The notes under the pieces are model-generated. The model had not been told where the DNA came from and searched no databases. It saw only the letters and a list, made by a program, of their open reading frames with translations. A program made the translations under genes and the position numbers. A stretch of DNA of 64,000 nucleotides from Tangfeifania diversioriginum. GTDB lineage: Bacteria > Bacteroidota > Bacteroidia > Bacteroidales > Prolixibacteraceae. Of the stretch, positions 1 to 64,000 are shown one piece after another; within the stretch, counting starts at the first letter, position 1; each line of letters opens with the position of its first letter. The stretch covers positions 1 through 64,000 of the forward strand of contig NZ_FQZE01000020.1 of the NCBI RefSeq assembly GCF_900141875.1, given 5' to 3'.

Positions 1-153
1 GAATTATAATTATTATATCCCCTGGTAGTCATTCTATAACAGATTTGTGGTAAAATCCATTAAGATACTGATTATCAGGGGTTTAATCAAATATTTTAAA
101 TACTTATTTTGCTCATTTTCAAATAGTTATCCACATTTTTAACGAAGTATTGT
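1..153. repeat. IS end, copy 1 of a direct repeat
   Basis: This segment is repeated in the same orientation at 935-1091 with about 85-90 percent identity by eye. Both copies begin GAATTATAATTATTATATCC, contain CCCCTGG and later a near-complementary CAGGGG, and end near TAACGAAGT(A/G)TTGT. Copy 2 lies just upstream of a minus-strand transposase fragment, so the repeat is best read as the 5' end of an insertion sequence. The body of copy 1 would then lie left of the window. The identity of the element is inferred. Confidence 0.7.
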
Positions 154-404
154 ATCAAAAATTATAGATTTAAAGTTGTACTTTCAAATTTCAATCATAC
201 TGTAATTCCGGATAATCCCGATGCATGTGAATTAGATATTATCACAACTGCGAAAGAATATACAAATTCAGGGATGAGCAAAAAATATCATAATACCGTA
301 TGGAGTGATATAAAAAATCAGTCAGAAATTTTTTCTAAAAATGTTTTTACAGAATTAGAGCAAGTGATAAATAATAACTTTGAGGATTCTGATGATGATT
401 GGTA
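127..404 (+). pseudogene. Orphan 3' end of an unknown gene
   Basis: An open frame runs from a stop at 124-126 to TAA at 402-404 and ends in an acidic tail (EDSDDDW). Its first codons lie inside the IS end repeat and the only internal ATG is near 273. It looks like the C-terminal part of a gene whose upstream part was separated by the insertion at the left edge. I do not recognise the protein. It could also be a chance frame, but codon use looks coding. Confidence 0.4.
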
Positions 405-935
405 ATCAGATCTTTAAATTGCTGTGAAGGGAACCTTTCTCTCCCAAAAGACCCTTTTATTTTTTCTTTTCGTTCTTTTATAACGTTTACATACCAATCG
501 GTCAGGCTGGCCCGTTGCTTGTCTTCTATCAGTATTTGAACAGCTTCAAGGAGGAATGCGGGGTGGTTGTCCAAATCGATGGCTGCAAGGCCGCCAATTT
601 CAAGGCCCCATTTTGCCTGTCCTGCACAACCAGACCAGTACCAGTCCACACCTGGTGTTTTTCTTCCCTGATTTATTGATGTAGCTCGGGTCAAATGCGA
701 TTACAAACCGGCTGCCACCATGCGAAAGGGCAAGTTCTTTGTTAAAATCGAGCCAGGGAAAAGGTTTTTTCAAATTGTTGTCGGTATCTTTGTTCTTTGA
801 AATTTCCATAGCGGCCAAGCTGTAAAAAGTTGACACGCCCTTTAATGGAAAGCAAAAGGATAACGACTTCGCAGAAAAAGTCTTTCCTGCATTTGTTAAA
901 AACTGATATTTTGTTTAATATTCTGATAATTAACG
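405..935 (-). pseudogene. Truncated, frameshifted IS4-like transposase
   Basis: Three minus-strand frames join into one transposase N-terminal half. The pieces are a segment with IKGRVNFLQLGRYG, then SRFVIAFDPSYINKSGKK with the first catalytic Asp region, then TPGVDWYWSGCAGQAKWG through IGGLAAIDLDN. The first frameshift is at the A6 tract at 765-770 and the second at the A5 tract at 658-662, where one extra A breaks the frame. The C-terminal half with the remaining DDE residues is missing. The family resembles the DDE transposases of IS4-type elements in Bacteroidota. It cannot encode an active enzyme. Confidence 0.75.
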
Positions 936-1091
936 AATTATAATTATTATATCCCCTGGTAGTCATTCTGTAACAGATTTGTGGTAAAATCCATTAAAAT
1001 ATATTGATTGCCAGGGGTTTAATCAAATATCATGATGGCTTATTTCACTCATTTTTCAAATAGTTACCAATATTTTTTAACGAAGTGTTGT
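935..1091. repeat. IS end, copy 2 of a direct repeat
   Basis: Second copy of the repeat at 1-153, directly upstream of the transposase remnant. It holds a perfect CCCCTGG / CCAGGGG inverted pair that could form a hairpin. Homology with copy 1 stops at TTGT near 1091, which probably marks the outer tip of the element. The 282 bases from 1092 to the next gene hold no gene I can see, only AT-rich promoter-like DNA. Confidence 0.7.
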
Positions 1092-1298
1092 TAATTGAAG
1101 GTTCCTGTAATACATTGTCTTTGCGTAAGACACCAAATGACAAAAATTAAATTTCTTCCTTGGAGTCCTTCGGGCAAATAAATTCAAAAAGCTGAAAAAC
1201 CAATTATCGAAACAATATAGATTTCAGAAAATCCATTTCTGCTATTTTATAATCAATTTAAAAAGAATCGTTTTCAACCTTAAATTGGTATTAATCAT

Positions 1299-1306
1299 TA
1301 TTTTTG
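1299..1306 (+). promoter_or_regulatory. Candidate -7 box (TATTTTTG)
   Basis: TATTTTTG fits the Bacteroidota -7 consensus TAnnTTTG and lies about 70 bases before the ricT-like start. No convincing -33 TTG is present at the usual spacing, so this is only a candidate. Confidence 0.3.
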
Positions 1307-1373
1307 TGAAATGTAATGCTGTTATTATGCTGTATATTTTTTTAAATTAACACATTACCCAGAACTGATTTTT

Positions 1374-2519
1374 ATGGCAAACGTGGATTTGATAGAAAGG
1401 GGAGTATGCAAAAAACATCAGGATAGCTGTGCAAAACTGCAAGTTACCGATTGGATGAAAGATGTTGTAAGTACCGGCAGTACCGATGGTATTGTTGAAG
1501 TACGCTTTAAAAATACCCGCAAAGATTTTTACAGGAATGTAAATAATTTAAAACTCGAAGCAGGCGATATAGTGGCTGTTGAAGCCAATCCCGGACATGA
1601 TATAGGCATTGTTTCGCTTACCGGTGAGCTGGTGAGCGAGCAGATGAAAAAACACAAGGTGACTACCATTAACGGCGAACTGCGGAAAGTGTACCGCCAG
1701 GCTAAACCGCAGGATATCGACAAATGGAAAGAAGCCATCTCGCTGGAATACGAAACCATGATTGAATCGCGGAAGATTGCTTCCGATTTAAAACTGGATA
1801 TGAAAATTGGCGATGTGGAATTTCAGGGCGATCGCACCAAAGCCATTTTTTACTACATCGCCGACGGGCGGGTCGATTTCAGGCAGCTCATAAGAATACT
1901 GGCCGAAAGATTTCATATCCGGATTGAAATGAAGCAAATTGGCGCACGCCAGGAAGCCGGCCGGATTGGCGGCGTGGGGCCTTGTGGACGCGAACTTTGC
2001 TGCGCCACCTGGATTTGTAACTTTGTATCGGTAACCACTAACGCCGCCCGCTATCAGGATATCTCGCTCAATCCGCAAAAACTGGCCGGGCAGTGTGGCA
2101 AGCTGAAATGCTGCCTCAACTTTGAAGTGGATACCTATATGGATGCACAGAAAGATTTTCCGCCTACCAATATTCCGCTCGAAACGGAATTTGCCACCTT
2201 TGAATTTATTAAAGCCGATATTTTTAAAAGAATCTTTTGGTACTGTCAAAAAGGCGATACTCCTTCGTCCCTGATTGCCTTGCCGGTTGAAAAAGTAAAA
2301 CGGGTTATAAAAATGAACCGAAACGGGAAAAAGCCTGAAAAGCTTATTTCTGAAACACTGGAAGTGTCGAAACAAAAAGACGAGATGTTTCACAACACGG
2401 TAGGCGAAGAAGATCTCGATCGTTTTAACCGGCCAAAAAAGAAATTGCGTAAAAAGAAAAGGCGCAATTACAACAAAAATAAAAACCATAACAAGAACCG
2501 AAATCCCCGCAAACGTTAA
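1374..2519 (+). CDS. ricT: PSP1-domain protein, YaaT/RicT-like
   Basis: A 381-residue cytoplasmic protein with a PSP1 domain. The signature is two cysteine clusters: CGRELCC followed by C214 (residues 204-214) and CGKLKCC (residues 241-247). In Bacillus the homologue RicT (YaaT) belongs to the Fe-S containing Ric complex that affects RNA processing. Its role in Bacteroidota is not established. The C-terminal 30 residues are extremely rich in Lys, Arg and Asn, suggesting nucleic-acid contact. gldH follows after 16 bases, so the two are probably co-transcribed, an arrangement I recall from other Bacteroidota. The family call is firm; the biochemical role is inferred. Confidence 0.85.
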   Translation: MANVDLIERGVCKKHQDSCAKLQVTDWMKDVVSTGSTDGIVEVRFKNTRKDFYRNVNNLKLEAGDIVAVEANPGHDIGIVSLTGELVSEQMKKHKVTTINGELRKVYRQAKPQDIDKWKEAISLEYETMIESRKIASDLKLDMKIGDVEFQGDRTKAIFYYIADGRVDFRQLIRILAERFHIRIEMKQIGARQEAGRIGGVGPCGRELCCATWICNFVSVTTNAARYQDISLNPQKLAGQCGKLKCCLNFEVDTYMDAQKDFPPTNIPLETEFATFEFIKADIFKRIFWYCQKGDTPSSLIALPVEKVKRVIKMNRNGKKPEKLISETLEVSKQKDEMFHNTVGEEDLDRFNRPKKKLRKKKRRNYNKNKNHNKNRNPRKR

Positions 2520-2535
2520 ACAAGATTAAACGACC

Positions 2536-3009
2536 ATGTATAAATTTCTTATTCGTTTTTTTGTATTCGTTATTGCAGCAGCGGTGGGCATTTCGTGCGA
2601 CCAGACGCAGGTTTTCGGTAAATATAACGCCATACCTGATGCACAGTGGCACAAAGATTCGCTGGTTGTTTTTACCGTTCCGGTAACCGACACGCTGCAA
2701 AACCACAATTTGCGGGTAAATGTGCGAAACGAAACAACATACAATTACAGCAACCTCTGGCTTTTCGTGGAGATTATCCAGCCCGATGGCGAAACGATGA
2801 AAGATACGTTTCAAATGGTGTTGGCCGAACCTTCAGGAAAATGGCTTGGCGACGGAATCGGAAAACTGAAAACGCGTCAGGCTATTTTCCGGCGAAATGT
2901 CTATTTCCCGGTGTCGGGCGAATACACTGTGAAAATCCAGCATGGCATGCGTGAAGAGACACTCCGCGGAATTCACGATGTGGGGTTCAGCGTTGAAAAA
3001 GTAAATTAA
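2536..3009 (+). CDS. gldH: Gliding motility lipoprotein GldH
   Basis: A 157-residue lipoprotein. A hydrophobic signal peptide ends at the lipobox VGISC with Cys21 as the lipidation site. The rest resembles GldH, a small lipoprotein needed for gliding in Flavobacterium and kept in many non-gliding Bacteroidota. The length is typical. It sits 16 bases after the PSP1 gene and 50 bases before trmB, so it is probably part of a three-gene operon. Three further T9SS or gliding genes (porW, porX, sprA) occur elsewhere in this window. Confidence 0.85.
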   Translation: MYKFLIRFFVFVIAAAVGISCDQTQVFGKYNAIPDAQWHKDSLVVFTVPVTDTLQNHNLRVNVRNETTYNYSNLWLFVEIIQPDGETMKDTFQMVLAEPSGKWLGDGIGKLKTRQAIFRRNVYFPVSGEYTVKIQHGMREETLRGIHDVGFSVEKVN

Positions 3010-3059
3010 ACCACCAGACAGGTAATTTTTAAGTAAAATAGTAAAAATAGTATTGAGTT

Positions 3060-3806
3060 GTGAGCAAAAATAAGCTGGCAAAGTTTGAAGAGATGAAAAC
3101 CTTTGAACATGTTGTTCAGGCTCCGTATAATGCTGTCGGGCATAACGATTTTCATCTGAAAGGGGAATGGGCGATCCGATTTTTTAAAAATGAAAATCCT
3201 ATTGTTTTGGAGCTGGGCTGCGGTAAAGGAGAATATACCGTGGAGCTGGGCGGGCGGTTCCAGGAGAAAAATTTCATCGGTGTCGATATTAAAGGGGCAC
3301 GTTTGTGGAAAGGTGCCAAAATTGCCTTGCAAAAAGAGTTGAAAAACGTGGCGTTCCTGCGTACCAACATCGAAATTATCGATCAGTTTTTCGGGCCCGG
3401 CGAGGTGGAGGAAATCTGGCTCACTTTTCCCGATCCGCAAATGAAGAAAAGCAGAAAGCGGCTCACTTCCACCTTCTTTTTTAATAAGTACAAAAGTTTT
3501 CTGAAGAAATCCGGCACTATCCATCTGAAAACCGACAGCAATTTTCAGTTTAACTACACCCGTGAGTTGGCACATAAAAATAATTTTGAAATCCTGGCTG
3601 AAACCGATAACCTTTATGAGTCGGAAATGCAGGACGAAACACTGCAGATAAAAACATTTTATGAAAAGCAGTGGCTCAGCCGCGGGATTAATATAAAGTA
3701 CCTGGCTTTTCAGTTAAATGACGCCGAACTCGAAGAACCTGAAATTGCAATAGAAAGAGATGAATACCGGAGCTTTGGGAGAAGTGCGAGGGAAATGAAT
3801 GAGTGA
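3060..3806 (+). CDS. trmB: tRNA (guanine-N7-)-methyltransferase
   Basis: TrmB makes 7-methylguanosine at position 46 of tRNA using S-adenosylmethionine. The 248-residue protein has the SAM loop LELGCGKGEYTVEL near residue 45 and the family signature IWLTFPDPQMKKSRKRL near residue 120. The C-terminal TKTFYE-like region is also present as IKTFYEKQWL. The start is GTG at 3060; no better ATG lies before the conserved part except an internal Met at residue 11. The cytoplasmic enzyme is standard for the phylum, and nothing unusual was seen. Confidence 0.93.
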   Translation: MSKNKLAKFEEMKTFEHVVQAPYNAVGHNDFHLKGEWAIRFFKNENPIVLELGCGKGEYTVELGGRFQEKNFIGVDIKGARLWKGAKIALQKELKNVAFLRTNIEIIDQFFGPGEVEEIWLTFPDPQMKKSRKRLTSTFFFNKYKSFLKKSGTIHLKTDSNFQFNYTRELAHKNNFEILAETDNLYESEMQDETLQIKTFYEKQWLSRGINIKYLAFQLNDAELEEPEIAIERDEYRSFGRSAREMNE

Positions 3807-3950
3807 AAATAACAGACAGCAAGCACACCAAAAATCAAATAAATTTCAACTACCCAAAATGCAAATTCCAGACATTGGTGCGGTTTGATTGAAGTTTATG
3901 GTTTGGAATTTATTTGTAATTTGGGAATTGATAATTGGTATTTCAAAAAC

Positions 3951-4280
3951 ATGAGCGATTTTTTTGAAAAAGTTTACGAAGTGGTGAAGTTGATTCCTCC
4001 CGGGCGTGTAACTTCCTATGGTGCCATTGCAAAATATTTGGGTGCCGGAGGTGCCGCGCGCATGGTGGGGTGGGCCATGAATGCTGCCCACAGCCATGCT
4101 GATTATGTGCCGGCCCACCGGGTGGTCAACCGCAACGGGCTGCTCACCGGGAAACACCATTTCGACACGCCCGATGCCATGCAGGAACTGCTCGAAAACG
4201 AAGGTGTGAAAGTTATAAACGATCAAATCATCGATTTTAAAACCCACTTCTGGGATCCGATGAAGGAGTTACAGGATTGA
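3951..4280 (+). CDS. Alkyltransferase-like protein (MGMT fold, no Cys)
   Basis: A 109-residue protein of the O6-alkylguanine-DNA alkyltransferase family. It has the DNA-binding part GRVTSYGAIA and the active-site region VPAHRVVNRNG. In true methyltransferases the motif is PCHRV with a reactive Cys; here that Cys is Ala. Such alkyltransferase-like (ATL) proteins bind alkylated guanines and hand them to nucleotide excision repair. I chose the ATG at 3951 because the upstream 22 in-frame codons lie in an AT-rich palindromic spacer (from about 3836) and because MSDFFEKVYEVVKLIPPGRV is the usual family start. Confidence 0.88.
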   Translation: MSDFFEKVYEVVKLIPPGRVTSYGAIAKYLGAGGAARMVGWAMNAAHSHADYVPAHRVVNRNGLLTGKHHFDTPDAMQELLENEGVKVINDQIIDFKTHFWDPMKELQD

Positions 4281-4296
4281 CTAAGCTTTTTGTTTT

Positions 4297-5145
4297 TTAA
4301 TTACCCTCCGCCGCTGCCAGCAATTTGTCAATTTCAAACTTTTTCATTTGCATGAAGGCCTGAACAACAGCCTGCCCTTTTTCAGGATCATTTATGAGTT
4401 TTTGCAACATAGCCGGAACGATTTGCCACGAAATCCCGTATTTGTCTTTCAACCAGCCGCATTGTTCGGCTTCAGGCACAGCCGACATTTTTTTCCAGTA
4501 ATAATCGATCTCCTCTTGTGTTTCGCATTCCACTACCAGCGAAATGCCTTCGTTGAACCCGAACCCATGTGGCTGGGAACTGTCCATTGTCATCATCACA
4601 TAACCATCGATGCTGAACTGGGCGTGTTTTACATGGCCTTCTATATCGCCTTCCCCGGCTCCATATTTCATAATTCCGGTAACGGATGAGTTTTTGAATA
4701 TCGATGTATAATACCCGATGGCTTCTTTAGCTTTCCCGGCTTTTTCGCCCGTAAACATAAGCGTGGGAGAGAATTTCTGTCCCACATCTTCCATTTTCCC
4801 AAACGCCAGTTGCCAGCTAACGCCGTACTTGTCCTGAATCCAACCGTATTTTGGGCTCCATGGATATTTGTCGAGTGGCATCAGTGCCTTCCCTCCGTCC
4901 GATAGTTTAGCCCATGCATTTTCAACTTCCGTCTCACTTTCGCAGGTTACATAAAAGGAGATGGACGGGTTGGGCGTAAACTCCGGCCCGCCGTTGAGGC
5001 ACATAAACTTTTGCCCGGCGGCCTCAAATGTGGAGACAAAGTGGTTTTCGTCGGTAATTTCGGCACCGAACACAACACAGTAAAATTCTGCTGCTTCTTT
5101 GGCCTGTTGGTTAAACCAAAGACACGGATAAATCTGTTGTTTCAT
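4297..5145 (-). CDS. Two-domain VOC (PhnB/glyoxalase-like) protein
   Basis: A 282-residue protein with two tandem vicinal oxygen chelate domains of the PhnB / 3-demethylubiquinone methyltransferase-like subfamily, about residues 3-115 and 127-255. Each domain carries the family pattern of an N-terminal YPCLWF or SPTLMF strand, a GWLKDKYGISWQIV or GWIQDKYGVSWQLA C-terminal strand, and a central IDGYVMMTMD or AGQKFMCLNGG strand. The substrate is unknown; many relatives are cytosolic proteins of unknown or metal-dependent function. Its start overlaps the stop of the upstream VOC gene by four bases (ATGA), so the two are translationally coupled and may form one complex. Confidence 0.85.
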   Translation of the reverse strand: MKQQIYPCLWFNQQAKEAAEFYCVVFGAEITDENHFVSTFEAAGQKFMCLNGGPEFTPNPSISFYVTCESETEVENAWAKLSDGGKALMPLDKYPWSPKYGWIQDKYGVSWQLAFGKMEDVGQKFSPTLMFTGEKAGKAKEAIGYYTSIFKNSSVTGIMKYGAGEGDIEGHVKHAQFSIDGYVMMTMDSSQPHGFGFNEGISLVVECETQEEIDYYWKKMSAVPEAEQCGWLKDKYGISWQIVPAMLQKLINDPEKGQAVVQAFMQMKKFEIDKLLAAAEGN

Positions 5146-5588
5146 GACGGACTTTTTTCCGAACAGTTAAACATCCAATGTACACCGAATTTGTCTTTGC
5201 AGCTTCCGTAATAATCGCCCCAAAACATGTCCTGCAGTTCGGTTTCCACCTCGCCACCTTCGGATAGGGCTTTGAACAACCGACTGGTCTCTTCCCTGGT
5301 GTCGGGCATCAGGTTGATATACATATTGTTTCCTGGATTTAGCTTAAAATCCAACGATTCAGGGGCATCTGTGCCCATTAAATAGTGGCCGTCGAGAATG
5401 GGGAGTGTGACGTGCATCACCAGGTTTTGGTCCTCCTCCGGAAGAGGGCCCATTTCGTCCCCGGGCGGGATATCTTTGAAACGGATAATTCCGTCGCCCA
5501 TAAACTCAGTGCCAAAAACCGATTTGTAAAAATTGAACGCTTCTTCGGTGTTGCGGGTAAAATTCAAATAAGTGCTAACGCTTGCCAT
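5142..5588 (-). CDS. VOC (PhnB-like) protein
   Basis: A 148-residue single-domain vicinal oxygen chelate protein. It starts VSTYLNFTRNTEEAFNFYKSVFG, has a HYLMGTD strand in the middle, and ends WGDYYGSCKDKFGVHWMFN, all typical of the PhnB-like group. The substrate cannot be told from sequence. It overlaps the following two-domain VOC gene by ATGA and follows the SRPBCC gene after about 75 bases, so the three probably form one operon. Clusters of PhnB-like and SRPBCC (AHSA1) genes are common in Bacteroidota. Confidence 0.85.
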   Translation of the reverse strand: MASVSTYLNFTRNTEEAFNFYKSVFGTEFMGDGIIRFKDIPPGDEMGPLPEEDQNLVMHVTLPILDGHYLMGTDAPESLDFKLNPGNNMYINLMPDTREETSRLFKALSEGGEVETELQDMFWGDYYGSCKDKFGVHWMFNCSEKSPS

Positions 5589-5663
5589 AATAATTGTTTT
5601 TTAATGGTTGAATATTAAACTTCACAAATTTCTTTCAGTTTGTTCAGCGCTTTGAGGCAGGCA

Positions 5664-6074
5664 TTATAAGTGCTCTGCATATTTTTTAAAATTATCGAGG
5701 ATAGCTTGCCAGCCCTGGCGTTGCATCTCAACCGGGTTGGCATTTTCTGCGTCGAAAATTTCGGTTATTGTTGTGGAAGCGCCGTTACTTTTGAAGTTAA
5801 CCGACACTTTTCTGCCATCCCCGAGGGTATAGGCAATCCGTGTGTTGGGTTTTACTTCATCGTAAATCCCTTCAAAATCGAACCCGATACTTCCGTCTTT
5901 GGCCTCCATACGCGCGTTTAATTTTCCGCCCACACGTAAATCATTTTCGGCGGTGGGGCAATGCCAGTCATCCACTGCGAAATTCCAGTTTACAATGTGT
6001 TGTGGGCTGTTCCACAAGTTCCACGCTTTTTCAACGGGAACTCCGATACTTGCTTCTACTGTGATTGTTTGCAT
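5664..6074 (-). CDS. SRPBCC / AHSA1-like protein
   Basis: A 136-residue cytosolic protein of the START/SRPBCC fold, AHSA1 (activator of Hsp90 ATPase-like) subgroup. It begins ITVEASIGVPVEKAWNLWNSPQHIVNWN, which is the diagnostic N-terminal helix and strand, and ends GWQAILDNFKKYAEHL, the long C-terminal helix that closes the pocket. The ligand is unknown. It is the first gene of a probable minus-strand operon with the two VOC genes. The family is firm; the function is open. Confidence 0.85.
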   Translation of the reverse strand: MQTITVEASIGVPVEKAWNLWNSPQHIVNWNFAVDDWHCPTAENDLRVGGKLNARMEAKDGSIGFDFEGIYDEVKPNTRIAYTLGDGRKVSVNFKSNGASTTITEIFDAENANPVEMQRQGWQAILDNFKKYAEHL

Positions 6075-6344
6075 AGCTTTAATTTTAGATGTCTGAATGT
6101 AAATTACTTTTGCCAGTTCAAAGATAAAAAGGTATTTTATTATTTTGTGTATGTAAATACGTCAAATTAGGGGGCGGATTACGACACTCCTTTTTTGTAA
6201 TACATGTTCAAATTGAACAGGTGCCCGATAGCCTGACGGCTGCAAGCTGCCCAAAAACCGGGAATATGAACGATTCCAATTAGTAATTTATCCCTTTTAG
6301 GGTTATCCCAAAGTCACCACGTCCTATGGGCATGGTTTTTTACT

Positions 6345-7181
6345 TTATTCCTTTTCATCCTCAAATGTATTTTCCGGAGTTTCAACTTTCTTAACCATCT
6401 CTTTTATAAGAAAGAAAGTGAAAAAAATTCCAAAAATGACCAGTGGGATATACCTGGAAATATTTACTGCACTTGCTTCAATAACCTGTTCTGTAGTCAA
6501 TTGACTTATTAAGTTTATAAAAATGTGGAAAAGGATTGGAGCAGCGATTGATTTAGTTTTGTGGTATGCGATACAAAAAGCAAATCCGGATATAAGTTTA
6601 ATTACTCCTTCTCCTGAAAAATCAAAATGAAAAAGTGCAAACAGAACGCTCGATATGATAATGGCCGGCATTAAATTGAAAGTTCTTTTTAAATAGTTGA
6701 AAACAATGCCTCTGTAAACAATTTCTTCAATGATTGGAGCCACAATTACATAACTGAAGAATGTTAATATAAAAAGATAGTCAACTTCAATTTTTCGGGG
6801 AATAAATACCATTATTTTCCCCATCATTAAATTTTCGAAATAAGCGACAGGTTCTGAAATAACCGGGTTAAACAGGAAAATAACCAAACTGGTTAGCAGC
6901 AGAATTAATGAAACGCCGAAACTGATTGGTTTTATTTCCTGCATTAAATTTAGGTTCCATTTTTTAAGGAAATAGATTATAACAGGTATTTCCATTAAAT
7001 AGGCTACAAAAATAAAAGCATACAGATTTATAAAATCATCATTAAGAACATAATGAGAAAAGACAAGAGCTGAAATTGTAAAAACAACCTGTATTAAATA
7101 GCAGCAGGTTATAAGAAACAAAGCATTTACTATACTTCTGGTCTTTTCATTTTTTATTTTAGGTATGTTCTTAAAAGTCAT
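6345..7181 (-). CDS. CPBP family intramembrane protease
   Basis: A 278-residue membrane protein with about eight hydrophobic segments and the CPBP (Abi/CAAX protease and bacteriocin-processing) signature. Motif 1 is PIIEEIVYRG near residue 145, with the paired Glu and following Arg; motif 2 is FALFHFDFS with the catalytic His; motif 3 is LFHIFIN. Family members are Rce1-like glutamyl proteases in the inner membrane. Bacterial substrates are mostly unknown. A paralogue lies at 7930-8703. It is probably transcribed with the two genes upstream, with a gap of 84 bases. Confidence 0.88.
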   Translation of the reverse strand: MTFKNIPKIKNEKTRSIVNALFLITCCYLIQVVFTISALVFSHYVLNDDFINLYAFIFVAYLMEIPVIIYFLKKWNLNLMQEIKPISFGVSLILLLTSLVIFLFNPVISEPVAYFENLMMGKIMVFIPRKIEVDYLFILTFFSYVIVAPIIEEIVYRGIVFNYLKRTFNLMPAIIISSVLFALFHFDFSGEGVIKLISGFAFCIAYHKTKSIAAPILFHIFINLISQLTTEQVIEASAVNISRYIPLVIFGIFFTFFLIKEMVKKVETPENTFEDEKE

Positions 7182-7265
7182 TTTCTGAATACGTTGATTT
7201 ATAGGTTTGCAAGCGAAAAATTGTAAGTTGTCGTCGCAGATTTCGCAGGGCCGTTCATTTTCTTT

Positions 7266-7946
7266 TTAATTGAATAGTATGAGTGCATCCTGCCCAATTG
7301 TCGCATCACTTTTTTGCTTTGTCCAATCAATATTAGTTTCTGTTTTTATTTTGTTTTTAGCTAACACGTAGGTTTTATAGTAGCTTTTCTTTGATGTTGA
7401 ATTATTATGCCGGAATTCAAGTTTAATTCTTTTGGCCGACAAAATTTTCAATATTGACGGAGATTCTAAAACGGGCCCCGGTTCATCGATTACGATGGTC
7501 GCATCTGGAGAAAAATCTATTACCATCTGTTTTTTTAGTTCGTCATAGTCGATACTGGTTATTTTCAATGGGTTTTGGTTCGGTTCGCTATGCCAGTCTC
7601 CAAATATCCTTAGGGTGCCTCCTTTACACAGATGTTGATTTTTATGATTTAATTCCGCCAATTCTTTTGGGGTTCTTTTTTTTGTTTCACTGTCGCTGGT
7701 CGGTTCAATATTATCCAAATCAGGTGAAGTATATACAACTGTCATAGAATCAAAAAAACCATTGCGCTGAACTTTTTGAAAAATCCGGATTCCAATCCAA
7801 ACCGCCAGCAGTCCTAAAATTACACAAATAATAATCCCTGCCAGATTTTGCAGCTCGTTGTAAATTAATACTCCAATAATTATTGCAATTACAAAAGGAG
7901 CAACTCCTGCTATTAGTCCTGCAATAATGTTAATTAGTTTTTTCAT
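7266..7946 (-). CDS. Unknown membrane-anchored protein
   Basis: A 226-residue protein I do not recognise. Two hydrophobic segments at about residues 5-27 and 32-53 anchor it, followed by about 170 soluble, mostly beta-prone residues. The charged linker EPTSDSETKKRTPKELAEL suggests an exposed region. Its start overlaps the end of the upstream CPBP protease gene by 17 bases and another CPBP gene follows, so it may be a substrate or partner of these proteases. That is inference from position only. Confidence 0.6.
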   Translation of the reverse strand: MKKLINIIAGLIAGVAPFVIAIIIGVLIYNELQNLAGIIICVILGLLAVWIGIRIFQKVQRNGFFDSMTVVYTSPDLDNIEPTSDSETKKRTPKELAELNHKNQHLCKGGTLRIFGDWHSEPNQNPLKITSIDYDELKKQMVIDFSPDATIVIDEPGPVLESPSILKILSAKRIKLEFRHNNSTSKKSYYKTYVLAKNKIKTETNIDWTKQKSDATIGQDALILFN

Positions 7947-8703
7947 TTTTTATTGTGTTTAGTTTTGAAATAAGATGTTTTGCAGCCAGATAAATTACTG
8001 GGATTGAAATAGACAAAAGAAAAATATGTAAAGTCAATGAATCTAAAATTGCGTATTCAAAGAGTAAGTAATTGGTAAGCAGAACAGTTAGGTTTAAAAA
8101 GGCATGAAGTAAAATTGTTGTTCCAATACTTTGAGTTTTATAATAAATCCAACCAAAGATTAACCCGATAATAAAAGCTCCCCATATCTGTAGTGGTTTT
8201 CCGTGTATTAATCCGAAAATGAGGGCAGAAAAAACTATTGCATATTTGGGCGAGTATCTTGTCAACAGTCCTCTTAATATGATACCCCTGAAAATTATTT
8301 CTTCCAAAATCGGGGCAATTAGTACTGCCCCGAAAGCAAAAAATGGCCTGTTAAATGGATTAGAAATTTCGGTTTCGTTTTGAAGTATTTGCTCAATAAA
8401 AGTATTGACAGGTTTATTAATTCCAACAGAAAAGGCAAAAAGTAAGACCAACATTAAATAAAGAAGCCGGTTGTTTATAATTTTGAAGTTCCAGCTGAAT
8501 CGTTGTTTTTTGCGGTAGTTAATCCAATAAGTAATACCAATAAAAACAAAACATACCAATACAAAAAAAATCGTTTGATGCAACTCGCTTCCTGTATTCG
8601 AATTAGCACCAACAAAAAAGAAAAAAGGCATTGTAAGCAATAATGAAGCAAAGAGTAAACCAATTATATGAATGATTTTATTTGGGAAAAATGTTTCTTT
8701 CAT
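7930..8703 (-). CDS. CPBP family intramembrane protease
   Basis: A 257-residue protein with about seven hydrophobic segments. The CPBP motifs are clear: PILEEIIFRGIIL near residue 135, FGLIHGKP with the second-site His, and LLHAFLN with the third. It heads the three-gene minus-strand cluster (CPBP, unknown membrane protein, CPBP). It overlaps the unknown gene by 17 bases, which implies translational coupling. The substrate is unknown. The two proteases are diverged paralogues, so they probably are not a recent duplication. Confidence 0.88.
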   Translation of the reverse strand: MKETFFPNKIIHIIGLLFASLLLTMPFFFFVGANSNTGSELHQTIFFVLVCFVFIGITYWINYRKKQRFSWNFKIINNRLLYLMLVLLFAFSVGINKPVNTFIEQILQNETEISNPFNRPFFAFGAVLIAPILEEIIFRGIILRGLLTRYSPKYAIVFSALIFGLIHGKPLQIWGAFIIGLIFGWIYYKTQSIGTTILLHAFLNLTVLLTNYLLFEYAILDSLTLHIFLLSISIPVIYLAAKHLISKLNTIKNEKTN

Positions 8704-8858
8704 AAATGCAGTAATCCATGTTTTCTCTTCTGATCCAATTATCTCCTTTTTATATTTTGTAGATAAATGTATTAAAAATTATGAAATTTCCAGTCCAAAA
8801 TATTTAGAATCACTCTAAATAAATTCTTGCAACGCACCACTTTCACCCGGATATTTTT

Positions 8859-8866
8859 TAATTTTG
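8859..8866 (+). promoter_or_regulatory. Candidate -7 box (TAATTTTG)
   Basis: TAATTTTG fits TAnnTTTG and lies 26 bases before the mrp start, a suitable distance for a short leader. No clear -33 element is seen, so support is weak. Confidence 0.35.
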
Positions 8867-8891
8867 CAATTCATTTAAAAACAGGATTGTT

Positions 8892-10007
8892 ATGTCAGAT
8901 ATACCGAATAAATTAATTGTCCCCAAAAACGTAACCGACGCACTACGCACCATTAAATACCCCGACAGCGAAGAAGACATTGTTTCGCTCGATATGGTGC
9001 AGGAAATCAGGATTGCCGGGAAACGCGTGAGTTTTTCACTGGTTTTTCAGAAAAGCAACGACCCCAACATTAAACCGCTGGTGATTGCCTGCGAAAATGC
9101 CCTGAAAAAATACCTTGGCGATGAGGTGGAGATTGAAGACAACATCACCGTAAAGTTTTTGCACGATATGGAGCGTCCTGTACTGCCTGGCGTGAAAAAC
9201 ATCATAGCCGTTGCATCGGGCAAAGGCGGCGTGGGGAAATCTACCGTAGCTGTTAATACCGCGGTGGCACTGGCGCAACAGGGATTTAAAGTGGGGTTGA
9301 TTGATGCAGATATTTTCGGGCCATCCATCCCCAAAATGTTTGGCGCGGAAGGTGCCCGTCCCACAGGCGAGAAAATCGACGGGCGCGACATGATACATCC
9401 GGTTGAAAAATACGGCGTAAAATTTCTTTCCATTGGCTTTTTTGTGGATACCGACAGCGCTGTTATCTGGCGCGGGCCAATGGCATCCAATGCACTGAAA
9501 CAGCTCATGATGGATGCCCACTGGGGCGAGCTCGACTACCTGCTCATCGACCTGCCACCCGGAACCAGCGATATTCATTTAACACTGGTGCAAACCGTTC
9601 CGGTAACCGGGGCAATTATTGTAACCACTCCGCAGGATGTGGCACTGGCCGATGTGGTGCGCGGTGCCAGCATGTTCCAGAGTAAATCTATTGATGTGCC
9701 GGTGCTTGGGCTGGTAGAAAATATGGCCTGGTTTACCCCGGCCGAACTGCCTGAAAACAAGTACTACATTTTCGGGCAGGACGGCGGCAAAAAACTGGCC
9801 GAAAAACTGGGATTGAAATTGCTGGGCCAAATACCCATCGTGCAAAGCATCCGCGAAGGGGGCGACGAAGGCAATCCATCAGCAACCCATCCCGATTCGG
9901 TGACCGGAATGGCCTTTGACGATGTGGCAAAAAGCCTTGTTCACCAGGTGCATTTGCGCAACATTGAAAGGGCACCAACCAAAAAGGTGAAAATTACCCG
10001 GAAATAG
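8892..10007 (+). CDS. mrp: Mrp/NBP35-family ATP-binding Fe-S carrier
   Basis: A 371-residue cytosolic P-loop NTPase (Mrp/ApbC) that carries or loads Fe-S clusters. The N-terminal 90 residues are an MIP18/DUF59-like domain. The deviant Walker A is ASGKGGVGKST near residue 108; switch regions are IDADIFGPSIP and IDLPPGTSDIH. The CXXC pair that most Mrp proteins use to bind a bridging cluster is absent: the equivalent stretch reads VENMAWFTPAELPENKYY. I recall the same wording from other Bacteroidota Mrp proteins, so this looks like a lineage trait rather than a mutation. Confidence 0.9.
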   Translation: MSDIPNKLIVPKNVTDALRTIKYPDSEEDIVSLDMVQEIRIAGKRVSFSLVFQKSNDPNIKPLVIACENALKKYLGDEVEIEDNITVKFLHDMERPVLPGVKNIIAVASGKGGVGKSTVAVNTAVALAQQGFKVGLIDADIFGPSIPKMFGAEGARPTGEKIDGRDMIHPVEKYGVKFLSIGFFVDTDSAVIWRGPMASNALKQLMMDAHWGELDYLLIDLPPGTSDIHLTLVQTVPVTGAIIVTTPQDVALADVVRGASMFQSKSIDVPVLGLVENMAWFTPAELPENKYYIFGQDGGKKLAEKLGLKLLGQIPIVQSIREGGDEGNPSATHPDSVTGMAFDDVAKSLVHQVHLRNIERAPTKKVKITRK

Positions 10008-10076
10008 GAGATGTCTGAAAAAAATAGTTTTTAGCCATCCCGTAGATGACCGAAATTGCAGCACTGCAAAAATTAT

Positions 10077-10084
10077 TATTTTTG
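10077..10084 (+). promoter_or_regulatory. Candidate -7 box (TATTTTTG)
   Basis: TATTTTTG lies 89 bases before the porW start. A TTG lies 15 bases upstream, shorter than the usual 19-21. Candidate only. Confidence 0.3.
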
Positions 10085-10172
10085 TGTCCCCGCAAGGGAA
10101 TAAAAGTGAAGGATGTTTTACAATATTCTACCCGAAAATGAGTTTATTCCTAAAGCTGGTTAAAATTACTGT

Positions 10173-13100
10173 TTGAAGCGCTATTTTTCACATACCATCG
10201 GGGTACTGCTGCTACTTTTGTTAGTGCCGCTTTTCCAGAGGTGTTCTACTGAAAAGAACACCTTTGCTTCGCGTACATTTCACAAGGTAACTTCAAAATA
10301 CAATGTTTACTTTAACGGAAACGAAAGCCTTGAAAATGGCCTGGAACGAATTGAGGAAAGCATTGAGAATGATTACACGCGTCTGCTTCCCATTTATAAG
10401 GTCAGTGATCCATCAGCGGCCAACCTGGTGAAGTCGGATATGGACAATGCGGTGATTAAAGCATCGAAATTAATAGAACTGCATTCCATAACTGCCAAAC
10501 CTAAACGCCGGCGCCGCCGTACCCGCAGGTACCAGGAGTTTGCCAGCCAGGAGGAATTTAACCCCTGGATTGACGACAGCTACCTGCTTATGGGAAAGGC
10601 GTATTATTATCAGCACAATTTTATGGCGGCCATCGATAATCTTTCCTACATTCTCCGTAAATATCCCGATGGCGATGCAAAATATGAAGCCTACATCTTT
10701 TTAATCCGAAGTTATTCCGAACTGGAACGATTTGCCGAAGCTTCGGAGATGATACAAACGGTTCAGGGAGAACCTGATTTTCCGCGCAAGCTGGAGCGCG
10801 AACTGGCCGTTGCCACTGCCGATTATTACATGAAGCAGGAGGAATACAATGAGGCCATTAAATTTATTGATATTGCCCTCGAAAAAACTTTCTGGCGAAA
10901 AGATAAAGCTCGGCTCCAGTACATTGAAGCGCAGTTGTACGAAGAAGTTGGCAAGCCCCTTTTGGCAGCAGAGGCATACGAAGCCGTTACCAAAATGAAC
11001 CCCGATTATAAAATGGCGTTCAATGCAAAAGTGAATGCCGCAGGTACGTTCTCAGGAGAAGGGAATCTGGAAGAGAATAAAAAAGAGTTGCGTAAAATGT
11101 TGCGCGACAAGAAAAACGTTGAATTTCGCGATCAGATTTACTATGCCCTCGGGAACATTCAGCTAACAGAGGGTAACCGCGACGAGGCCATTGACAGTTA
11201 CCGGAGCTCGGTGGCAACCAGTTTCAACAATCAGTTTCAGCGGGCACAGTCGGCCATTACGCTTGCCGATTTGTATTTTGAGGATTTAAAATACCGCGAG
11301 GCACAGGCCTACTACGATAGTGCCATGATTATTATAGACGAAACCTACCCCAATTACAATTCGCTGCAGTCAAAATACCGCAGTCTTACCAATCTTACTG
11401 ATAATTTAATGACCGTGGAACGGGAGGACAGCCTGCAGCAAATTGCGCAAATGCCCGAGATGGAACGCGAATCGCTGATTGCCCGGCTGATGCGCGAAGA
11501 ACAGGAACGCCAGCGAAATGCCGAAAACCTGGCCATGCAGGATCAGCGCAGCCAGGGCTACTACCGCTCAAACCGCTACCGAATGGGCATGGGAAGCGGG
11601 CAGCAGGGCGCCGGATGGTATTTTTACAATCCGCAAACTGTTTCGTACGGGCGGGTTACTTTTCGTCAGCGATGGGGACAGCGGCAACTGGAAGATAACT
11701 GGCGGCGTTCCAACAAGGGAACTTTCACTGAGGGTGAAATGGATGAATTTGCACAGGCTGACTCGGCACAAATGGAAATTAAGGTGGATGATCCGTTGAA
11801 AAAGGAATTTTACACCCAGGACTTGCCGCTCACTGATTCGCTTATGGAAATTTCGCACCAGCGCATTATCGATGCACTGTATAATGCCGGGAAAATTTAT
11901 AAATCGGAATTTTCAAACTACGAACGATCGGCCGAAGCTTTCGAAGAGCTGATTGAGCGCTATCCCGAGAATGATTACGTGCTGTCTTCCTATTTCGATT
12001 TATACGATTTGTATGAGTTGATGGGCAACACCGAACGGGCAAATTATTACCGCAACCTGATTATATCGCAGTTCCCCGACAGTAAATATGCGCAGTACCT
12101 TACCAATCCCAATTTTTTTGTTGAAATGGAGGCTCGTACCGACAGTTTGAACAGCCTTTACGAACAAACATTTCAGAGCTACCGCTCGGGCAATTACCGC
12201 AATGTGATTTCACTCACCAACTCGATGAAAGAGCTGGAACCCGACAGTGTGGTGCTTCCCAAAATTGATTTTATGGGCACCATAGCGCAGGGAACTCAAA
12301 CCGACATTCATAATTTTGAAAGTCTGCTTGAAAACTATATTCAGCAATACCCTGCAGCCGAACCCACACCGCTGGCTACCGAGATTCTTACTCTGATTCA
12401 GGACAGTACCCTTGCCGATTACCAGAAACTTGTGGACATGGGCTACATCAACGAGGAGATACAGAATGAAGAAGTACTGATGGAAGACAGAATGGAGGAT
12501 GACGAGTTTGGCGGAAAATTTTCGTACGAGGAAGACTTGCTGCACTACTTTGTAATTGCATATCCGCGCAGTGCTGACATTGATATGAACCGGCTCAGGT
12601 TCGATATTGCCAACTACAACATCGACCATTATACCCGGAAAGATTTTGATATTGAAACCGAAAACCTGAATGAGGAGCTGAGCCTCGTGGTTGTTCGCGC
12701 CCTCGAAAATAAAGAAAACGGGGTGATTTATCACCGGGCAATTATTCGCAATGCGCCGGTTTTCCAAACCCTCAGCGATGGTGACTACGTTAATTTTGCC
12801 ATTTCTTCAACCAATTACAGGCAAATTTTATCGGAGCAATCAATTGCCGATTACCTCAAATTTTTTGTTAAAAACTACAGCCGCTATATTGGTTCTGATT
12901 TCAGCGACGAAGCACCTGAACTTTCACCCGAAGAGATGATGGCCAAAGCCCGCGAAGAAGAGGAAATGCTGCGTGAACGGGGCGAATTTGTAGTGGTTGA
13001 AACCGGTGCCGGACAGGAAGGACTTTTTACCACCGATATCGATACCACACAACTGTTTGTTCTGGCGGTGAAAGATCTCGGTTTGTCGATGCGACAGGCG

Positions 13101-13871
13101 CTGAGAGGTTTTGCAGAGTTTAATCGCAACGAGTTCAGAAGCTGGAATTTGGGACAGGAGTTGCAAACATCAGGCGATTACCAGCTGCTCATCGTGCAGG
13201 GGATTCCATCGCTTAACGAATCCATGTCTTATTTCCGGAGCGTAGTGTTGAACCGCGATTTATTCGAACCGCTTGGTAGAACAACTTACCGGAATTTCCT
13301 GATTACCGAAGAAAACCTTGAAACGTTGATGGAAGAAGAGAATGTGGATGATTACATCGGGTTCTTCCGTAATAATTACGTAAACCGCGATCAGTCGCAG
13401 CGGGGCGCTACAGAGACCCGGGCCACCGAACCTGTTGAGGCAGCAGAAACAACTGAAACAGAACAGGTGGTTCAGGAAGAACCGGAAGAATATACCGGGC
13501 CCTATAACCTGGAAATTGAGAAACCACACCTCTTCGTGTTTGTAATTCCGATTGAAGGAGTTCAGAAAGCAGAATTTATTAGCGGAATTGAGCAGTTCAA
13601 CTCGCTAAGTGACGACTCGCTGAACCTGGTTATCGAAGAACAGCCGCTCGACGAATTCCGCGAAAATATTGTGGTAAGCGGTTTCCCCGACAAAGAAACA
13701 GCTACCCGCTATTTCCGTACTGTTGTGCAAAACCGCGATCTTTTTACTCCGCTGGGTCAGGGCAGCTACCGTAATTTCCTTATCACGGAAGAGAATTTCG
13801 GGATTTTCATGGAGGAAAAAAACATTACCGATTACATGGATTTCTACAAGCAAATTTACCTTGGAGAGTAG
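10173..13871 (+). CDS. porW: T9SS lipoprotein PorW/SprE
   Basis: A 1232-residue TPR lipoprotein homologous to PorW (Porphyromonas) and SprE (Flavobacterium), required for type IX secretion and gliding. It starts at TTG. A signal peptide ends at Cys24, followed by CSTEKNTFASRTFHKVTSKYNV, the hallmark start of the family. TPR-like helices follow to about residue 420 and again near 590-650. The last 440 residues hold three diverged copies of one module (about 789-906, 960-1070, 1120-1231), each ending in a pattern such as YRNFLITEEN and then D-Y-hydrophobic-x-F/Y. It is followed 175 bases later by porX, so both T9SS genes may share control. Confidence 0.88.
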   Translation: MKRYFSHTIGVLLLLLLVPLFQRCSTEKNTFASRTFHKVTSKYNVYFNGNESLENGLERIEESIENDYTRLLPIYKVSDPSAANLVKSDMDNAVIKASKLIELHSITAKPKRRRRRTRRYQEFASQEEFNPWIDDSYLLMGKAYYYQHNFMAAIDNLSYILRKYPDGDAKYEAYIFLIRSYSELERFAEASEMIQTVQGEPDFPRKLERELAVATADYYMKQEEYNEAIKFIDIALEKTFWRKDKARLQYIEAQLYEEVGKPLLAAEAYEAVTKMNPDYKMAFNAKVNAAGTFSGEGNLEENKKELRKMLRDKKNVEFRDQIYYALGNIQLTEGNRDEAIDSYRSSVATSFNNQFQRAQSAITLADLYFEDLKYREAQAYYDSAMIIIDETYPNYNSLQSKYRSLTNLTDNLMTVEREDSLQQIAQMPEMERESLIARLMREEQERQRNAENLAMQDQRSQGYYRSNRYRMGMGSGQQGAGWYFYNPQTVSYGRVTFRQRWGQRQLEDNWRRSNKGTFTEGEMDEFAQADSAQMEIKVDDPLKKEFYTQDLPLTDSLMEISHQRIIDALYNAGKIYKSEFSNYERSAEAFEELIERYPENDYVLSSYFDLYDLYELMGNTERANYYRNLIISQFPDSKYAQYLTNPNFFVEMEARTDSLNSLYEQTFQSYRSGNYRNVISLTNSMKELEPDSVVLPKIDFMGTIAQGTQTDIHNFESLLENYIQQYPAAEPTPLATEILTLIQDSTLADYQKLVDMGYINEEIQNEEVLMEDRMEDDEFGGKFSYEEDLLHYFVIAYPRSADIDMNRLRFDIANYNIDHYTRKDFDIETENLNEELSLVVVRALENKENGVIYHRAIIRNAPVFQTLSDGDYVNFAISSTNYRQILSEQSIADYLKFFVKNYSRYIGSDFSDEAPELSPEEMMAKAREEEEMLRERGEFVVVETGAGQEGLFTTDIDTTQLFVLAVKDLGLSMRQALRGFAEFNRNEFRSWNLGQELQTSGDYQLLIVQGIPSLNESMSYFRSVVLNRDLFEPLGRTTYRNFLITEENLETLMEEENVDDYIGFFRNNYVNRDQSQRGATETRATEPVEAAETTETEQVVQEEPEEYTGPYNLEIEKPHLFVFVIPIEGVQKAEFISGIEQFNSLSDDSLNLVIEEQPLDEFRENIVVSGFPDKETATRYFRTVVQNRDLFTPLGQGSYRNFLITEENFGIFMEEKNITDYMDFYKQIYLGE

Positions 13872-14046
13872 GGCTTGCAGGTTAAAGTTTGTTAACTCCT
13901 GTGGAGGCACTTTTTTTGTTTGTAACTTTACCGTTAGCCGAATAAACAGTGATGAATTCTGAATAATATTCATTTTTACAATTTTACCGGCAAAGGCATT
14001 CCCGGAAACCGGGGCCGACTTTGGAAAACAATTTAAAACAGAAAGC

Positions 14047-15603
14047 ATGAGAAAACCAATTATACTTTGGGTTGATGATGAAATAGATGTATTACGTCCG
14101 CACATTCTTTTTTTAAGGGAAAAGGATTACGAAGTGGAAACCGCCAACAATGGCAACGATGCGGTTGAAAAGGTGAAACAACAGTTTTTCGATATTATTT
14201 TTCTGGATGAAAACATGCCGGGAATGTCGGGGCTCGAAACCTTGAACCAGATAAAAACGCTTTCGCCAAACGTGCCGGTGGTAATGATTACCAAAAGCGA
14301 GGAAGAAAATATTATGGATGAGGCCATTGGTTCAAAAATTGATGATTACCTCATCAAACCTGTTAATCCCAAACAGATTTTGCTCACGCTTAAAAAGAAT
14401 ATCGACCAGAAAAGACTGGTAACCCAGCAGACCACATCGGCTTACCAAATGCAGTTCTCGCAACTGGGAATGAAAATTAACGAACGCCTCACCTGGGAAG
14501 AGTGGATTGATGTGTACCGGAAGCTGGTTCACTGGGAAATTGAACTGAGCGAGTCAGAAGATGCCGCCATGGATGAGGTGCTGAACATGCAAAAGGAGGA
14601 TGCCAACACAGCTTTTTTCAAGTTTGTAAAAGAAAATTACCTGGAGTGGCTGAACCGCGAACCTGGAGAAAGGCCGCTGTTATCGCCCGATATTTTTAAA
14701 GAGCGCGTTTTCCCGCTGCTCGATGAAGGCAAGAAAGTTTTTGTGCTGGTAATCGATAATTTCCGTTTCGATCAGTGGCGGACACTCAGCTCGGTTTTTA
14801 ACGAATATTTCCGTACGGAATCCGATGAACTTTATTACAGTATTTTGCCCACAGCCACTATGTACGCGCGAAATGCCATGTTTGCAGGATTAATGCCTTC
14901 GGAAATAGAAAAAGTGTATCCTGAATTGTGGGAAGACGATGATAATGAAGGGCATAAAAACAGGCACGAGGAAGAACTTCTGCGTCGCCAGTTGAAACGG
15001 AGCGGCAGGGATGAAAAGTTGTATTTTGAAAAAGTGTCGGGAATCCGGCGCGATCGTCAAACTTCGGATAGCTTCAGAAATATTCTCGACAGCGATTTAT
15101 CGGTGATGGTTTTCAATTTTGTGGATATGATTTCGCACGCCCGCACCGAAATGGAGATGTTACGCGAGCTGGCCAACAACGAAAAGGCCTACCGGTCGTT
15201 AACATTGAGCTGGTTTAACCATTCATCGCTGCTTGAGCTTATAAAAAACCTGGCCGAGAATAATATTCATATTGTGGTAACTACCGACCACGGCGCTATC
15301 AGGGTGAATAACCCGGTGAAGGTGATTGGCGACCGCGAAACCAACACCAATTTGCGTTACAAGTTGGGCCGAAATCTGAATTACAAGTCAAAACAAGTGT
15401 TTGAAGTGCGTGATCCGAAATTGGCATTTTTGCCCTCGCGCAATGTGAGTACCAGCTATATTTTTGCGCATAGCAGCGACTTTTTTGCCTATCCGAACAA
15501 TTATAATTACTACGCCAATTATTACAAAGATACCTTCCAGCATGGCGGTATTTCGCTCGAGGAAATAATTATACCGCTGGTTACACTGGTGCCGAAAGGA
15601 TAG
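14047..15603 (+). CDS. porX: T9SS response regulator PorX
   Basis: A 518-residue response regulator with an N-terminal receiver domain (acid pocket D10, D11; phosphoacceptor D54 in FLDENMPGMSG; conserved Lys in YLIKPVNP) and a C-terminal PglZ domain of the alkaline phosphatase superfamily. The latter shows VLVIDNFRFDQW, VFNFVDMISHAR and TTDHGAI as metal-site motifs. In Porphyromonas PorX works with the kinase PorY to control T9SS genes and binds PorL; its PglZ domain hydrolyses oligonucleotides. No porY is present here. Length and architecture are typical. Confidence 0.92.
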   Translation: MRKPIILWVDDEIDVLRPHILFLREKDYEVETANNGNDAVEKVKQQFFDIIFLDENMPGMSGLETLNQIKTLSPNVPVVMITKSEEENIMDEAIGSKIDDYLIKPVNPKQILLTLKKNIDQKRLVTQQTTSAYQMQFSQLGMKINERLTWEEWIDVYRKLVHWEIELSESEDAAMDEVLNMQKEDANTAFFKFVKENYLEWLNREPGERPLLSPDIFKERVFPLLDEGKKVFVLVIDNFRFDQWRTLSSVFNEYFRTESDELYYSILPTATMYARNAMFAGLMPSEIEKVYPELWEDDDNEGHKNRHEEELLRRQLKRSGRDEKLYFEKVSGIRRDRQTSDSFRNILDSDLSVMVFNFVDMISHARTEMEMLRELANNEKAYRSLTLSWFNHSSLLELIKNLAENNIHIVVTTDHGAIRVNNPVKVIGDRETNTNLRYKLGRNLNYKSKQVFEVRDPKLAFLPSRNVSTSYIFAHSSDFFAYPNNYNYYANYYKDTFQHGGISLEEIIIPLVTLVPKG

Positions 15604-15652
15604 AGTTTTTATGGGGCTTTTTTCAGGAATTTATTTTATATAAATTTGAACA

Positions 15653-15976
15653 ATGGAACTGATTAGAAAAAATATTTCTGAAATTAAAAAACTCTGCAGC
15701 AAGTATAATGTTGCCGAGTTGTATGTTTTTGGTTCGGTTACCAAAGGAAATTTTTCACCTTCAAGTGATATCGATTTTCTTGTTCAGTTTGAAAATGTTG
15801 ACCCACGGGAATATTTTGATAATTATATGGATTTTAAAGAAAAACTGGAAACTTTGCTCTCCAGAGAAGTTGATTTAGTGGAAATTCAGACCGTGAAAAA
15901 TCCGATTCTCAAGCGTTCAATTGACCGTGATAAAATATGCTTATATGGACGAGAAGATTCTAAAATGGCTGTATGA
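15653..15976 (+). CDS. MNT-domain antitoxin, MntA-like (module 1)
   Basis: A 107-residue minimal nucleotidyltransferase. The active-site pattern GSX10DXD is intact (GSVTKGNFSPSSDID, residues about 26-40). In HEPN/MNT systems MntA-type antitoxins AMPylate the HEPN RNase and silence it. The gene overlaps the following HEPN gene by 32 bases. It lies 49 bases after porX. A second pair occurs at 25843-26467 on the other strand; the two MNT proteins differ widely, so they are separate acquisitions or an old duplication. Confidence 0.85.
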   Translation: MELIRKNISEIKKLCSKYNVAELYVFGSVTKGNFSPSSDIDFLVQFENVDPREYFDNYMDFKEKLETLLSREVDLVEIQTVKNPILKRSIDRDKICLYGREDSKMAV

Positions 15977-16286
15977 TATTAGAAATGCAATCAACGAGAT
16001 AGATGGTTATTTTGCCAATGTTCCATTGGATTTTACACAATACCAAAACAATACTATTTTAAAAAGGGCAGTGGAAAGAGATTTGGAAATTATTGGTGAA
16101 GCTGTGAATCGAATTCTCAAAAAAGAACCCGGTTTTCCTATTGAAAATGCCAGGCGGATTGTAGGATTGCGAAATCAGATAATTCATGCTTATGACAGTA
16201 TTTCTGACGAAAATGTCTGGGCAATCATTATAAAACACATTCCTCTTTTAAAGTCAGAAGTTGAAGATATTATCAATGATAATTGA
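15945..16286 (+). CDS. HEPN-domain (DUF86) toxin, HepT-like (module 1)
   Basis: A 113-residue all-helical HEPN protein. The catalytic RX4HXY motif is present as RNQIIHAY near residue 79, and the VERDLEIIGEAVNRI helix is typical of DUF86. HepT toxins are metal-independent RNases that are silenced by the MNT partner. I start it at ATG 15945, inside the antitoxin 3' end; an in-frame ATG at 15921 would add eight residues. The tight overlap implies fixed stoichiometry. Confidence 0.85.
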   Translation: MDEKILKWLYDIRNAINEIDGYFANVPLDFTQYQNNTILKRAVERDLEIIGEAVNRILKKEPGFPIENARRIVGLRNQIIHAYDSISDENVWAIIIKHIPLLKSEVEDIINDN

Positions 16287-16291
16287 TTCAA

Positions 16292-17140
16292 TTAAACCAG
16301 ACTTCTTTTCACGACAAAATCTCCTTTTTCTGCGCCTATTTTACGGCCGATAACCGGGCATTTCACCATGAGTAAAAAGAAAAGTCGCGGGTCGGTTTCA
16401 AACATCAATCCTTCGTAATTTCCCATTCCTTTTGAAATGATGAGGTCGGCCTTTTGGTAAATTTCCTGAAACTCCGGGCTTATCCGGTTTAGCAGCGTAG
16501 AAGGAGCATCGTCGCCATTGGAAATAATATTTGCCACGTGATGGATCCCCACCTCGCGTGCTTCTTTTTCAGTGGCATCGTTTAGCACAGGTGTTTCCCG
16601 CACGGCAAACCAAACATTGGGGTGAGCTATGGTTTCAAGAAAAAGTTTGTCGAGGACAATTTCGCCGCAATTGTCGCCCAGGTACAAAATGGTTTTTGCC
16701 TTCTTTATTTCTTCCTGAAGCTGTCGCGAATGGTCGATAGCAAATTGAGAGTTCAGCACTTTTTCAATGGTCCCTTCCACATCAAAATGATTGGTGGGGC
16801 CAAAGTCGATGATGTTGCCGGCAATAGCCAGCCGCAATGCCGTATCATGGGGATTTTCAGAATTGCGTATCCTTTCGCGGAATTCATCGTATCGCTCCAG
16901 CATCATGTTGTTGCCTTCCTGTTTTTCTTTAAGGTACGGGTCCTCAACAGTGGAGTACGCTCTTAGACGAGCCAGAAGATTTCGCGTAATTTCGGGTGAA
17001 TAGCTGTTTCCCAGATCGGTGAATGCAATTTTTCTCAGCATTTCACTTACCACATGGTCTCTTTCTTCTTCCGGAATTTCATATTTCTCAAGCCGCTGTT
17101 GCAGCGATTTTACCTGGCAAATCAAACATTCGTAGTTCAT
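16292..17140 (-). CDS. DUF89 / ARMT1-like damage-control phosphatase
   Basis: A 282-residue DUF89 protein. The metal-binding motif YLGDNCGEIVLDKL lies near residue 155 and the second site SKGMGNYEG near residue 236. N-terminal cysteines (CLICQ) fit the bacterial subfamily. Family members are metal-dependent phosphatases acting on damaged sugar-phosphate metabolites; the substrate here is unknown. It converges with the HepT gene five bases away, so the two transcripts end face to face. Confidence 0.8.
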   Translation of the reverse strand: MNYECLICQVKSLQQRLEKYEIPEEERDHVVSEMLRKIAFTDLGNSYSPEITRNLLARLRAYSTVEDPYLKEKQEGNNMMLERYDEFRERIRNSENPHDTALRLAIAGNIIDFGPTNHFDVEGTIEKVLNSQFAIDHSRQLQEEIKKAKTILYLGDNCGEIVLDKLFLETIAHPNVWFAVRETPVLNDATEKEAREVGIHHVANIISNGDDAPSTLLNRISPEFQEIYQKADLIISKGMGNYEGLMFETDPRLFFLLMVKCPVIGRKIGAEKGDFVVKRSLV

Positions 17141-17332
17141 AAATACAAAACTAATAACAATTCATCTCTTTTTTTAAAGAACTTTGGTTCGTTTTAAAAT
17201 GTATGCAAAAAAATACATAGTGATCACATTTGTTGCGAAATCGGGATAAAAAAGTGTAGATGAGATTTTGAATTAGAATTTATTGATGAAAATAATAGGG
17301 GAGAGGATAATTCCGGAAGTTTTCGTTATTGC

Positions 17333-17359
17333 AAAAAAAAGGCGGGAAATTATCCCGCC
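17333..17359 (-). terminator. Rho-independent terminator after the 63-residue gene
   Basis: On the minus strand GGCGGG - loop - CCCGCC is followed by eight T. It lies ten bases past the stop of the 63-residue gene, in the right orientation to end that transcript. Confidence 0.85.
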
Positions 17360-17368
17360 GGTAGTTTT

Positions 17369-17560
17369 TTACGCCGCGATGCAGGCAAAAACATCAGCCA
17401 AAACATCGGGATACTTATCTTTAAAATTCTCGTAGCACCAATCGTGCAATTCCTGCACTTCGTCAGGTTCAATCCAGTGCAGGCATTTTGTGAGTTCTTT
17501 CCTGAACAGTTGTTTACTGAAGCTCACTTTGGGTAAAATAATCTTAGCGTATTCTAACAT
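17369..17560 (-). CDS. Small unknown protein (63 residues)
   Basis: A 63-residue protein I do not recognise. It is mixed-charge and probably helical, with a Cys-Trp rich part (KCLHWIEPDEV, HDWCYENF). It is followed directly by a good terminator and lies alone in a 600-base gap between the DUF89 and trpA genes, which supports a real monocistronic gene. No membrane segment or signal peptide is seen. Confidence 0.55.
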   Translation of the reverse strand: MLEYAKIILPKVSFSKQLFRKELTKCLHWIEPDEVQELHDWCYENFKDKYPDVLADVFACIAA

Positions 17561-17751
17561 GGCTCTTCATTTTTAGTTTTAATGAATCGACTATTAATAT
17601 AACACCATTTTTATATAAACCGTATGTTGCAAAATAGGGTTTAACAATCATTAACAATAGCATACAAAATAGTCTTTTTCTATCTCGTTGTATTATTGCC
17701 GATTACCCTGAGCTCCTTGAAAACCTGTTTTATAACATCGACAATGTGTTT

Positions 17752-18555
17752 TTAACTTTTTGCCGTGGTTTTTGTGTTTCCGGTGATTTTTTTGGTGAAA
17801 TCGCGGATGGAATTTTGGAGTTCATTTCCCGACTGAAGCGCTTTCACAAATGCACTGCCAATAATCGCTCCGCCGGCATATTTGCAGGCATTGGCAAAGG
17901 TGTCGTGGTCGGAAATTCCGAAACCAATCAGCCGCGGGTTTTTCAGGTTCATTTGCTGAATCCGTTCAAAATAATCCTGTTGAAAATCTTCCACTTTTTT
18001 GCCGGCGCCAGTGGTCGCTGCCGATGAAACCATGTAAATAAATCCGTTTGATGCCTTGTCGATTTGCCGGATACGTGCTTCCGGTGTTTGCGGTGTAATG
18101 AGTAGAATGTTGTGCAGATTGTTTTTTGCGAAATTTTTCTTGTAGTGTGCTTCGAACTCTTCCAGTGGCAGGTCAGGCAAAATGATTCCGTCAATTCCGG
18201 TTTCGCTGCATTTTTTGCAAAACTGTTCCAGGCCAAATTGCATTACAGGGTTGAAATAGCCCATTAAAATAAGCGGAATTTTTACCGATTCGCGAATGTT
18301 TTTCAGTTGCTCGAAAAGCAAATGAAGTGACATGCCGTTTTTCAGCGCAATTTCGCTGCTGTGCTGAATAGTTGGCCCGTCGGCAGTGGGATCCGAAAAC
18401 GGAATGCCGATTTCAATGAGGTCCACCCCGTTTTTTTCCAGTTCCTGAATGATTTTAACGGTATCGTCCAGGTTGGGAAATCCGGCCGTAAAATAAACCG
18501 AAAATATATTCTCTTTTTTCGTTTCGAAAAGCCGATTGATTCTGTTTTTTTTCAT
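17752..18555 (-). CDS. trpA: Tryptophan synthase alpha chain
   Basis: TrpA cleaves indole-3-glycerol phosphate to indole and glyceraldehyde 3-phosphate, passing indole to TrpB. About 267 residues; the catalytic Glu and Asp lie in IEIGIPFSDPTADGP and GIILPDLPLEEF. I start at ATG 18555 (MKKNRINRLFE), since the 19 extra upstream codons fall inside a palindromic repeat. It is the last gene of trpEGDCFBA and is separated from trpB by that repeat. Confidence 0.95.
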   Translation of the reverse strand: MKKNRINRLFETKKENIFSVYFTAGFPNLDDTVKIIQELEKNGVDLIEIGIPFSDPTADGPTIQHSSEIALKNGMSLHLLFEQLKNIRESVKIPLILMGYFNPVMQFGLEQFCKKCSETGIDGIILPDLPLEEFEAHYKKNFAKNNLHNILLITPQTPEARIRQIDKASNGFIYMVSSAATTGAGKKVEDFQQDYFERIQQMNLKNPRLIGFGISDHDTFANACKYAGGAIIGSAFVKALQSGNELQNSIRDFTKKITGNTKTTAKS

Positions 18556-18570
18556 TGTATTATTTTTATT

Positions 18571-18650
18571 GTCATTTCGACCCGCCAGCTGGCGGGAGGA
18601 GAAATCTGCCATTAAGAAAGAGATCCCTCCTCATTCTTCGTCGGGATGAC
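18571..18650. repeat. GTCATTTCGA palindrome in the trpB-trpA gap
   Basis: An imperfect palindrome starting GTCATTTCGA, with GGAGAAATCTG inside, and ending TCGGGATGAC. It belongs to a family with further members in this operon at 20632-20711, 21201-21302, 21319-21395 and 24063-24159, and at 36171-36371. Confidence 0.8.
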
Positions 18651-18658
18651 AGTGCTGT

Positions 18659-19852
18659 TTAATACCCAAAATAATTTAAATACGTTTCCATATCCTTGTT
18701 GCCGCTGCCCGAAAGATTGATTACGTTCACGTCGTCCGGTTTCATTTTTATTTTTTCGAGGGCAGCCAGAGCATGCGCCGATTCCAGCGCCGGAATGATT
18801 CCCTCTTTTTGGGTGAGTAAGAGGGCAGCCTTTAATACTTCCTCATCGGTTGTCGCCATGTATTTTGCCCGTCCGGTTTTAAAAAGGTGCGCATGCAGCG
18901 GTCCGATTCCGGGATAATCGAGCCCGGCAGAAATGGAGTACGGTTCGGTAATTTGCCCGTCGCGGTTTTGCATGAGCATGGTGCGGCTGGCATGCAGCAC
19001 GCCCGGTGAACCCACCAGCAATGTGGCAGCAGTTTCTTTGGTTTCCACTCCTTTCCCGGCGGCTTCCACGCCAATCAGTTCCACCTGTTCATCGTCCAGA
19101 TAATGGTAAAAAGCCCCGGCGGCATTACTTCCACCACCCACACATGCCAGAATCCGGGTTGGAAATTCGCTGCCGGTTTTTTCCAGGAGCTGGCTTTTCA
19201 TCTCTTTGCTGATGACCGACTGAAACCGGGCCACCATGTCGGGGAACGGGTGCGGCCCTACCACCGAACCGATGATGTAGTGTGTATCTTCCGGATTGTT
19301 AATCCAGTCGCGCATGGCTTCGTTGGTGGCATCTTTCAGCGTTTTGTTGCCGCTGTGAACGGGAATTACTTTGGCGCCCAGCATCTTCATTTTTTTCACG
19401 TTGGGAGCCTGCCGCTGCACATCGAGGTCGCCCATGTAAACTACGCATTTTATTCCTTTGAGTGCGCAAACCGTTGCGGTGGCCACTCCGTGCTGACCGG
19501 CGCCGGTTTCGGCAATTATGCGGGTTTTACCCAGTTTTTCTGCCAGCAGAATTTGCCCTACCGTGTTGTTCAGCTTGTGCGAACCTGTGTGATTCAAATC
19601 TTCGCGTTTCAGGTAAACTTTTGTACCGTAATGTTCCGATAACCGGCCGGCAAAATAGAGCGGAGACGGCCGCCCCACGTAATCTTTCAACAACTGGTCG
19701 AACTCTTTTTTGAATTCCGGCGATTCGATAATCTCCAGATACCGGTGCCGCAGTTCGTCGATGTTGGCATACATCATTTCGGGAATCCACGCCCCGCCAA
19801 ACTCACCGTAATATCCTTTTTCGTTTACGTTGTATTTCATGTATTTCATCAT
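18659..19852 (-). CDS. trpB: Tryptophan synthase beta chain
   Basis: TrpB condenses indole with serine using pyridoxal phosphate. A 397-residue protein with the PLP lysine in HTGSHKLNN, the phosphate-binding [10 protein letters not shown] and the N-terminal [11 protein letters not shown]. The start may be 19852 or the in-frame ATG at 19840 ([12 protein letters not shown]), which matches relatives better. The 3' end is followed by a palindrome and trpA; trpF lies upstream with an intervening palindrome. Confidence 0.96.
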
Positions 19853-19854
19853 TT

Positions 19855-19917
19855 TCTATGTGTTCTATGTGCCTATGTGGTATCTCTCTTAACCACAGTA
19901 GGCACATAGGTCACATA
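19855..19917. repeat. CTATGTG palindrome in the trpF-trpB gap
   Basis: An inverted repeat with arms CTATGTGTTCTATGTGCC...GTGGT and ACCACAG...GGCACATAGG...CACATAG. The last codons of trpF (ATG TGA) lie within it. This is a different repeat family from the GTCATTTCGA palindromes. Confidence 0.7.
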
Positions 19918-20537
19918 GTTATTCTGGTAATAAACTCTTTTAATTTTCCAACATTTTTCACCCCCGGTTCATCTTCAAAACCGCTGTTCAGGTCAATTCC
20001 GAAAAGCCGCGGGTGTTGCAGTTTTTTAATTGCTTCCGCATCTTCCGGTCCGATTCCTCCGCTTAAAAAGAAGGGAACGGTTCCCTGGTATTTTTCAAGG
20101 ATTTCCCAGTTGAATTTTTTGCCGGAACCACCCGGCAATTCCGTTTTTGTGTCGAACAAAAAATAATCAACTGTCGTTTCATATTCCCGCAGTTTTTCAA
20201 ACTGGAATTTCTCACTGAGGTTGAAAGCTTTTATCACTTTTAGCCCTTGGTCTTTCAAAAGCAGGCAGGTTTTCGGATTTTCTTTTCCATGCAGCTGCAC
20301 GAATTCAAAACCAAGATTTTTGGTAAGGCCTAAAATCTCAAACGCGTTTTCATCCACAAAAACGGCCACTTTCGTTTTGGCTGAATTGAAAAGCCCCGGT
20401 TCGGTATTTTCACCCACAAACCGTTTTGATTTCGGGTAAAAAATGAATCCCAGGAAATCAACCGGCAGTTTTTCCACTTCCTCGCGGTTTTGGTTGAATT
20501 TCATTCCGCAGACTTTTATTTTCAAGTTTTTAATCAT
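19911..20537 (-). CDS. trpF: Phosphoribosylanthranilate isomerase
   Basis: TrpF catalyses the Amadori rearrangement of phosphoribosylanthranilate. About 208 residues with the catalytic Cys in IKVCGMKF, then FVQLHGKE and the phosphate-binding LSGGIGPEDA. I start at ATG 20537 (MIKNLKIKVCGM). An in-frame ATG at 20573 would add 12 residues, but these overlap a repeat. The 3' end extends into a palindrome. Cytosolic, fourth step of the trp pathway in order after TrpD. Confidence 0.93.
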   Translation of the reverse strand: MIKNLKIKVCGMKFNQNREEVEKLPVDFLGFIFYPKSKRFVGENTEPGLFNSAKTKVAVFVDENAFEILGLTKNLGFEFVQLHGKENPKTCLLLKDQGLKVIKAFNLSEKFQFEKLREYETTVDYFLFDTKTELPGGSGKKFNWEILEKYQGTVPFFLSGGIGPEDAEAIKKLQHPRLFGIDLNSGFEDEPGVKNVGKLKEFITRITM

Positions 20538-20568
20538 CAAATTTTTTTTTAAAGTTTCATCCGTGCTT

Positions 20569-20750
20569 GTCATTTTGAGTTTTCACCCAATTTTATGGGC
20601 ATAATGAGACGATGACAGGCTAATTATTGCTGTCATTTCGACGAGTATCCGAGGAGAAATCTGTTTCAAATTCAGGGATTTCTCATCCGGAATACCGGGA
20701 TTCGAAATGACATCAGCGTATGGTTTTCTAATTGTTCTCATTATTAGTTA
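20569..20750. repeat. Long composite palindrome, copy 1
   Basis: A repeat of about 180 bases starting GTCATTTTGAG and running through CCCAATTTTAT, ATAATGAGACGAT and a GTCATTTCGA...TCGAAATGAC palindrome (20632-20711). The same unit in the same order is found at 36171-36371. It lies between trpF and the GIY-YIG gene. Confidence 0.75.
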
Positions 20751-20763
20751 TTTATAAAAATAT

Positions 20764-20791
20764 GTCATTGGCACGAGGCACGAGGAGAAAT
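20764..20791. repeat. Left arm of a split palindrome around the GIY-YIG gene
   Basis: GTCATTGGCACGAGGCACG followed by AGGAGAAAT. It is the inverted partner of 21153-21182 (shared blocks TTTCTC, TCGTGCCTC and AATGAC). The GIY-YIG gene lies exactly between the two arms. Confidence 0.65.
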
Positions 20792-20797
20792 CTGTCA

Positions 20798-21100
20798 CTA
20801 TAAAGCTTCATAGATTTCATTATTCAAAAACCACCAATCCGGATTGAATCTGTTTATTAATTTCTCCTTCTTTTCTCTTCTCCATTTTTTTATTTCCTTT
20901 TCTCGTTCAATAGCCTCATTTATGTCTTGCAAATGTTCGTAATAAATCAGAAAATGACAATTGTATTTTTTTGAAAAACCGGGCATTAATCCATGTTCAT
21001 GCTCATAAATTCTTCGTTGTAAATCATTTGTAACTCCAAGATAAAGAACTGTTTTGTTCTTGTTTGTAACAATGTAAATGAAATAATTATGGTCTCTCAT
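20798..21100 (-). CDS. GIY-YIG nuclease-like protein inside the trp operon
   Basis: A 100-residue single-domain GIY-YIG protein. The motif pair appears as YIV...YLG (residues about 9-22), the conserved Arg as DLQRRIYEH, and the metal-binding Glu as AIEREKEIKKW. It ends with the NPDWWFL motif usual for the small stand-alone UvrC/Slx1-like family that occurs in many copies in Bacteroidota. The biological role is unknown. It interrupts trpCF on the same strand and lies between two inverted palindrome arms, so it looks like an inserted cassette rather than a tryptophan gene. Confidence 0.85.
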   Translation of the reverse strand: MRDHNYFIYIVTNKNKTVLYLGVTNDLQRRIYEHEHGLMPGFSKKYNCHFLIYYEHLQDINEAIEREKEIKKWRREKKEKLINRFNPDWWFLNNEIYEAL

Positions 21101-21152
21101 ATTTTTGTTAATGTTCTAATCAAATTACAAAATGTACTGCTATTTAAACAGG

Positions 21153-21182
21153 TTTCTCAGTCGTGCCTCAGATTCGAAATGA
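21153..21182. repeat. Right arm of a split palindrome around the GIY-YIG gene
   Basis: TTTCTCAGTCGTGCCTC then AGATTCGAAATGAC. Inverted relative to 20764-20791. Confidence 0.65.
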
Positions 21183-21200
21183 CAGCTAATCAAAGTATTT

Positions 21201-21302
21201 GTCATTTCCCGCGAAGCGATCCCTTCCGGGAGACGAGTTTGCGAGGAGAAATCTCTAACTATTTGTAGAGATTCCTCGTCGCTTCGCTTCCTCGGAATGA
21301 CA
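21201..21302. repeat. GTCATTTC palindrome upstream of the GIY-YIG gene
   Basis: Begins GTCATTTCCCGCGAAGCGAT, has GAGGAGAAATCTC and its inverted AGAGATTCCTC in the middle, and ends GGAATGACA. Member of the GTCATTTCGA palindrome family. Confidence 0.75.
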
Positions 21303-21318
21303 GCAGTGAACAACGTTT

Positions 21319-21395
21319 GTCATTTCGACGAAGAATGAGGAGAAATCTAATCTTTTCAGCAGATTTCTCTCCCGAGCACTCGGGATCGAAATGAC
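21319..21395. repeat. GTCATTTCGA palindrome overlapping the trpC 3' end
   Basis: Arms GTCATTTCGA...GAGGAGAAATCT and AGATTTCTC...TCGAAATGAC. The right arm (21359-21394) encodes the last 12 codons of trpC. Confidence 0.85.
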
Positions 21396-22174
21396 AGTTC
21401 TGCAATCAGCTTTCTGCATGCCTCCCCCGGATTTTCAGTTTTCATAAAAGTTTCACCAATCAAAAATCCTTTAAAACCGTGCTTCCTTAAATAATGAATG
21501 GTTTCAGTATCGGCCAGTCCGCTTTCCGAAATTTTAACGAACCGCTCGGTAATGAACTTAGCAAGTTCCACCGACGTTTCCACATCCACTTTAAAGGTTT
21601 TCAGGTTGCGGTTGTTCACGCCGACAATATCCACAAAGTCATTCAACTTTGTCAGTTCTTCAGCATTGTGCACTTCCATCAAAACTTCCATGCCCAGACT
21701 TTTGGCTTTTTGGGCCAGTGTTTCCGCCAGTTCTTTTTCCAGGCATGCGGCAATGAGCAGAATCACATCGGCGCCAAACGCTTTGGCTTCCACAATCTGG
21801 TAGGTGTCAATCATAAAATCCTTGCGAAGAATCGGAATTTCAGGATTTACCTCGCGTGCCTTGGCCAGGTTGGCCAGTGTTCCGCCAAAATACTCGTAAT
21901 CGGTTAAAACCGACAATCCGGATGCGCCGGCATCTGCATATCCTTTAGTCACTTCTTCCACTTTCACCCCAAAGTTGATTTCACCTTTGGAAGGCGATTT
22001 CTGCTTAAATTCGGCAATAATTCCTGTAGAATTGTGTTTCAGCAAAGCCGCTTTCAGCGAGTTGCATTTCCGCTGGTAGCCCGGATATTTTTTGAGCTGT
22101 GCCACCGGAATCACTTTTTTCTGCCGGGTAACTTCCACCTTTTTTGTTTCCACTATTTTTTCGAGAATGTTCAT
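21356..22174 (-). CDS. trpC: Indole-3-glycerol phosphate synthase
   Basis: TrpC closes the indole ring from carboxyphenylaminodeoxyribulose phosphate. A 272-residue TIM barrel with catalytic residues in IAEFKQKSPSKG, ILRKDFM and GVNNRNLKTF, and the phosphate site SESGL. The last 12 residues (SFRSRVLGREIC) are encoded by the right arm of a palindromic repeat and are not family sequence; the native protein would end near KLIAEL. The start ATG at 22174 is well placed. Confidence 0.95.
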   Translation of the reverse strand: MNILEKIVETKKVEVTRQKKVIPVAQLKKYPGYQRKCNSLKAALLKHNSTGIIAEFKQKSPSKGEINFGVKVEEVTKGYADAGASGLSVLTDYEYFGGTLANLAKAREVNPEIPILRKDFMIDTYQIVEAKAFGADVILLIAACLEKELAETLAQKAKSLGMEVLMEVHNAEELTKLNDFVDIVGVNNRNLKTFKVDVETSVELAKFITERFVKISESGLADTETIHYLRKHGFKGFLIGETFMKTENPGEACRKLIAELSFRSRVLGREIC

Positions 22175-22187
22175 GTTTCTTGTTTAG

Positions 22188-22327
22188 CACCGTCCTTCAG
22201 GGCGGTGTTGCGTTTAAATTAATCTGCGACCTGGAATTTCCGAAAAATGGTATTTTAAATTTTACCATTTTTCGGAAATTCCTTCTATATCTTATATTCT
22301 TAATTTTCACCGCCCTAAAGGACGGTG
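22188..22327. repeat. Nested double palindrome between trpD and trpC
   Basis: Outer arms CACCGTCCTTCAGGGCGGTG (22188-22207) and CACCGCCCTAAAGGACGGTG (22308-22327) are inverted with one mismatch. Inside are perfect 20-base inverted arms at 22233-22252 and 22263-22282 around a 10-base AT loop. Each outer arm is itself a small palindrome. It looks like a MITE-type element. It would form a strong structure in the trp mRNA. Confidence 0.85.
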
Positions 22328-22334
22328 TTGTTTT

Positions 22335-23321
22335 TTAGACAACCACCGCCTTCAGTTTTTGTAACGCTTTTTCGCTTTTCAGCGATTCTCCGGCCATTTC
22401 CACACATTCCGGCAAACTTTTTTCAGGATAAACCAAATGCAGGCCCACGGCGGCGTTGGCTACCACCACGTTGTTTTGTTCCGCTGAACCTTTTCCTTCG
22501 AGAATATGCATAAAAATCCGGGCTGCCTCCTCAATGGAATCTCCGCCATAAATGCTTTCGGGATGAATTTTTTCAAACCCAAAATCAGCGGGCGCAAGAT
22601 ACCCCTCGGTTTTCTTCTGAGCAAAACGGGTGGAATCGGTCAGTGAAACCTCATCGTACCCGTCGTTGCTGTTAATAACAGTAAAGTTCACGTTGAGTGT
22701 TTCGTACACATTTTTGTAATGGTCAAAATTTTCGGCATTGTTTACACCCAGCACCTGGTATTTTGGCGAAGAAGGATTTATCATCGGCCCGAGAATATTG
22801 AAAAAGGTCTGCACTTTCAGGGCACCGCGGACCGGCGCAATGTATTTCATAGCCGGGTGGAAAAGTGGTGCGTGCATAAAACAGAAGTTGCTTTTGTCCA
22901 AATCGTTTTTCAGTTTGGCCGGATCGTTGCTGAATTTGTACCCCAGCAGTTCCAGCAGGTTCGACGAGCCGCTGGTTGACGAAACCGCGTAGTTGCCGTG
23001 TTTGGCTACATTTACCCCGGCGCCGGCAATAATAAAACAGGCCAGTGTGGAGATGTTAAACGTGTTTTTTCCGTCGCCGCCGGTTCCCACCACGTCGATG
23101 GCGTTGTAATCCGAAAGGTCGGTCACCAGGCACAGTTCGGCCATGGCATCGCGAAACCCGGCCAGCTCATCCGAAGTGATTGGCCGCATTTTAAAAACTG
23201 TGAGAAACGAGGCGAACTCCACCTCGCTGTGCATTCCTTTTCCCACTTGCAGCAAACTTTGTCGTGCCTCAGCGCGGGAGAGCGTGTTTCCTTCAAATAA
23301 ATATTCAAGTGTCTTTTTCAT
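22335..23321 (-). CDS. trpD: Anthranilate phosphoribosyltransferase
   Basis: TrpD joins anthranilate to phosphoribosyl pyrophosphate. About 328 residues with the PRPP site VGTGGDGKNTFNIST, the KHGNYAVSS motif and FNILGPMINPS. I start at ATG 23321 (MKKTLEYLFEG); an in-frame ATG three codons upstream is possible. It is a separate protein from TrpG here, not fused as in some enterics. Confidence 0.95.
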   Translation of the reverse strand: MKKTLEYLFEGNTLSRAEARQSLLQVGKGMHSEVEFASFLTVFKMRPITSDELAGFRDAMAELCLVTDLSDYNAIDVVGTGGDGKNTFNISTLACFIIAGAGVNVAKHGNYAVSSTSGSSNLLELLGYKFSNDPAKLKNDLDKSNFCFMHAPLFHPAMKYIAPVRGALKVQTFFNILGPMINPSSPKYQVLGVNNAENFDHYKNVYETLNVNFTVINSNDGYDEVSLTDSTRFAQKKTEGYLAPADFGFEKIHPESIYGGDSIEEAARIFMHILEGKGSAEQNNVVVANAAVGLHLVYPEKSLPECVEMAGESLKSEKALQKLKAVVV

Positions 23322-23440
23322 TGCAATCAACTATTTTTTGCGGTGCGTGCAACCTTTCTTCTTTTCTGAGCTGATGTGGACGCACCTTGATTTTCTACTT
23401 AAACTAATTAATGCCCAGGTTAAAGCCAGGGCCTGTTTTT

Positions 23441-24046
23441 TTACCTTTTGGGATCCCGTTTTATTATCGGAGAGGAAGGGGCTTTTAACCAGTTTGTAAT
23501 CATTTTTTCACCCAGTGGTGTTAAAACCGATTCGGGATGAAACTGGACGCCTTCCACATCGAATGTTTTGTGTTTCATCGACATAATCATTCCATCTTTG
23601 TCGAAACTGGTGATGTCAAAACAATCGGGCAGGTTTTCCTTTTCCACAATCCACGAGTGGTAACGGCCCACATCGAATGAACCAGGTAAATCTTTAAAAA
23701 GAACGGATTGATTGGCAGTTCGTTTTACCGGCGTGGCCATTCCGTGAATCACACGGTTCATGTTGCGCAGTTTCCCGCCAAAAGCTTCCCCGATGGCCTG
23801 GTGCCCCAAACAAACACCCAGCATGCTTTTTTTCGGTGCATATGCTTTAATAATATCCAAAAGTAACCCGGATTCTTCAGGTAGTCCCGGACCCGGAGAA
23901 AGCACAATTTTGTCGTACTTTTCGATATCTTCCAATGCAATTTCATCGTTGCGAAACACATCCACCGGCAACCCCGAAATCTTTTTGATGGCATGCACCA
24001 GGTTGTAGGTGAATGAGTCGTAATTGTCTATAACCAGTATTTTCAT
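23441..24046 (-). CDS. trpG: Anthranilate synthase glutaminase subunit
   Basis: TrpG releases ammonia from glutamine for TrpE. About 201 residues, class I glutamine amidotransferase; the nucleophile Cys is in LGVCLGHQAIG and the His-Glu pair in VQFHPES. N-terminus ILVIDNYDSFTYNLV is diagnostic. I start at ATG 24046 (MKILVIDNYD); seven upstream codons are in frame but unconserved. A palindromic repeat separates it from trpE. Confidence 0.95.
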   Translation of the reverse strand: MKILVIDNYDSFTYNLVHAIKKISGLPVDVFRNDEIALEDIEKYDKIVLSPGPGLPEESGLLLDIIKAYAPKKSMLGVCLGHQAIGEAFGGKLRNMNRVIHGMATPVKRTANQSVLFKDLPGSFDVGRYHSWIVEKENLPDCFDITSFDKDGMIMSMKHKTFDVEGVQFHPESVLTPLGEKMITNWLKAPSSPIIKRDPKR

Positions 24047-24062
24047 TTTCTTTGTTTTTGTT

Positions 24063-24159
24063 GTCATTTCGACGAGTATGCGAGGAGAAATCTGCTGTAA
24101 TGAAACAGATTTCTCCTCCTGCGTCGTCTCCCGAATGGGATCACTTCGCGGGAAATGAC
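24063..24159. repeat. GTCATTTCGA palindrome in the trpE-trpG gap
   Basis: Arms GTCATTTCGACGAG...GAGGAGAAATCTG and CAGATTTCTCCTCC...GGAAATGAC. It ends two bases from the trpE stop and begins 17 bases before the trpG start, filling the whole gap. Confidence 0.8.
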
Positions 24160-24160
24160 A

Positions 24161-25570
24161 TCAGTTAATTTCTTTCGCCATCTCAATTGCTTTTTTCAAT
24201 GCTGCCAGCTTGTTGTTTACTTCCTGCAATTCGTTTTCTTCTTTCGAATCGGCTACAATTCCGGCGCCGGCCTGGTAAAACAGGCGGTTGTTTTTGCTCA
24301 GAAATGAACGAATCATGATGGCATGATTTACTGAGCGGTCGAAGCCGAGGTAGCCGATGCAGCCGCCGTAGTAGCCGCGGTTCTGGTTTTCGTACCGGTC
24401 GATGAGTTCCATCGCTTTGTATTTGGGCGCCCCGGAAAGCGTGCCTGCCGGGAACGTTTCGCCCAGTACTTTTATCAGGTTAGTGTCGTCGGTAATATCG
24501 CCGGTTACCTGCGAAACCAGGTGGATCACATGCGAATAAAACTGCACTTCGCGGTAAGTTTCTACTTGCACATTTTCGGCGTTCCGGCTCAGATCGTTTC
24601 GTGCCAAATCCACCAGCATCACGTGCTCCGCATTTTCTTTCGGATCTTTGCTGAGTTTTTCTGCCAGTTCGCGGTCCCGGTCATCGTTACCGGTCCGTTT
24701 AAATGTTCCGGCGATGGGATGGATGGTTGCTTTGTTGTTGTTTACACGTAACTCCGCCTCCGGACTGGAACCAAAAATCCGGTACGAACCATAATCGAAA
24801 TAAAACAAATAAGGCGACGGATTAATGGAACGCAGCGCGCGGTACACATTAAAATCATCGCCTTCAAACTCCTGCGAAAACTGGCGACTCAGCACAATCT
24901 GGAACACATCGCCGCGGTAACAGTGTTCCTTTCCTTTGGTCACCATCTGTCGGTATTCTTCGTCGTTGATATTTGAAGTTTCATTGTTTTTAGGCTGAAA
25001 TTTGACGGTGGAAAAGTTCAGGTTGATGAGCAAATGATGAATGTAATCCATTTGCGATTCTTCGCCTTCCTTCAGGTTTTCCACCATGTGAATCTGATTT
25101 TTGTGATGGTCGATGGCCACGATGTATTTGTAGAAACAGTATTTTACTTCCGGAATTTCGTAGGCTTCCTTTTTTTCGGAAGTAAACTGAATGTTCTCGA
25201 AATGCTGTACCGCATCGAAGTTGATGTAACCGAACAGTCCGTTGGCCGGCAGTTCAATTTCATCAGGGAAAACATTGAAAAGCTGAAAAAAGGCATCCAG
25301 CTCGTCGTGCAGTTTTCGTTTTTCTGAAAGCATGAACTTTTCTTTTTCTTTCCCCGGAAGTTCGCGGCTCACCTTGCTGTTATTCACCGTGAAACAGGCC
25401 ACCGGATTGAAACACACAAAGGAATAAGCATTCTCATGCCCGTGGTAATCCGAGCTTTCCAGCAGAATGGCTTTTGGATAAAGTGTTCGCAACCGCAGGT
25501 AAATGCTCACCGGCGTTACCGTGTCGGCCAGGATTTTGCGAACTACAGGTTTAAAATTTAGTTTTTCCAT
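24161..25570 (-). CDS. trpE: Anthranilate synthase component I
   Basis: TrpE converts chorismate plus ammonia to anthranilate. A 469-residue protein with the chorismate-binding core: FQIVLSRQF, PSPYLFYFDYG, IAGTFKRTGND, DLARNDLSRN, AGTLSGAPKYKAMELI and GYYGGCIGYLGFD. The N-terminal region near LLESSDYHGHENAYSF carries the Leu-Leu-Glu-Ser motif associated with feedback inhibition by tryptophan. It is the first structural gene of the operon, preceded by two leader-peptide attenuators (25721-25846 and 26479-26613). Confidence 0.96.
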   Translation of the reverse strand: MEKLNFKPVVRKILADTVTPVSIYLRLRTLYPKAILLESSDYHGHENAYSFVCFNPVACFTVNNSKVSRELPGKEKEKFMLSEKRKLHDELDAFFQLFNVFPDEIELPANGLFGYINFDAVQHFENIQFTSEKKEAYEIPEVKYCFYKYIVAIDHHKNQIHMVENLKEGEESQMDYIHHLLINLNFSTVKFQPKNNETSNINDEEYRQMVTKGKEHCYRGDVFQIVLSRQFSQEFEGDDFNVYRALRSINPSPYLFYFDYGSYRIFGSSPEAELRVNNNKATIHPIAGTFKRTGNDDRDRELAEKLSKDPKENAEHVMLVDLARNDLSRNAENVQVETYREVQFYSHVIHLVSQVTGDITDDTNLIKVLGETFPAGTLSGAPKYKAMELIDRYENQNRGYYGGCIGYLGFDRSVNHAIMIRSFLSKNNRLFYQAGAGIVADSKEENELQEVNNKLAALKKAIEMAKEIN

Positions 25571-25604
25571 TTTATTATTTTGATTGTAATTGCTTCATTT
25601 TCTG

Positions 25605-25637
25605 ACCCCCTAAATCCCCCGAAGGGGGACTTGGGGA
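25605..25637. repeat. CCCCTAAATCCCCC palindrome in the trpE leader
   Basis: A G/C-rich imperfect palindrome, CCCCCTAAATCCCCC followed by GAA and GGGGGACTTGGGG, between terminator 2 and trpE. It is of a type often seen scattered in Bacteroidota genomes. Confidence 0.7.
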
Positions 25638-25720
25638 AACTGCCATTTATTAAGCTATATAATTTATTTCTGTCATTTTATACATTTCTTCTCTCTTTCC
25701 TCTCCCTCTCCGGAGGGGCT

Positions 25721-25759
25721 AAAAAAAACGGCTCACCGTGATTCGATGAGCCGTTTTTT
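25721..25759 (-). terminator. Attenuator 2 terminator upstream of trpE
   Basis: On the minus strand AAAAAACGGCTCA, an 11-base loop and TGAGCCGTTTTTTTT form a 13-bp stem with a run of eight T. It lies 18 bases after the stop of leader peptide 2 and 150 bases before trpE. Its loop contains TCACGG, complementary to CCGTGA in the leader (25788-25793). A clear antiterminator pairing with the stem was not found by eye. Confidence 0.85.
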
Positions 25760-25777
25760 GCTTTTCAGGCAATGACG

Positions 25778-25846
25778 TTACTTCTCTTCACGGATTTGTA
25801 AAAAGTTGCTGCGCCACCACCAGTTTGTATTTTTGAATAATTTCAT
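25778..25846 (-). CDS. trpL: trp leader peptide 2 (three consecutive Trp codons)
   Basis: A 22-codon ORF beginning MKLFKNTNWWWRSNF and ending REEK. Codons 9-11 (25814-25822) are TGG TGG TGG. A terminator hairpin follows after 18 bases and trpE after that, the layout of a ribosome-mediated tryptophan attenuator. The ATG overlaps the stop codon of the upstream HEPN gene as ATGA, so ribosomes finishing hepT could re-initiate on the leader. The peptide is presumably non-functional as a protein; ribosome stalling at the Trp codons would sense charged tRNA-Trp. Confidence 0.88.
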   Translation of the reverse strand: MKLFKNTNWWWRSNFLQIREEK

Positions 25847-26172
25847 TTTAACAATTCTTTCACCTCTTTTTTTAGCACAGGAAGATGATTTTTAATGGTT
25901 CCCCAAATAATTCCGTCATCAATTTTATCATACCCGTGAATCACCCTGTTTCTCATTCCAATTATTCTTTTCTCACTCGAGAGCTTAATTTTGTCATTCA
26001 GTTTTAGGAGCGCTTTTGTTGCTTCCCCAATTATTTCGAATTCTCTTTCAACAGCTCTCCTCACCATTTTGTTCTTCTGATATTGAAAGAAATCAATATT
26101 TTCAATGTACTTTTCAATCGACTCTGCCGATTCCAAAATGTCATATAAGTATTTCCTGATTGTGTCTGTCAT
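25843..26172 (-). CDS. HEPN-domain (DUF86) toxin, HepT-like (module 2)
   Basis: A 109-residue HEPN protein with RX4HXY intact as RNRVIHGY near residue 77 and the VEREFEIIGEATKAL helix. It is the presumed RNase toxin paired with the MNT protein upstream, whose gene it overlaps by 32 bases. Its TGA stop overlaps the ATG of trp leader peptide 2. Together with leader 1 upstream, this places the toxin gene between two tryptophan attenuators. It is only distantly similar to module 1 at 15945-16286. Confidence 0.85.
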   Translation of the reverse strand: MTDTIRKYLYDILESAESIEKYIENIDFFQYQKNKMVRRAVEREFEIIGEATKALLKLNDKIKLSSEKRIIGMRNRVIHGYDKIDDGIIWGTIKNHLPVLKKEVKELLK

Positions 26173-26467
26173 AAATCAGCGTTTTACTTTCTTCAACTGA
26201 TTGAATAAAATAGGGATTTGATAATGAATTGACCGTAACCAGATCAACATCCCGACCCAAAATTTCTTCCAGGTTTTCAGCCAGTAAAAAATAGTTTTCA
26301 GCATAATCTTCCGGTTTCAGGTTTTCAAATGAAACCAAAAAATCAACATCGCTATCAGCGGAAAAAGAAGAGTTAGTGGCTGAACCAAAAATCCATAATT
26401 TTTCAACTTTTAATTTTTCGCAAAGCGATGTAATTTTCCGAATGCTATTTTTTATTATTTCTGTCAT
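26141..26467 (-). CDS. MNT-domain antitoxin, MntA-like (module 2)
   Basis: A 108-residue minimal nucleotidyltransferase with GSX10DXD intact (GSATNSSFSADSDVD, residues about 27-41). By family it should AMPylate and inactivate the HEPN partner. It begins 12 bases after the U-run of attenuator 1, so its expression should require read-through of that terminator. It overlaps the HEPN gene by 32 bases, the same overlap as in module 1. Confidence 0.85.
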   Translation of the reverse strand: MTEIIKNSIRKITSLCEKLKVEKLWIFGSATNSSFSADSDVDFLVSFENLKPEDYAENYFLLAENLEEILGRDVDLVTVNSLSNPYFIQSVEESKTLIYDRHNQEILI

Positions 26468-26478
26468 TTCTTATAAAC

Positions 26479-26507
26479 AAAAAAACCTGCCCTTTTGAGG
26501 AGCAGGT
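26479..26507 (-). terminator. Attenuator 1 terminator upstream of mntA
   Basis: On the minus strand ACCTGCTC, loop, GGGCAGGT form an 8-bp stem with one G-U pair, followed by a run of seven T. The 5' arm and loop include CTCCTCA (26496-26502), which pairs perfectly with TGAGGAG at 26551-26557 just after leader peptide 1. Confidence 0.85.
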
Positions 26508-26613
26508 CCATGTTGAAATATCTTTTAAAAAATACCAATATGGCTATAAACTCCTCACTTTAAGTAAGAAGACCCCACCACGGCAGCCATATTGTATTTA
26601 TATTTTTAATCAT
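26485..26613 (-). promoter_or_regulatory. Tryptophan attenuator 1 (leader RNA)
   Basis: The leader RNA holds three competing structures. P1 pairs ATACAATATGGCT (26585-26597, across the first Trp codon) with AGCCATATTGGTAT (26532-26545). The antiterminator pairs TGAGGAG (26551-26557) with CTCCTCA (26496-26502). The terminator is at 26479-26507. A ribosome stalled at the Trp codons leaves TGAGGAG free; one that reaches the stop at 26560 covers it and lets the terminator form. This is the classical attenuation logic. It may be a member of the Bacteroidota trp leader motif proposed from comparative genomics, which I could not check. Confidence 0.82.
26560..26613 (-). CDS. trpL: trp leader peptide 1
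   Basis: A 17-codon ORF, MIKNINTIWLPWWGLLT, with Trp at codons 9, 12 and 13. It begins about 31 bases after the estimated transcript start and is followed by the antiterminator and terminator described separately. Its first part (M-x4-N-T-x-W) resembles that of leader peptide 2 (M-x4-N-T-N-W), which suggests common descent. The gene downstream is mntA, not a trp gene, which is unusual. Confidence 0.85.
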   Translation of the reverse strand: MIKNINTIWLPWWGLLT

Positions 26614-26650
26614 TTGTATCGAATTCAGTTCAAAAGAATGAATTTTTTTT

Positions 26651-26658
26651 CAAAAATA
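26651..26658 (-). promoter_or_regulatory. Candidate trp/mntA promoter -7 box
   Basis: On the minus strand TATTTTTG matches TAnnTTTG. It lies 38 bases before leader peptide 1, an expected distance for a short leader transcript. No standard -33 box was found at 19-21 bases. Confidence 0.4.
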
Positions 26659-26745
26659 AAACAAAACAACAATTTTTTTTGCGGAACATTCATCTGTATT
26701 TATCGTAATAATGGTTGGCAATTGAACATCTAAAAATCAACCGCT

Positions 26746-27948
26746 ATGAAAAAATCGGCTAACCATCGGTATCTTTTGCTCCTCGTTGTAATTTTTTTTG
26801 AGTCTTTTATTGCATTCTCCCAAATACCAGAGCTGGCCTGGGAGAGACAAATGAAAATTAACGCATCCAATTATTTTGTTGATGCAGTTAAATTGCCGGA
26901 CGGCGGATTTGTAGTGTTGGGTGCCCGTGAAATGCCGGGTGAGCGCGGATTCGATATTTGGATACTGCGATGCAATGAAAACGGTGACACCATTCAAACA
27001 AAAATTCTGGGGAATCCGGGGAACGACATCCCGTTTAATATTGAAAAAAATAAAAATTCGGGGTATCTGATTGCAAATGTTTCATCTTCATCGGAGGCTG
27101 AATCATTCGCACAGGTGGTTGCGCTGGATGCAGGCTTTTCCGTCCGGTGGATTTTTGAAGCTGAGCAAGCTTCTGCGCTGCCCCGGACTTTTGTTACCAT
27201 TGATGATGCAGGAAATGCATGGTGGCTGAATACGTTTAATGGTCCGAATGACAAACCGGAGGTGGTTTTGAAAAAGCTGGATGAATCAGGGGAAGTTAAT
27301 GCTTCGTTTACTTTTGCAGAAGATTTCCCGGTTTCAGGTTATGCGATCAGGACATTAGATGACGGAAGCATCGCTTTTTCCTGCCAGGTAAAACCTCCCG
27401 AAGAAAAACCCACCATCCAGGTTTACCGGATAAATTCTGATGGCGATCTGCTTTGGAAATCGTTGCTGCCGTCTTCCGAAAAAACAGTTACCCCGCAGTG
27501 TATTTGCTGTTCTCCTGATAATTCGCTGCTGGTGGGAGGCTGGGCAGGATTGTGCTACAACCCGGATGCGCCGGTCGAACAACAAATTTTTGATTATGAC
27601 TATTTCCTCGGTAAGCTGGACAGCAGCGGGAAAATATTATGGACACAAAATTACAACCGCGAGGGCTCGGAACGCGGGACAGCCCTCGCCGTTTTGCCGG
27701 ACGGGAACATCATGGCAGGCGGGAAATGCGAAACCTCGTTTACCGGCTCCGTTGGTCCGTGGCTGTTGTTTGTGGATAAAAACGGTAACCTGCTAAGTGA
27801 AAAGGTGCTGAAATTTATTTCGGTAAAAGACCAGGTAGCCCGGATTATCTGCACCTCCGACGGCGGATTGCTTTTAATCGGGCCCGGAAACATCGATTCC
27901 CAAAACCGCATGACCGGCTGGATGAAGAAGATGAAGCCGGTGCTGTGA
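26746..27948 (+). CDS. Secreted beta-propeller-like protein, unknown
   Basis: A 400-residue protein with an N-terminal signal peptide ending near FIAFSQ. Repeated units of the type LPDGGFVVLGA, LDDGSIAFSC, SPDNSLLVGGWA, LPDGNIMAGGK and SDGGLLLIGPG, each with nearby D-x-N/S-G-x-x-hydrophobic-W strands, suggest a six or seven-bladed propeller of the delta-60 type. There is no obvious lipobox or T9SS C-terminal domain. The function is unknown. It is transcribed divergently from the trp leader and converges with the barrel gene at 27963. Confidence 0.75.
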   Translation: MKKSANHRYLLLLVVIFFESFIAFSQIPELAWERQMKINASNYFVDAVKLPDGGFVVLGAREMPGERGFDIWILRCNENGDTIQTKILGNPGNDIPFNIEKNKNSGYLIANVSSSSEAESFAQVVALDAGFSVRWIFEAEQASALPRTFVTIDDAGNAWWLNTFNGPNDKPEVVLKKLDESGEVNASFTFAEDFPVSGYAIRTLDDGSIAFSCQVKPPEEKPTIQVYRINSDGDLLWKSLLPSSEKTVTPQCICCSPDNSLLVGGWAGLCYNPDAPVEQQIFDYDYFLGKLDSSGKILWTQNYNREGSERGTALAVLPDGNIMAGGKCETSFTGSVGPWLLFVDKNGNLLSEKVLKFISVKDQVARIICTSDGGLLLIGPGNIDSQNRMTGWMKKMKPVL

Positions 27949-27962
27949 AATCCGGGAGTCGT

Positions 27963-28544
27963 TTAAAATCTGAATATTGGAACATTAACATCCAGCTTTA
28001 AAAGTGAGCGCCGGTGTTTAATAAACAATCCGCGGTCACCGTCTCTTAGCATAAAGTCAGTTTTATTGATGCCCTGCTGGTAGTTCAGGAAAATTTTTAT
28101 CCGGTTCAAATCGTAGCCCACGCCTAATTGTCCGTTGATTTCGAACTTTTCCTGCTCAATATTTTCATCCAGTAACCAGGCTCCCGAGAGGCCGGCTTTT
28201 ATCATCCAGTTATTGTTCAATTTCAAACCATAATTTACGGGCAGTTCCAGTGAATTTAAAGACACACCAATTAAAGACATATCATCTCTCAAAAACGTTT
28301 CGTCTATCTCCGTTTTCCTGTAATTAAAGAGCAAGCCGGTTTCAACAAACTGCCTGTTAAAAACCGGTTTCAAAAAGTAAACGCCGCCATTTGCAGAAAG
28401 GGTGTTGGTAAAATCAAACTCATTTTCCAAATCGCCCGTATTGAAATAACCGCCTCCGGCAACCAGGCCAATTTCAAATTTCTCCTGTCCGTGCAACAAT
28501 CCTGTTGCAAATAATGCCAATGTAAATAGTAGTACTCGTTTCAT
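27963..28544 (-). CDS. Outer-membrane beta-barrel protein, PorT-like fold
   Basis: A 193-residue protein with a signal peptide ending LLHGQ. The rest is alternating amphipathic strands such as IGLVAGGGYFN, TGLLFNYRKT, LPVNYGLKL, IKAGLSGAWLL and KIFLNYQQGI, ending with an aromatic (IFRF), all signs of a small outer-membrane barrel. The role is unknown. It lies downstream of the TonB receptor gene on the same strand, separated by a palindromic repeat. Confidence 0.75.
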   Translation of the reverse strand: MKRVLLFTLALFATGLLHGQEKFEIGLVAGGGYFNTGDLENEFDFTNTLSANGGVYFLKPVFNRQFVETGLLFNYRKTEIDETFLRDDMSLIGVSLNSLELPVNYGLKLNNNWMIKAGLSGAWLLDENIEQEKFEINGQLGVGYDLNRIKIFLNYQQGINKTDFMLRDGDRGLFIKHRRSLLKLDVNVPIFRF

Positions 28545-28560
28545 GTTTTTTATTTTAAAA

Positions 28561-28730
28561 TATTAGTATCAAGATTTTAGTATCAAGTATCAAGACTCAA
28601 GATTCAAGCCCCAAGTATCAAGTATCAAGACGTAAGACGTAAGAAAATGCTTATCCACAACCGTTTCCTATCGTCTTTTATCCTGTGCCTAATTATCTTG
28701 TATCTAACAATCTTGTGTCTCATAGTCTTT
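28561..28730. repeat. Simple-sequence palindromic spacer
   Basis: Left part contains several near copies of TATCAAGTATCAAGAC; the right part contains the inverted CTTGTATCTAACAATCTTG and GTGTCTCATAGTC. The whole could fold as a long imperfect hairpin between the receptor and barrel genes. No coding potential is seen. Confidence 0.6.
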
Positions 28731-28732
28731 CC

Positions 28733-31051
28733 TCAGAACGTATATTTGAAACCCACCGACGGAATTACCGGGAAGATGGAAACCTGCTTTACCTTGCCAC
28801 TGGGGTTTTTGTAATAGTACCAGGGATTCATGCGGTTATACACGTTGTAAACCGAGAACGACCAGGTGTAAGTTTTTCCATTTTGTTTTTTTCTTTTCGT
28901 GTTGTAGCCCAAATCGAGGTGGTGAAAAACGGGCATTTTCAGGTTGTTGGGATTATCGAACGATTGTTTTGCCTGCTGCCAGTCGGGTACACCGCGCGAA
29001 TTTTCGCTGCCTCCCGGCAAATACATTCCTTCGTATTCCACATCGGGCATGCTGAGGTTGTTGCCCGACTGTAAAGTAAATCCGAATGAAATAGATTTTT
29101 CTCGATATTCATTTTTAAAAAGCCGGTATTCGCCCAGCAAAGAAATATCATGCCGCCGGTCGTATTTGTGCGGAAACCAGCGACCCTGGTTCACTTCGTT
29201 GAATTGCCTTTCGGACCATGACAGCGTATAGGACAGCATTCCGGTTAATTTTCCGTGAACTTTTTTGGCCATGAACTCAGCACCGTATGCCCTGCCCCGG
29301 CCCACCGAAATGTTCTCGTTCCATTTTGTATCTTGCGAACTCAGGAATACAGCCCCTTCTTCAAAACGGATAACATCGCGCAGCCATTTGTAATAGGTTT
29401 CAAAACCAAACACATAATTTGATAATCGCTGTTCAATGCCTGTCGATACCTGCTCGCTTTCCTGCGGTTTCACCTCGTCGGTTGACGCTACCCACAAGTC
29501 GGTTGGCATGCCCAGCGACGAGTTGGTCAGCAAATGGATAAACTGGGTCATTTGCGTGTAGGACGCATTGGCGGAAAAACCGGTGTGCGACCGAAACTTT
29601 AATGCTGCCCTCGGCTCAAAATAGTTGTAGGTTTTTTCTCCTGTAATATAAGTAGCGCCCCTCATTCCCAGGTTCACATTAAATTTTCCAGTGTTCAGGT
29701 TATGTTCCGCAAAATATTCAAAATGAGTCGAATTGTTTTTTTGTTCCTCATTTAAACGAATATCCGTATCGATTCCTTTCATCTGCACAATATTGGGCGC
29801 AAACTGCATGCGCGATGCTTTGCCGCCAAATCTTATGGTATAAGATGGTGACACGTACCAGTCGAAATCTGCTTTCAGAGCTAAATCCTGCATATCGGAT
29901 GTGGCCCGGAACACCATTTCCTGTTCTCCCGAGTCTGAGCTGCCGTGGTTGTTAAGCTGGTACCGGCTGTAATAGGCCGAAATGTTTGAAAACAGTTTTT
30001 GCGAAAAAATGTGGTTCCAGCGAAACACCGAAGTAATGTTTCCCCAGCTATAACGGTATTTGCTGTTGGTGCCGTCGCGGTTATTGTTATAATATTGACT
30101 GTCGTTGCCCGAATAAAAACTTAAATAAATCCGGTTCCGGGGGTTGATTATCCAGTTTGTTTTTGCATTGAAGTCGTAAAAATAGTAGCCGTAGTTGCCA
30201 TCGCGTTCTATTGCTGTCTGGTATAAAAACATGGGAATATCGAGCAGCGTCCTTCGCAGCGAAACAATAAACGCTGCCGTATCTTTTTTCAGGGGCGCTT
30301 CGTAGGTCATTCTTGCCGAAACCGGGCTGATTGAAAAAATCCCGTGCGGTTCTTTCATGTTTCCCTCTTTCATGGAGATATCCAAAACCGAGGAGAGCCG
30401 GCCTCCGTAACGGGCCGGAATTCCCCCTTTATACATCGACACATCTTTTATGGCATCGCTGTTGAACACGGAGAAGAAACCGAAAAGGTGGTTGACATTG
30501 TAAACCGGTACGCCGTCTAACAATATCAGGTTCTGGTCGTTGCTGCCGCCACGCACGTTAAAGCCGGCGCTGTTTTCGCGGGCCGATTTTATGCCCGGCT
30601 GAAATTGCAGGGTTTTTAGTACATCGCGCTCACCGAGAATTACGGGCATCCGGTCGATTTTTTCCATGCCCGGGTTGAGAAAGCTTAACGAAGATAATTG
30701 CGAAGCGGCCTCGTCGGTCCGGTTTGCTTTCACTTCAATCTCTTCCAGTTCTATACCGGTGGCGAGCTGAAAGTTTAGGATGGTGTCGTTTTTTAAATCA
30801 ATCTGTTTCGTTTGGGTTTTATAACCAACAAACCGGCAGTTTAACCTGTAAGCGCCGGCCGGCAGTGTTAAACTGTAAAAACCGTAGCTGTTGGTTGCCA
30901 CGCCCAGGCCGGGGCCTGCAACCACTGTAGCGCCTGCTAACCGCTCCATGTCCGATTGGCTTTCTACATAACCGCTAATGGTAAATTTTTCCTGCGCGAA
31001 CACGGAAAAAGGAATAATTAGTAATAAAATCAATATATTTCTTTTCATCAC
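28733..31051 (-). CDS. TonB-dependent receptor
   Basis: A 772-residue outer-membrane receptor. A signal peptide ends near FSVFAQ. A carboxypeptidase-regulatory-like domain (about 23-110) is followed by a plug domain with GFNVRGGSNDQNLILLDGVPVY and IPARYGGRLSSVLDI, then a 22-strand barrel ending FPVIPSVGFKYTF with the C-terminal Phe. The ligand is unknown. The DUF4249 lipoprotein gene lies four bases upstream, so the pair is co-expressed and probably forms one uptake complex. A remnant of a second receptor lies at 36014-36097. Confidence 0.93.
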   Translation of the reverse strand: MMKRNILILLLIIPFSVFAQEKFTISGYVESQSDMERLAGATVVAGPGLGVATNSYGFYSLTLPAGAYRLNCRFVGYKTQTKQIDLKNDTILNFQLATGIELEEIEVKANRTDEAASQLSSLSFLNPGMEKIDRMPVILGERDVLKTLQFQPGIKSARENSAGFNVRGGSNDQNLILLDGVPVYNVNHLFGFFSVFNSDAIKDVSMYKGGIPARYGGRLSSVLDISMKEGNMKEPHGIFSISPVSARMTYEAPLKKDTAAFIVSLRRTLLDIPMFLYQTAIERDGNYGYYFYDFNAKTNWIINPRNRIYLSFYSGNDSQYYNNNRDGTNSKYRYSWGNITSVFRWNHIFSQKLFSNISAYYSRYQLNNHGSSDSGEQEMVFRATSDMQDLALKADFDWYVSPSYTIRFGGKASRMQFAPNIVQMKGIDTDIRLNEEQKNNSTHFEYFAEHNLNTGKFNVNLGMRGATYITGEKTYNYFEPRAALKFRSHTGFSANASYTQMTQFIHLLTNSSLGMPTDLWVASTDEVKPQESEQVSTGIEQRLSNYVFGFETYYKWLRDVIRFEEGAVFLSSQDTKWNENISVGRGRAYGAEFMAKKVHGKLTGMLSYTLSWSERQFNEVNQGRWFPHKYDRRHDISLLGEYRLFKNEYREKSISFGFTLQSGNNLSMPDVEYEGMYLPGGSENSRGVPDWQQAKQSFDNPNNLKMPVFHHLDLGYNTKRKKQNGKTYTWSFSVYNVYNRMNPWYYYKNPSGKVKQVSIFPVIPSVGFKYTF

Positions 31052-31055
31052 TTCG

Positions 31056-31919
31056 TTACAGTTTTATAGTGGTTATGGCACACGACCCAAAAATGCCGTA
31101 ACCGTTTTCAATGTTGGAATAGATTTGCACGGGTTCTTTAAAGGGCAAATCATACTCGCTGTTTAAGCGCACTTCTACTGACGATTTTATGTATTTGTCG
31201 TAATGCTCGTCAGCCGATACAACATTGTAAAAACTACCTGTTTTGCTGGACTTATTAAACGCAAGAATCTCCCCATCATATCCAACATCTGATATTCTAA
31301 CATAGTAATTATACCAAATACCATATTCTTCCTCAGTGTCTATTTGCCGGTTAAAATCATCGATAAAAGGGGCTTGTATCATTGATGCGGAGCCACCGGC
31401 ATAGGTAACCCCATGGAGTGTATGTTTCCAGTACAACCAGTAAGAATTGGGGCCGGGAATGTCGTGTATTTCATAATAAACATCGAGCCAGAAAAATCTT
31501 CCCTGTTCAGTGTATTCAATTGTATCTGGCTGGTGGCTAACATTCGGTTTTTGCGGCACTGTCGTCGATGCATTAAGGGTTTCAAAATCAGGGTGCATGA
31601 CGGTAATTTCATATTCACTGAGTGGTTCAGGGTAATAGTTTAGATAATAATTTCCTTCGCCAACAGGAGCTAAGGTGTCCAGTTCCGTGCCGTTTTCATA
31701 CAGTACAATTATGGCATCGTCCACCGGTTGAAATGTAGTGGTGTTTTCAATGTTTTTTGAAAGAGTTAAACGGGCAGTGATGGTGGAGTCGGGGTTTAAT
31801 ATGCAGTTCAGGCTAAGCTTGGCAGGTTTATTAAATTCGAATGTAACATCTTTTTCGCAGGAAGAAAAAAGTGTTGCTCCCAAAATTATTATCAATATGA
31901 ATAAATAGTTTCTCCTCAT
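31056..31919 (-). CDS. DUF4249 lipoprotein
   Basis: A 287-residue lipoprotein with lipobox FSSC and lipid Cys near residue 21. After CEKDVTFEFN comes an Ig-like or transthyretin-like strand series (SLNCILNPDSTITARLTLSKN, DAIIVLYENGTELD), the mark of DUF4249. These proteins are found next to TonB receptors of this type and are presumed surface partners. The gene overlaps nothing but leaves only four bases before the receptor. Confidence 0.88.
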   Translation of the reverse strand: MRRNYLFILIIILGATLFSSCEKDVTFEFNKPAKLSLNCILNPDSTITARLTLSKNIENTTTFQPVDDAIIVLYENGTELDTLAPVGEGNYYLNYYPEPLSEYEITVMHPDFETLNASTTVPQKPNVSHQPDTIEYTEQGRFFWLDVYYEIHDIPGPNSYWLYWKHTLHGVTYAGGSASMIQAPFIDDFNRQIDTEEEYGIWYNYYVRISDVGYDGEILAFNKSSKTGSFYNVVSADEHYDKYIKSSVEVRLNSEYDLPFKEPVQIYSNIENGYGIFGSCAITTIKL

Positions 31920-31932
31920 TTATTATCTTTTT

Positions 31933-31967
31933 AAAAAATTTCGGACAGGAAAACTCCTGTCCGAAAT
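31933..31967 (-). terminator. Terminator after the 31980-33118 gene
   Basis: On the minus strand ATTTCGGACAGG, a 6-base loop and CCTGTCCGAAAT are followed by five T. It separates the unknown lipoprotein gene from DUF4249 and the receptor. Confidence 0.85.
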
Positions 31968-31979
31968 CTCAAATAATTT

Positions 31980-33118
31980 TTAATAGCCTGGTACCGGATT
32001 ATAAGGAATACTCGTTCCAGGGAAACCTGAATGTTCTGTATGATCAACATTATACAATTCATCAACACCAAACCCCCTGAATGAAGTTAAAATGGAAATA
32101 CTTACATCGGGAATAGAAAGCAGCGGCGGAACATATCCCGCATCCGGCATTCTGTGTACATACCAATATAACCCAATTGTAGCATGTGGTTTTACTTCCG
32201 GGCTTACCACAGGGCTATAAGGGTTAAACTCCGATGTTGGCTCGTTCCCGACTTTTACAGCTAAATCATCAAAAATGTACGTTGTGTTATAATCTTTCCA
32301 GCCCAGCCATCCATTCTTTTGGCCTCTTTGTTTGAAATAAACATTATATCCTCTAACCCAGTCTAATTGGTTTGTTTGGTAGTTATATTCAGAATATCGA
32401 TATCTGTCAATCCTTAACTCGTTGTTGAGCCTTCTGCCGGTTATACCCTCAATTTTATGCCATTTATAAATAGAGCCTGATGGGTGATCTTCAGGAAAAT
32501 CATGTATTAAATCGTCCTCGTTGTAGGTTGATTTTAGCCTAAGTTTGGGGTAAACAAATACATCGCCTTTTTCAACATTCTCTTCTAAATTATTGAGAGC
32601 ATTAATATTTCCGTTTTTAATTACTATATGCTCGCTTTTGGTGTATTTAACCAGGCTTTCACCAATTTTTACAAGGCCCTTATTATTCAAAACCGGAATA
32701 AAATAATCGGTGGCATACGGATAATCAATGGAATAATCATCAGGATCATTCTCGTTGAATTTCAGTTTATCCTTGTATTTTTCTTTAAAGGCAAGAAATG
32801 CTTCATACGTAGGCAACTTGTCATATTCCTCAAACAGCGCATCAAATTCAGCCCGTGCCGATTTGAATCCCAACTGGTTTTCCCATGCCTCTTTTTCAGA
32901 AGCCGTCATTTTGTTGAGCAAAAGAATAGTACTATCCACTGCTTCAATGTTTTTAAAAGCCAAATACCCGTTTTCCACATACACATCGGGTTGAACCACT
33001 TCCTGTGGTTGTTCTTCTTCTTCCGTCAGTTGACGGTCGGTTAGTTCCTCTTTCTGGCATCCGCCAAAAGCTGCAATAACTGCTGCCATAACTACAAAAA
33101 ATCCAATTTTTTAATCAT
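31980..33118 (-). pseudogene. Unknown lipoprotein with frameshifted signal peptide
   Basis: The long frame (31980-33089, 369 residues) starts MAAVIAAFGGCQKEEL, which has a lipobox but no basic N-terminal part. Upstream, ATG 33118 opens ATT AAA AAA TTG GAT TTT TTG TAG. One extra base in the A6 or T6 tract would join it to the long frame and give a normal signal peptide (MIKKIGFFVVMAAV). So the gene is either broken, phase-variable, or the assembly has a one-base error. The mature part is acidic at first, with no domain I recognise. The leader resembles that of the 35731 gene. Confidence 0.7.
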
Positions 33119-33120
33119 TT

Positions 33121-33240
33121 TTGTAAAGTTTTATGGACTGGGGAGGTGGTAACTCCCCAATCCGGTTTATAAAATAAGTACTGCAACCCGGTCCGGAGAC
33201 CAAATTGGTATAAAAGGGCTGGGTTGCTTTTTGCCCTTGA
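33121..33240 (-). promoter_or_regulatory. Conserved lipoprotein leader, copy A
   Basis: This 120-base leader is closely similar to 35736-35851. Shared blocks are TTGTAAAGTTTTATGGA, CCGGTTTATAAAATAAG, CTGCAACCCGG and GGGTTGCTTTTTGCCCTTGA (plus strand). Each leader has two hairpins: GGGGAG...CTCCCC next to the start, and GCAACCCGG...CTGGGTTGC. Only the stems, not the loops, are conserved. The remaining bases to 33429 hold no gene I can see. Confidence 0.6.
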
Positions 33241-33429
33241 GTTTATCTTGTTTTTATCTGAAAGTGAATTTTGGTTCATGCTTATTTTTTATCGTTCGGG
33301 GCGCGGCCCGGGTTTATTGTCGTTTATAAATATATTCCTTTTTAAAACGAAAGGTAACCCTCAATATTGAAAAAAAGCCAGTAAAAACAGCAATTTGGAA
33401 AGGTTTTAGATTAGGTTGAACAGTGTGGT

Positions 33430-33464
33430 AAAAAGGAACCGTCTCACTTTAAAAGAACGGTTCC
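33430..33464 (-). terminator. Terminator after the 151-residue lipoprotein gene
   Basis: On the minus strand GGAACCGT, loop, ACGGTTCC and five T, 17 bases past the stop at 33482. Confidence 0.8.
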
Positions 33465-33481
33465 CTCTTCAAGTAAACTTT

Positions 33482-33937
33482 TTATTTCTCAAGCGGAACA
33501 GCACTATTGTAATCCTCTTCGGTTAAGATATAAGTGTAGGTGTAGGTAGTAAGATTATTGTCTTCACTCACCCTTTCAACGTAGTTTTCTCTGTTCAATA
33601 TATTCCTGTATGAATTCAGTTCATTTCTCCTGTGAATCAATTTCCGGGAACCATCAAAAATGATAATTACCGAGTCTGTAGATTCTCCAAAAGGATAGCG
33701 ATATAATTGGGAGCCAGTATCATCACCATACATTTGCGAGAATACATTGTTAACTGCAATATGTACTGTTGATTCAGAAACCTGGGGCAAAGAATCACCA
33801 TAATTGACATCGTACAACGTTAACGTTACTTCGTGCATCGTCTTATTTTTCACCACGTAAACTGTATTCGTGGATGTTTCTACTATACACGAAATTAAAA
33901 AAAGTAAAGGCGCAATTAATTTTAACTTGGCAAGCAT
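33482..33937 (-). CDS. Unknown lipoprotein (151 residues)
   Basis: A small lipoprotein with lipobox FLISC and Cys near residue 17. The mature part is rich in polar beta-strands (KNKTMHEVTLTLYDV, DSVIIIFDGSRKL) and ends TYTYTYILTEEDY. No family is recognised. It lies 24 bases after the HExxH gene on the same strand and is followed by a terminator, so the two form a short operon and may act together on the surface. Confidence 0.7.
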   Translation of the reverse strand: MLAKLKLIAPLLFLISCIVETSTNTVYVVKNKTMHEVTLTLYDVNYGDSLPQVSESTVHIAVNNVFSQMYGDDTGSQLYRYPFGESTDSVIIIFDGSRKLIHRRNELNSYRNILNRENYVERVSEDNNLTTYTYTYILTEEDYNSAVPLEK

Positions 33938-33961
33938 ATACTTAAATTTTAGTTTAAAAAA

Positions 33962-35731
33962 TTAGTACAACTCTAATAATACATCAATATTCTCATCTGT
34001 AACTCCGGTAATTTTATGGTTTTTTAAAGATTCTGTTAAACTGCCTAATCCATAAACCTCATCTAATAGATTATAAACGATATAAGAAAGACTGTAACCA
34101 GTTATTTCATCGTTGGGGTAGTTGATACTTCCTACATGATATAAGTCAAAATAAACCCCACTATTTCTTTGGTTAAAATCGTCGACCAAATCAATAAAAA
34201 CAGGAGAATACTCCCAATCAGGATCACTTCTTCGCCAATCTTGTTTACCCCTCTGATAGGTATAATTACTATTTCCATAACCTCGATATTCTTTTTCGGT
34301 TAATGCCCATTCCACTGCTTCAGCCCAGCTTTCGTAAATAACCTTGTTTACCTGCCAATATTGAATATTTCCCATGTAAAGGGAGTGCAATTGATGTCCC
34401 AATTCGTGGGTAGTGGTTCCAAAAACTCTTTCTGTTGTTTTATACTGGTTATTCCATTTTCCGAAAACCCTTATGTCTGGCAATATGCCTCCCGCGCTCC
34501 AATCTCCCCAAAAAACACCTCCTCCGTTTTGATCAATATAACATATTTTGGTCTTATTGCCAAACGGTAGTATTGGCCGGGGTAAACCTAAATTATCTCC
34601 ATAAAAATGCCTGTACGCAGCCCGGTGTATTGTCGCGTACATTATAGATTCTCCACCGGCATTAATAGCTAAGTTCCACTCGCCCGTCTGTTTGGGTCCA
34701 TTAAAATAAGCTTGAACTAAGTCACCGTTTCTGATATCATAATATCCTTTTTCCCACTTGATACTGTAATTAGCATCGCGTACAAATGTGCCGTCGCAAG
34801 TAAAATCACCGTTTGCATCTGTCATTCCTTCATGAGTTGTAAACCATCGGCGGGCACGAACGGTAATACCTTCCAATGGTATAAAATGGCTGTTCGTTGT
34901 ATTGGTTTCATACCTGTAAACAGCTCTTTGACAAATTTCATCATCAGGAGGTTGAAGCGATTTCAAGAAAGGATCTTCACCGTACGGATCATGTATTGGT
35001 TCACCGGTTTCGCAATTATAGTATTCGTAATGGTCAAATACTTTCTGTGTTGTCGAATAACTGTCAATGATATCATCATAAACTCTAATTGTTCCTGCCG
35101 GCCTCCAGCTGGTAGATTTCAGTTCAACTCCATTTACTTTATTTTCATCTAAGTTATCGGTTATACGCAAAGCTTCCGTTTCAAGTGTTAACCAGTCAAA
35201 ATAATCGATTGAACCACTTTTTAATTCTTCCAATTCACCGGTTTCTTCCTGCAGAAATAAATCAGCCAGTTTTTGGTATTGAATATTAGGAAAAGTATAA
35301 TCAACAGGTACGACAGTATATTGCCAGGTAATTTGATTTTGGGGGATAGAAGGATCGTGGTAATGGGTACCGCCCCTTTTTATTTCAACATCGAGGGGAT
35401 AATCGTAAATGTGTAATGTTGTATCCCTTGTTAACATATTCAATTCCTGAAAACTTTTAGGTCGAAATCTTACATAAAAATGTGTTGTTTCAATATTTAC
35501 AGCAGATTTTAACTTATTATCAGCTCGTAAGTTATTATACGCTTTTTGCATATTTTCAACTGAATAAGGATTTTTTAACTTTTCCCCGAGAATCATTTGT
35601 CCTTCATTGTACTGTGAGACTTGTTCTTCGGCAAGATAGGGATTTTCTTCATAGAGTTCTTCATCTTTCTGGCAAGCATTAAAAATGGTTAAAGCCGCTG
35701 CTACCATAGTAAAAACAATAATTTTTTTCAT
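33962..35731 (-). CDS. HExxH metalloprotease-like lipoprotein
   Basis: About 589 residues from ATG 35731 (MKKIIVFTMVAAAL), with lipobox FNAC and lipid Cys at residue 19. A zincin signature THELGHQLHS lies near residue 440, with ESWAEAVEW about 20 residues later as a possible third ligand. A segment with DANGDFTCDGTF suggests an earlier beta-sandwich domain. It is probably a surface-exposed zinc protease or a degraded relative; the substrate is unknown. I rejected the upstream ATG at 35875 since the leader hairpin lies between. The leader is shared with the 33118 gene. Confidence 0.7.
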   Translation of the reverse strand: MKKIIVFTMVAAALTIFNACQKDEELYEENPYLAEEQVSQYNEGQMILGEKLKNPYSVENMQKAYNNLRADNKLKSAVNIETTHFYVRFRPKSFQELNMLTRDTTLHIYDYPLDVEIKRGGTHYHDPSIPQNQITWQYTVVPVDYTFPNIQYQKLADLFLQEETGELEELKSGSIDYFDWLTLETEALRITDNLDENKVNGVELKSTSWRPAGTIRVYDDIIDSYSTTQKVFDHYEYYNCETGEPIHDPYGEDPFLKSLQPPDDEICQRAVYRYETNTTNSHFIPLEGITVRARRWFTTHEGMTDANGDFTCDGTFVRDANYSIKWEKGYYDIRNGDLVQAYFNGPKQTGEWNLAINAGGESIMYATIHRAAYRHFYGDNLGLPRPILPFGNKTKICYIDQNGGGVFWGDWSAGGILPDIRVFGKWNNQYKTTERVFGTTTHELGHQLHSLYMGNIQYWQVNKVIYESWAEAVEWALTEKEYRGYGNSNYTYQRGKQDWRRSDPDWEYSPVFIDLVDDFNQRNSGVYFDLYHVGSINYPNDEITGYSLSYIVYNLLDEVYGLGSLTESLKNHKITGVTDENIDVLLELY

Positions 35732-35735
35732 TTCT

Positions 35736-35851
35736 TTGTAAAGTTTTATGGAGCGGAAAGCGCTAACTTCCCGTTCCGGTTTATAAAATAAGACCTGCAA
35801 CCCGGTTCCCCCGATAGCTATCGGGGAGGGCCGGGTTGCTTTTTGCCCTTG
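35736..35851 (-). promoter_or_regulatory. Conserved lipoprotein leader, copy B
   Basis: Partner of 33121-33240. The hairpin here is GCAACCCGG...CCGGGTTGC with a CCCCGATAGCTATCGGGG stem at its tip. Because stems stay paired while their sequence differs between copies, a structural RNA role is plausible. Confidence 0.6.
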
Positions 35852-36013
35852 ATAGTATATCGTGTTGCCATGCAACTATTATTTTTTCAGCCTCTGCCGA
35901 AAAAAATCTCTCCTAAAAAATTCTCTCTCTCTGGAAATTGTGTCCGTGTCGTACCTGTTCAAATGTAAAAAAAAAACGAATTTTGCAAAACTTCTGTCAT
36001 CTTTCTGAATTTC

Positions 36014-36097
36014 TTACCACCTGTAAGTAAACGAAACCGACGGGATAATTGGGAATAAGATTGGCCCTGTCATAGTTTTGGCCTTTAATTTATAAAT
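36014..36097 (-). pseudogene. C-terminal remnant of a TonB receptor
   Basis: A 27-codon minus-strand frame ends MTGPILFPIIPSVSFTYRW and stop. This matches the end of the receptor at 28733 (FPVIPSVGFKYTF), including the terminal aromatic. An in-frame stop lies just upstream and no barrel sequence remains, so it is a relic. The rest of the 35876-36465 gap holds this relic, a long repeat and a hairpin. Confidence 0.65.
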
Positions 36098-36170
36098 ACC
36101 TGTAAACTAAAATTTTCATTTCTTTCAAAATGAAGGCAATTTATATGGGTGCGAATATCTTCGGGAACCT

Positions 36171-36371
36171 GTCATTCCGAGTTTTTACCCAATTTTATTG
36201 GACATAATGAGACGATAACAGACTAACTATTGCTGTCATTTCGATCCCGAGGACTCGGGAAGGAGAAATCTGTTTCAATTTCAGAGATTTCTCACCCGGA
36301 ATACCGGGATTCTCACAAAGTGATCGCTTCGCGTGAAATGACATCAGCATGTGACTTTCTAATTATTTTCA
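36171..36371. repeat. Long composite palindrome, copy 2
   Basis: Same order of blocks as 20569-20750: GTCATTCCGAG, CCCAATTTTATTGGACATAA, GAGACGAT, GTCATTTCGA, GGAGAAATCTGTTTCAA and GAAATGACATCAGC. It ends near CAGCAGATTTC. Confidence 0.75.
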
Positions 36372-36414
36372 GCAGATTTCTTTCAAAAGTGCCAATGTCA
36401 GAATTGGTTTTTAT

Positions 36415-36443
36415 GCGCTAAGCGGTTCAAAACCGCTAAGCGC
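36415..36443. repeat. Hairpin after menE
   Basis: Inverted arms GCGCTAAGCGGTT and AACCGCTAAGCGC with one internal mismatch. It lies 22 bases past the menE stop and may act as a terminator or mRNA end, though no T-run follows. Confidence 0.55.
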
Positions 36444-36465
36444 GTTCGCTCCTGATTAATCTGGT

Positions 36466-37521
36466 TTAGGTTTCTCTCCGGTTGAATTTTCCATTGGGCA
36501 AGCGGGGCAATTTATCTTTAACCAGAATTTGTTTGGGCTGCTCATACCTGCCGAGTTGTTTCTTGCAAATTTCTTTTAATTTTTCGGTAGTTCCTTTGTT
36601 TTCTTTTCCTTCCACTACCAAAATCAGTTGGTGTCCCAGCGATTCATGGGGTAAAGAGGAAATCAGGAACGGTTTGGAAATAAACGGTTCCAGCTTTTTC
36701 TCCAGTTGCTCGGGCGAAAATTTTATGCCGCCGGAGATGATGACATTGTCGGCACGGCCCAAAATCCGGAAGGTTTTTTCATCTTTTAGTTCGGCGAGGT
36801 CGGTGGTTGGCAGCGGTTGGTTTTCCAGCCCGGGCATAGAAATTTGCAGGCAGCCTTTTGCAGATAAATTGACGCTTATGTTTTCCAGGCAATGGTACCA
36901 GCCGTCGGCACCGGAGCCGTTGATCTTGCGCAAGGCAATGTGGGTAGCGGTTTCGGTCATCCCGTAACCGGACCAACAGGCAGTGGAAATATTTTGCAAC
37001 GCCCTTTCAAGCGATGCCGGAATGGACGAGCCGCCAAGCAACAATTGTTCAATTTTATTCAGCAATTCTCCCGGTGCGGCTTCAGCTTTTAAAATTTTGG
37101 CCACCTGGTTGGGCACCATTGCTGCAAACCGGAATTTTTTGTTTTTCAGAAAAGCGAAATCGGTGGAAGGTTCGGTTAAATAAAGATCGAGTTCGCCCAG
37201 CAGTGCACGGACCACCATCAGTTTGCCGGCAATGTATTGCAAGGGCAGGCAGTGGAGAATGCGGTCATTTTTCTTCAGTTGGAAAAATTGCAAAGTGCGC
37301 CGGGCGCTTTCGGCCACAAATTCTTTTTGGAGCTTGATGGTTTTGGGCGTGCCGGTGCTTCCCGAGGTTTTTATTTCGATATATTTATTTTCAGAATACC
37401 ACTCTTTTAGAAAATCGGTGAAATCAACTTCACGATCGGTTTCCGGTTTTTTATATTTAATGAGATCATTAGTCGAAACCTGGATTTCATTCAACATAAT
37501 ATATTTTGGAAAAAGATTCAT
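36466..37521 (-). CDS. menE: o-Succinylbenzoate-CoA ligase
   Basis: MenE activates o-succinylbenzoate with CoA and ATP in menaquinone synthesis. About 351 residues, shorter than many family members. The AMP-binding motif TSGSTGTPKTI, the GYGMTE motif and LGRADNVIISGGIKFSPEQ are clear, and the C-terminal Lys lies in LPRLPNGKFNRR. The start is ATG 37521 (MNLFPKYIMLN), two bases after the menC stop; the 17 codons upstream belong to menC overlap. Last gene of menA-menC-menE. Confidence 0.9.
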   Translation of the reverse strand: MNLFPKYIMLNEIQVSTNDLIKYKKPETDREVDFTDFLKEWYSENKYIEIKTSGSTGTPKTIKLQKEFVAESARRTLQFFQLKKNDRILHCLPLQYIAGKLMVVRALLGELDLYLTEPSTDFAFLKNKKFRFAAMVPNQVAKILKAEAAPGELLNKIEQLLLGGSSIPASLERALQNISTACWSGYGMTETATHIALRKINGSGADGWYHCLENISVNLSAKGCLQISMPGLENQPLPTTDLAELKDEKTFRILGRADNVIISGGIKFSPEQLEKKLEPFISKPFLISSLPHESLGHQLILVVEGKENKGTTEKLKEICKKQLGRYEQPKQILVKDKLPRLPNGKFNRRET

Positions 37522-37523
37522 GG

Positions 37524-38564
37524 CTATAAAATAGTTTTTGGGAATTCGAAAATTTTGTTGGGATTGAACCACAGTTTTTCACCCCGGATTTCTAACGGCG
37601 ACGGAATGTTGTTGGTAAACAACTGGCCGGTACCCAGTCCCTGGTGGCCTTTTGCATTTTGCTGAAACGTCCACTGCGCAATGGCATTCAGCCCGATGTC
37701 CGATTCCAGGTACGAAGTGACCCACCAGCCAATTGAGCGATTTTTGGCCAGTTCAATCCACTCCTCACAACCTGAAAGACCGCCATGCAGACTGGGTTTC
37801 AGAATGATAAATTGTGGCCGGATGGTATTGAGCAACTTCTCTTTTTTATTTTTATCGTGAATGCCAATCAACTCTTCATCCAGCGTCACCGGCACCGGGG
37901 AATTTTTACAGATTTTAGCCATTTTTTTCCACTGCCCGGCGGCAATGGGTTGCTCGATGGAATGAAGGTCAAATTGTGCCAGCTTATGAAGTTTTTCCAT
38001 TGCTTCATCCGGGTGAAAAGCGCCGTTTGCATCTACCCGCAACGTAATTTGTGTGTTATCATAATTTTCCCGGATGCTTTTCAGTATTTCCAGTTCTTTT
38101 TTAAAATCGAGGCTGCCAATTTTCAGTTTGATGCAGCGAAATCCTGCCTTTAATTTTTCTTGAATTTGGCTTAATATAAATTCAGGTTCACCCATCCAGA
38201 TTAACCCGTTGATGAGAATACCTTTTTTTCCTTCAGTAAAACCTGAAGGAAAAAGAAGTTGGCGGCCTCCGGTTTTTAAATCCTGCAAAGCAGTTTCCAA
38301 TGCAAAGCGGACTGAGGAAACATTTTGAGCGGCATCTAAAATATTAACATAATTTTTGGGGTTGGCACAAATTTTATTCAGCAGCGATTCCACTTCATCA
38401 GGTGTTTCAGTACTTAGGCCGGGCAGCGGGGCACATTCACCAATTCCGGTTTTTCCGTTTTTTTCCAGCATCAAAAACCAGACAGTGCGGGTTTTGTAGG
38501 TTCCGCGCGATGTGGATGCCGGACGTTTAAAATGCAGTTCGTATTTTTTGTACCGTGCTTTCAT
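37524..38564 (-). CDS. menC: o-Succinylbenzoate synthase
   Basis: MenC dehydrates SHCHC to o-succinylbenzoate. About 346 residues, enolase superfamily. Catalytic Lys in CIKLKIGS, metal ligands in RVDANGAF, SIEQP and TLDEE, and the second Lys in IILKPSLHGG are all present. The start ATG at 38564 overlaps the menA stop as ATGA, so menA and menC are coupled. Confidence 0.92.
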   Translation of the reverse strand: MKARYKKYELHFKRPASTSRGTYKTRTVWFLMLEKNGKTGIGECAPLPGLSTETPDEVESLLNKICANPKNYVNILDAAQNVSSVRFALETALQDLKTGGRQLLFPSGFTEGKKGILINGLIWMGEPEFILSQIQEKLKAGFRCIKLKIGSLDFKKELEILKSIRENYDNTQITLRVDANGAFHPDEAMEKLHKLAQFDLHSIEQPIAAGQWKKMAKICKNSPVPVTLDEELIGIHDKNKKEKLLNTIRPQFIILKPSLHGGLSGCEEWIELAKNRSIGWWVTSYLESDIGLNAIAQWTFQQNAKGHQGLGTGQLFTNNIPSPLEIRGEKLWFNPNKIFEFPKTIL

Positions 38565-39472
38565 TTCACCGAAATTAGTAAACCAATGCAAAAAAGCAAA
38601 GTGAATCCCAGCGTGGAAAGCGCCAGCCGTTTTAAAAACGGGTCGAGTGCTTTTTCATTCCGGATACGAAAAATTTTATGTAAATCAAACATAAAAATTG
38701 GAAATGTTATCCAGTAGATGAATTGCCACAACGAATGGAAATGGTTTAGTGTGAAAATGAGGGCAACTATCCATCCGCCCAAAATTATTACCAGGTGGTA
38801 AAAACGGGCATTTCGGGCACCAATCCGTACCGGGATGGTCATTTTCCCGGAGTTTCGATCATTTTCGATGTCGCGGGTGTTGTTGAGATTTAGTACGCCG
38901 GTGCTGAAGAATCCGATGGTCAGCGCCGGCAGAAAAATTGAATCCGGCAGAAATCCGGCATTCAAATAGAACACACCCGGCACCGGCAACAATCCAAAAA
39001 ACAGGAAAACAAACAGATCGCCCAGCCCGATGTAGCCGTAGGATTTTTTTCCTGCGGTATAAAAGTAGGCGGCAATCAGCGAAAGAATTCCCAGTCCGAT
39101 AAATCCGAAAAACGCTGCTTTTGAGTGGTGCCAGGTTCCGGCATAAACCAGCCAGAGGCCTGTTAGAAAACTGAGGCTGCCAATTACGATCATTCCTGTT
39201 TCCATCTCTTTTTGGGTGATTTCGCCACTTTGTACTGTCCGGGTGGGGCCCAGACGGAATTCGTTATCGGTTCCGCGCTGGCTGTCGCCGTAATCGTTGG
39301 CAAAGTTTGAAAAAACCTGGATGAGCGTGGCCGTTACAATGGCCAGTACGCTCACTGTGGCATCGATGGCGCTGTAGAACCATGCCAGTCCGCACCCCAT
39401 AATAATTCCTGAAAGGGCAAGCGGAAGTGTCCGCGGGCGGGCTGCTTTTATCCATGATTTTGTTGTTGCCAT
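38561..39472 (-). CDS. menA: DHNA polyprenyltransferase
   Basis: MenA attaches the polyprenyl tail to 1,4-dihydroxy-2-naphthoate in the inner membrane. A 303-residue UbiA-family protein with about nine membrane segments. The two Asp-rich motifs are NFANDYGDSQRGTD and NNTRDIENDRNSGK. It starts the menACE operon. A pair of direct repeats at 39482-39540, just upstream, may be an operator. Confidence 0.92.
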   Translation of the reverse strand: MATTKSWIKAARPRTLPLALSGIIMGCGLAWFYSAIDATVSVLAIVTATLIQVFSNFANDYGDSQRGTDNEFRLGPTRTVQSGEITQKEMETGMIVIGSLSFLTGLWLVYAGTWHHSKAAFFGFIGLGILSLIAAYFYTAGKKSYGYIGLGDLFVFLFFGLLPVPGVFYLNAGFLPDSIFLPALTIGFFSTGVLNLNNTRDIENDRNSGKMTIPVRIGARNARFYHLVIILGGWIVALIFTLNHFHSLWQFIYWITFPIFMFDLHKIFRIRNEKALDPFLKRLALSTLGFTLLFCIGLLISVK

Positions 39473-39481
39473 AAAGTTTAA

Positions 39482-39540
39482 CTAACAAAATTGTAAGTTA
39501 CATTTTTGTCACAAATGTAGCTAACCAAACTGTAACTTAC
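39482..39540. promoter_or_regulatory. Direct repeats upstream of menA (possible operator)
   Basis: CTAACAAAATTGTAAGTTAC (39482-39501) and CTAACCAAACTGTAACTTAC (39521-39540) match at 17 of 20 positions and start 39 bases apart. GTAAGTTAC and GTAACTTAC are inverted to each other. Short palindromes of this kind are bound by HxlR- or MarR-type regulators. No such regulator gene is in this window. Confidence 0.5.
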
Positions 39541-39602
39541 TTTTTGGTAACTTGCCATACAGTATAAATATAAAATAATGATAGGTGTAAATGCTTAAAA
39601 AA

Positions 39603-39681
39603 TAAATCTCCCGCAGATTACGCTGATTCTCGCAGAAACTTACAGAAATCAGCGTTTATCTGCGAAATCAGCGGGAATACA
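39603..39681. repeat. CCCGCAGATTACGC palindrome after menB
   Basis: Arms CCCGCAGATTACGCTGATT...CGCAGAA and AATCAGCG...TCTGCGAAATCAGCGGG. A dispersed type of intergenic palindrome; it lies ten bases past the menB stop. Confidence 0.65.
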
Positions 39682-39690
39682 AAATATATT

Positions 39691-40515
39691 TTACGGAAAC
39701 TTCGGATATTTCTGAAAATCGGGCTTTCGTTTTTCGAGAAAAGCATGTTTTCCTTCCTGGGCTTCCTCCGTGAGGTAATAAAGCAGTGTGGCATTGCCGG
39801 CAAATTCCTGGATTCCTACCTGTCCGTCGAGTTCGGCGTTGAGGCCCAGTTTGAGCATACGCAGTGCCAGCGGACTGTGTTCCTGCATTTTTTGTGCCCA
39901 GGCCACCACTTCGTCCTCAAGCTGATCGAGCGGAACTACTTTGTTTACCAGTCCCATTTCCAGCGCTTCGGCAGCCGAGTACTGGCGGCACATGAACCAG
40001 ATTTCGCGGGCTTTCTTTTGTCCCACATGGCTGGCCAGGTATGATGAACCGAGCCCGGCATCGAAACTGCCCACTTTGGGGCCGGTTTGCCCGAAAATGG
40101 CATTCTCGCTGGCGATGCTGATGTCGCAAACCACATGCAGCACATGACCACCGCCAATGGCATAACCGTTAACCATGGCAATTACCGGTTTGGGCATGCT
40201 GCGGATTTGGCGCTGCACTTCGAGGATGTTCAGGCGTGGCACGCCTTTTTCGTCGATGTAGCCACCCTGTCCTTTTACGTTTTGGTCGCCACCCGAGCAG
40301 AACGCTTTGTCGCCGGCGCCGGTGAGCACCACCACATTGATGCGCTGATCTTCGCGGCAAATGTGCAGTGCATCACTCATTTCATTTACGGTAGTGGGCC
40401 GGAACGCATTCCGGTAACGCTCGCGGTTAATGGTAATTTTCCCGATTCCGTCAAAATAATCGAAAAAAATGTCTTCGTATTCTTTAATGGTTTCCCAGTT
40501 GCGTTTTGTATTCAT
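39691..40515 (-). CDS. menB: DHNA-CoA synthase
   Basis: MenB cyclises o-succinylbenzoyl-CoA to 1,4-dihydroxy-2-naphthoyl-CoA. A 274-residue crotonase-fold protein. Family markers are [30 protein letters not shown] and [15 protein letters not shown]. Length is typical. It has its own gap on each side, so it is probably a separate transcript from menACE. Confidence 0.95.
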
Positions 40516-40596
40516 TTTTTTTTACCGATTAAACAAGTATTACTGCTTGTAAGTGTTTTTATTTCAATTAAATGAGATCTTATTATTTTTAATAAA

Positions 40597-40684
40597 TTTT
40601 TTTGTGATTCTTTGTGCCTTGGTGTCTTGGTGGCAAATTATTTCTTCAGCCACTAAGGCTCAAAGACACAAAATTTCACGAAGG
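40597..40684. repeat. TTTGTG/CACAAA palindromic spacer
   Basis: Left GATTCTTTGTGCCTTGGTGT...GTGGC and right GCCACTAAGGCTCAAAGACA...CACGAA are inverted. It covers the stop of the DUF433 relic. Confidence 0.6.
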
Positions 40685-40874
40685 AGAAATATAGTTTAAA
40701 CATGCATAAAAATCTTCTTTATTTATATCCGGATAATCTTTATTGATTTCCTGAAAATTTTGTCCGTTTGCCATTTTTTTGAGAATTATATCAACCGGGA
40801 TGTGTACCTTTAATTACCGGTTTTCTATACATAATTTCAGGATTGGCTTCAATATGATTTTCCCATTTCTTCAT
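40676..40874 (-). pseudogene. DUF433-family antitoxin, frameshifted
   Basis: ATG 40874 opens MKKWENHIEANPEIMYRKPV then IKGTHPG and stop. Continuing in another frame gives IPVDIILKKMANGQNFQEI then YPDINKEDFYACLNYISPS. Joined, this is a DUF433 protein of normal length; the break is at the KGTR-IP site where two bases (or one extra) are lost. DUF433 proteins are usually antitoxins or partners of PIN-like toxins. It lies nine bases after the 64-residue gene on the same strand. Confidence 0.7.
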
Positions 40875-40883
40875 GACGATAAA

Positions 40884-41078
40884 TTAATGTAAAAAGTCTT
40901 CAACCGGTTGCTTTTCTATTTTGCCTTCCTGCATCAGTTTTACCTGGTCGAGACTTTCTTGAAATTCACTCAATGCTTTTTTTTCTACTTCAGGGATTTC
41001 CACATAATCAAGCGTTTTTATAAAATTCAAAAAAGCCTGAAATTTACTTTCCTTGATATTTAATGTAAGTTGCCTCAT
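40884..41078 (-). CDS. Small antitoxin-like protein (64 residues)
   Basis: A 64-residue acidic protein (MRQLTLNIKESKFQAFLNFI then KTLDYVEIPEVEKK). The N-terminal strand followed by helices resembles small antitoxins common in Bacteroidota, but I do not recognise a family. It heads a two-gene cluster with the DUF433 relic. No intact toxin gene is adjacent. Function is uncertain. Confidence 0.55.
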   Translation of the reverse strand: MRQLTLNIKESKFQAFLNFIKTLDYVEIPEVEKKALSEFQESLDQVKLMQEGKIEKQPVEDFLH

Positions 41079-41318
41079 AATTTTACTTTTTCTTTTATAA
41101 AGTAATTGTAGCTGAAATGTTTCACAAACTTAATTAAAAAAAGAAAAAAATCGGATTGTTTTTGCAATCCCCGGTGGTACTCCAAATTCTACGTTTAACA
41201 GCGTGGTTCAAATCTTTCATTCTATCCACCGCAGTTTTTACAGAAAGGGATCTTTTGGAAAGCGAGGTGGAGCTGGTACACTGCACTTTTTTCGATGGTA
41301 TTGGCAGTTAATCATTTT

Positions 41319-41505
41319 AATGGCTAAAGCCGGTTTGCACTTCCAATGAACTTTGGTCACCGGGCTAAAGCCACGGTGTAAAATATCCAGATCTTTAAAT
41401 TTAACAGATCGGTTTTAAAACCAGCGTGTAACCCTTTTTCTTTTTTTTCACCGGCGCTTTAGCCCGGTGGATTGGTATGTTTACTAGTTTGTTGGCTTTA
41501 GCGTT
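41319..41505. repeat. GGCTAAAGCC palindromic spacer after menD
   Basis: Repeated blocks ATGGCTAAAGCCGG, ACCGGGCTAAAGCC, GGCGCTTTAGCCCGGT and TGGCTTTAGCG form inverted pairs. The adjacent 41079-41318 stretch contains no gene with a start; an open minus-strand frame of about 65 codons is noted among the rejected items. Confidence 0.6.
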
Positions 41506-43187
41506 TAAGTCTTTACTTTCTTAAACAACTCCCGAAACGCTTTTGAGTTTACTTCAGCATCGGTAAAAATTTCCGTAACCGCTGCTTTTTGCTGTTTTTC
41601 AGAATAGAAATGAGTCAACTGCTTTTCCAAATCTGTTTCGTTGGCAGCTCTGAAATAATCGAGCCCGAAAGTTTGTGCCATTCCTTTGGTGCTGAATTTA
41701 TTTTCGGTGAAAAAGTGTTCGCGGAACGCCGGCGATTCACCCGGCCCTTTTATCATGCTGAAAATGTTTCCGCCCCCGTTGTGAATGACAATGATGCGCA
41801 GATTATTTCCAATATATTTATTCAAGAGTGCGTTGGAATCATAAAAAAAAGAGAGGTCGCCCAGAATTATGGTGTTGATTTTTTGCGATTCAGATGCAAA
41901 TCCCACAGCGGTTGACAGCGAACCATCAATACCGCTCACACCACGGTTGCTGAAATACCGGGTGTTTTTGGCGGCTTCAAATAGAAGTGCGTAACGAACC
42001 GGGGAACTGTTTCCAAGATGAACTACTGAATTTTCAGGAATGAATTTTTGAATTTTGTTGAACACTTTTAAATCGCAAAATTTGGTTTCATCAACAAAAT
42101 TATCGCGCAAATTTGCCACTGTCTTTTCCTGGTTTTTCCAATTTTCAAAAAATGTTTTTTCTTTTGATTTTAGTTGAGGCAGCAGTTGTTCGAAAAAAAT
42201 TTCAGGTGTGGAATCAATCACGCGTGTTAATGACTGGTAAGTATCGGCGTGCTGGTTCGCTTTTGAAATATGCCAGTGCGCATCCGGTTTGTTTTTCCGC
42301 AAAAATTGTTTCAGCGGTTTGGAGACAAATGAACCGCCGAAAGTGATAACTAAATCTGGCTGAAAAACTCTGCTGCTTTCCGAAAGCAACGAGGTGATGA
42401 GCAAATCCGGAATTCCGCAAAATTCTGAATTATTCAGATTGGCCAGATTTTCTTTTAAAACAAGAGCTCCTGATTTTTCCGAAACTTCAGCCAGAATTTC
42501 TTCCAGCTTCGGATTTGGATTTTGCTGACCGGCAAGGATTAGTATTTTTTCAGAACCGTTAAATTCTTCAGAAAGATGTTGCAGTTCTTTTTCTGCTAAA
42601 AAAGATTGTGTCTTTACAGAATCAATCACTTTAACTTTTGGCAAATCTTCATCCAGCAAATCGTGGAGCGGTTCTTCCAGCGGAATGTTGATGTGCACTG
42701 GTCCCGGGGTTTCTGAAATTGCCCGATTCAGCGTTTCGTTGATTTCGCGTCCGGCAAACCACAAATCTTTTTCTGTTTCGTTCAGTGGCAGGGTGATTTC
42801 TTTTTTGATGAAATCGCGGTAAATATTGTTTTGACGGATGGTTTGGTTTTCCAGCTGATCGATCCAGTAGGGCGGCCGGTCGGCAGTGAGTACCATTAGC
42901 GGAATGTTGCGGTAGAAAGCTTCCGCCACGGCAGGTGCGTAATTGAGCGTGGAAGTTCCCGAACTGCAAACCAGCACCACTGGTTTTTGAACCGACTCGG
43001 ATAAACCGATGGCAAAATAGCCGGCGCTTCGTTCATCCACAATGCTGCGGCAGTTAAAACTTTTATTTGTTGCCAGCGTGTGTACCAACGGGCCGCTGCG
43101 CGAACCGGGCGAAATTACAATATTGGTAATTCCTTTGGCCAGTAAAATGGCTGCCAGTTGCTGAATATGTTTTTTTGTTGAAATCAT
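41505..43187 (-). CDS. menD: SEPHCHC synthase
   Basis: MenD adds succinyl-semialdehyde (from 2-oxoglutarate) to isochorismate using thiamine diphosphate. A 560-residue protein with VISPGSRSGPLVHTL at the N-terminus, the cofactor Glu near SGTSTLNYAPAVAEA, and the ThDP-Mg motif GDLSFFYDSNALL near residue 440. RGVSGIDGSLSTA is diagnostic of the family. The start overlaps the menF stop as ATGA. Confidence 0.95.
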   Translation of the reverse strand: MISTKKHIQQLAAILLAKGITNIVISPGSRSGPLVHTLATNKSFNCRSIVDERSAGYFAIGLSESVQKPVVLVCSSGTSTLNYAPAVAEAFYRNIPLMVLTADRPPYWIDQLENQTIRQNNIYRDFIKKEITLPLNETEKDLWFAGREINETLNRAISETPGPVHINIPLEEPLHDLLDEDLPKVKVIDSVKTQSFLAEKELQHLSEEFNGSEKILILAGQQNPNPKLEEILAEVSEKSGALVLKENLANLNNSEFCGIPDLLITSLLSESSRVFQPDLVITFGGSFVSKPLKQFLRKNKPDAHWHISKANQHADTYQSLTRVIDSTPEIFFEQLLPQLKSKEKTFFENWKNQEKTVANLRDNFVDETKFCDLKVFNKIQKFIPENSVVHLGNSSPVRYALLFEAAKNTRYFSNRGVSGIDGSLSTAVGFASESQKINTIILGDLSFFYDSNALLNKYIGNNLRIIVIHNGGGNIFSMIKGPGESPAFREHFFTENKFSTKGMAQTFGLDYFRAANETDLEKQLTHFYSEKQQKAAVTEIFTDAEVNSKAFRELFKKVKT

Positions 43188-44320
43188 CTGTTTTGCACTG
43201 CTTCGATGGCTGATAACAGGGTGGTGGCTTTTTTATTGGTCTCTTCCCATTCATCTTCCGGCACCGACCGCGAAGTTATCCCGCCACCCGAGTATAAAAT
43301 GTATTGTTCCGGCCTCACTTCCAAACAACGCAAATTTACAAATAATCCGACATCCCCATTCAGCCGCCACGGACCGATATAACCTGAATAATACCTCCGG
43401 TCGTGTTTTTCAATTTTTGAAATAAACCGTGCTGCTTTTGGTTTTGGGTAGCCACACACTGCCGGAGTGGGGTGGAGTTCAGCTACAAAATCACCGAGGT
43501 TACAATCCAGTTTTTTGGCAGCAAACCTGAAAATGGTGCTGAGGTGCGCCACCTGTCCGCTTTCCAGCGTGTCAGGGCCTTCGGTGATGTATGGGTGAAT
43601 ATTGAACCGGTAAAATACATCGAGAATGTAGCGCGACACAAACGCCTGTTCCTCAATTTCCTTGGTGTGCCAGCTGTAATCGCCGTCGTCGCGGCGCGAC
43701 TGCGTGCCTGCCAGCGAAACGGTTTCCAGCATTTTGTCGTCCGACTTCAGTAAAACCTCGGGTGTGGCACCCATCCACAAACCAGCTTGTGTTTGGCCGG
43801 TGGCTGCCGATGGCAGATTCACCAGGTAAACAAACGCATTGGGTGTTTGCTCCAAAAGCTGGAGATACACCTCGCCAATCGATTCCGATTTTCGCTGGAA
43901 AGGAATTAACCGTGAAACAATAACTTTGGCCAGCTTGCTCTCTTTTATTTTGCCGATGGTGGTTTCAATGTCTTTTAAATAGTCTTTTTTAGAAATAATG
44001 AAAGGCGGCTCAGGATGCACTTCTTCCACTTTTTCGTGCTGAAGGGCTTCGCAATCAATAGTAAGAATTTCGTCGATTCCTTTTTTGTGGATACCTGGTT
44101 TTAAAAGCACGAGCGGCGCATTCTCGCTGATGTTGTACGGTGCGAAAACAAAACCTTCCTGTCCGTTCAGCTTTTCCAGCTGGTCGGGGTGGATGAGCCC
44201 TTCCTGCGGAGCCACCAATATTTCGGGAGTGTGGCTACCGGGCATCGACCAAAGTGCAAACGGGCAGTTTTTTGCGAGCAGGTTATCGATAAAAAGCGCA
44301 AAATCTTTTCTATTTGTCAT
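43184..44320 (-). CDS. menF: Isochorismate synthase
   Basis: MenF converts chorismate to isochorismate, the first menaquinone step. A 378-residue chorismate-binding protein. Active-site motifs are LAKVIVSRL, HPTPAVCGYPK and YYSGYIGPW; these distinguish it from TrpE. It overlaps menD by four bases and the hotdog thioesterase upstream by 11 bases, showing tight coupling. Confidence 0.93.
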   Translation of the reverse strand: MTNRKDFALFIDNLLAKNCPFALWSMPGSHTPEILVAPQEGLIHPDQLEKLNGQEGFVFAPYNISENAPLVLLKPGIHKKGIDEILTIDCEALQHEKVEEVHPEPPFIISKKDYLKDIETTIGKIKESKLAKVIVSRLIPFQRKSESIGEVYLQLLEQTPNAFVYLVNLPSAATGQTQAGLWMGATPEVLLKSDDKMLETVSLAGTQSRRDDGDYSWHTKEIEEQAFVSRYILDVFYRFNIHPYITEGPDTLESGQVAHLSTIFRFAAKKLDCNLGDFVAELHPTPAVCGYPKPKAARFISKIEKHDRRYYSGYIGPWRLNGDVGLFVNLRCLEVRPEQYILYSGGGITSRSVPEDEWEETNKKATTLLSAIEAVQNR

Positions 44321-44747
44321 TCTTCTTTACAATCATGTTCGTAACGCGGACGGTTGAAATTAGCCGGCCTTCCTCATTTTGTATATCAACATTCCAAAGG
44401 TGAGTCTTGTTCCCGCGGTGAATAATTTTTGCTGTGGCGCGTGCTTTGCCCGTTTTCAGTGTGCCGGTATGGTTTCCGGAGACCTGGCTGCCGAGCGCAT
44501 CAAATTCGTTTAAATCGATGATTAACATACTTCCCAAACCAGCAAGCGTTTCGGCCATGGCCAGGTTGGCACCACCGTGCAGCATCCCGTCGGGGCGGCT
44601 GTTTTTTTCAGAAAGGGTGAAATAGCCTTCCACCAGGCCGTCGCCGATTTCTGTTACTTCAATTCCCAGGTTACCAATAAGGCTTTTTTGCATCGCTTTA
44701 TTGATGAGATCGAGAGGGGTATTAAAATTCAGCAAAGTTAAATCCAT
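44310..44747 (-). CDS. Hotdog thioesterase, probable DHNA-CoA hydrolase
   Basis: A 145-residue PaaI-type hotdog protein with HGGANLAMAETLAGLGS near residue 58, which holds the helix Glu and the Gly-rich turn. By family it hydrolyses acyl-CoA thioesters. Its position, overlapping menF by 11 bases, suggests that it supplies the DHNA-CoA thioesterase (MenI) step, since no other candidate lies in the cluster. The exact substrate is inferred. Confidence 0.82.
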   Translation of the reverse strand: MDLTLLNFNTPLDLINKAMQKSLIGNLGIEVTEIGDGLVEGYFTLSEKNSRPDGMLHGGANLAMAETLAGLGSMLIIDLNEFDALGSQVSGNHTGTLKTGKARATAKIIHRGNKTHLWNVDIQNEEGRLISTVRVTNMIVKKNDK

Positions 44748-44791
44748 AATGAATTTTTGTAAAAAATGAAGCCAAAATTACGATTTCCTTT

Positions 44792-47700
44792 TTACTGCGC
44801 CAAAGTAAACCGGAAACTCACGCCAATATTTGTATTCGATGTGGGGAACGAGAGTGAAGTAAACGGATTATTCATGACTTTATCGAAAAATACCCGCAGC
44901 TGGAAACGGTCGCTGAGCATGTAGTCGGCAGTGGTTTTAATGGTAAACGCACTTTGCCCGGCGGTAATCTGGTCGTCGTCTTCCACAATTTTACGCAGCA
45001 CGGTTTTGTTTTTCCGGTAGGAGAGGTCGGCCCGCAGATTCAAATCGTTGGAATAGGCTTGTTGCGAATTTTTGGTTTTTATAATCAGATCCATCTGCGT
45101 AAACCGGTAACCAATTCCCATGGTGTATTCGTTGCTGAGCACTTCGGTTAACTGGTTATTGGCAAATGACAACGTAAGGTTTCTGGAGCGTTTTATTTCG
45201 GCACGGGTAGTTAAATCATTGTTCCACATAATGTCCATATTAATGAGCGGGCTGAAAGTTTCAGTAATACTCACCGAGTTGAAATCGTATGGAGCAATAA
45301 AGTTGTCGGCAATGTCGCGTATATAGCTGAAACCGTCTCCCTGTTCTTCGTAATTGAGGTTGGTGATGAAAGACCCCACATTGTAGCTTGAGCGGTAGGA
45401 ATGGGTGAAATTAAGCGAACGCATAATTTTGTTTAGGCCCGGAATCTGGGAAACCATTCCCTCGTAACGGATACGCCAGTTGGGGCGGATAAATTTAATG
45501 GACGGGAAAAGTCCCAGCGATACATCGTGCGGATCTTTGTTTTGGTAGGCCGCCAAAAATGCCGGCACCATAACTTCCACCGAGTTGGGGCCGTAGCCGT
45601 CGGGGAATCCGGTTTCCGGGTCAACAGCTGAAGGATCGTAGCCGAAACCATTATTGGGGTCGCGTTGCGATGCCAGGCGACGGGCAATAATTTGCCGGTA
45701 GTCTTTAAATTTCTCAAATGTTTCTGATTGGTGCACTTCTCCTTTACCCATGGCAAAAAAGGCCGTTCCCCAGGTGAGAGTTGACATGCTGAAATTCCCT
45801 TTTTCAGTAAAACTGTTCGCGCTAAAGTCGCCTGTTTCCGGGTTGTAGTTGTAAAATTCGCTGATATTTTTTGAGAACGAGCGGTCGGCAGTAACATCGA
45901 TACGGAGATCGGGCAGGGGTTCAACGGTAGCCCTGATGCTGAAGCGTTCGTTTTTGGTAAACATGTACGGCATGTTCAGTGTGGAGTCGGTGGTTATCCA
46001 GCCGTTTTCGGCGGCCCGCCGTGCGAAACCGTAATCCTGCCATCCCAGCAGGAAGGGAGTTCCGGGAGCAAAGCTGCTATTTCTCCGCCGGTTGAAAAGA
46101 TCGCGGTCGGGGGTGTAAGTTCCGGCACCAAAAGCAGTGGGTTCGGGCAAATAACCGGGCAGTACTGTTCCGCCGTTTATGCTGTAGTTTACCGAAATGG
46201 TCCGTACACCAATCAGCATGCGGGTGGTTAAATCGAGCACGTCTTTTAAGAATGTCTGGTCACCGGGTTTACCGGTTACTTTAATCTGCGCTTGGTCGGC
46301 ATTGGCAAGAGGCGTGAATTCGATGGTATTGGCATCAACAATATTGGTATTTCCGCGAATAAGCTCACCATCGACTCCGGTGGCCACTACATTTATTTTT
46401 TTGGTGTTCAGGTTATGTGTTACCGTTTCTGTTTCGCCCTCTGCAAGTTTTACATTGCTTGAATAGGTTTGTTCCTGTTCCTGTTGAGGCTGGGGTTGTT
46501 GTTGCTGTCGGGATTGAGTCCGGCTGCCGCCACTGCGGCGGTTTAAACTGGAGCGTCCCCTGCCGGTTCTCCTGAATTTCCGGTCCAGTTCCTGGAAATA
46601 GGGTACTTTATTGTACAGGCTCTGCAGGTTGGCATTTCCGGTTAACTGAATGTTCCGCGAATTTTGAATGCGGTTCCCCAGGTTAATGGTGTCGGCAGTC
46701 ATAGGTCCAGCCTGCCAGTCGTAAGTTCCCTGGTAGCGCACCGATGATGAAAGGAAATTCAGAAACTGAATCTGGTTGATGGGCAACCTGTAGGTGACAT
46801 TTACATTGTGGTTATAAAGTGTTGGCCTTCCCAAATTCCATAAGTTGGTCATAATGGAATCCTTAATCATGTCATAATTATCCATGTCGCGGTTGATCCT
46901 GCCTTCAGGTTCATCGATGCGGGAGGTGCTTCTGGACGAAAAATCAACTTTCAGTGAGCGGGTCACATCGTAGCGCAAATCGAAAAAGCGGTTCCATAAA
47001 AAATCTTTCTCATAGGTAGCCGGAAGAATAAATTCCGGGTTGGTAACATTTCGCGATTTAATTTCGTGGTAGCGACGCGTGAGGTCGGTCCGGAAAGAGA
47101 TTTGGGTAGGCAACGGATAAAAATTGAAATTACCCAGCAATTTGAGCGGTCCTTTCTGCAGCAGGCCAATATTGTTAAATGGCTGAACGATTTCCGGACG
47201 GCTGCTGTAGTTATAGGAGAACATCCCCCGGTAGGTTTTGTCGAGGTTGTATTCAGTATCGATGTTTCTCCTGAAAATTTCATTGTAAGAGTATGACAAT
47301 GCAAAGTTCTCCGGATCCCAGAGGCGTACTTTGGTTTGTTCGCGCTGCGGTTCTATTTTCACATTGGTAAAATTCAAGCTTTTACGGGTTACCAAATCCT
47401 GCGACATATTTTTTATTGAATCCCTTACGTTGTCGTTTTCGGCATGTTCCAGCGATTTGTCGAGTTCAATATCGGGTTCCAGCGGGTTGTATTTTGGGTT
47501 ACTTACACTACGTGAATAGCCGTAGTACATGGGCAGGCGCACTCCGGCTTTTTCGGGAAAGAATTTACCCAAATCAACTGATGACGCAATATCAATTTCA
47601 TTTAAATCATCCAGTTGCCGGTTGTTGACATTCTGGCTGATGCTACCAAATCCGGCAGAACGGGTTCTGCCTGCCACGGTAACACTACCCAAATCGGCCA

Positions 47701-50700
47701 GGCGTGTGGTAACCCGGGCGTTGGCGGCCCATCCTCCATCTTCATCAAAATCAGAAAGGCGCATTTCGTTTACCCAAACTTCCACTGCTTTGGGGCCGGT
47801 GTTAATCTGGCCTTTTTTGTTCCGGATACCCATCATTACCACCTGCACATTTCCGAGGTTGGGGCTTCCTTTAATTTTAACCCTGTTTTTATTTTTGTTC
47901 CAACCCTGGTGAACGGTTTCGTAAATATCCTGCATTCCAAAAGTGGAGCCCGCCCTTCTCACTTCAGCGTTTCGTTCGAGTTTTGCATTGGTGAACAATT
48001 CGAGAGGAATATCCAGCCTGTTTGCATCGGGCCAGACTGTGTAGCGGTCGCTTTCAATATCATCGTTATACCTTCCGGGCGGAGTAAGCTTTAGCGGCAC
48101 TTCGTACTCGTAGTAGTTGTAGTTGTAATCGGATCCAATCCGGATAAAAAAGTGGAGTTCATCGTCATTTAACGGGTACTCCTCCATTTCTTCGGCATGT
48201 ACTTCCAGTTTCAGGCGTTTGTACCTTCTGAAATCCATGTACAATGATTTGTAAGCGGCCCGTGCATCGCCCTGTTCGAGGTCGGTTACTTTCAATACCA
48301 TCGACTGCTCGTTGAGCTGGCGAAGCTGCGGGTTGGCAGGGTCGATTACCCGGTCGATTCCCGGTGGAAGAATGTAGTTCACCGGTTCCCTGTTTCCGTT
48401 TTCTTCAATGTTAACCGCCGAAACATCGAATTCTGCATTGGGAGAAAAAGCATCAGGATCCTGTCCGATTTCACGGGTGTACCTGCGCCAGTCGGACCGC
48501 ACCAAATCGAGCGTTGCAAAGCGTAAGACCACGGGTTGTTCGAATCCGCGCATGAACATACGTAAAAACCGAATGGACTTAAAATCGCGGATATTGCCGA
48601 CTACTTGGTCGGGGTCGCGTACCGGAATTTTAAACTGGTACCACTTTACATCACCTACCTGGCCGTTTTTCAGCTCCACACGACTTTCTTTTATGTCGGT
48701 AATAAAGTTTTCGCCCAGCTGCATGTCTTCTTTGCGGATATTTACTTTATACTGGTAGTAGCGTTCGTTTTCATTTAATGTGTTGTCGCCGTTTATGTCT
48801 TCAATATCAGGGAGTGATGAAGCTGCAGTTGGATAGGATTCCGGCGACATTTCGGTGGTGCGCGAGTTGTTTTCAGAACCGTTAAAACGCTTGTAACGTT
48901 CCAGAATTCCCAGCTCCTGCTGATCGTAATCTGAGCCGCGGTAATAGTGAAAATCGTCGCCTGACGGGTCATTCAAAAAATCTTCAAAAACATCGTCATA
49001 AACCAGATCCCTGAGCTGGTCGAGGTAATTCCCGAAAAAAAGTTGTTCTTCTTCGCTGCTCAACCCGTCAAATCCGACATCCTGGTATCTGCGCGATTCC
49101 GGGTCGTTATCGAATGCGTTAACAAGCGATTGCAGGGTTGAAACGCGTCCCCAGGCAGTTGAGTCAACATTGGTTACGAGTTCCGTAGTTGGCAGGCCCT
49201 GCTCAAAAGCTTTTCGCGAGTCTTTCAGTATGTCTTCCGAAATATCGCCCAGGTTGAAGTAGAGTTCGCCGCCCTGATGTGTTCCTGCCGTATCGTTTAC
49301 AAAAGGATCCATCACCCAGAATTCAATAAATTCGATGTTGGAGTTTTCGAAATCACTGGTTTGAATTTCGCGCATAATACCGCCCCAGCGCGTTTCCGGA
49401 TCCTTCAATGTTCCGTCCTGGTTTATTCCGCTCGAATAATCAGTTGGTTGCGTGTCGTAGTTATAAGGCCCGCGTTCGTTGGGATAAAAGGCCAAATCTA
49501 AAACCGGAATATTCGTCGGCTGGCCAACAGGTGACTCTTTTGCCGGGAAAATTTCTTTTTCAAACACCTCGCGAACCAGGTGGTTCGATTGCATCTCCTT
49601 GTCGTTTCTGATATGGTCGGGTGTGAGGCTGTTGTTCCGCAGGAATAAAGGATCGATAATATACCAGGCCAGGTTAGCGCGGTTAAATCCATATTCGGGC
49701 GAATTGGTGAGGTTTCCTTCGGGGAACATTTCCGGCTGGTATTGGGGTGTACTTGCCATTACCCACGCTTGCCTCGCTTTCAGGTTTATGGTTGTTTTTG
49801 TGCCTTCAAAATCATCGATATAGGCATTTCCACTCTTTTCAATAACACTTGAATGGCCCGGGATTAACTGGGCAACTTCGGCTTCCACATCGATTGACGA
49901 TGGGGTGTTGGAGCTGTAAAACGGAAGCGCATCCACGGCTTTGGTCAGCAGCATGCTTTCGGTTGACCAGCGGCCATCTACCCCCACCATCAGGTTTGAA
50001 ATGGGGTCTTCACCGTAGTCCACTTTTTGGGTGAGCGGGCGTTCCTGCATATAGAGGGCGGTGGCGCCAATGTTAAAATTGTCGGAAAAAGCGTAATTGG
50101 CGTGTGCACCAAGCAGGGTTTTCCGCTGCATGGTAAAGAGGTCTTCACTCTCGGTAGAAACCTGAATGGGAGTTCCTGCTTCAAGCAGCGCCTCGTTAAT
50201 AATTTTCACCTGGCCCAGCGTGTAATCAACTGTATAATCAACATTCTCCACCAGTTCGCGTCCGCCTGCAGTAACTTTTACCGAACCTTGTGTGAGGTTG
50301 AGCGTACCCAGCGGAATGTCGGAGCCTGAGGCGCCTTTGTAGCTACCCGTTATGCGGAACTTGTTGTGCTCTGCATCCTGCTCGGCAAACACTCTTGTTG
50401 AATCGTATAGCGAGGTGAAGGTATATTCTTCAATCAGTGCAGGGTCCTGAATGGAATCGGCCAGATGGCTGCCAAAAGGTTCTACTACCGGGAAAATTAT
50501 CCGCCCTCGGTTTGAGTTCACGGTGATTCCCTCAATGTAGTCGAACATCCCGTCTTTGTAAGGGTCCATCTGTTTGTTTAGCTTGTCGAGGTTCATTACT
50601 TCGAGCAGGATGTGCCCGCGCAGTCTTCCTTTGGGTAGGTAATTTATGTTAGTACCTGTTGAATCGTTTTGGTACACAATATTCAGAATAAAATCTTCGG

Positions 50701-52318
50701 AGGTTAGCTGGTAAGCGTCGAGGTTGTAGATGTTTTTCATCATCAGGTCCCAGGTAGGCAGATTGGGCGACAAATTGGTTCCTTTCAGCAATTTAAGCAC
50801 CAGTGTTTTAGGGGCGTCAACACCATCGGTGGAAAACTCCCCCACCTGAAAGTTCTTGCCGTTTGAAGTATAGCTGAAAGCTACCGCCAGTACTTCGTCA
50901 GCGTTAAGTGCCGTATTTAGTGAAATATATCCTAATCGCTCGTTTACAGTGTATTCCGATTCGCTCAGTTTGCGCGCCTGTTCAATTTTTTCAAAATCCT
51001 GACCACCTACAAATGCGGGGCTGAACTGTGCCATTACTGAGGTAATGTCTTGTGTGTTACGGATGTCGCTGTAGGTAGTGGTCATTTCGTAGTACAAACC
51101 GTTGGCATCGTTGAGCGGAAATATATTTTCAGGATAAGCAAGGCCGATATTTTCCTGAAATTCGGGTATTTCGTTGTAAATATGTTCGCCATGCTCGCCT
51201 AAGTCCTGAAACGCGAGGATATTTCGGGATTCAGAAAAATTATTTGATTTATTGGTGACCCAAATTTCAATTTTGTTGATGTTGATGGGCGAAGTGGGGA
51301 CCGCCGTGTTTTGCAGCCATTTGTCGTAGTTGTCGCGAAAATACTGCGACAGGAAAAAGTGTCTGTTGGCATCATAATCAGCTGCCGAAATTTCAAAGTT
51401 GGTGATTTGCGCTCCGCCCTCAGTTTCAATAGTTTTCGATTCTCCTTTATGTTGAGAGAAAAGCGTAGTGAGCGAGAGGCGGCCAAATTGCATTTCGGCT
51501 TTTACCCCAAACAGGTTGGAAGCGCCTGTTATCAGGGTTCCGCTGAGCGGTAGTGAAACATTTCCGGCCGAGATACTTTTAATAATTTCATCTTCGTCGC
51601 CGGTGTATTCCAGGTTCATTTTGTTTTCGTAATCAAAAGTGGCCTCGGTGTTGTAATTCACCCGCATGTTCATTTTGGTACCAATCTGGCCCATCACGTT
51701 CATCTGAATTTTCTCGTCAAAATCGAAGGTGGGCACTTTTCTGAGTCGCTCCGGAATGGCGGGGTTTTCGGTGGCATTCATCTGGTACCCGAAGCTCACT
51801 TCCACATATCCCTGCGGTTGAATGTTGACTGTATTTCCACCAAAAACGCGGTTAAATGCTTCGCCGCCAATAGTGAGTTTTGGGATGAGGCCTCCCTGTT
51901 CATCCAGTTCATGTTGCCGGCTGCGTTGTTTCCAGTAGTTTTTAATGGATTTTTCAAAGTCGTAGTCGATGTATTCGTCAAGCGACATTGATTGCGGAAG
52001 CCTGTAGTTCAGGTTTCCAATTTTTTCATAAAATATGTATTCTCCTGTTTCGGGGTCGTATTCAATTTCAAAATTAATGTTGCTGGGTTTATTCAGGAAT
52101 ATTTTCGAGGTGTCTTGCGAAGGTTGTCCAAAAGCGGGCTGGTCGTTAAACGGAAAGGGCAGTGTGCCCGTGGTATCAATTTCAACGGTATCCTGCTGCA
52201 AAATAAGCGGAGCAGCACCAATTGCTGAATTGCCAGCACTACTAATTCCGGATGCTGCAAGCAGGGAGGTGAGCACGTATATGAAGCCTATTTTCCTGAA
52301 GATACGGGCGAATTTCAT
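44792..52318 (-). CDS. sprA: T9SS translocon protein SprA/Sov
   Basis: A 2508-residue outer-membrane protein; SprA (Sov) is the giant 36-strand barrel through which T9SS cargo passes. The signal peptide spans about residues 1-28. Markers include repeated DPETGEYIFY, GQIGTKMNMRVNYN, SGTLITGASNLFG and the C-terminal part ending NIGVSFRFTLAQ. A Gln-rich low-complexity linker (QQQQPQPQQEQEQ) occurs near residue 1930. ruvA lies seven bases upstream, an order I recall from many Bacteroidota. Confidence 0.95.
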   Translation of the reverse strand: MKFARIFRKIGFIYVLTSLLAASGISSAGNSAIGAAPLILQQDTVEIDTTGTLPFPFNDQPAFGQPSQDTSKIFLNKPSNINFEIEYDPETGEYIFYEKIGNLNYRLPQSMSLDEYIDYDFEKSIKNYWKQRSRQHELDEQGGLIPKLTIGGEAFNRVFGGNTVNIQPQGYVEVSFGYQMNATENPAIPERLRKVPTFDFDEKIQMNVMGQIGTKMNMRVNYNTEATFDYENKMNLEYTGDEDEIIKSISAGNVSLPLSGTLITGASNLFGVKAEMQFGRLSLTTLFSQHKGESKTIETEGGAQITNFEISAADYDANRHFFLSQYFRDNYDKWLQNTAVPTSPININKIEIWVTNKSNNFSESRNILAFQDLGEHGEHIYNEIPEFQENIGLAYPENIFPLNDANGLYYEMTTTYSDIRNTQDITSVMAQFSPAFVGGQDFEKIEQARKLSESEYTVNERLGYISLNTALNADEVLAVAFSYTSNGKNFQVGEFSTDGVDAPKTLVLKLLKGTNLSPNLPTWDLMMKNIYNLDAYQLTSEDFILNIVYQNDSTGTNINYLPKGRLRGHILLEVMNLDKLNKQMDPYKDGMFDYIEGITVNSNRGRIIFPVVEPFGSHLADSIQDPALIEEYTFTSLYDSTRVFAEQDAEHNKFRITGSYKGASGSDIPLGTLNLTQGSVKVTAGGRELVENVDYTVDYTLGQVKIINEALLEAGTPIQVSTESEDLFTMQRKTLLGAHANYAFSDNFNIGATALYMQERPLTQKVDYGEDPISNLMVGVDGRWSTESMLLTKAVDALPFYSSNTPSSIDVEAEVAQLIPGHSSVIEKSGNAYIDDFEGTKTTINLKARQAWVMASTPQYQPEMFPEGNLTNSPEYGFNRANLAWYIIDPLFLRNNSLTPDHIRNDKEMQSNHLVREVFEKEIFPAKESPVGQPTNIPVLDLAFYPNERGPYNYDTQPTDYSSGINQDGTLKDPETRWGGIMREIQTSDFENSNIEFIEFWVMDPFVNDTAGTHQGGELYFNLGDISEDILKDSRKAFEQGLPTTELVTNVDSTAWGRVSTLQSLVNAFDNDPESRRYQDVGFDGLSSEEEQLFFGNYLDQLRDLVYDDVFEDFLNDPSGDDFHYYRGSDYDQQELGILERYKRFNGSENNSRTTEMSPESYPTAASSLPDIEDINGDNTLNENERYYQYKVNIRKEDMQLGENFITDIKESRVELKNGQVGDVKWYQFKIPVRDPDQVVGNIRDFKSIRFLRMFMRGFEQPVVLRFATLDLVRSDWRRYTREIGQDPDAFSPNAEFDVSAVNIEENGNREPVNYILPPGIDRVIDPANPQLRQLNEQSMVLKVTDLEQGDARAAYKSLYMDFRRYKRLKLEVHAEEMEEYPLNDDELHFFIRIGSDYNYNYYEYEVPLKLTPPGRYNDDIESDRYTVWPDANRLDIPLELFTNAKLERNAEVRRAGSTFGMQDIYETVHQGWNKNKNRVKIKGSPNLGNVQVVMMGIRNKKGQINTGPKAVEVWVNEMRLSDFDEDGGWAANARVTTRLADLGSVTVAGRTRSAGFGSISQNVNNRQLDDLNEIDIASSVDLGKFFPEKAGVRLPMYYGYSRSVSNPKYNPLEPDIELDKSLEHAENDNVRDSIKNMSQDLVTRKSLNFTNVKIEPQREQTKVRLWDPENFALSYSYNEIFRRNIDTEYNLDKTYRGMFSYNYSSRPEIVQPFNNIGLLQKGPLKLLGNFNFYPLPTQISFRTDLTRRYHEIKSRNVTNPEFILPATYEKDFLWNRFFDLRYDVTRSLKVDFSSRSTSRIDEPEGRINRDMDNYDMIKDSIMTNLWNLGRPTLYNHNVNVTYRLPINQIQFLNFLSSSVRYQGTYDWQAGPMTADTINLGNRIQNSRNIQLTGNANLQSLYNKVPYFQELDRKFRRTGRGRSSLNRRSGGSRTQSRQQQQPQPQQEQEQTYSSNVKLAEGETETVTHNLNTKKINVVATGVDGELIRGNTNIVDANTIEFTPLANADQAQIKVTGKPGDQTFLKDVLDLTTRMLIGVRTISVNYSINGGTVLPGYLPEPTAFGAGTYTPDRDLFNRRRNSSFAPGTPFLLGWQDYGFARRAAENGWITTDSTLNMPYMFTKNERFSIRATVEPLPDLRIDVTADRSFSKNISEFYNYNPETGDFSANSFTEKGNFSMSTLTWGTAFFAMGKGEVHQSETFEKFKDYRQIIARRLASQRDPNNGFGYDPSAVDPETGFPDGYGPNSVEVMVPAFLAAYQNKDPHDVSLGLFPSIKFIRPNWRIRYEGMVSQIPGLNKIMRSLNFTHSYRSSYNVGSFITNLNYEEQGDGFSYIRDIADNFIAPYDFNSVSITETFSPLINMDIMWNNDLTTRAEIKRSRNLTLSFANNQLTEVLSNEYTMGIGYRFTQMDLIIKTKNSQQAYSNDLNLRADLSYRKNKTVLRKIVEDDDQITAGQSAFTIKTTADYMLSDRFQLRVFFDKVMNNPFTSLSFPTSNTNIGVSFRFTLAQ

Positions 52319-52325
52319 TCCTTTT

Positions 52326-52907
52326 TTATAACCTTTTTAACGCTCTTTTAATCACACTTTCCACGGTTGCATCCGGATCTTCCCGAATAATTTTTGATAC
52401 AACCTTTTCTGCATCTTTTTTGGCAAACCCCAGCATGACTAAAGCAGATAACGATTCTTTTTGGCTTGTATTGTCTGCTGAAATTAAAATTTGACCGGTT
52501 TCGGAAATTTTACCGAATTTATCTTTCAGGTCAATAATTATGCGCTGTGCGGTTTTGGCGCCAATCCCTTTCACTGCTTTTAAAACATCGGCATTTCCTG
52601 ATGTTACTGCTGCCGATAATTCATCGGGGTTTAGCGACGAGAGCATCATAATGGCCGTGTTGGCACCAACTCCGTTTACCGAAATCAGGTTTCGGAAAAT
52701 TTCGCGCTCCCGTTGTTCGGCAAACCCGTAAAGAATATGGGCATCTTCGCGAACTACCTGGTGGATGAACAGGCTGGCCTCTTTTTGGCCGTTTATTTTA
52801 CTGTAAGTATTTAACGAAATATTGATGAAGTAGCCAACTCCTGCGGTTTCTACAACTACACTTGCCGGATTCAGGGCCGTTATTGTTCCCCGGATAAATT
52901 CGTACAT
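52326..52907 (-). CDS. ruvA: Holliday junction helicase subunit RuvA
   Basis: RuvA binds Holliday junctions and loads RuvB. A 193-residue protein with the OB fold MYEFIRGTITALNPA, the helix-hairpin-helix motifs FRNLISVNGVGANTA and VKGIGAKTAQRIIIDLKDK, and the C-terminal UBA-like domain (SLSALVMLGFAKKDAEKVV). It is followed at seven bases by sprA and preceded by pdxA after 12 bases, so the three are an operon. Confidence 0.95.
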   Translation of the reverse strand: MYEFIRGTITALNPASVVVETAGVGYFINISLNTYSKINGQKEASLFIHQVVREDAHILYGFAEQREREIFRNLISVNGVGANTAIMMLSSLNPDELSAAVTSGNADVLKAVKGIGAKTAQRIIIDLKDKFGKISETGQILISADNTSQKESLSALVMLGFAKKDAEKVVSKIIREDPDATVESVIKRALKRL

Positions 52908-52919
52908 GGGTCAAAGAGT

Positions 52920-54017
52920 TTAAAAGTTTTGATCGTTTTCCGCTTCAATATCAACACCTTCGTCTTCCTGGTTCGATGTGATATCGTATTTCTTTAAAGG
53001 ATTTTTTGTGATTTCTTCGTGCATTTTCCTGTTTTTGTGAATATCGAGTGCCAGGTAAAGTGCCTGCCGGAAAGAGTCGGGTGAGGCTTTGTCTTCTCCT
53101 GCAAGCGAATAAGCCGTACCATGTGCCGGCGATGTGCGAATAAACGGCAGTCCGGCAGTGTAGTTCACACCTCTTTCAAACGAAGAGAGCTTGAAGGGGA
53201 TGAGGCCCTGATCGTGGTACATGGCCAAAATGGCATCGAATTTTCTGTAGTCTTCAGCACCAAAAAATCCATCGGCCGAATAAGGGCCAAGTGCAATTAT
53301 GCCTTCTTTTTTGGCCTGAATAATGGCCGGTAAAATCACCTCGTTTTCTTCATTGCCCAGAAGTCCGTTGTCACCGGCATGCGGGTTCAGCCCGAAAACC
53401 GCAATGCGTGGCCGGGTGATGGCAAAATCTTGTTGTAATGCCCTGGAAATGATCCGGATTTTTGAGAGGACCGCTTCTTTGGTAATATGGTCAGCTACTT
53501 CGGAAATGGGCAGGTGGGTGGTTACCAGGCCAATTTTCATGGTTTCGCTAACCATTAGCATCAGGTATTCTTTGGTGCCAAATTTTTGGGCAAGAAATTC
53601 GGTGTGCCCCGGGAACTTGAAATTTTCGCTCTGGATATTGTCTTTGTTGATTGGGGCGGTTACCAAAACGTCAATCAGTCCTTCTTTTAAATCGGAGGTG
53701 GCACGGTCGAGGGCCATAAAAGAGGCCTCGCCGGCAATTGGACTTGATTTCCCCAGTTCTACCCGCACATTGTCGTCGATGCAGTTTAACACATGCGCTT
53801 TGTTTGGCCCTGCTTCTGCAGGAGTGCGTACATGGTTTAAACTTAGATTGTTAATATTAAGTGCCTTGCGGTGATAGGCTGCTACTTTTGGCGACCCGTA
53901 AATAATTGGGGTGCACATTTCCAAAATACGCGAATCGAGCAGCGTTTTCATTATTACCTCGTAACTGATTCCGTTAATATCGCCTTGTGAAATTCCTACT
54001 TTTATTGTATTGCTCAT
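52920..54017 (-). CDS. pdxA: 4-Hydroxythreonine-4-phosphate dehydrogenase
   Basis: PdxA oxidises 4-phosphohydroxy-threonine in pyridoxal phosphate synthesis. A 365-residue protein with GISQGDINGISYEV, VTAPINKDNIQ, FPGHTEFLAQ, FGLNPHAGDNG, MYHDQGLIPFK and RTSPAHGTAYS, the last three carrying the metal and substrate ligands. The C-terminal 30 residues are acidic and probably disordered. The gene precedes ruvA by 12 bases. Confidence 0.94.
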   Translation of the reverse strand: MSNTIKVGISQGDINGISYEVIMKTLLDSRILEMCTPIIYGSPKVAAYHRKALNINNLSLNHVRTPAEAGPNKAHVLNCIDDNVRVELGKSSPIAGEASFMALDRATSDLKEGLIDVLVTAPINKDNIQSENFKFPGHTEFLAQKFGTKEYLMLMVSETMKIGLVTTHLPISEVADHITKEAVLSKIRIISRALQQDFAITRPRIAVFGLNPHAGDNGLLGNEENEVILPAIIQAKKEGIIALGPYSADGFFGAEDYRKFDAILAMYHDQGLIPFKLSSFERGVNYTAGLPFIRTSPAHGTAYSLAGEDKASPDSFRQALYLALDIHKNRKMHEEITKNPLKKYDITSNQEDEGVDIEAENDQNF

Positions 54018-54076
54018 TATGCTGTATTCTATCGTGTTATAATTAAGTCTTTTAAAAGAACGACAAAGTTACGTTT

Positions 54077-55495
54077 TTAATTGAATTTTTTCAAAAAGTG
54101 ACAGAGCAGGCGGGTGCCAAAATCATTGCCGCCTTCGGGACGGTAGGCAATTTTTTCGTGCAGATAGGCAACGCCTGCGGTGTCTAAGTGCAGCCATGGA
54201 TAACCGGTGAAATGTTCGAGAAATTTCCCGGCGATGGAAGTCTGGCCTTCACGGGCGCCCAGGTTGTTTAAATCGGCGATGGATGATTTGAGCGGCTTGG
54301 CAAATTCTTCCCACAACGGCAGCTCAACAACCCTTTCAAACGTTTCTTCGCCCGAAAGTTGTAAGCGTTTTAGATTTTCGGGGCTGTTGCCCATGGCGAG
54401 TAGCGCATGGGGTCCGGTAATCAGTTCGGCCGAACCCGTTAGTGTTGCCACATCGATAACCAGTTTCGGGTTGAATTTTTTGGCATAGCTCAGCGCATCG
54501 GTCAGCAGGAGGCGGCCTTCGGCATCAGTGTTTTTAATTTCCACGGTGGTGCCGTCGTACATGGTAACTACATCGCCCGGCACGTAAGCGTTTCCGTCGG
54601 GGCGGTTGTCGGTGGCCGGTATTAAACCAATTACATGAACGGGCAGATTGTTTTTTGCAACAGCGTAAAGTGTAGCAGCAACAACGGCGCCTCCGCCCAT
54701 GTCACTTTTCATGTAGTCCATTGATTTTGCAGTGGGTTTGAGGCTCAGTCCGCCGGTGTCGTACACCACACCTTTTCCTACCAAAATAACCGGTTGCTTG
54801 TTTTTTGCATTTTGGGGTTTCCATTCAAGAATGTTGAAAGTTGGCGGATCGATGCTTCCCTTGTTCACGGCCAGCAGGCCGCCCATTCGCAGCGCTTCGA
54901 TTTTTTTCCGGTTTAAAATTTCAACCTGAAAACCGGCCTCTTTTCCCAGCTTGGCAATTTCTTCCGAAAAACGTTCAGCGGTGAGGTACGAGAGCGGTTC
55001 GTTAATCAAATTGCGGGCGTGAAATGCGGCTTCGGTAATGGTTTTCAGTTCGTCGATTTGTTCTGCTGAAACGGCATCGTCTGCCACCAAAATTTCTTTC
55101 AGGACACGTTCTTCTTTTTTCTTCTTGTATTTTGAAAAAGAATAGCCAGCCAAAAGCAATCCTTCGAGAAACGGAAGCGTGAGGTTTTTTTCACTAAAAC
55201 GGGCAAGCTGAACAGTTTTTATGTTTTCATTTTTGAGGATATCGTAAAAAGCGGCGCCTGCTTTGCGGGCACTTTCTGCCTGGCTGTTTCCGTCTTCTTT
55301 TTTTGTTTGGTGGAAAAAGAAAATATGCGGCAACTTAAAAACGGTGCATTCGTTTTTATCTTTTAATTTTTTGGCAGCGTATTTTTTTTCACGCTCTGAA
55401 AACGAAGGAGATGAAATTTGTCCCGGTTTGTCAATTATAACAGCAGCTGAGCAGTTTTCTTTCTGTTGGGATATCTTTGAAATTTTTGGTAACAT
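54077..55495 (-). CDS. pepA: M17 leucyl aminopeptidase
   Basis: A 472-residue cytosolic zinc aminopeptidase. The M17 signature NTDAEGRLLLTDAL lies near residue 324, and metal ligands near VGKGVVYDTGGLSLKP and SDMGGGAVVAATL. The N-terminal domain is poorly conserved as usual. It releases N-terminal Leu and other residues from peptides. It converges with nothing and is followed by pdxA after 60 bases on the same strand. Confidence 0.93.
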   Translation of the reverse strand: MLPKISKISQQKENCSAAVIIDKPGQISSPSFSEREKKYAAKKLKDKNECTVFKLPHIFFFHQTKKEDGNSQAESARKAGAAFYDILKNENIKTVQLARFSEKNLTLPFLEGLLLAGYSFSKYKKKKEERVLKEILVADDAVSAEQIDELKTITEAAFHARNLINEPLSYLTAERFSEEIAKLGKEAGFQVEILNRKKIEALRMGGLLAVNKGSIDPPTFNILEWKPQNAKNKQPVILVGKGVVYDTGGLSLKPTAKSMDYMKSDMGGGAVVAATLYAVAKNNLPVHVIGLIPATDNRPDGNAYVPGDVVTMYDGTTVEIKNTDAEGRLLLTDALSYAKKFNPKLVIDVATLTGSAELITGPHALLAMGNSPENLKRLQLSGEETFERVVELPLWEEFAKPLKSSIADLNNLGAREGQTSIAGKFLEHFTGYPWLHLDTAGVAYLHEKIAYRPEGGNDFGTRLLCHFLKKFN

Positions 55496-55695
55496 ACAAT
55501 ATAATTTTTGCCAAATTTAACAGAATTTAAATTGTTACAGGTGTGTTGGCTTGTTGGTGTGCGTGGTTAGCAACAGAAATTAAGCAATTTATTATTTCCT
55601 GATTCTTTTCTATTTGTTGGAATAAATTGAGAGCGTACTTTTCATCGTTTGAAATTCCTCTTCTAAATTAATTTGACAATTTGTCGAAATCAGTT

Positions 55696-57324
55696 TCAAA
55701 TTGTTTTTAACCCCAACTCTTTCAGGAATTCATTGTGTTTGTCCGTATTGGTTTTAATTCTTTCATTTATTGAAGTCAGGTTTGCATTAACTTTATCCAG
55801 GTCAATTTGTACTTCATCTTCCGCGGTACTTACATACCTCGAAATGTTCAGATTGTGACCGTTCTTTTCAATTTCGTCCATTGAGACTTTTCTTGAAAAG
55901 CGTTCGGTTTCTTCCCTGTATTTATAGGTCTCAACAATGTTTTTAATATGTTTTTTGCCCAGGCTGTTCTGACGTTTTCCGTTTTCATACTGCTCACTGG
56001 CATTGATAAATAAAACATCGTCTTGTTTTTTACATTTCTTCAGTACAAGTATGCAAACCGGTATTCCAGTGGAATAGAATAATTTTGACGGCAATCCGAT
56101 AACCGTATCAATGTTGTTATCTTTTAAAAGTTTGGTGCGGATTCGTTCTTCTGCACCGCCACGAAATAAAACTCCGTGAGGCAGTATGATTGCCATTGTA
56201 CCATCTTCACTTAAAAAATGAAAACCGTGTAACAGGAACGCAAAATCGGCAGCTGATTTGGGTGCAAGTCCATAACTTTTGAAACGAAAATCTTCTGCTA
56301 AAGTATCGTTGGGTTCCCAACGTAAACTGAACGGTGGATTGGCTACTATTGCATCGAACTCCATTTTCTTAGCCGGATTCATTTCGTTGAGCAGTTCCCA
56401 TTGGTTGAGCAGTGTATCTCCATGAAATATATCAAATTCGGCATCTTTCATTCCATGCAAAAGCATGTTCATCCGGGCAAGGTTGTAGGTAGTAATGTTC
56501 TTTTCCTGCCCATAAATTTTGCCGATACTGCCGTCATTTTCTTTGATGCGTTTCCTTACATTCAACAATAAAGAACCCGAACCACAGGCAAAATCCAATA
56601 CATTATCCAATTTGTTTTTCTTTCCTGTACTTGGGTCCTGACTGTCCAATGTAACGATTTCTGAAAGAATGGTAGATATTTGCTGGGGTGTATAAAATTC
56701 ACCTGCTTTTTTACCCGAACCTGCGGCAAACTGACCAATCAGATATTCGTAGGCATCACCAAGTGTATCGGTATCGGTGGAAAAATCTGCGATACCTTCT
56801 GCGATTTTTTGAATGATGGTGCAAAGTTTTTTGTTGCGGTCGGTGGGTGTTTTTCCCAGTTTTTCAGAATTCAGGTTAATTTCCGAAAATAAGCCCTGGA
56901 AAGAGTTGGCAAAGGATTCATTTTCGATGTATTTAAACCCTTTCTCCAGTGTTCTAAGCAAATCGCCATCCTGAGTGCGGGCAAGCTCGGTGATATTATT
57001 CCACAAGAATTCCGGCTTAATCACATAATGCACTTTTCTGCGCATTTGCTTTTCAAAATCCACCACATCATCCGGGTTTTCTTTATACCATTTTTCTAAG
57101 GGTGGTTTTACCCTGAGCTTCGACATCTCATCCGGAGGCGTGTCGCTCGGGTAATCTCTGCCCAATTCCTTTTTTGCAGATTCTTCGTAATTGGTCGATA
57201 AATATTTTAGAAAAAGAAACGAAAGCATATAATCGCGAAAATCATCCGCATTCATTGCTCCACGCAGTTGGTCTGCTATATTCCAAAGGGTTTTACCCAG
57301 TTGTTGCTGTTCTTTTTGTGTCAT
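55696..57324 (-). CDS. hsdM: Type I restriction-modification methylase HsdM
   Basis: A 542-residue N6-adenine methyltransferase. Motif I (SAM) is DFACGSGSLLLNV near residue 246 and motif IV is VANPPFSLRW near residue 330. The N-terminal helical domain starts LGKTLWNIADQLRG, usual for HsdM. With HsdS it methylates the host at the recognition site. The ATG overlaps the stop of the GxxExxY gene by four bases. The locus is hsdR-GxxExxY-KilA-N-ORF6N-hsdS-GxxExxY-hsdM. Confidence 0.95.
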   Translation of the reverse strand: MTQKEQQQLGKTLWNIADQLRGAMNADDFRDYMLSFLFLKYLSTNYEESAKKELGRDYPSDTPPDEMSKLRVKPPLEKWYKENPDDVVDFEKQMRRKVHYVIKPEFLWNNITELARTQDGDLLRTLEKGFKYIENESFANSFQGLFSEINLNSEKLGKTPTDRNKKLCTIIQKIAEGIADFSTDTDTLGDAYEYLIGQFAAGSGKKAGEFYTPQQISTILSEIVTLDSQDPSTGKKNKLDNVLDFACGSGSLLLNVRKRIKENDGSIGKIYGQEKNITTYNLARMNMLLHGMKDAEFDIFHGDTLLNQWELLNEMNPAKKMEFDAIVANPPFSLRWEPNDTLAEDFRFKSYGLAPKSAADFAFLLHGFHFLSEDGTMAIILPHGVLFRGGAEERIRTKLLKDNNIDTVIGLPSKLFYSTGIPVCILVLKKCKKQDDVLFINASEQYENGKRQNSLGKKHIKNIVETYKYREETERFSRKVSMDEIEKNGHNLNISRYVSTAEDEVQIDLDKVNANLTSINERIKTNTDKHNEFLKELGLKTI

Positions 57325-57761
57325 TTGTCTGAACCTTGATTTTTCATGATTTCCGGATTGCCTTGATTTTGTTGTTTGAACTTTTTGTTCTGAACTCTTT
57401 TAAATTCTAAACTTTTCGCCCCAAAATTTATCAGAAGACCAATTTCGAGATCATAAGCTTCGAGGTAGTTTATTGCCTGGGCAAGATGTACATCCTCCAT
57501 TTTAATAATTGCTTTTAGTTCTAATGAAACAATGCCCTCTACTAAAAAATCAACCCGCCTTGTACCTATTTGCTGGTTTTTGTAATATATCGGCATTTCG
57601 TGTTCACGGCTAAAACTGATACCTTCGTATGACATTTCTATTTCCATTGCCCGTTGATAAATTACTTCCTGAAACCCATTGCCCAGGGCTGCATGTACCT
57701 TCATTGCACAGCCAATAATTTTGGCTGTTAAATCAGAATATTTATACTCATTATTAATCAT
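57321..57761 (-). CDS. GxxExxY protein, PD-(D/E)XK-like (copy 1)
   Basis: A 146-residue protein with the name-giving motif GNGFQEVIYQRAMEIE near residue 28. RRVDFLVEG (Asp) and LELKAI (Glu-x-Lys) near residues 70-85 fit a PD-(D/E)XK nuclease core. Function is unknown; family members are widespread in Bacteroidota and cyanobacteria. The C-terminal tail (EIMKNQGSDK) is encoded by a spacer element bounded by GTTCAGAC. It sits between hsdS and hsdM. A second copy is at 60674-61060; the proteins share most of the core. Confidence 0.8.
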   Translation of the reverse strand: MINNEYKYSDLTAKIIGCAMKVHAALGNGFQEVIYQRAMEIEMSYEGISFSREHEMPIYYKNQQIGTRRVDFLVEGIVSLELKAIIKMEDVHLAQAINYLEAYDLEIGLLINFGAKSLEFKRVQNKKFKQQNQGNPEIMKNQGSDK

Positions 57762-57784
57762 AGTTAATCATTTAATCATTCAAA

Positions 57785-58993
57785 TCATAGTTCAGACATT
57801 TTTGGAAACAAGCCCTGCATCAACCCTTTTTTATGCTGTTGCAATTGCTCAATTTTTTCTGCCTGTGCTGTGATTAACTCATCCAGAGCTGAAAGACAGG
57901 AGGCGATTTTTTGTTGTTCCTCTGGTTTCTTAGGGAGCTGTATGGGAATAATATCCAACTTCCCTCTATTGAGTTTTGGTTGAGCCATTCCAGTTAAGAA
58001 ATCCTCAATGTTCTTTGAGTTTAAATATTTTTCCACAAGAACTTGAGTATACCAATTTTTAAATTTCAAAACATGAGCGTGGTTATTTACCCATGTTTTA
58101 CCAGAAATTGAAAAAGCAATTGGATAGACTCGTGCTATTAAATTTGCTCCATCTTCAGAAATGAGTAAAAGTTCTTCATCAAAAATGTAATCTTTTACAT
58201 AATCAATTATACCAGACGCACCATAGTATGGGACATCTCCTTTCTCTCTTTTATTACTTGTAATTGGAACTCTTCTTGAATCTAAATTTTCTGCAATTTT
58301 TCCAAGTTCAAATTCCACCCACTCCCCATAATTTTCAAACTCCGGAAAACGATAATTGGGAACTTTCTGTCCTTCTTGTGGAAAAAGGTTTTGCATCAGG
58401 CCTTTCTTGTGGTATTTGAGGGCTTGCAGCTTATCGTTGTGGGCGGCTATCAGCTCATCTAAAGAAGAAAGGCAGGAGGCTATTCTTTGTTGTTCTGATT
58501 TGTTCTCGGGGAAAATGATTTTAATATTTTTCAAATCAGAGTTATATAGCCTTTTGATTACTCCACCATCTGAAGTTTGCCAATTTATCATTAAATAGCA
58601 ATAGAATAAAAAGCCGTTTGATACCTGCTCTTCATTATGACCAAGCCAAACAATATTGGAATCCTGATAATATGCAGGAGTTCCGTCATAAATAACTAAT
58701 CTTCCAATTGTGCCAGACGCAGAAATTAGGATATCACCATTATTAGGGAAGTTGTATTTGTTTTTATATTCATTGTACAAGTCAACAGGGATATAGGAAT
58801 CTGCTTGCTTACCAAATGTGCCAATTTTATAAAATGGAATACCATTTTCTGGATTAGAAGTAGTTTGTTCTTTAAAAATTCTTTTACACATCAAAGGTTC
58901 ACCAATATCACCGAGTTTTTTCTTCACCCACTCCACATCCTTCACAAACTCAGGGAAACGCAATTCCGGTATTATTTTATTCTCTTTACTCAT
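57785..58993 (-). CDS. hsdS: Type I specificity subunit HsdS
   Basis: HsdS recognises the DNA target. About 402 residues with two target-recognition domains, each followed by a coiled-coil: EQQRIASCLSSLDELIAAHN near residue 180 and EQQKIASCLSALDELITAQA near residue 370, both ending HKKGLMQ(N/G)LFP. The two halves start with PELRFPEF and PNYRFPEF. I start at ATG 58993 (MSKENKIIPELRF). The final residues (KMSEL) come from the GTCTGAAC spacer element. The conserved repeats would allow recombination between halves. Confidence 0.93.
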   Translation of the reverse strand: MSKENKIIPELRFPEFVKDVEWVKKKLGDIGEPLMCKRIFKEQTTSNPENGIPFYKIGTFGKQADSYIPVDLYNEYKNKYNFPNNGDILISASGTIGRLVIYDGTPAYYQDSNIVWLGHNEEQVSNGFLFYCYLMINWQTSDGGVIKRLYNSDLKNIKIIFPENKSEQQRIASCLSSLDELIAAHNDKLQALKYHKKGLMQNLFPQEGQKVPNYRFPEFENYGEWVEFELGKIAENLDSRRVPITSNKREKGDVPYYGASGIIDYVKDYIFDEELLLISEDGANLIARVYPIAFSISGKTWVNNHAHVLKFKNWYTQVLVEKYLNSKNIEDFLTGMAQPKLNRGKLDIIPIQLPKKPEEQQKIASCLSALDELITAQAEKIEQLQQHKKGLMQGLFPKMSEL

Positions 58994-58995
58994 TT

Positions 58996-59093
58996 GTCTG
59001 AACATTGATTTCTTTGATTTGTGTGATGATGTGATTTCATTCCTTTACCTTAATCATAGTTTTTCATTTAATCATCCGAATCATAGTTCAGAC
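58996..59093. repeat. GTCTGAAC...GTTCAGAC spacer in the RM locus
   Basis: Bounded by GTCTGAAC (58996-59003) and GTTCAGAC (59086-59093). The ORF6N stop codon lies in the right motif. Similar boundaries occur at the other junctions of this locus. Confidence 0.7.
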
Positions 59094-59720
59094 TTTTTTT
59101 TCTATTGCCTTTAAAATGTTTTCCACCGAGTTTATGTCCAGCTTTGAGAAAGCAAACCATTTTTTACCCAAATCTTTTAAAGAGGCCCCAAGATGATAAA
59201 CCTCCGATTCGTCAATAATTAAAAAACGGTCGTGGCTTTTGTTAAAGGCTTTACTTTCAAGCGCTTTAAATATGCGCTCAAACTTTTGGTCGGTTTCAAT
59301 TTGTTTTTTTTCTACCCCTTCCATCCTTTGTAATAAGCCTAAGTTTTCGTTAATGATTTTTCGCATCCGCACAAATGCATTGATTATTTGAATGCTTACT
59401 TTAATTGCAATATCGCTTCTTAAAACAGAAGAAAGCATGGCTACTCCTTGTTCGGTAAATGCGTATGGATTAACTGAAGAGTGTTTTAGTGAATCAAACC
59501 GGTCGCAATTTGCGACCAGTTCTTTTTTTTCGGTTTCATTCAATTGAAATCTAAAAGAACTTGGAAATCGCTCATTGTTTCTTTTCACTTGTTCATTCAA
59601 GCGCTTTACTTCAACCTGATACATTTCTGCTAAATCGCGATCAATCATTACCTGTGCATTCCGAATATTAAAAATTCGGCTTTCAATATACTGATGTGAT
59701 AAGGATACTTCTTTACTCAT
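59088..59720 (-). CDS. ORF6N-domain protein with internal deletion
   Basis: About 210 residues from ATG 59720. The N-terminal ORF6N domain (IFNIRNAQVMIDRDLAEMYQ, then NEQVKRNNERFPSSFRF) is a DNA-binding domain typical of phage and Bacteroidota proteins. The C-terminal part SHDRFLIIDESEVYHLGASL then KDLGKKWFAFSKL is the end of a PLD-like phosphodiesterase domain found in longer relatives. The middle of that domain (about 80 residues in relatives, from memory) is missing, so the protein is probably a shortened form. It overlaps the KilA-N stop by eight bases. Confidence 0.8.
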   Translation of the reverse strand: MSKEVSLSHQYIESRIFNIRNAQVMIDRDLAEMYQVEVKRLNEQVKRNNERFPSSFRFQLNETEKKELVANCDRFDSLKHSSVNPYAFTEQGVAMLSSVLRSDIAIKVSIQIINAFVRMRKIINENLGLLQRMEGVEKKQIETDQKFERIFKALESKAFNKSHDRFLIIDESEVYHLGASLKDLGKKWFAFSKLDINSVENILKAIEKKV

Positions 59721-60540
59721 GCGCCTTAAGTTTTTCAATGTTTCCATCCGACACAAGGATTTTCATTTGGTGAATGGCAATTTGGTTGAGTTTTTTTAAG
59801 CGTTCGGGTTGTGGGGAGTTCTCTTCAATCATCACTGCATTCAGGTTTTCGAGGTTCGCCAGGCATACCAGTTGCGAAACATTGGCGTAATCGCGGATAT
59901 TCCCTTTTTTGTCGGGGTTTTCATCGCGCCATTGTTTTGCGGTTTTGCCAAAGAGCGCCATGTTCAGCACATCGGCCTCGTTGGCATAAACGTAACTGAT
60001 TTGTTGCGGGGTAAGGTTGTCGGGAATCAGGTTTTCTTTAATGGCATCGGTGTGTATGCGGTAGTTTATTTTGGTGAGCTGGCGTTTAATATTCCAGTCA
60101 AGTTCTTTGGCTTCTGCCACTTTTAAGCGTTGGAATTCTTTTACTACATAAAGTTCGAACTCAACAGAAATCCAACTGGCGAATTTAAATGCTATATCTT
60201 TATGTGCAAAGGTTCCACCATATCTTCCCGATTTAACGACAAAGCCGATGGCATTGGTTGTTTCTGTCCATTTTTTTGCAGAAAGAGTGAAAGCATTCAG
60301 CCCTGCCTGATTTCTATACCCCTCGAATTCGAGGGGTTTAAAATCCGGATTGTATAGCGATTCCCATATTCCTAAGAAATCAATAGTATTTCTGTTTCGC
60401 ATCCAATTTCCAATAACCGCACTGGGGTCATCCGATTTGTGTTTCGCAATGTCTGTAAGGGAAATGAAATCCTGTTCTTTCATACTGAGAACAGTTATTT
60501 CCTGACCCTTCACTTCAATTTTTGTGTTTTTCTTACTCAT
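59713..60540 (-). CDS. KilA-N domain protein
   Basis: A 275-residue protein with an N-terminal KilA-N DNA-binding domain: FISLTDIAKH, VIGNWMRNRNTIDFLGIWE and GGTFAHKDIAFKFASWISVEFE. The C-terminal half (KINYRIHTDAIKENLIP then YVYANEADVLNMALFGKTA) is a typical extension of Bacteroidota KilA-N proteins found in restriction loci. Its role there is unknown, perhaps regulation. Its ATG (ATGAGTAAG) lies in a duplicated copy of the hsdR 3' end, so the ancestral order was probably hsdR directly overlapping this gene. Confidence 0.85.
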   Translation of the reverse strand: MSKKNTKIEVKGQEITVLSMKEQDFISLTDIAKHKSDDPSAVIGNWMRNRNTIDFLGIWESLYNPDFKPLEFEGYRNQAGLNAFTLSAKKWTETTNAIGFVVKSGRYGGTFAHKDIAFKFASWISVEFELYVVKEFQRLKVAEAKELDWNIKRQLTKINYRIHTDAIKENLIPDNLTPQQISYVYANEADVLNMALFGKTAKQWRDENPDKKGNIRDYANVSQLVCLANLENLNAVMIEENSPQPERLKKLNQIAIHQMKILVSDGNIEKLKAHE

Positions 60541-60673
60541 AAGCTGCTAATTGTCTGAACATGATTTATAAGATATGCAGGATAGACAAGATTTTTTTTT
60601 CTGAGTATCTCATCTTTTTTCTCATCCTGTTTAGAATTTATCCTGTATATCTTATTTATCATAAAAATTCTGT

Positions 60674-61060
60674 TCAAGACTTTAATTTTTTATTAAATAC
60701 ACGATGATACTGTAGTCTTTCCGCTCCAAAGTTGATAAGTAATCCATCGGCAATGCTGTAGGCTTCGCAATAATTGATTGCTTGTGCTTTGTGGACACCT
60801 TCCAACTTTTCGATAGCTTTTATCTCTACCATGACTGTTCCTTCCACGAAAAAATCTACTCTTCGAGTTCCAACATTGTAACCTTTGTATTCTAACGGCA
60901 TTTCCAATTCTCTTTTATGCTCAATTCCATTCAGGTTTAATTCAATACTTAAAGCACGCTGATAAACAACCTCTTGAAACCCATTACCCATTTGGTTATG
61001 CACTTCCATAGCGCATCCAATAATTCTATGAGTAAGTTTATTTATTTCTTCTGTTGTCAT
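60674..61060 (-). CDS. GxxExxY protein, PD-(D/E)XK-like (copy 2)
   Basis: A 128-residue protein with GNGFQEVVYQRALSIE near residue 26, RRVDFFVEG and VEIKAIEKL near residues 65-82, matching copy 1 at these points. The last codons and stop fall inside the GTCTTGAAC boundary. It lies between hsdR and the KilA-N gene, inside the putative cassette at 60552-61184. Family function is unknown; the conserved Asp, Glu and Lys suggest a nuclease. Confidence 0.8.
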   Translation of the reverse strand: MTTEEINKLTHRIIGCAMEVHNQMGNGFQEVVYQRALSIELNLNGIEHKRELEMPLEYKGYNVGTRRVDFFVEGTVMVEIKAIEKLEGVHKAQAINYCEAYSIADGLLINFGAERLQYHRVFNKKLKS

Positions 61061-61080
61061 CTTGTCTATCTTTTAATTGT

Positions 61081-61180
61081 CTGAACAGGATGTTTGAGAT
61101 GGCAGGATAGACAAGATGTTTTTCATCCTGTTCAGATATCATCCTGTATATCTTAATTATCTTAAAAATCCTGTTCAAGA
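61081..61180. repeat. GTCTGAAC...GTTCAAGAC palindromic spacer
   Basis: Between hsdR and GxxExxY copy 2. Left GTCTGAACAGGATGTTTGAG, right ATCCTGTATATCTTAATTAT then CCTGTTCAAGAC. The spacer at 60552-60680 has the same design (GATTTATAAGATATGCAGGA and ATCCTGTATATCTTATTTAT). Confidence 0.7.
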
Positions 61181-64000
61181 CTATTCATAAGCTGCTAATC
61201 CTGATATTTCACGCCCCTGGGCTAGTTTTTTTAATTGTGGAACCAGGTCTTCCATTAATGCCAGTTCCTTTTTCCGGCGTTCTTTCCAGCTTAGCTCCAA
61301 AGGTTCTAAGAGGTCGGTGAGTTTTTCACCGTCAAAAATCATCCGGTTCATTATTTTTTCCACAAAACTTTTTAATACTGTTGCCTGCAATCCGTGTTTA
61401 TTAGCGATTGCGGATAATTCCTTGTCGTATTTTTCTACTTTAAAGGTTTCAAAGTTTTGTTTTAGCTCCTCTGCGGTTTGTCCTTTGTTCCAATCCACCT
61501 GGTCGATATAGTCCGTTAAATCTTCCTCCTCTTCCATCAGGTTTGAGTTCGATTTTAGCAAGCTAATCACCTGTGCCTTGGTCATTTTCTGCTTAGACGG
61601 TTTCTTCTGCGTGCTGTCGGCAATCAGGTTCATAATGTAATCGTAATCAATTACCGCAGAGGCAAACAACACAAATTCAAAATCCAGTTGCTGGATATCT
61701 TCCGGTGCATCGTCACCCTCTTTTTCCTGCCTTTTCTTGAATTCTTTGGCGGTTTCCAAATAGGAGCTTTTGAATTCCTGGTAGGTATCTTTTGGCAAAA
61801 TGGATTCGATGGTGGACTGCTGCTCTTCATCCAGATCGGTGTACTGGTCGAGTTGAGTTTTAAGCCGCTGCACTTCTTTAAAGTTCTTTACAAATGCAAT
61901 TTTGGCGGCATCACCACGCAGGTTATACACTTCCTGAGGTTCGTTTACAAGGTTGTGTTCCTGCATAAAATCGCCCAATTCTTCCACCGCTTTTTGGTAT
62001 TGGTCAATCACCACCGGAGCAGGGTCAACCATCCAGATTTCTTTGGCTTTACTGCTGTCCTCACCTGAAAATAAAGTAATAGCCTGGTTTACGGCATCCT
62101 GTTGTGAACGGAAATCCAAAATATTTCCATAGGGTTTCGTGTCATTCAACACCCGGTTGGTGCGCGAAAGCGCTTGTATCAAACCATGATATTTCAGGTT
62201 TTTATCCACATACAAAGTGTTGAGAAATTTGGAGTCAAAACCCGTAAGCAACATATCTACCACAATGGTAAGGTCAATCTTATTTTTATGCGGATAATCC
62301 TTATTACTGTATTTCTGATCTTTGATACGTTTTTGAATATCCTGATAGTAAATATCGAAGTTATTTATATCATGATTGGTGCCATATTGTTTATTGTAAT
62401 CAGCAATAATCTCAATTAATGCCGCTTTCTTTTCTTCAGGATTTTGTTTGTTGTCTTCCAGTTCCTGAGGTAAATCTTCCTGAAGTTGTTTAATGTCTGC
62501 CGCATTTCTCTGATTCCGATAGCTATCGGAACTGTCGCCGTTCTTTGCAATCAATTGGGCAGGAGGAGAAAACACACATGCAATATTGAGTGGTTCAAAT
62601 TCGGGATTTTCTGCTAATTTCTTCTTCTGTACTTCTTTGAAAAGCCGATAATATTCAATAGCATTGTTAATAGAAGCGGTGGCTAACAAAGCATTGAATT
62701 TACGTTGGTTTGTGGCTGCATTATGCTTGTTAATAATGGCCTCAGCTACCGCTTGCTCTGCGATTGCTTCGCCCGGTTTGGCATCCACTGAGCCTTCGCC
62801 CTTGAAGTAGTCGATGTGAAATTTTAGTACGTTTTTATCGTCTATGGCATGGGTAATAGTGTAGGCATGTAATTCCTTTTCAAAAACAGATTCTGTGGTT
62901 TGATATTTTTCAAACTGGTCTTCCCTGAATTTATTGATAGCGTTCTCTTCAAAAATGGGTGTTCCGGTAAAACCAAACAGCTGAGCATTTGGAAAGAACT
63001 CCTTAATTGCTTTATGGTTTTCTCCAAACTGTGAGCGGTGGCATTCGTCAAAAATAAAAACTACCCGTTTAACACTCAATGGCTCCAGCCGCTCTTTAAA
63101 ATTCTTTTTGTACGTACCATCCAAAGCCAATCCCAATTTTTGAATAGTAGTAACAATTACTTTGTCGGCATAATCGGTAGAAAGTAAACGCCTCACCAGT
63201 GTTTCAGTATTGGTGTTTTCTTCTACACTGCCTTCCTGGAATTTATTGAATTCCTCACGGGTTTGACGATCAAGGTCTTTACGGTCAACCACAAACAAAC
63301 ATTTTTCAATGTCAGGATTATCTTTCAGAAGGGTAGAAGCTTTGAAAGATGTCAATGTTTTACCACTCCCGGTAGTGTGCCAGATGTAGCCATTTCCCCG
63401 GTTTTGATGGATGCAATCTACAATCGCCTTAACCGCATAAATTTGGTAGGGACGCATCACAAGTATTTTTTGCTCGCTTTCTACCAGCACCATATACTTG
63501 CTAATCATTTCACCCAAAGTGCATTTCGATAAGAATTTTTTGGTGAATGGTTCAAGGTGGGTGATTTTGTTGTTCTTTTCATCCGCCAGTTTGTAAATCG
63601 GCAAAAACTGTTCATCAGCATTGAATTGAAAATGCTGGTTTTTGTTGTTTGAAAAATAGAAAGTATTACTTCGATTACTGACAATGAACAATTGCATGAA
63701 ACACATTAATGTATTTCCATAGCCATTGCCGGGTTCGTTTTTGTAATCCACAATTTGTTGCATGGCTTTACGTGGTGAGATGTCCAGTTTTTTTAACTCA
63801 ATCTGAACTACCGGCAAGCCGTTAATCAACAAAATGATGTCATAACGCTGATTGCTGTTTTCTGTGTTGATACGCAGCTGACTAACCACTTCATATTCAT
63901 TTTTACACCAGTCTTTAATGTTAACGAGGGTGTAATGTAAAGGAGTTCCATCTTCCCTTTGGAAATATTGCCTTTCACGCAACATTTTTGACGCTACAAA
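61181..64000 (-). CDS. hsdR: Type I restriction endonuclease HsdR (partial)
   Basis: The reading frame is open across the right edge, so the N-terminus (about 100 residues by comparison with the family) is outside. What is visible is about 940 residues. The nuclease core YDIILLINGLPVVQIELKK carries the Asp and Glu-x-Lys of the PD-(D/E)XK site. The translocase motor shows Walker A HTTGSGKTLTSF, DECH in IFDECHRSQFG, and motif III FTGTPIF. The C-terminus ends ISGLAAYE, and its codons are duplicated upstream of the KilA-N gene. HsdR cuts unmodified DNA after ATP-driven translocation. Confidence 0.95.
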   Translation of the reverse strand, partial: FVASKMLRERQYFQREDGTPLHYTLVNIKDWCKNEYEVVSQLRINTENSNQRYDIILLINGLPVVQIELKKLDISPRKAMQQIVDYKNEPGNGYGNTLMCFMQLFIVSNRSNTFYFSNNKNQHFQFNADEQFLPIYKLADEKNNKITHLEPFTKKFLSKCTLGEMISKYMVLVESEQKILVMRPYQIYAVKAIVDCIHQNRGNGYIWHTTGSGKTLTSFKASTLLKDNPDIEKCLFVVDRKDLDRQTREEFNKFQEGSVEENTNTETLVRRLLSTDYADKVIVTTIQKLGLALDGTYKKNFKERLEPLSVKRVVFIFDECHRSQFGENHKAIKEFFPNAQLFGFTGTPIFEENAINKFREDQFEKYQTTESVFEKELHAYTITHAIDDKNVLKFHIDYFKGEGSVDAKPGEAIAEQAVAEAIINKHNAATNQRKFNALLATASINNAIEYYRLFKEVQKKKLAENPEFEPLNIACVFSPPAQLIAKNGDSSDSYRNQRNAADIKQLQEDLPQELEDNKQNPEEKKAALIEIIADYNKQYGTNHDINNFDIYYQDIQKRIKDQKYSNKDYPHKNKIDLTIVVDMLLTGFDSKFLNTLYVDKNLKYHGLIQALSRTNRVLNDTKPYGNILDFRSQQDAVNQAITLFSGEDSSKAKEIWMVDPAPVVIDQYQKAVEELGDFMQEHNLVNEPQEVYNLRGDAAKIAFVKNFKEVQRLKTQLDQYTDLDEEQQSTIESILPKDTYQEFKSSYLETAKEFKKRQEKEGDDAPEDIQQLDFEFVLFASAVIDYDYIMNLIADSTQKKPSKQKMTKAQVISLLKSNSNLMEEEEDLTDYIDQVDWNKGQTAEELKQNFETFKVEKYDKELSAIANKHGLQATVLKSFVEKIMNRMIFDGEKLTDLLEPLELSWKERRKKELALMEDLVPQLKKLAQGREISGLAAYE

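Follow-up and report, generated by a model that had tools for sequence, protein, structure and literature searches.

The window analysed here, a 64,000-nucleotide stretch of the Tangfeifania diversioriginum genome (contig NZ_FQZE01000020.1), carries on its minus strand a trp operon in the order trpE, trpG, trpD, trpC, a long gap containing a 100-aa GIY-YIG ORF, trpF, trpB and trpA. The trpC, trpF, trpD and GIY-YIG assignments are based on Pfam, and the remaining trp names on the sequences as read. The trpC gene (21356..22174, minus strand) encodes indole-3-glycerol phosphate synthase (PF00218, E 4.8e-79; NF001377, 287.5 bits against a cut-off of 260), and as the PF00218 match comprises residues 4–256 of 272, the protein has a tail beyond the barrel domain. 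In the trpD-trpC gap there is a different inverted repeat (CACCGTCCTTCAGGGCGGTG, 22188-22327), with arms 100 nt apart; between them lies a further pair of 20-nt arms that match each other perfectly as complements (22233-22282).

The 3′ end of trpC and its relatives

At the 3′ end of trpC lies a 79-bp REP-like inverted dimer with outward TGTC tags (21318..21396, no strand), recognised by arm complementarity, folding, and a covariance model score of 74.1 bits, the dimer itself being one of the 11 sequences used to build that model. A sequence-only reading had placed a palindrome at 21319-21395; the palindrome exists, but its span required correction by one further base on each side. Complementarity is complete both between the outer arms, TGTCATTTCGA (21318-21328) and TCGAAATGACA (21386-21396), and between the inner arms, GAGAAATCT (21340-21348) and AGATTTCTC (21361-21369). 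Folded as the minus strand, the palindrome reaches −32.1 kcal/mol (z −4.87), with none of 200 shuffles equally stable. A known RNA family was considered for the repeat region and rejected, there being no Rfam match at the gathering threshold in 19000-24000.

The trpC stop codon, TGA (21356..21358, minus strand), falls within the dimer spacer, between the arms. Upstream of it, positions 21359-21394 on the minus strand are read in the trpC frame as SFRSRVLGREIC, and the repeat does supply the last 12 codons of the gene, as the same reading had proposed; these codons (21359..21394, minus strand) consist of one dimer arm plus two spacer bases.

TrpC C-termini were compared across 27 related loci (L050–L076, of 80 returned), the nearest named trpC genes being those of Mariniphaga and other Prolixibacteraceae. 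Twenty-five of the 27 relatives end at residue 260–267 with no element-coded tail, in keeping with the earlier statement that the family usually ends soon after the barrel. The two closest relatives, Mariniphaga sp. KA03 (L050, 86% identical) and M. sediminis (L051, 83%), have an element after the same Leu codon, into which TrpC is read (..KLSFRT* and ..ELSFLT*, respectively), and in other relatives, L052, L056 and L063 among them, a native TGA directly follows that Leu. No relative among the 27 shows the same tail with no repeat. To judge from these alignments, the further claim that the insertion took over from the native stop is probably correct, and the simplest reading would be a single insertion, replacing that stop, in the common ancestor of the window, L050 and L051. 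The insertion is common to the three genomes and the 12-residue tail is found in the window alone; tail lengths of 12 (window), 4 and 4 (L050 and L051) arise because the inner part of the arm differs between the lineages. More broadly, the trpC-trpF gap contains at least one element arm at 9 of 28 loci, the window counted. In the M. sediminis gap, the TTTC-to-GAAA module of one arm appears to run in the opposite orientation to that in the window and L050, as though modules within arms were able to flip.

Taken alone, the TrpC tail is a new case of a known thing, namely REPs at gene ends. It is a case in which a repeat rewrites the predicted C-terminus of a biosynthetic enzyme, a change retained in three genomes.

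The repeat family in the genome

The covariance model, built from 11 copies, gave 46 hits in the 4.78-Mb genome, which resolve to 24 places, a lower bound since 150 of 2588 first-look candidates were scored. Within the model copies each arm is built of TGTCATTTC, a variable module, and then GAAATCT (with single-base variants), and the arms face each other with TGTC outward. All 11 aligned elements start with TGTCATTTC, and some weaker model hits have a degenerate end. Many of the 24 places lie within ~140 bp 3′ of an ORF, and at none of them does an ORF of at least 80 aa span an element. Across the 24, trpC is the sole clear gene with its stop inside an element; the trpE stop abuts one. A 131-aa ORF on C49 also ends in an element, a putative coding case.

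Five further dimers, none assigned to a strand, occur in the window. The first, identified by repeat comparison and the covariance model, is the second in the trpC-trpF gap (21200..21302). The other four, also among the covariance model hits, are located as follows: before trpF (20631..20712); between trpE and trpG (24062..24160), absent at this junction in L051; between trpB and trpA (18570..18651), absent at this junction in L050; and outside the trp operon (36234..36343). The listed ORF starts of trpG and trpA fall inside the elements at 24062-24160 and 18570-18651, respectively, and in both genes a later Met may be the real start. Two copies of another TGTCA-ended sequence with a ACCCAATTTTAT core, at 20568-20620 and 36170-36230, adjoin the dimers, and similar sequences were seen at L002 and L055.

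GIY-YIG nuclease genes are associated with the repeats

The trpC repeat belongs to a family that is coupled to a GIY-YIG gene ~0.25 kb away, a connection absent from the sequence-only reading. This gene (20798..21100, minus strand) encodes a protein of 100 aa (PF01541, E 6.1e-16) with conserved catalytic residues. It is contained in a 422-bp unit (20763..21184, no strand) consisting of a half-element, the ORF and an inverted half-element, the halves, both degenerate, having been located by repeat comparison beyond the 3′ end (20763..20793, no strand) and the 5′ end (21150..21184, no strand) of the gene. The window's flanks give an inverted-repeat score of only 13, under the survey threshold of 16. 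Cleaner copies of the layout are found at L287 and L289 (both 19.5) and L291 (16), and Maribellus maritimus (L069, score 15) has a 399-bp unit of the same build in the same trpC-trpF gap. At L066, a GIY-YIG gene with such hairpin flanks lies just upstream of trpC.

In Pfam the 100-aa protein has the GIY-YIG domain and an overlapping T5orf172 match, with no added DNA-binding domain. Together with the PF01541 match, conserved Y9, Y20, R30 and E67 place it in the GIY-YIG superfamily: across 150 of 159 proteins, Y9 is conserved in 147/147, Y20, G22, H34 and E67 in 150/150, and R30 in 149/150. From this conservation the protein looks active. Values of dN/dS (0.039–0.258) are weak evidence, since no more than 10 of the 28 pairs yielded one and dS exceeded 1 in most of these. 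A phage origin of the nuclease was rejected, there being no match in 50,697 phage records (E 1e-5) and one weak, unnamed PHROG. A structure-based function was likewise set aside: the single-sequence AlphaFold model was poor (pLDDT 62.5) and the best Foldseek match, the UPF0213 protein 1zg2, was weak (E 0.015), so that no conclusion was drawn from the predicted structure.

Several other observations concern GIY-YIG genes. At L173 and L292 the ORFs seem to read into the flanking repeat (SSATLRMTG and SSAHLTMTG near the end), as TrpC does. GTCAT hairpins are absent from seven more small GIY-YIG genes in the genome to which the window belongs. Other kinds adjoin tRNA genes (L012/L013, G000:C43:156415-156923; L019, G000:C57:41134-41349), with two tandem copies after tRNA-Ser, each trailed by sequence similar to the 3′ end of the tRNA, and one more next to tRNA-Met, which points to a relative associated with tRNA genes.

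Homologues of the GIY-YIG gene were detected in 83 of 247 Bacteroidia genomes (E 1e-15). The locus survey comprised 129 loci from the Bacteroidia listing, of which two were dropped for short flanks, leaving 127 in the inverted-repeat test. Terminal inverted repeats, the classical criterion for IS and MITEs, were present (score at least 16) at 57 of these 127 loci, compared with 4 of 562 control ORFs and 0.7% of 1270 re-paired flanks; the other 70, the window's own among them, scored under 16. Many arms around the genes take the form [C/T]GTCAT-hairpin-ATC. By a strict count, 13 of the 67 loci with a score of at least 14 have TGTC[A/C]T close to the outer end of their left arm, and others start with CGTCAT or GTCAT, face the opposite way, or have unrelated repeats.

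A generic hairpin finder, which looks for GTCAT-NNN..N′N′N′-ATC in the flanks, returned at least one hairpin at 88 of 129 GIY-YIG loci versus 45 of 564 control ORFs, and hairpins on both sides at 56 of 129 versus 5 of 564. Among the 56 two-sided loci, the nearest pair faces inward in 29 and has the same stem type in 36. The control ORFs were drawn from trp neighbourhoods (L050–L122), and because gaps there are short the test was repeated on wide-gap ORFs: of 88 control ORFs with 100 bp or more of free sequence to either side, seven had any hairpin and one had hairpins on both sides, this being the GIY-YIG gene of L066.

The RAYT family was also considered as the mobiliser of the TGTC repeat, and is disfavoured by the finding that none of seven RAYT ORFs tested in the window's genome (of eight Y1_Tnp matches) has a GTCAT hairpin in its flanks. 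Five RAYT-like genes (L130, L131, L133, L134 and L135) have other inverted repeats in their flanks, with scores of 14.5–23 (e.g. CCGGCTTAAGCCGG at L130), and two repeat systems may therefore coexist in the genome.

Repeat type was defined as the NNN of the stem, giving 100 labelled rows of seven types, and was mapped onto a tree of 156 proteins (3 of 159 dropped as short or identical; 98 columns; 72 of 153 inner branches open), the label tests leaving out 45 unlabelled rows and 11 with rare repeat types. Repeat type changes 30 times on this tree, compared with a shuffled mean of 60.9 (0/200 as low). TGC-type rows fall almost entirely (29/30) in one clade of 45, and the clade holding the window gene is TTC-type in 10 of 10 rows; TCT-type rows show no clustering on the tree, and CCT-type rows hardly any (45/500 shuffles as low). 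When labels were permuted only among loci of one genome (17 genomes, 38 loci), the mean was 38.9 and the minimum 32, with 0/300 as low as observed, so host background alone fails to explain the type matching. In several genomes, TTC-type and TGC-type repeats have inner modules in common (e.g. AGGAGGAACGACT), as if ends and modules recombine.

Repeat copy number also follows the matching nuclease. Among 100 genomes of the family, with clade cut-offs (at least 133 bits; E 1e-30 with the L302 query) picked by the author after seeing the hits, and with patterns that miss short arms, TTC-type repeats average 25.9 matches where a TTC-clade gene is present (found in 10 of 11 such genomes) and 2.1 where it is absent (10 of 89), and TGC-type repeats occur in 13 of 14 with a TGC-clade gene (mean 8.3) and 35 of 86 without (mean 1.8). 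Neither cross-comparison of a repeat type with the other clade's nuclease was significant in the 100 genomes, and the reversed repeat patterns matched nowhere. Genus-stratified permutations gave p values of 0.0044 (TTC) and 0.0006 (TGC), in a test with some circularity, as each nuclease locus contributes repeats of its own. When 2, 4 or 6 copies were subtracted per nuclease-bearing genome, the TTC effect survived throughout; the TGC effect held at 4 copies (p 0.003) and failed at 6 (p 0.13). Individual genomes depart from the trend: G315 has the most TTC-type matches (91), yet no TTC-clade gene at E 1e-18, and G034 has a TTC-clade gene and zero pattern matches, its arms being too short for the pattern.

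The layout extends beyond Bacteroidia. A tblastn search of plasmids gave 21 records with a match, and of 11 loci examined, a set with no matched control, seven have strong inverted repeats (score at least 23) around the GIY-YIG gene: two from Shinella, and one each from Sinorhizobium meliloti, Rhizobium CIAT894, Neorhizobium, Azospirillum lipoferum and Aeromonas caviae (example arms, CGTCATCCTCGGGCTTGACCCGAGGATCCA). Spirosoma and Planktothrix loci are weak (14), and those of Sinorhizobium K101 and Rhizobium tumorigenes have no inverted repeat (7.5). Comparison with relatives yielded no usable empty site for the Rhizobium CIAT894 and Spirosoma loci. The same layout with CGTC..CCA repeats was found at six alphaproteobacterial loci, and a similar one in Aeromonas.

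At the A. lipoferum locus, the sufB-sufC gap contains a REP dimer, the GIY-YIG gene and a second REP dimer, with the gene between the two dimers and outside any loop. In A. oryzae, A. ramasamyi, Azospirillum B510, A. thermophilum and A. brasilense, the same gap is without gene and repeats, so that no pre-existing REP target is seen at the site. No target-site duplication was found by eye at sufB-sufC, or at the trpE-trpG and trpB-trpA junctions.

Proposed movement of the repeats and comparison with known systems

We propose, with a probability of about 0.6, that the TrpC tail derives from a dimer inserted after Leu260, and that the cognate enzyme and mobiliser of the repeat family is the GIY-YIG nuclease. 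That the window's own unit scores below the survey threshold slightly lowers our confidence in the nuclease as mobiliser. For the tail, the comparison of relatives supports insertion of a TGTC-tagged REP-like dimer after Leu260 in an ancestor of three Mariniphaga-lineage genomes, the trpC reading frame then continuing through one dimer arm to a stop within the element. In the mechanism that we consider most likely, the single-domain nuclease, encoded between inverted copies of the repeat, would recognise the tagged hairpin and cut it at the tag or close by. New intergenic sites, frequently a short way 3′ of genes, would then receive the element by copying or joining, whether or not it carries the gene. 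The nuclease would act in trans on short dimers, much as RAYT is thought to move REPINs. Since each nuclease clade would recognise its own stem sequence, the matching of clade to repeat type is also accommodated. We infer mobilisation here, movement itself not having been observed, and many of these patterns would also be expected from homing or from a protective function.

The alternative that survives best, which we consider unlikely, is that the GIY-YIG gene is a homing parasite: old REPs would have spread by other means, and a homing-type gene would cut dimers and be copied into their loops. It was in homing enzymes that GIY-YIG nucleases were first recognised (PMC1564403), many loci have the gene flanked by half-elements, and a nuclease that targets the repeat would likewise show clade-to-type matching. 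Repeat copy number, however, rises with the matching nuclease, which need not happen with a parasite of repeats already in place. The A. lipoferum gene and dimers are, moreover, all missing from the gap in five relatives, and the 100-aa protein is without an added DNA-binding domain in Pfam.

A protective function is rather less probable again. Here the nuclease would cut or resolve the cruciforms formed by its own repeats, allowing the host to tolerate them, and repeats would gather where the nuclease is present. The copy-number link and the conserved catalytic residues fit this explanation, as may a weak Foldseek resemblance of the low-confidence predicted model to Slx1, a branched-DNA nuclease (E 0.07), but it leaves unexplained the position of the gene between inverted repeats in many genomes. 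Passive association, in which permissive intergenic space collects REPs as well as small GIY-YIG genes and an ordinary intergenic insertion produced the trpC tail, would account for elements often lying just 3′ of genes and for the many GIY-YIG genes with no detected repeats, yet is very improbable given the rarity of two-sided repeats around wide-gap control ORFs (1/88, that one a GIY-YIG), the clade-to-type matching within genomes and the lack of GTCAT hairpins around RAYT genes (0/7). The empty A. lipoferum site and the copy-number link together favour mobilisation by the nuclease over homing or protection, without amounting to proof.

A broader proposal, for which we put the odds a little short of even, is that the CGTC/TGTC REPs of several phyla, including RPE-4/6 and dRS3, are non-autonomous partners of very small mobile elements. 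The sole protein of these elements would be a ~100-aa GIY-YIG nuclease, and they would be moved by hairpin recognition and nuclease-driven copying, with no transposase of the DDE, HUH or tyrosine kind; protein tails like the one on TrpC would be by-products. A GIY-YIG mobiliser would carry the REP concept beyond RAYTs to a nuclease of unrelated fold, and would assign a function to a gene named only ‘GIY-YIG nuclease family protein’ in public records. Among the papers listed by full-text searches of mostly open-access journals, none was seen to link GIY-YIG genes to REPs.

Among the closest known systems are the CGTC-tagged REPs of Di Nocera et al. 2013, for which no dedicated transposase had been found and the closing question was what mobilises them (PMC3733652). 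A ~100-codon gene, often between repeats, type-matched by clade and tracking copy number, is a concrete enzyme candidate for that question. The paper lists S. meliloti and A. lipoferum among the CGTC species (PMC3733652), and in both a GIY-YIG gene was found here between such repeats; it equates RPE-6 and RPE-4 of Rickettsia with CGTC-1 and CGTC-4, and counts Neisseria dRS3 with the CGTC/TGTC-tagged REPs (PMC3733652). As described there, CGTC REPs resemble the window element in having a CGTC/TGTC tag at one end, a stem opening with complementary AT and inverted dimers, in being intergenic near gene 3′ ends and sometimes inside ORFs, and in having no adjacent RAYT; the paper found no enzyme dedicated to them, and GIY does not occur in it as a word (PMC3733652). 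The window family has the terminal tag of the superfamily (CGTC, with TGTC or CCTC in many) and the AT stem start, the latter required by the generic finder (GTC-AT..AT-C) that gave matches near 88/129 GIY-YIG genes, and intergenic inverted dimers, near gene 3′ ends at many of its 24 places. An 8–9 bp stem with a 4–5 nt loop fits the alphaproteobacterial arms by eye, whereas the window arms have variable inner modules. The unpaired CCA tail is likewise seen in alphaproteobacterial arms, which end ATCCA, whereas window arms end ATCT, and the window element is therefore called REP-like and placed outside the four published CGTC families.

Rickettsia palindromic elements are similar in that a palindromic repeat is read in frame within a host protein. 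They differ in being recurrent in-frame insertions inside protein genes, whereas the repeat here is C-terminal and supplies the stop, with trpC the one clear coding case of 24 places. GIY-YIG homing endonucleases of the I-TevI type share the catalytic domain and a mobile-looking gene; the gene described here differs in being without an added DNA-binding domain and flanked by multicopy inverted repeats, with no intron or intein context noticed around it, and although it lies between half-elements, the empty A. lipoferum sites are also without the repeat. The REPIN/RAYT system (GTAG REPs and a Y1 tyrosine transposase) differs in its enzyme, a GIY-YIG nuclease here, no Y1 transposase gene flanked by the same repeats having been found among the seven RAYT ORFs, and several RAYT genes of this genome lie beside other palindromes. 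What the two systems have in common is their organisation: short inverted dimers, a gene flanked by the same repeats, and gene clades matched to repeat types.

Follow-up and report, generated by a model that had tools for sequence, protein, structure and literature searches.

Leader 1 of the Tangfeifania diversioriginum trp operon: a probable ribosome-mediated attenuator, first of two in series, overlapping a conserved hairpin

Leader 1, on the minus strand of the window (the whole stretch of 64,000 nucleotides analysed, contig NZ_FQZE01000020.1), is very probably a ribosome-mediated transcription attenuator, the first of two placed in series, and it overlaps a conserved hairpin that would have an additional, translation-independent role. 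It is the upstream member of two serial trp attenuators preceding trpEGDCFBA; upstream of trpE the order on the minus strand is leader 1, terminator 1, mntA, hepT, leader 2, terminator 2, trpE. The anatomy of leader 1, its covariation, the co-occurrence of its parts and the separability of the hairpin were shown by sequence comparison. The features of the surroundings were as follows:

17752..25570, minus strand: trp operon, complete, in the order trpE-trpG-trpD-trpC-(GIY-YIG gene)-trpF-trpB-trpA
24161-25570, minus strand: trpE (Pfam)
23441-24067, minus strand: trpG (Pfam)
22335-23330, minus strand: trpD (Pfam)
21356-22174, minus strand: trpC (Pfam)
19911-20573, minus strand: trpF (Pfam)
18659-19852, minus strand: trpB (from its own sequence)
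17752-18612, minus strand: trpA (from its own sequence)
25721..25753, minus strand: terminator 2 with U-run (from sequence; equivalent in relatives)
25788..25793, minus strand: leader-2 antiterminator segment CCGTGA, the partner of which, TCACGG, occupies loop and 3' arm of terminator 2 (covariation test)
25778..25846, minus strand: leader peptide 2 (WWW), MKLFKNTNWWWRSNFLQIREEK and stop (from sequence; kept before trpE in relatives)
25843..26172, minus strand: HepT-like ribonuclease, putative toxin (Pfam PF01934)
26141..26467, minus strand: MntA-like nucleotidyltransferase, putative antitoxin (Pfam PF18765/PF01909)

A small gene with a GIY-YIG endonuclease domain (window 20798-21100) sits between trpC and trpF.

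Leader 1 itself was resolved into the following parts:

26631..26665, minus strand: likely promoter of the kind used in Bacteroidota, with TTTTG some 25 bases upstream of TTCTTTTG, as judged from the sequence
26560..26613, minus strand: leader peptide 1, MIKNINTIWLPWWGLLT and stop, 17 codons with Trp at 9, 12 and 13, kept in about 55 distinct relatives
26532..26598, minus strand: conserved hairpin, consisting of P1, a loop strand with GTGGTGGGG and the inner stem P2 (alignment, covariance-model matches)
26594-26585 with 26545-26536, minus strand: stem P1; extension 26598-26595/26535-26532
26571-26564 with 26558-26551 (span 26551..26571), minus strand: P2, the attenuator stem 1:2, CUUCUUAC/GUGAGGAG
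26557-26551, minus strand: antiterminator segment 2, TGAGGAG, also the 3' side of P2
26496..26502, minus strand: antiterminator segment 3, CTCCTCA, in the terminator 5' arm and loop (covariation)
26479..26506, minus strand: terminator 1 with U-run; hairpin 26506-26486, U-run to 26479

The preliminary description of this leader had reported a 17-codon ORF with Trp codons 9, 12 and 13, and this was confirmed on the minus strand at 26613-26560 (codon 9, 26589-26587; codon 12, 26580-26578; codon 13, 26577-26575); the TGAGGAG reported behind the stop is found at 26557-26551, after TAA and AG, and is complementary, as had been stated, to CTCCTCA (26502-26496), which occupies the 5' arm and loop of the terminator. 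The stem pairing the region of the first Trp codon is likewise present, but in place of the 13 bp given earlier it has 14 pairs with a one-base bulge, its 3' side lying at 26545-26532 (P1 strands AAUAC-AAUAUGGCU with AGCCAUAUUG-GUAUU). Left out of the earlier attenuator reading were the classical 1:2 hairpin P2, and the serial second switch with the toxin-antitoxin pair between the two. P2 and the antiterminator compete for TGAGGAG. The fold of leader 1 was calculated at −42.1 kcal/mol, vs −28.2 kcal/mol for shuffled sequences (z −4.1; 0/200); a T-rich block resembling the candidate promoter is found at the same distance in relatives.

Relatives were gathered with TrpE, with the leader DNA, with extracted stretches and with the pattern CAATATGGCTN{1,4}TGGTGGGG in 84,980 species genomes; exact-pattern matches outside Bacteroidota in these genomes had neither the 3' arm nor a trpE match, and look chance-like. 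Leaders were placed in the ORF+ class when an in-frame ATG stands 7-10 codons before the first Trp codon and a stop 9-15 codons past that codon; ORF- leaders have no start codon and no terminator, and leader 2 begins directly behind their hairpin. The comparison covered about 55 distinct ORF+ leaders, from Prolixibacteraceae, and 17 distinct ORF- ones; the ORF+ covariation set has 58 rows, the stretch used for deduplication being slightly different. In most relatives leader 1 lies 220-470 bases before trpE, while in the window mntA-hepT and leader 2 intervene.

A terminator follows the hairpin in every ORF+ leader; ORF, stop and terminator are jointly present in all ORF+ leaders and jointly absent in all ORF- leaders. 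The complete attenuator logic proposed in the preliminary description is thereby supported, since every ORF-bearing leader also has the Trp codons, the stop, the antiterminator and the terminator, and no ORF-bearing relative was found in which the TGAGGAG/CTCCTCA pairing or the Trp codons had gone. Covariation across relatives, the check suggested there, was found for the antiterminator at z about −7: for ORF+ leaders, duplexes between the segment before P1 and the 5' arm and loop of the leader's own terminator averaged −9.5 kcal/mol vs −7.7 kcal/mol with permuted partners (z −7.0; 0/20,000), with z −7.2 when permutation was confined to the WLPWWG group, these being tests that only partly remove shared ancestry, with antiterminator changes of this kind recurring across genera. 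One antiterminator pair is seen as G-C, T-A, C-G and A-T, i.e., in all four Watson-Crick combinations, and two further pairs are each seen as G-C and A-T. Because of this covariation, the pairing in leader 1 is taken to be more than chance.

Folding with a modelled ribosome was carried out on the transcript up to segment 3, the 3' terminator arm being not yet made. With Trp12 or Trp13 occupying the A site the antiterminator reached a mean pair probability of 0.97, and with Trp9 there, 0.82; the value was 0.00 for the stop codon in that position and 0.01 for the ribosome-free transcript, in which P1 and P2 form instead. The earlier proposal that a ribosome at the stop hides TGAGGAG and one at Trp12-13 frees it is borne out by these constrained foldings before the 3' terminator arm. 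In equilibrium folding of the complete leader 1, the terminator was favoured in every case, even with the ribosome at Trp12/13 (0.60-0.96), so the choice of structure must fall during transcription (co-transcriptional kinetics), as in the E. coli model.

Regulation by Trp may accordingly be pictured in terms of ribosome position. With plentiful Trp, the ribosome would arrive at the leader-1 stop and cover TGAGGAG, and terminator 1 would form; with charged tRNA-Trp scarce, it would stall at Trp12/13 and open P1 and P2, the freed TGAGGAG would pair with CTCCTCA, and RNA polymerase would continue from the leader-1 promoter into mntA-hepT and then encounter leader 2 as a second switch. From the leader-1 promoter, trpE would be reached only when both switches had been passed; a promoter between the two leaders, in or upstream of mntA-hepT, may let trpE bypass leader 1. 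The switch would overlap the hairpin (P1, the GGUGGGG strand, P2 and a U-rich tail), the extra role of which would be independent of translation. Two serial attenuators for one amino acid could steepen the response compared with one.

The hairpin behaves as a separable module. Its covariance model gave matches in 102/140 genomes of the family, most second matches being the opposite strand at the same place; outside Prolixibacteraceae there was no strong match in 295 genomes sampled across the order, the best having E about 1e-3. The P1 arms are about 99% identical in the 17 distinct ORF- leaders, and near-invariant in ORF+ leaders too; in ORF- leaders the flanks are 39-49% identical over the 24-30 bases upstream and 37% over the 23 bases downstream. 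The TrpE tree (66 rows) requires three changes for the ORF- state, all forced by well-supported branches; L083, from another genus (G018), is a further ORF- case outside this tree. In L082 and L083 the spacing between the first TGG and TGGTGG has ceased to be divisible by three, so that the conservation of the hairpin preserves something other than the Trp frame. Synonymous positions are likewise frozen in ORF+ leaders: counting from the first Trp, the third codon (CCG), the sixth (GGT) and the seventh (CTT) are the same in 41/41 WLPWWG leaders, and the tail GGTATTTTT is also conserved. Conversely, L017 and L018 have kept the Trp leader, antiterminator and terminator upstream of trpE and have no P1 stem (pairing in L017, GTAAGGAG/CTTCTTAC; L018 is a close variant). 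Hairpin and switch can thus be lost separately, and the first-Trp stem is more than a component of the switch, a point missing from the earlier reading: it persists where ORF and terminator are lost, and two relatives with the attenuator lack it.

Recent decay as the explanation of the conserved hairpin was ruled out by the 39-49% identity of the flanks and by long TrpE branches. Translation from a non-AUG start in ORF- species was rejected as well: several of them have in-frame stops a few codons upstream, the positions of downstream stops vary, and L082 and L083 have a broken frame.

The invariance of the P1 arms may point to recognition by sequence, and the U-rich tail to transcriptional pausing or weak termination. 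The hairpin (CAAUAUGGCU ... GGUGGGG ... P2 ... AGCCAUAUUG, U-rich tail) may tentatively be regarded, at a little short of an even chance, as an RNA regulatory element in its own right in the Prolixibacteraceae trp transcript, recognised by its sequence (by a protein, by a pausing polymerase or by a ligand) and hosting the overlapping attenuator in most species; its retention without the switch points to a second layer of trp control. A rival reading, in which leader 1 acts chiefly as a non-coding RNA element (a protein-binding, pause or weak-terminator hairpin), with the ORF secondary and the attenuator built around an older hairpin, was judged unlikely. It would account for the near-identity of the hairpin in ORF- lineages after at least three independent changes, for the broken frame, for the frozen codons and for the conserved tail; however, ORF+ leaders maintain start, stop position, antiterminator and terminator together, with covariation, and L017 and L018 retain the attenuator in the absence of P1.

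Leader 2 contains three adjacent Trp codons and directly precedes trpE; its anatomy is of the Bacteroid-trp kind. In the CCGTGA/TCACGG pairing, too, own partners surpass those of other species (permutation, z −7.0). Neither leader of the window reaches the gathering threshold of the Rfam covariance model RF01692 (Bacteroid-trp); relatives L087 and L091 exceed it, at leader 2. Two trp leaders in series are found in many Prolixibacteraceae relatives and are the rule in this family, to which exact-pattern matches and the TrpE tree assign the window; the TrpE of the window groups with that of a Mariniphaga isolate. In L089, of another family of the order, two tandem WWW leaders stand upstream of trpE, each with its own terminator; this looks like an independent tandem arrangement. 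An inverted repeat, CCCCCTAAATCCCCCGAAGGGGGACTTGGGG (window 25603-25645), lies between terminator 2 and trpE, and C/G-rich stretches resembling it occupy the same place in L003, L008 and L012.

Between the two leaders, adjacent MNT and HepT-like domains were identified by Pfam, as is characteristic of HEPN/MNT pairs. The start of mntA lies 11 bases behind terminator 1, and the TGA of hepT overlaps the ATG of leader 2 (ATGA). In G062 the layout is the same, but a frame break and a stop disrupt hepT, both leaders being intact; L168 has mntA at the same place, its contig ending inside the pair; L003 and L004 have short hepT remnants at the same place and retain both leaders. From these states the pair reads as what looks like an old insertion, repeatedly lost. 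It is placed where Trp supply should gate it: if mntA-hepT is devoid of its own promoter, Trp starvation should raise its transcription. A second MntA/HepT-like pair was noted just beyond the far end of the trp operon (window 15653-16286, plus strand), and the genome contains a third HepT homologue in another place (G000 C76).

That leader 1 of the window has been captured by mntA-hepT and mainly serves this module, leader 2 alone controlling trp, appears quite improbable. The 11 bases between terminator 1 and mntA leave little space for a separate promoter, hepT overlaps the start of leader 2, and the arrangement recurs in G062 and, as far as mntA is concerned, in L168; against this, dozens of relatives without the pair conserve leader 1, the hepT remnants of L003 and L004 show the pair lost and both leaders staying, and in G062 the leaders outlasted an interrupted hepT. 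Direct, T-box-like sensing of tRNA-Trp by the hairpin, for which its UGG triplets and a UGGC able to meet the GCCA 3' end might be quoted, is scarcely credible, complementarity to the tRNA-Trp of the same genome being no better than that of shuffled sequences (96/300 as good) and Rfam giving no T-box match.

Leader-peptide attenuation in Bacteroidota is largely prediction-based, and the Prolixibacteraceae case adds covariation together with parts that have been lost or separated in nature. Each of the trp attenuators alone is of a known kind; none of the open-access literature searched was found to describe trp attenuators in tandem in Bacteroidota, and as far as that literature was searched, two same-amino-acid attenuators in series and a separately conserved hairpin inside the first are new. 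The Bacteroid-trp leader (Rfam RF01692; Weinberg et al. 2010, PMC2864571) is a Trp-codon leader before trp genes of Bacteroidota; leader 1 differs from it in peptide, hairpin, terminator and antiterminator geometry, and does not match its model. In Salmonella mgtCBR (PMC3641672) a single leader carries a pair of short ORFs, and control of transcription has been proposed for both; the two switches there answer different signals (ATP, proline), whereas both leaders of the window carry codons for one amino acid. The HEPN/MNT toxin-antitoxin system MntA-HepT (PMC7641770) has adjacent nucleotidyltransferase and HepT-like genes, as in the window, where, as a difference, a trp attenuator stands on either side of the pair and terminator 1 immediately precedes it. 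With E. coli trpL (Rfam Trp_leader class), the model of which gave no detectable sequence match to leader 1, leader 1 shares a leader peptide with adjacent Trp codons, the stems 1:2, 2:3 and 3:4, an intrinsic terminator and a stop placed so that the ribosome covers segment 2; it differs in the extra enclosing stem P1 with invariant sequence, in being followed by a second attenuator and in its host, a member of Bacteroidota.
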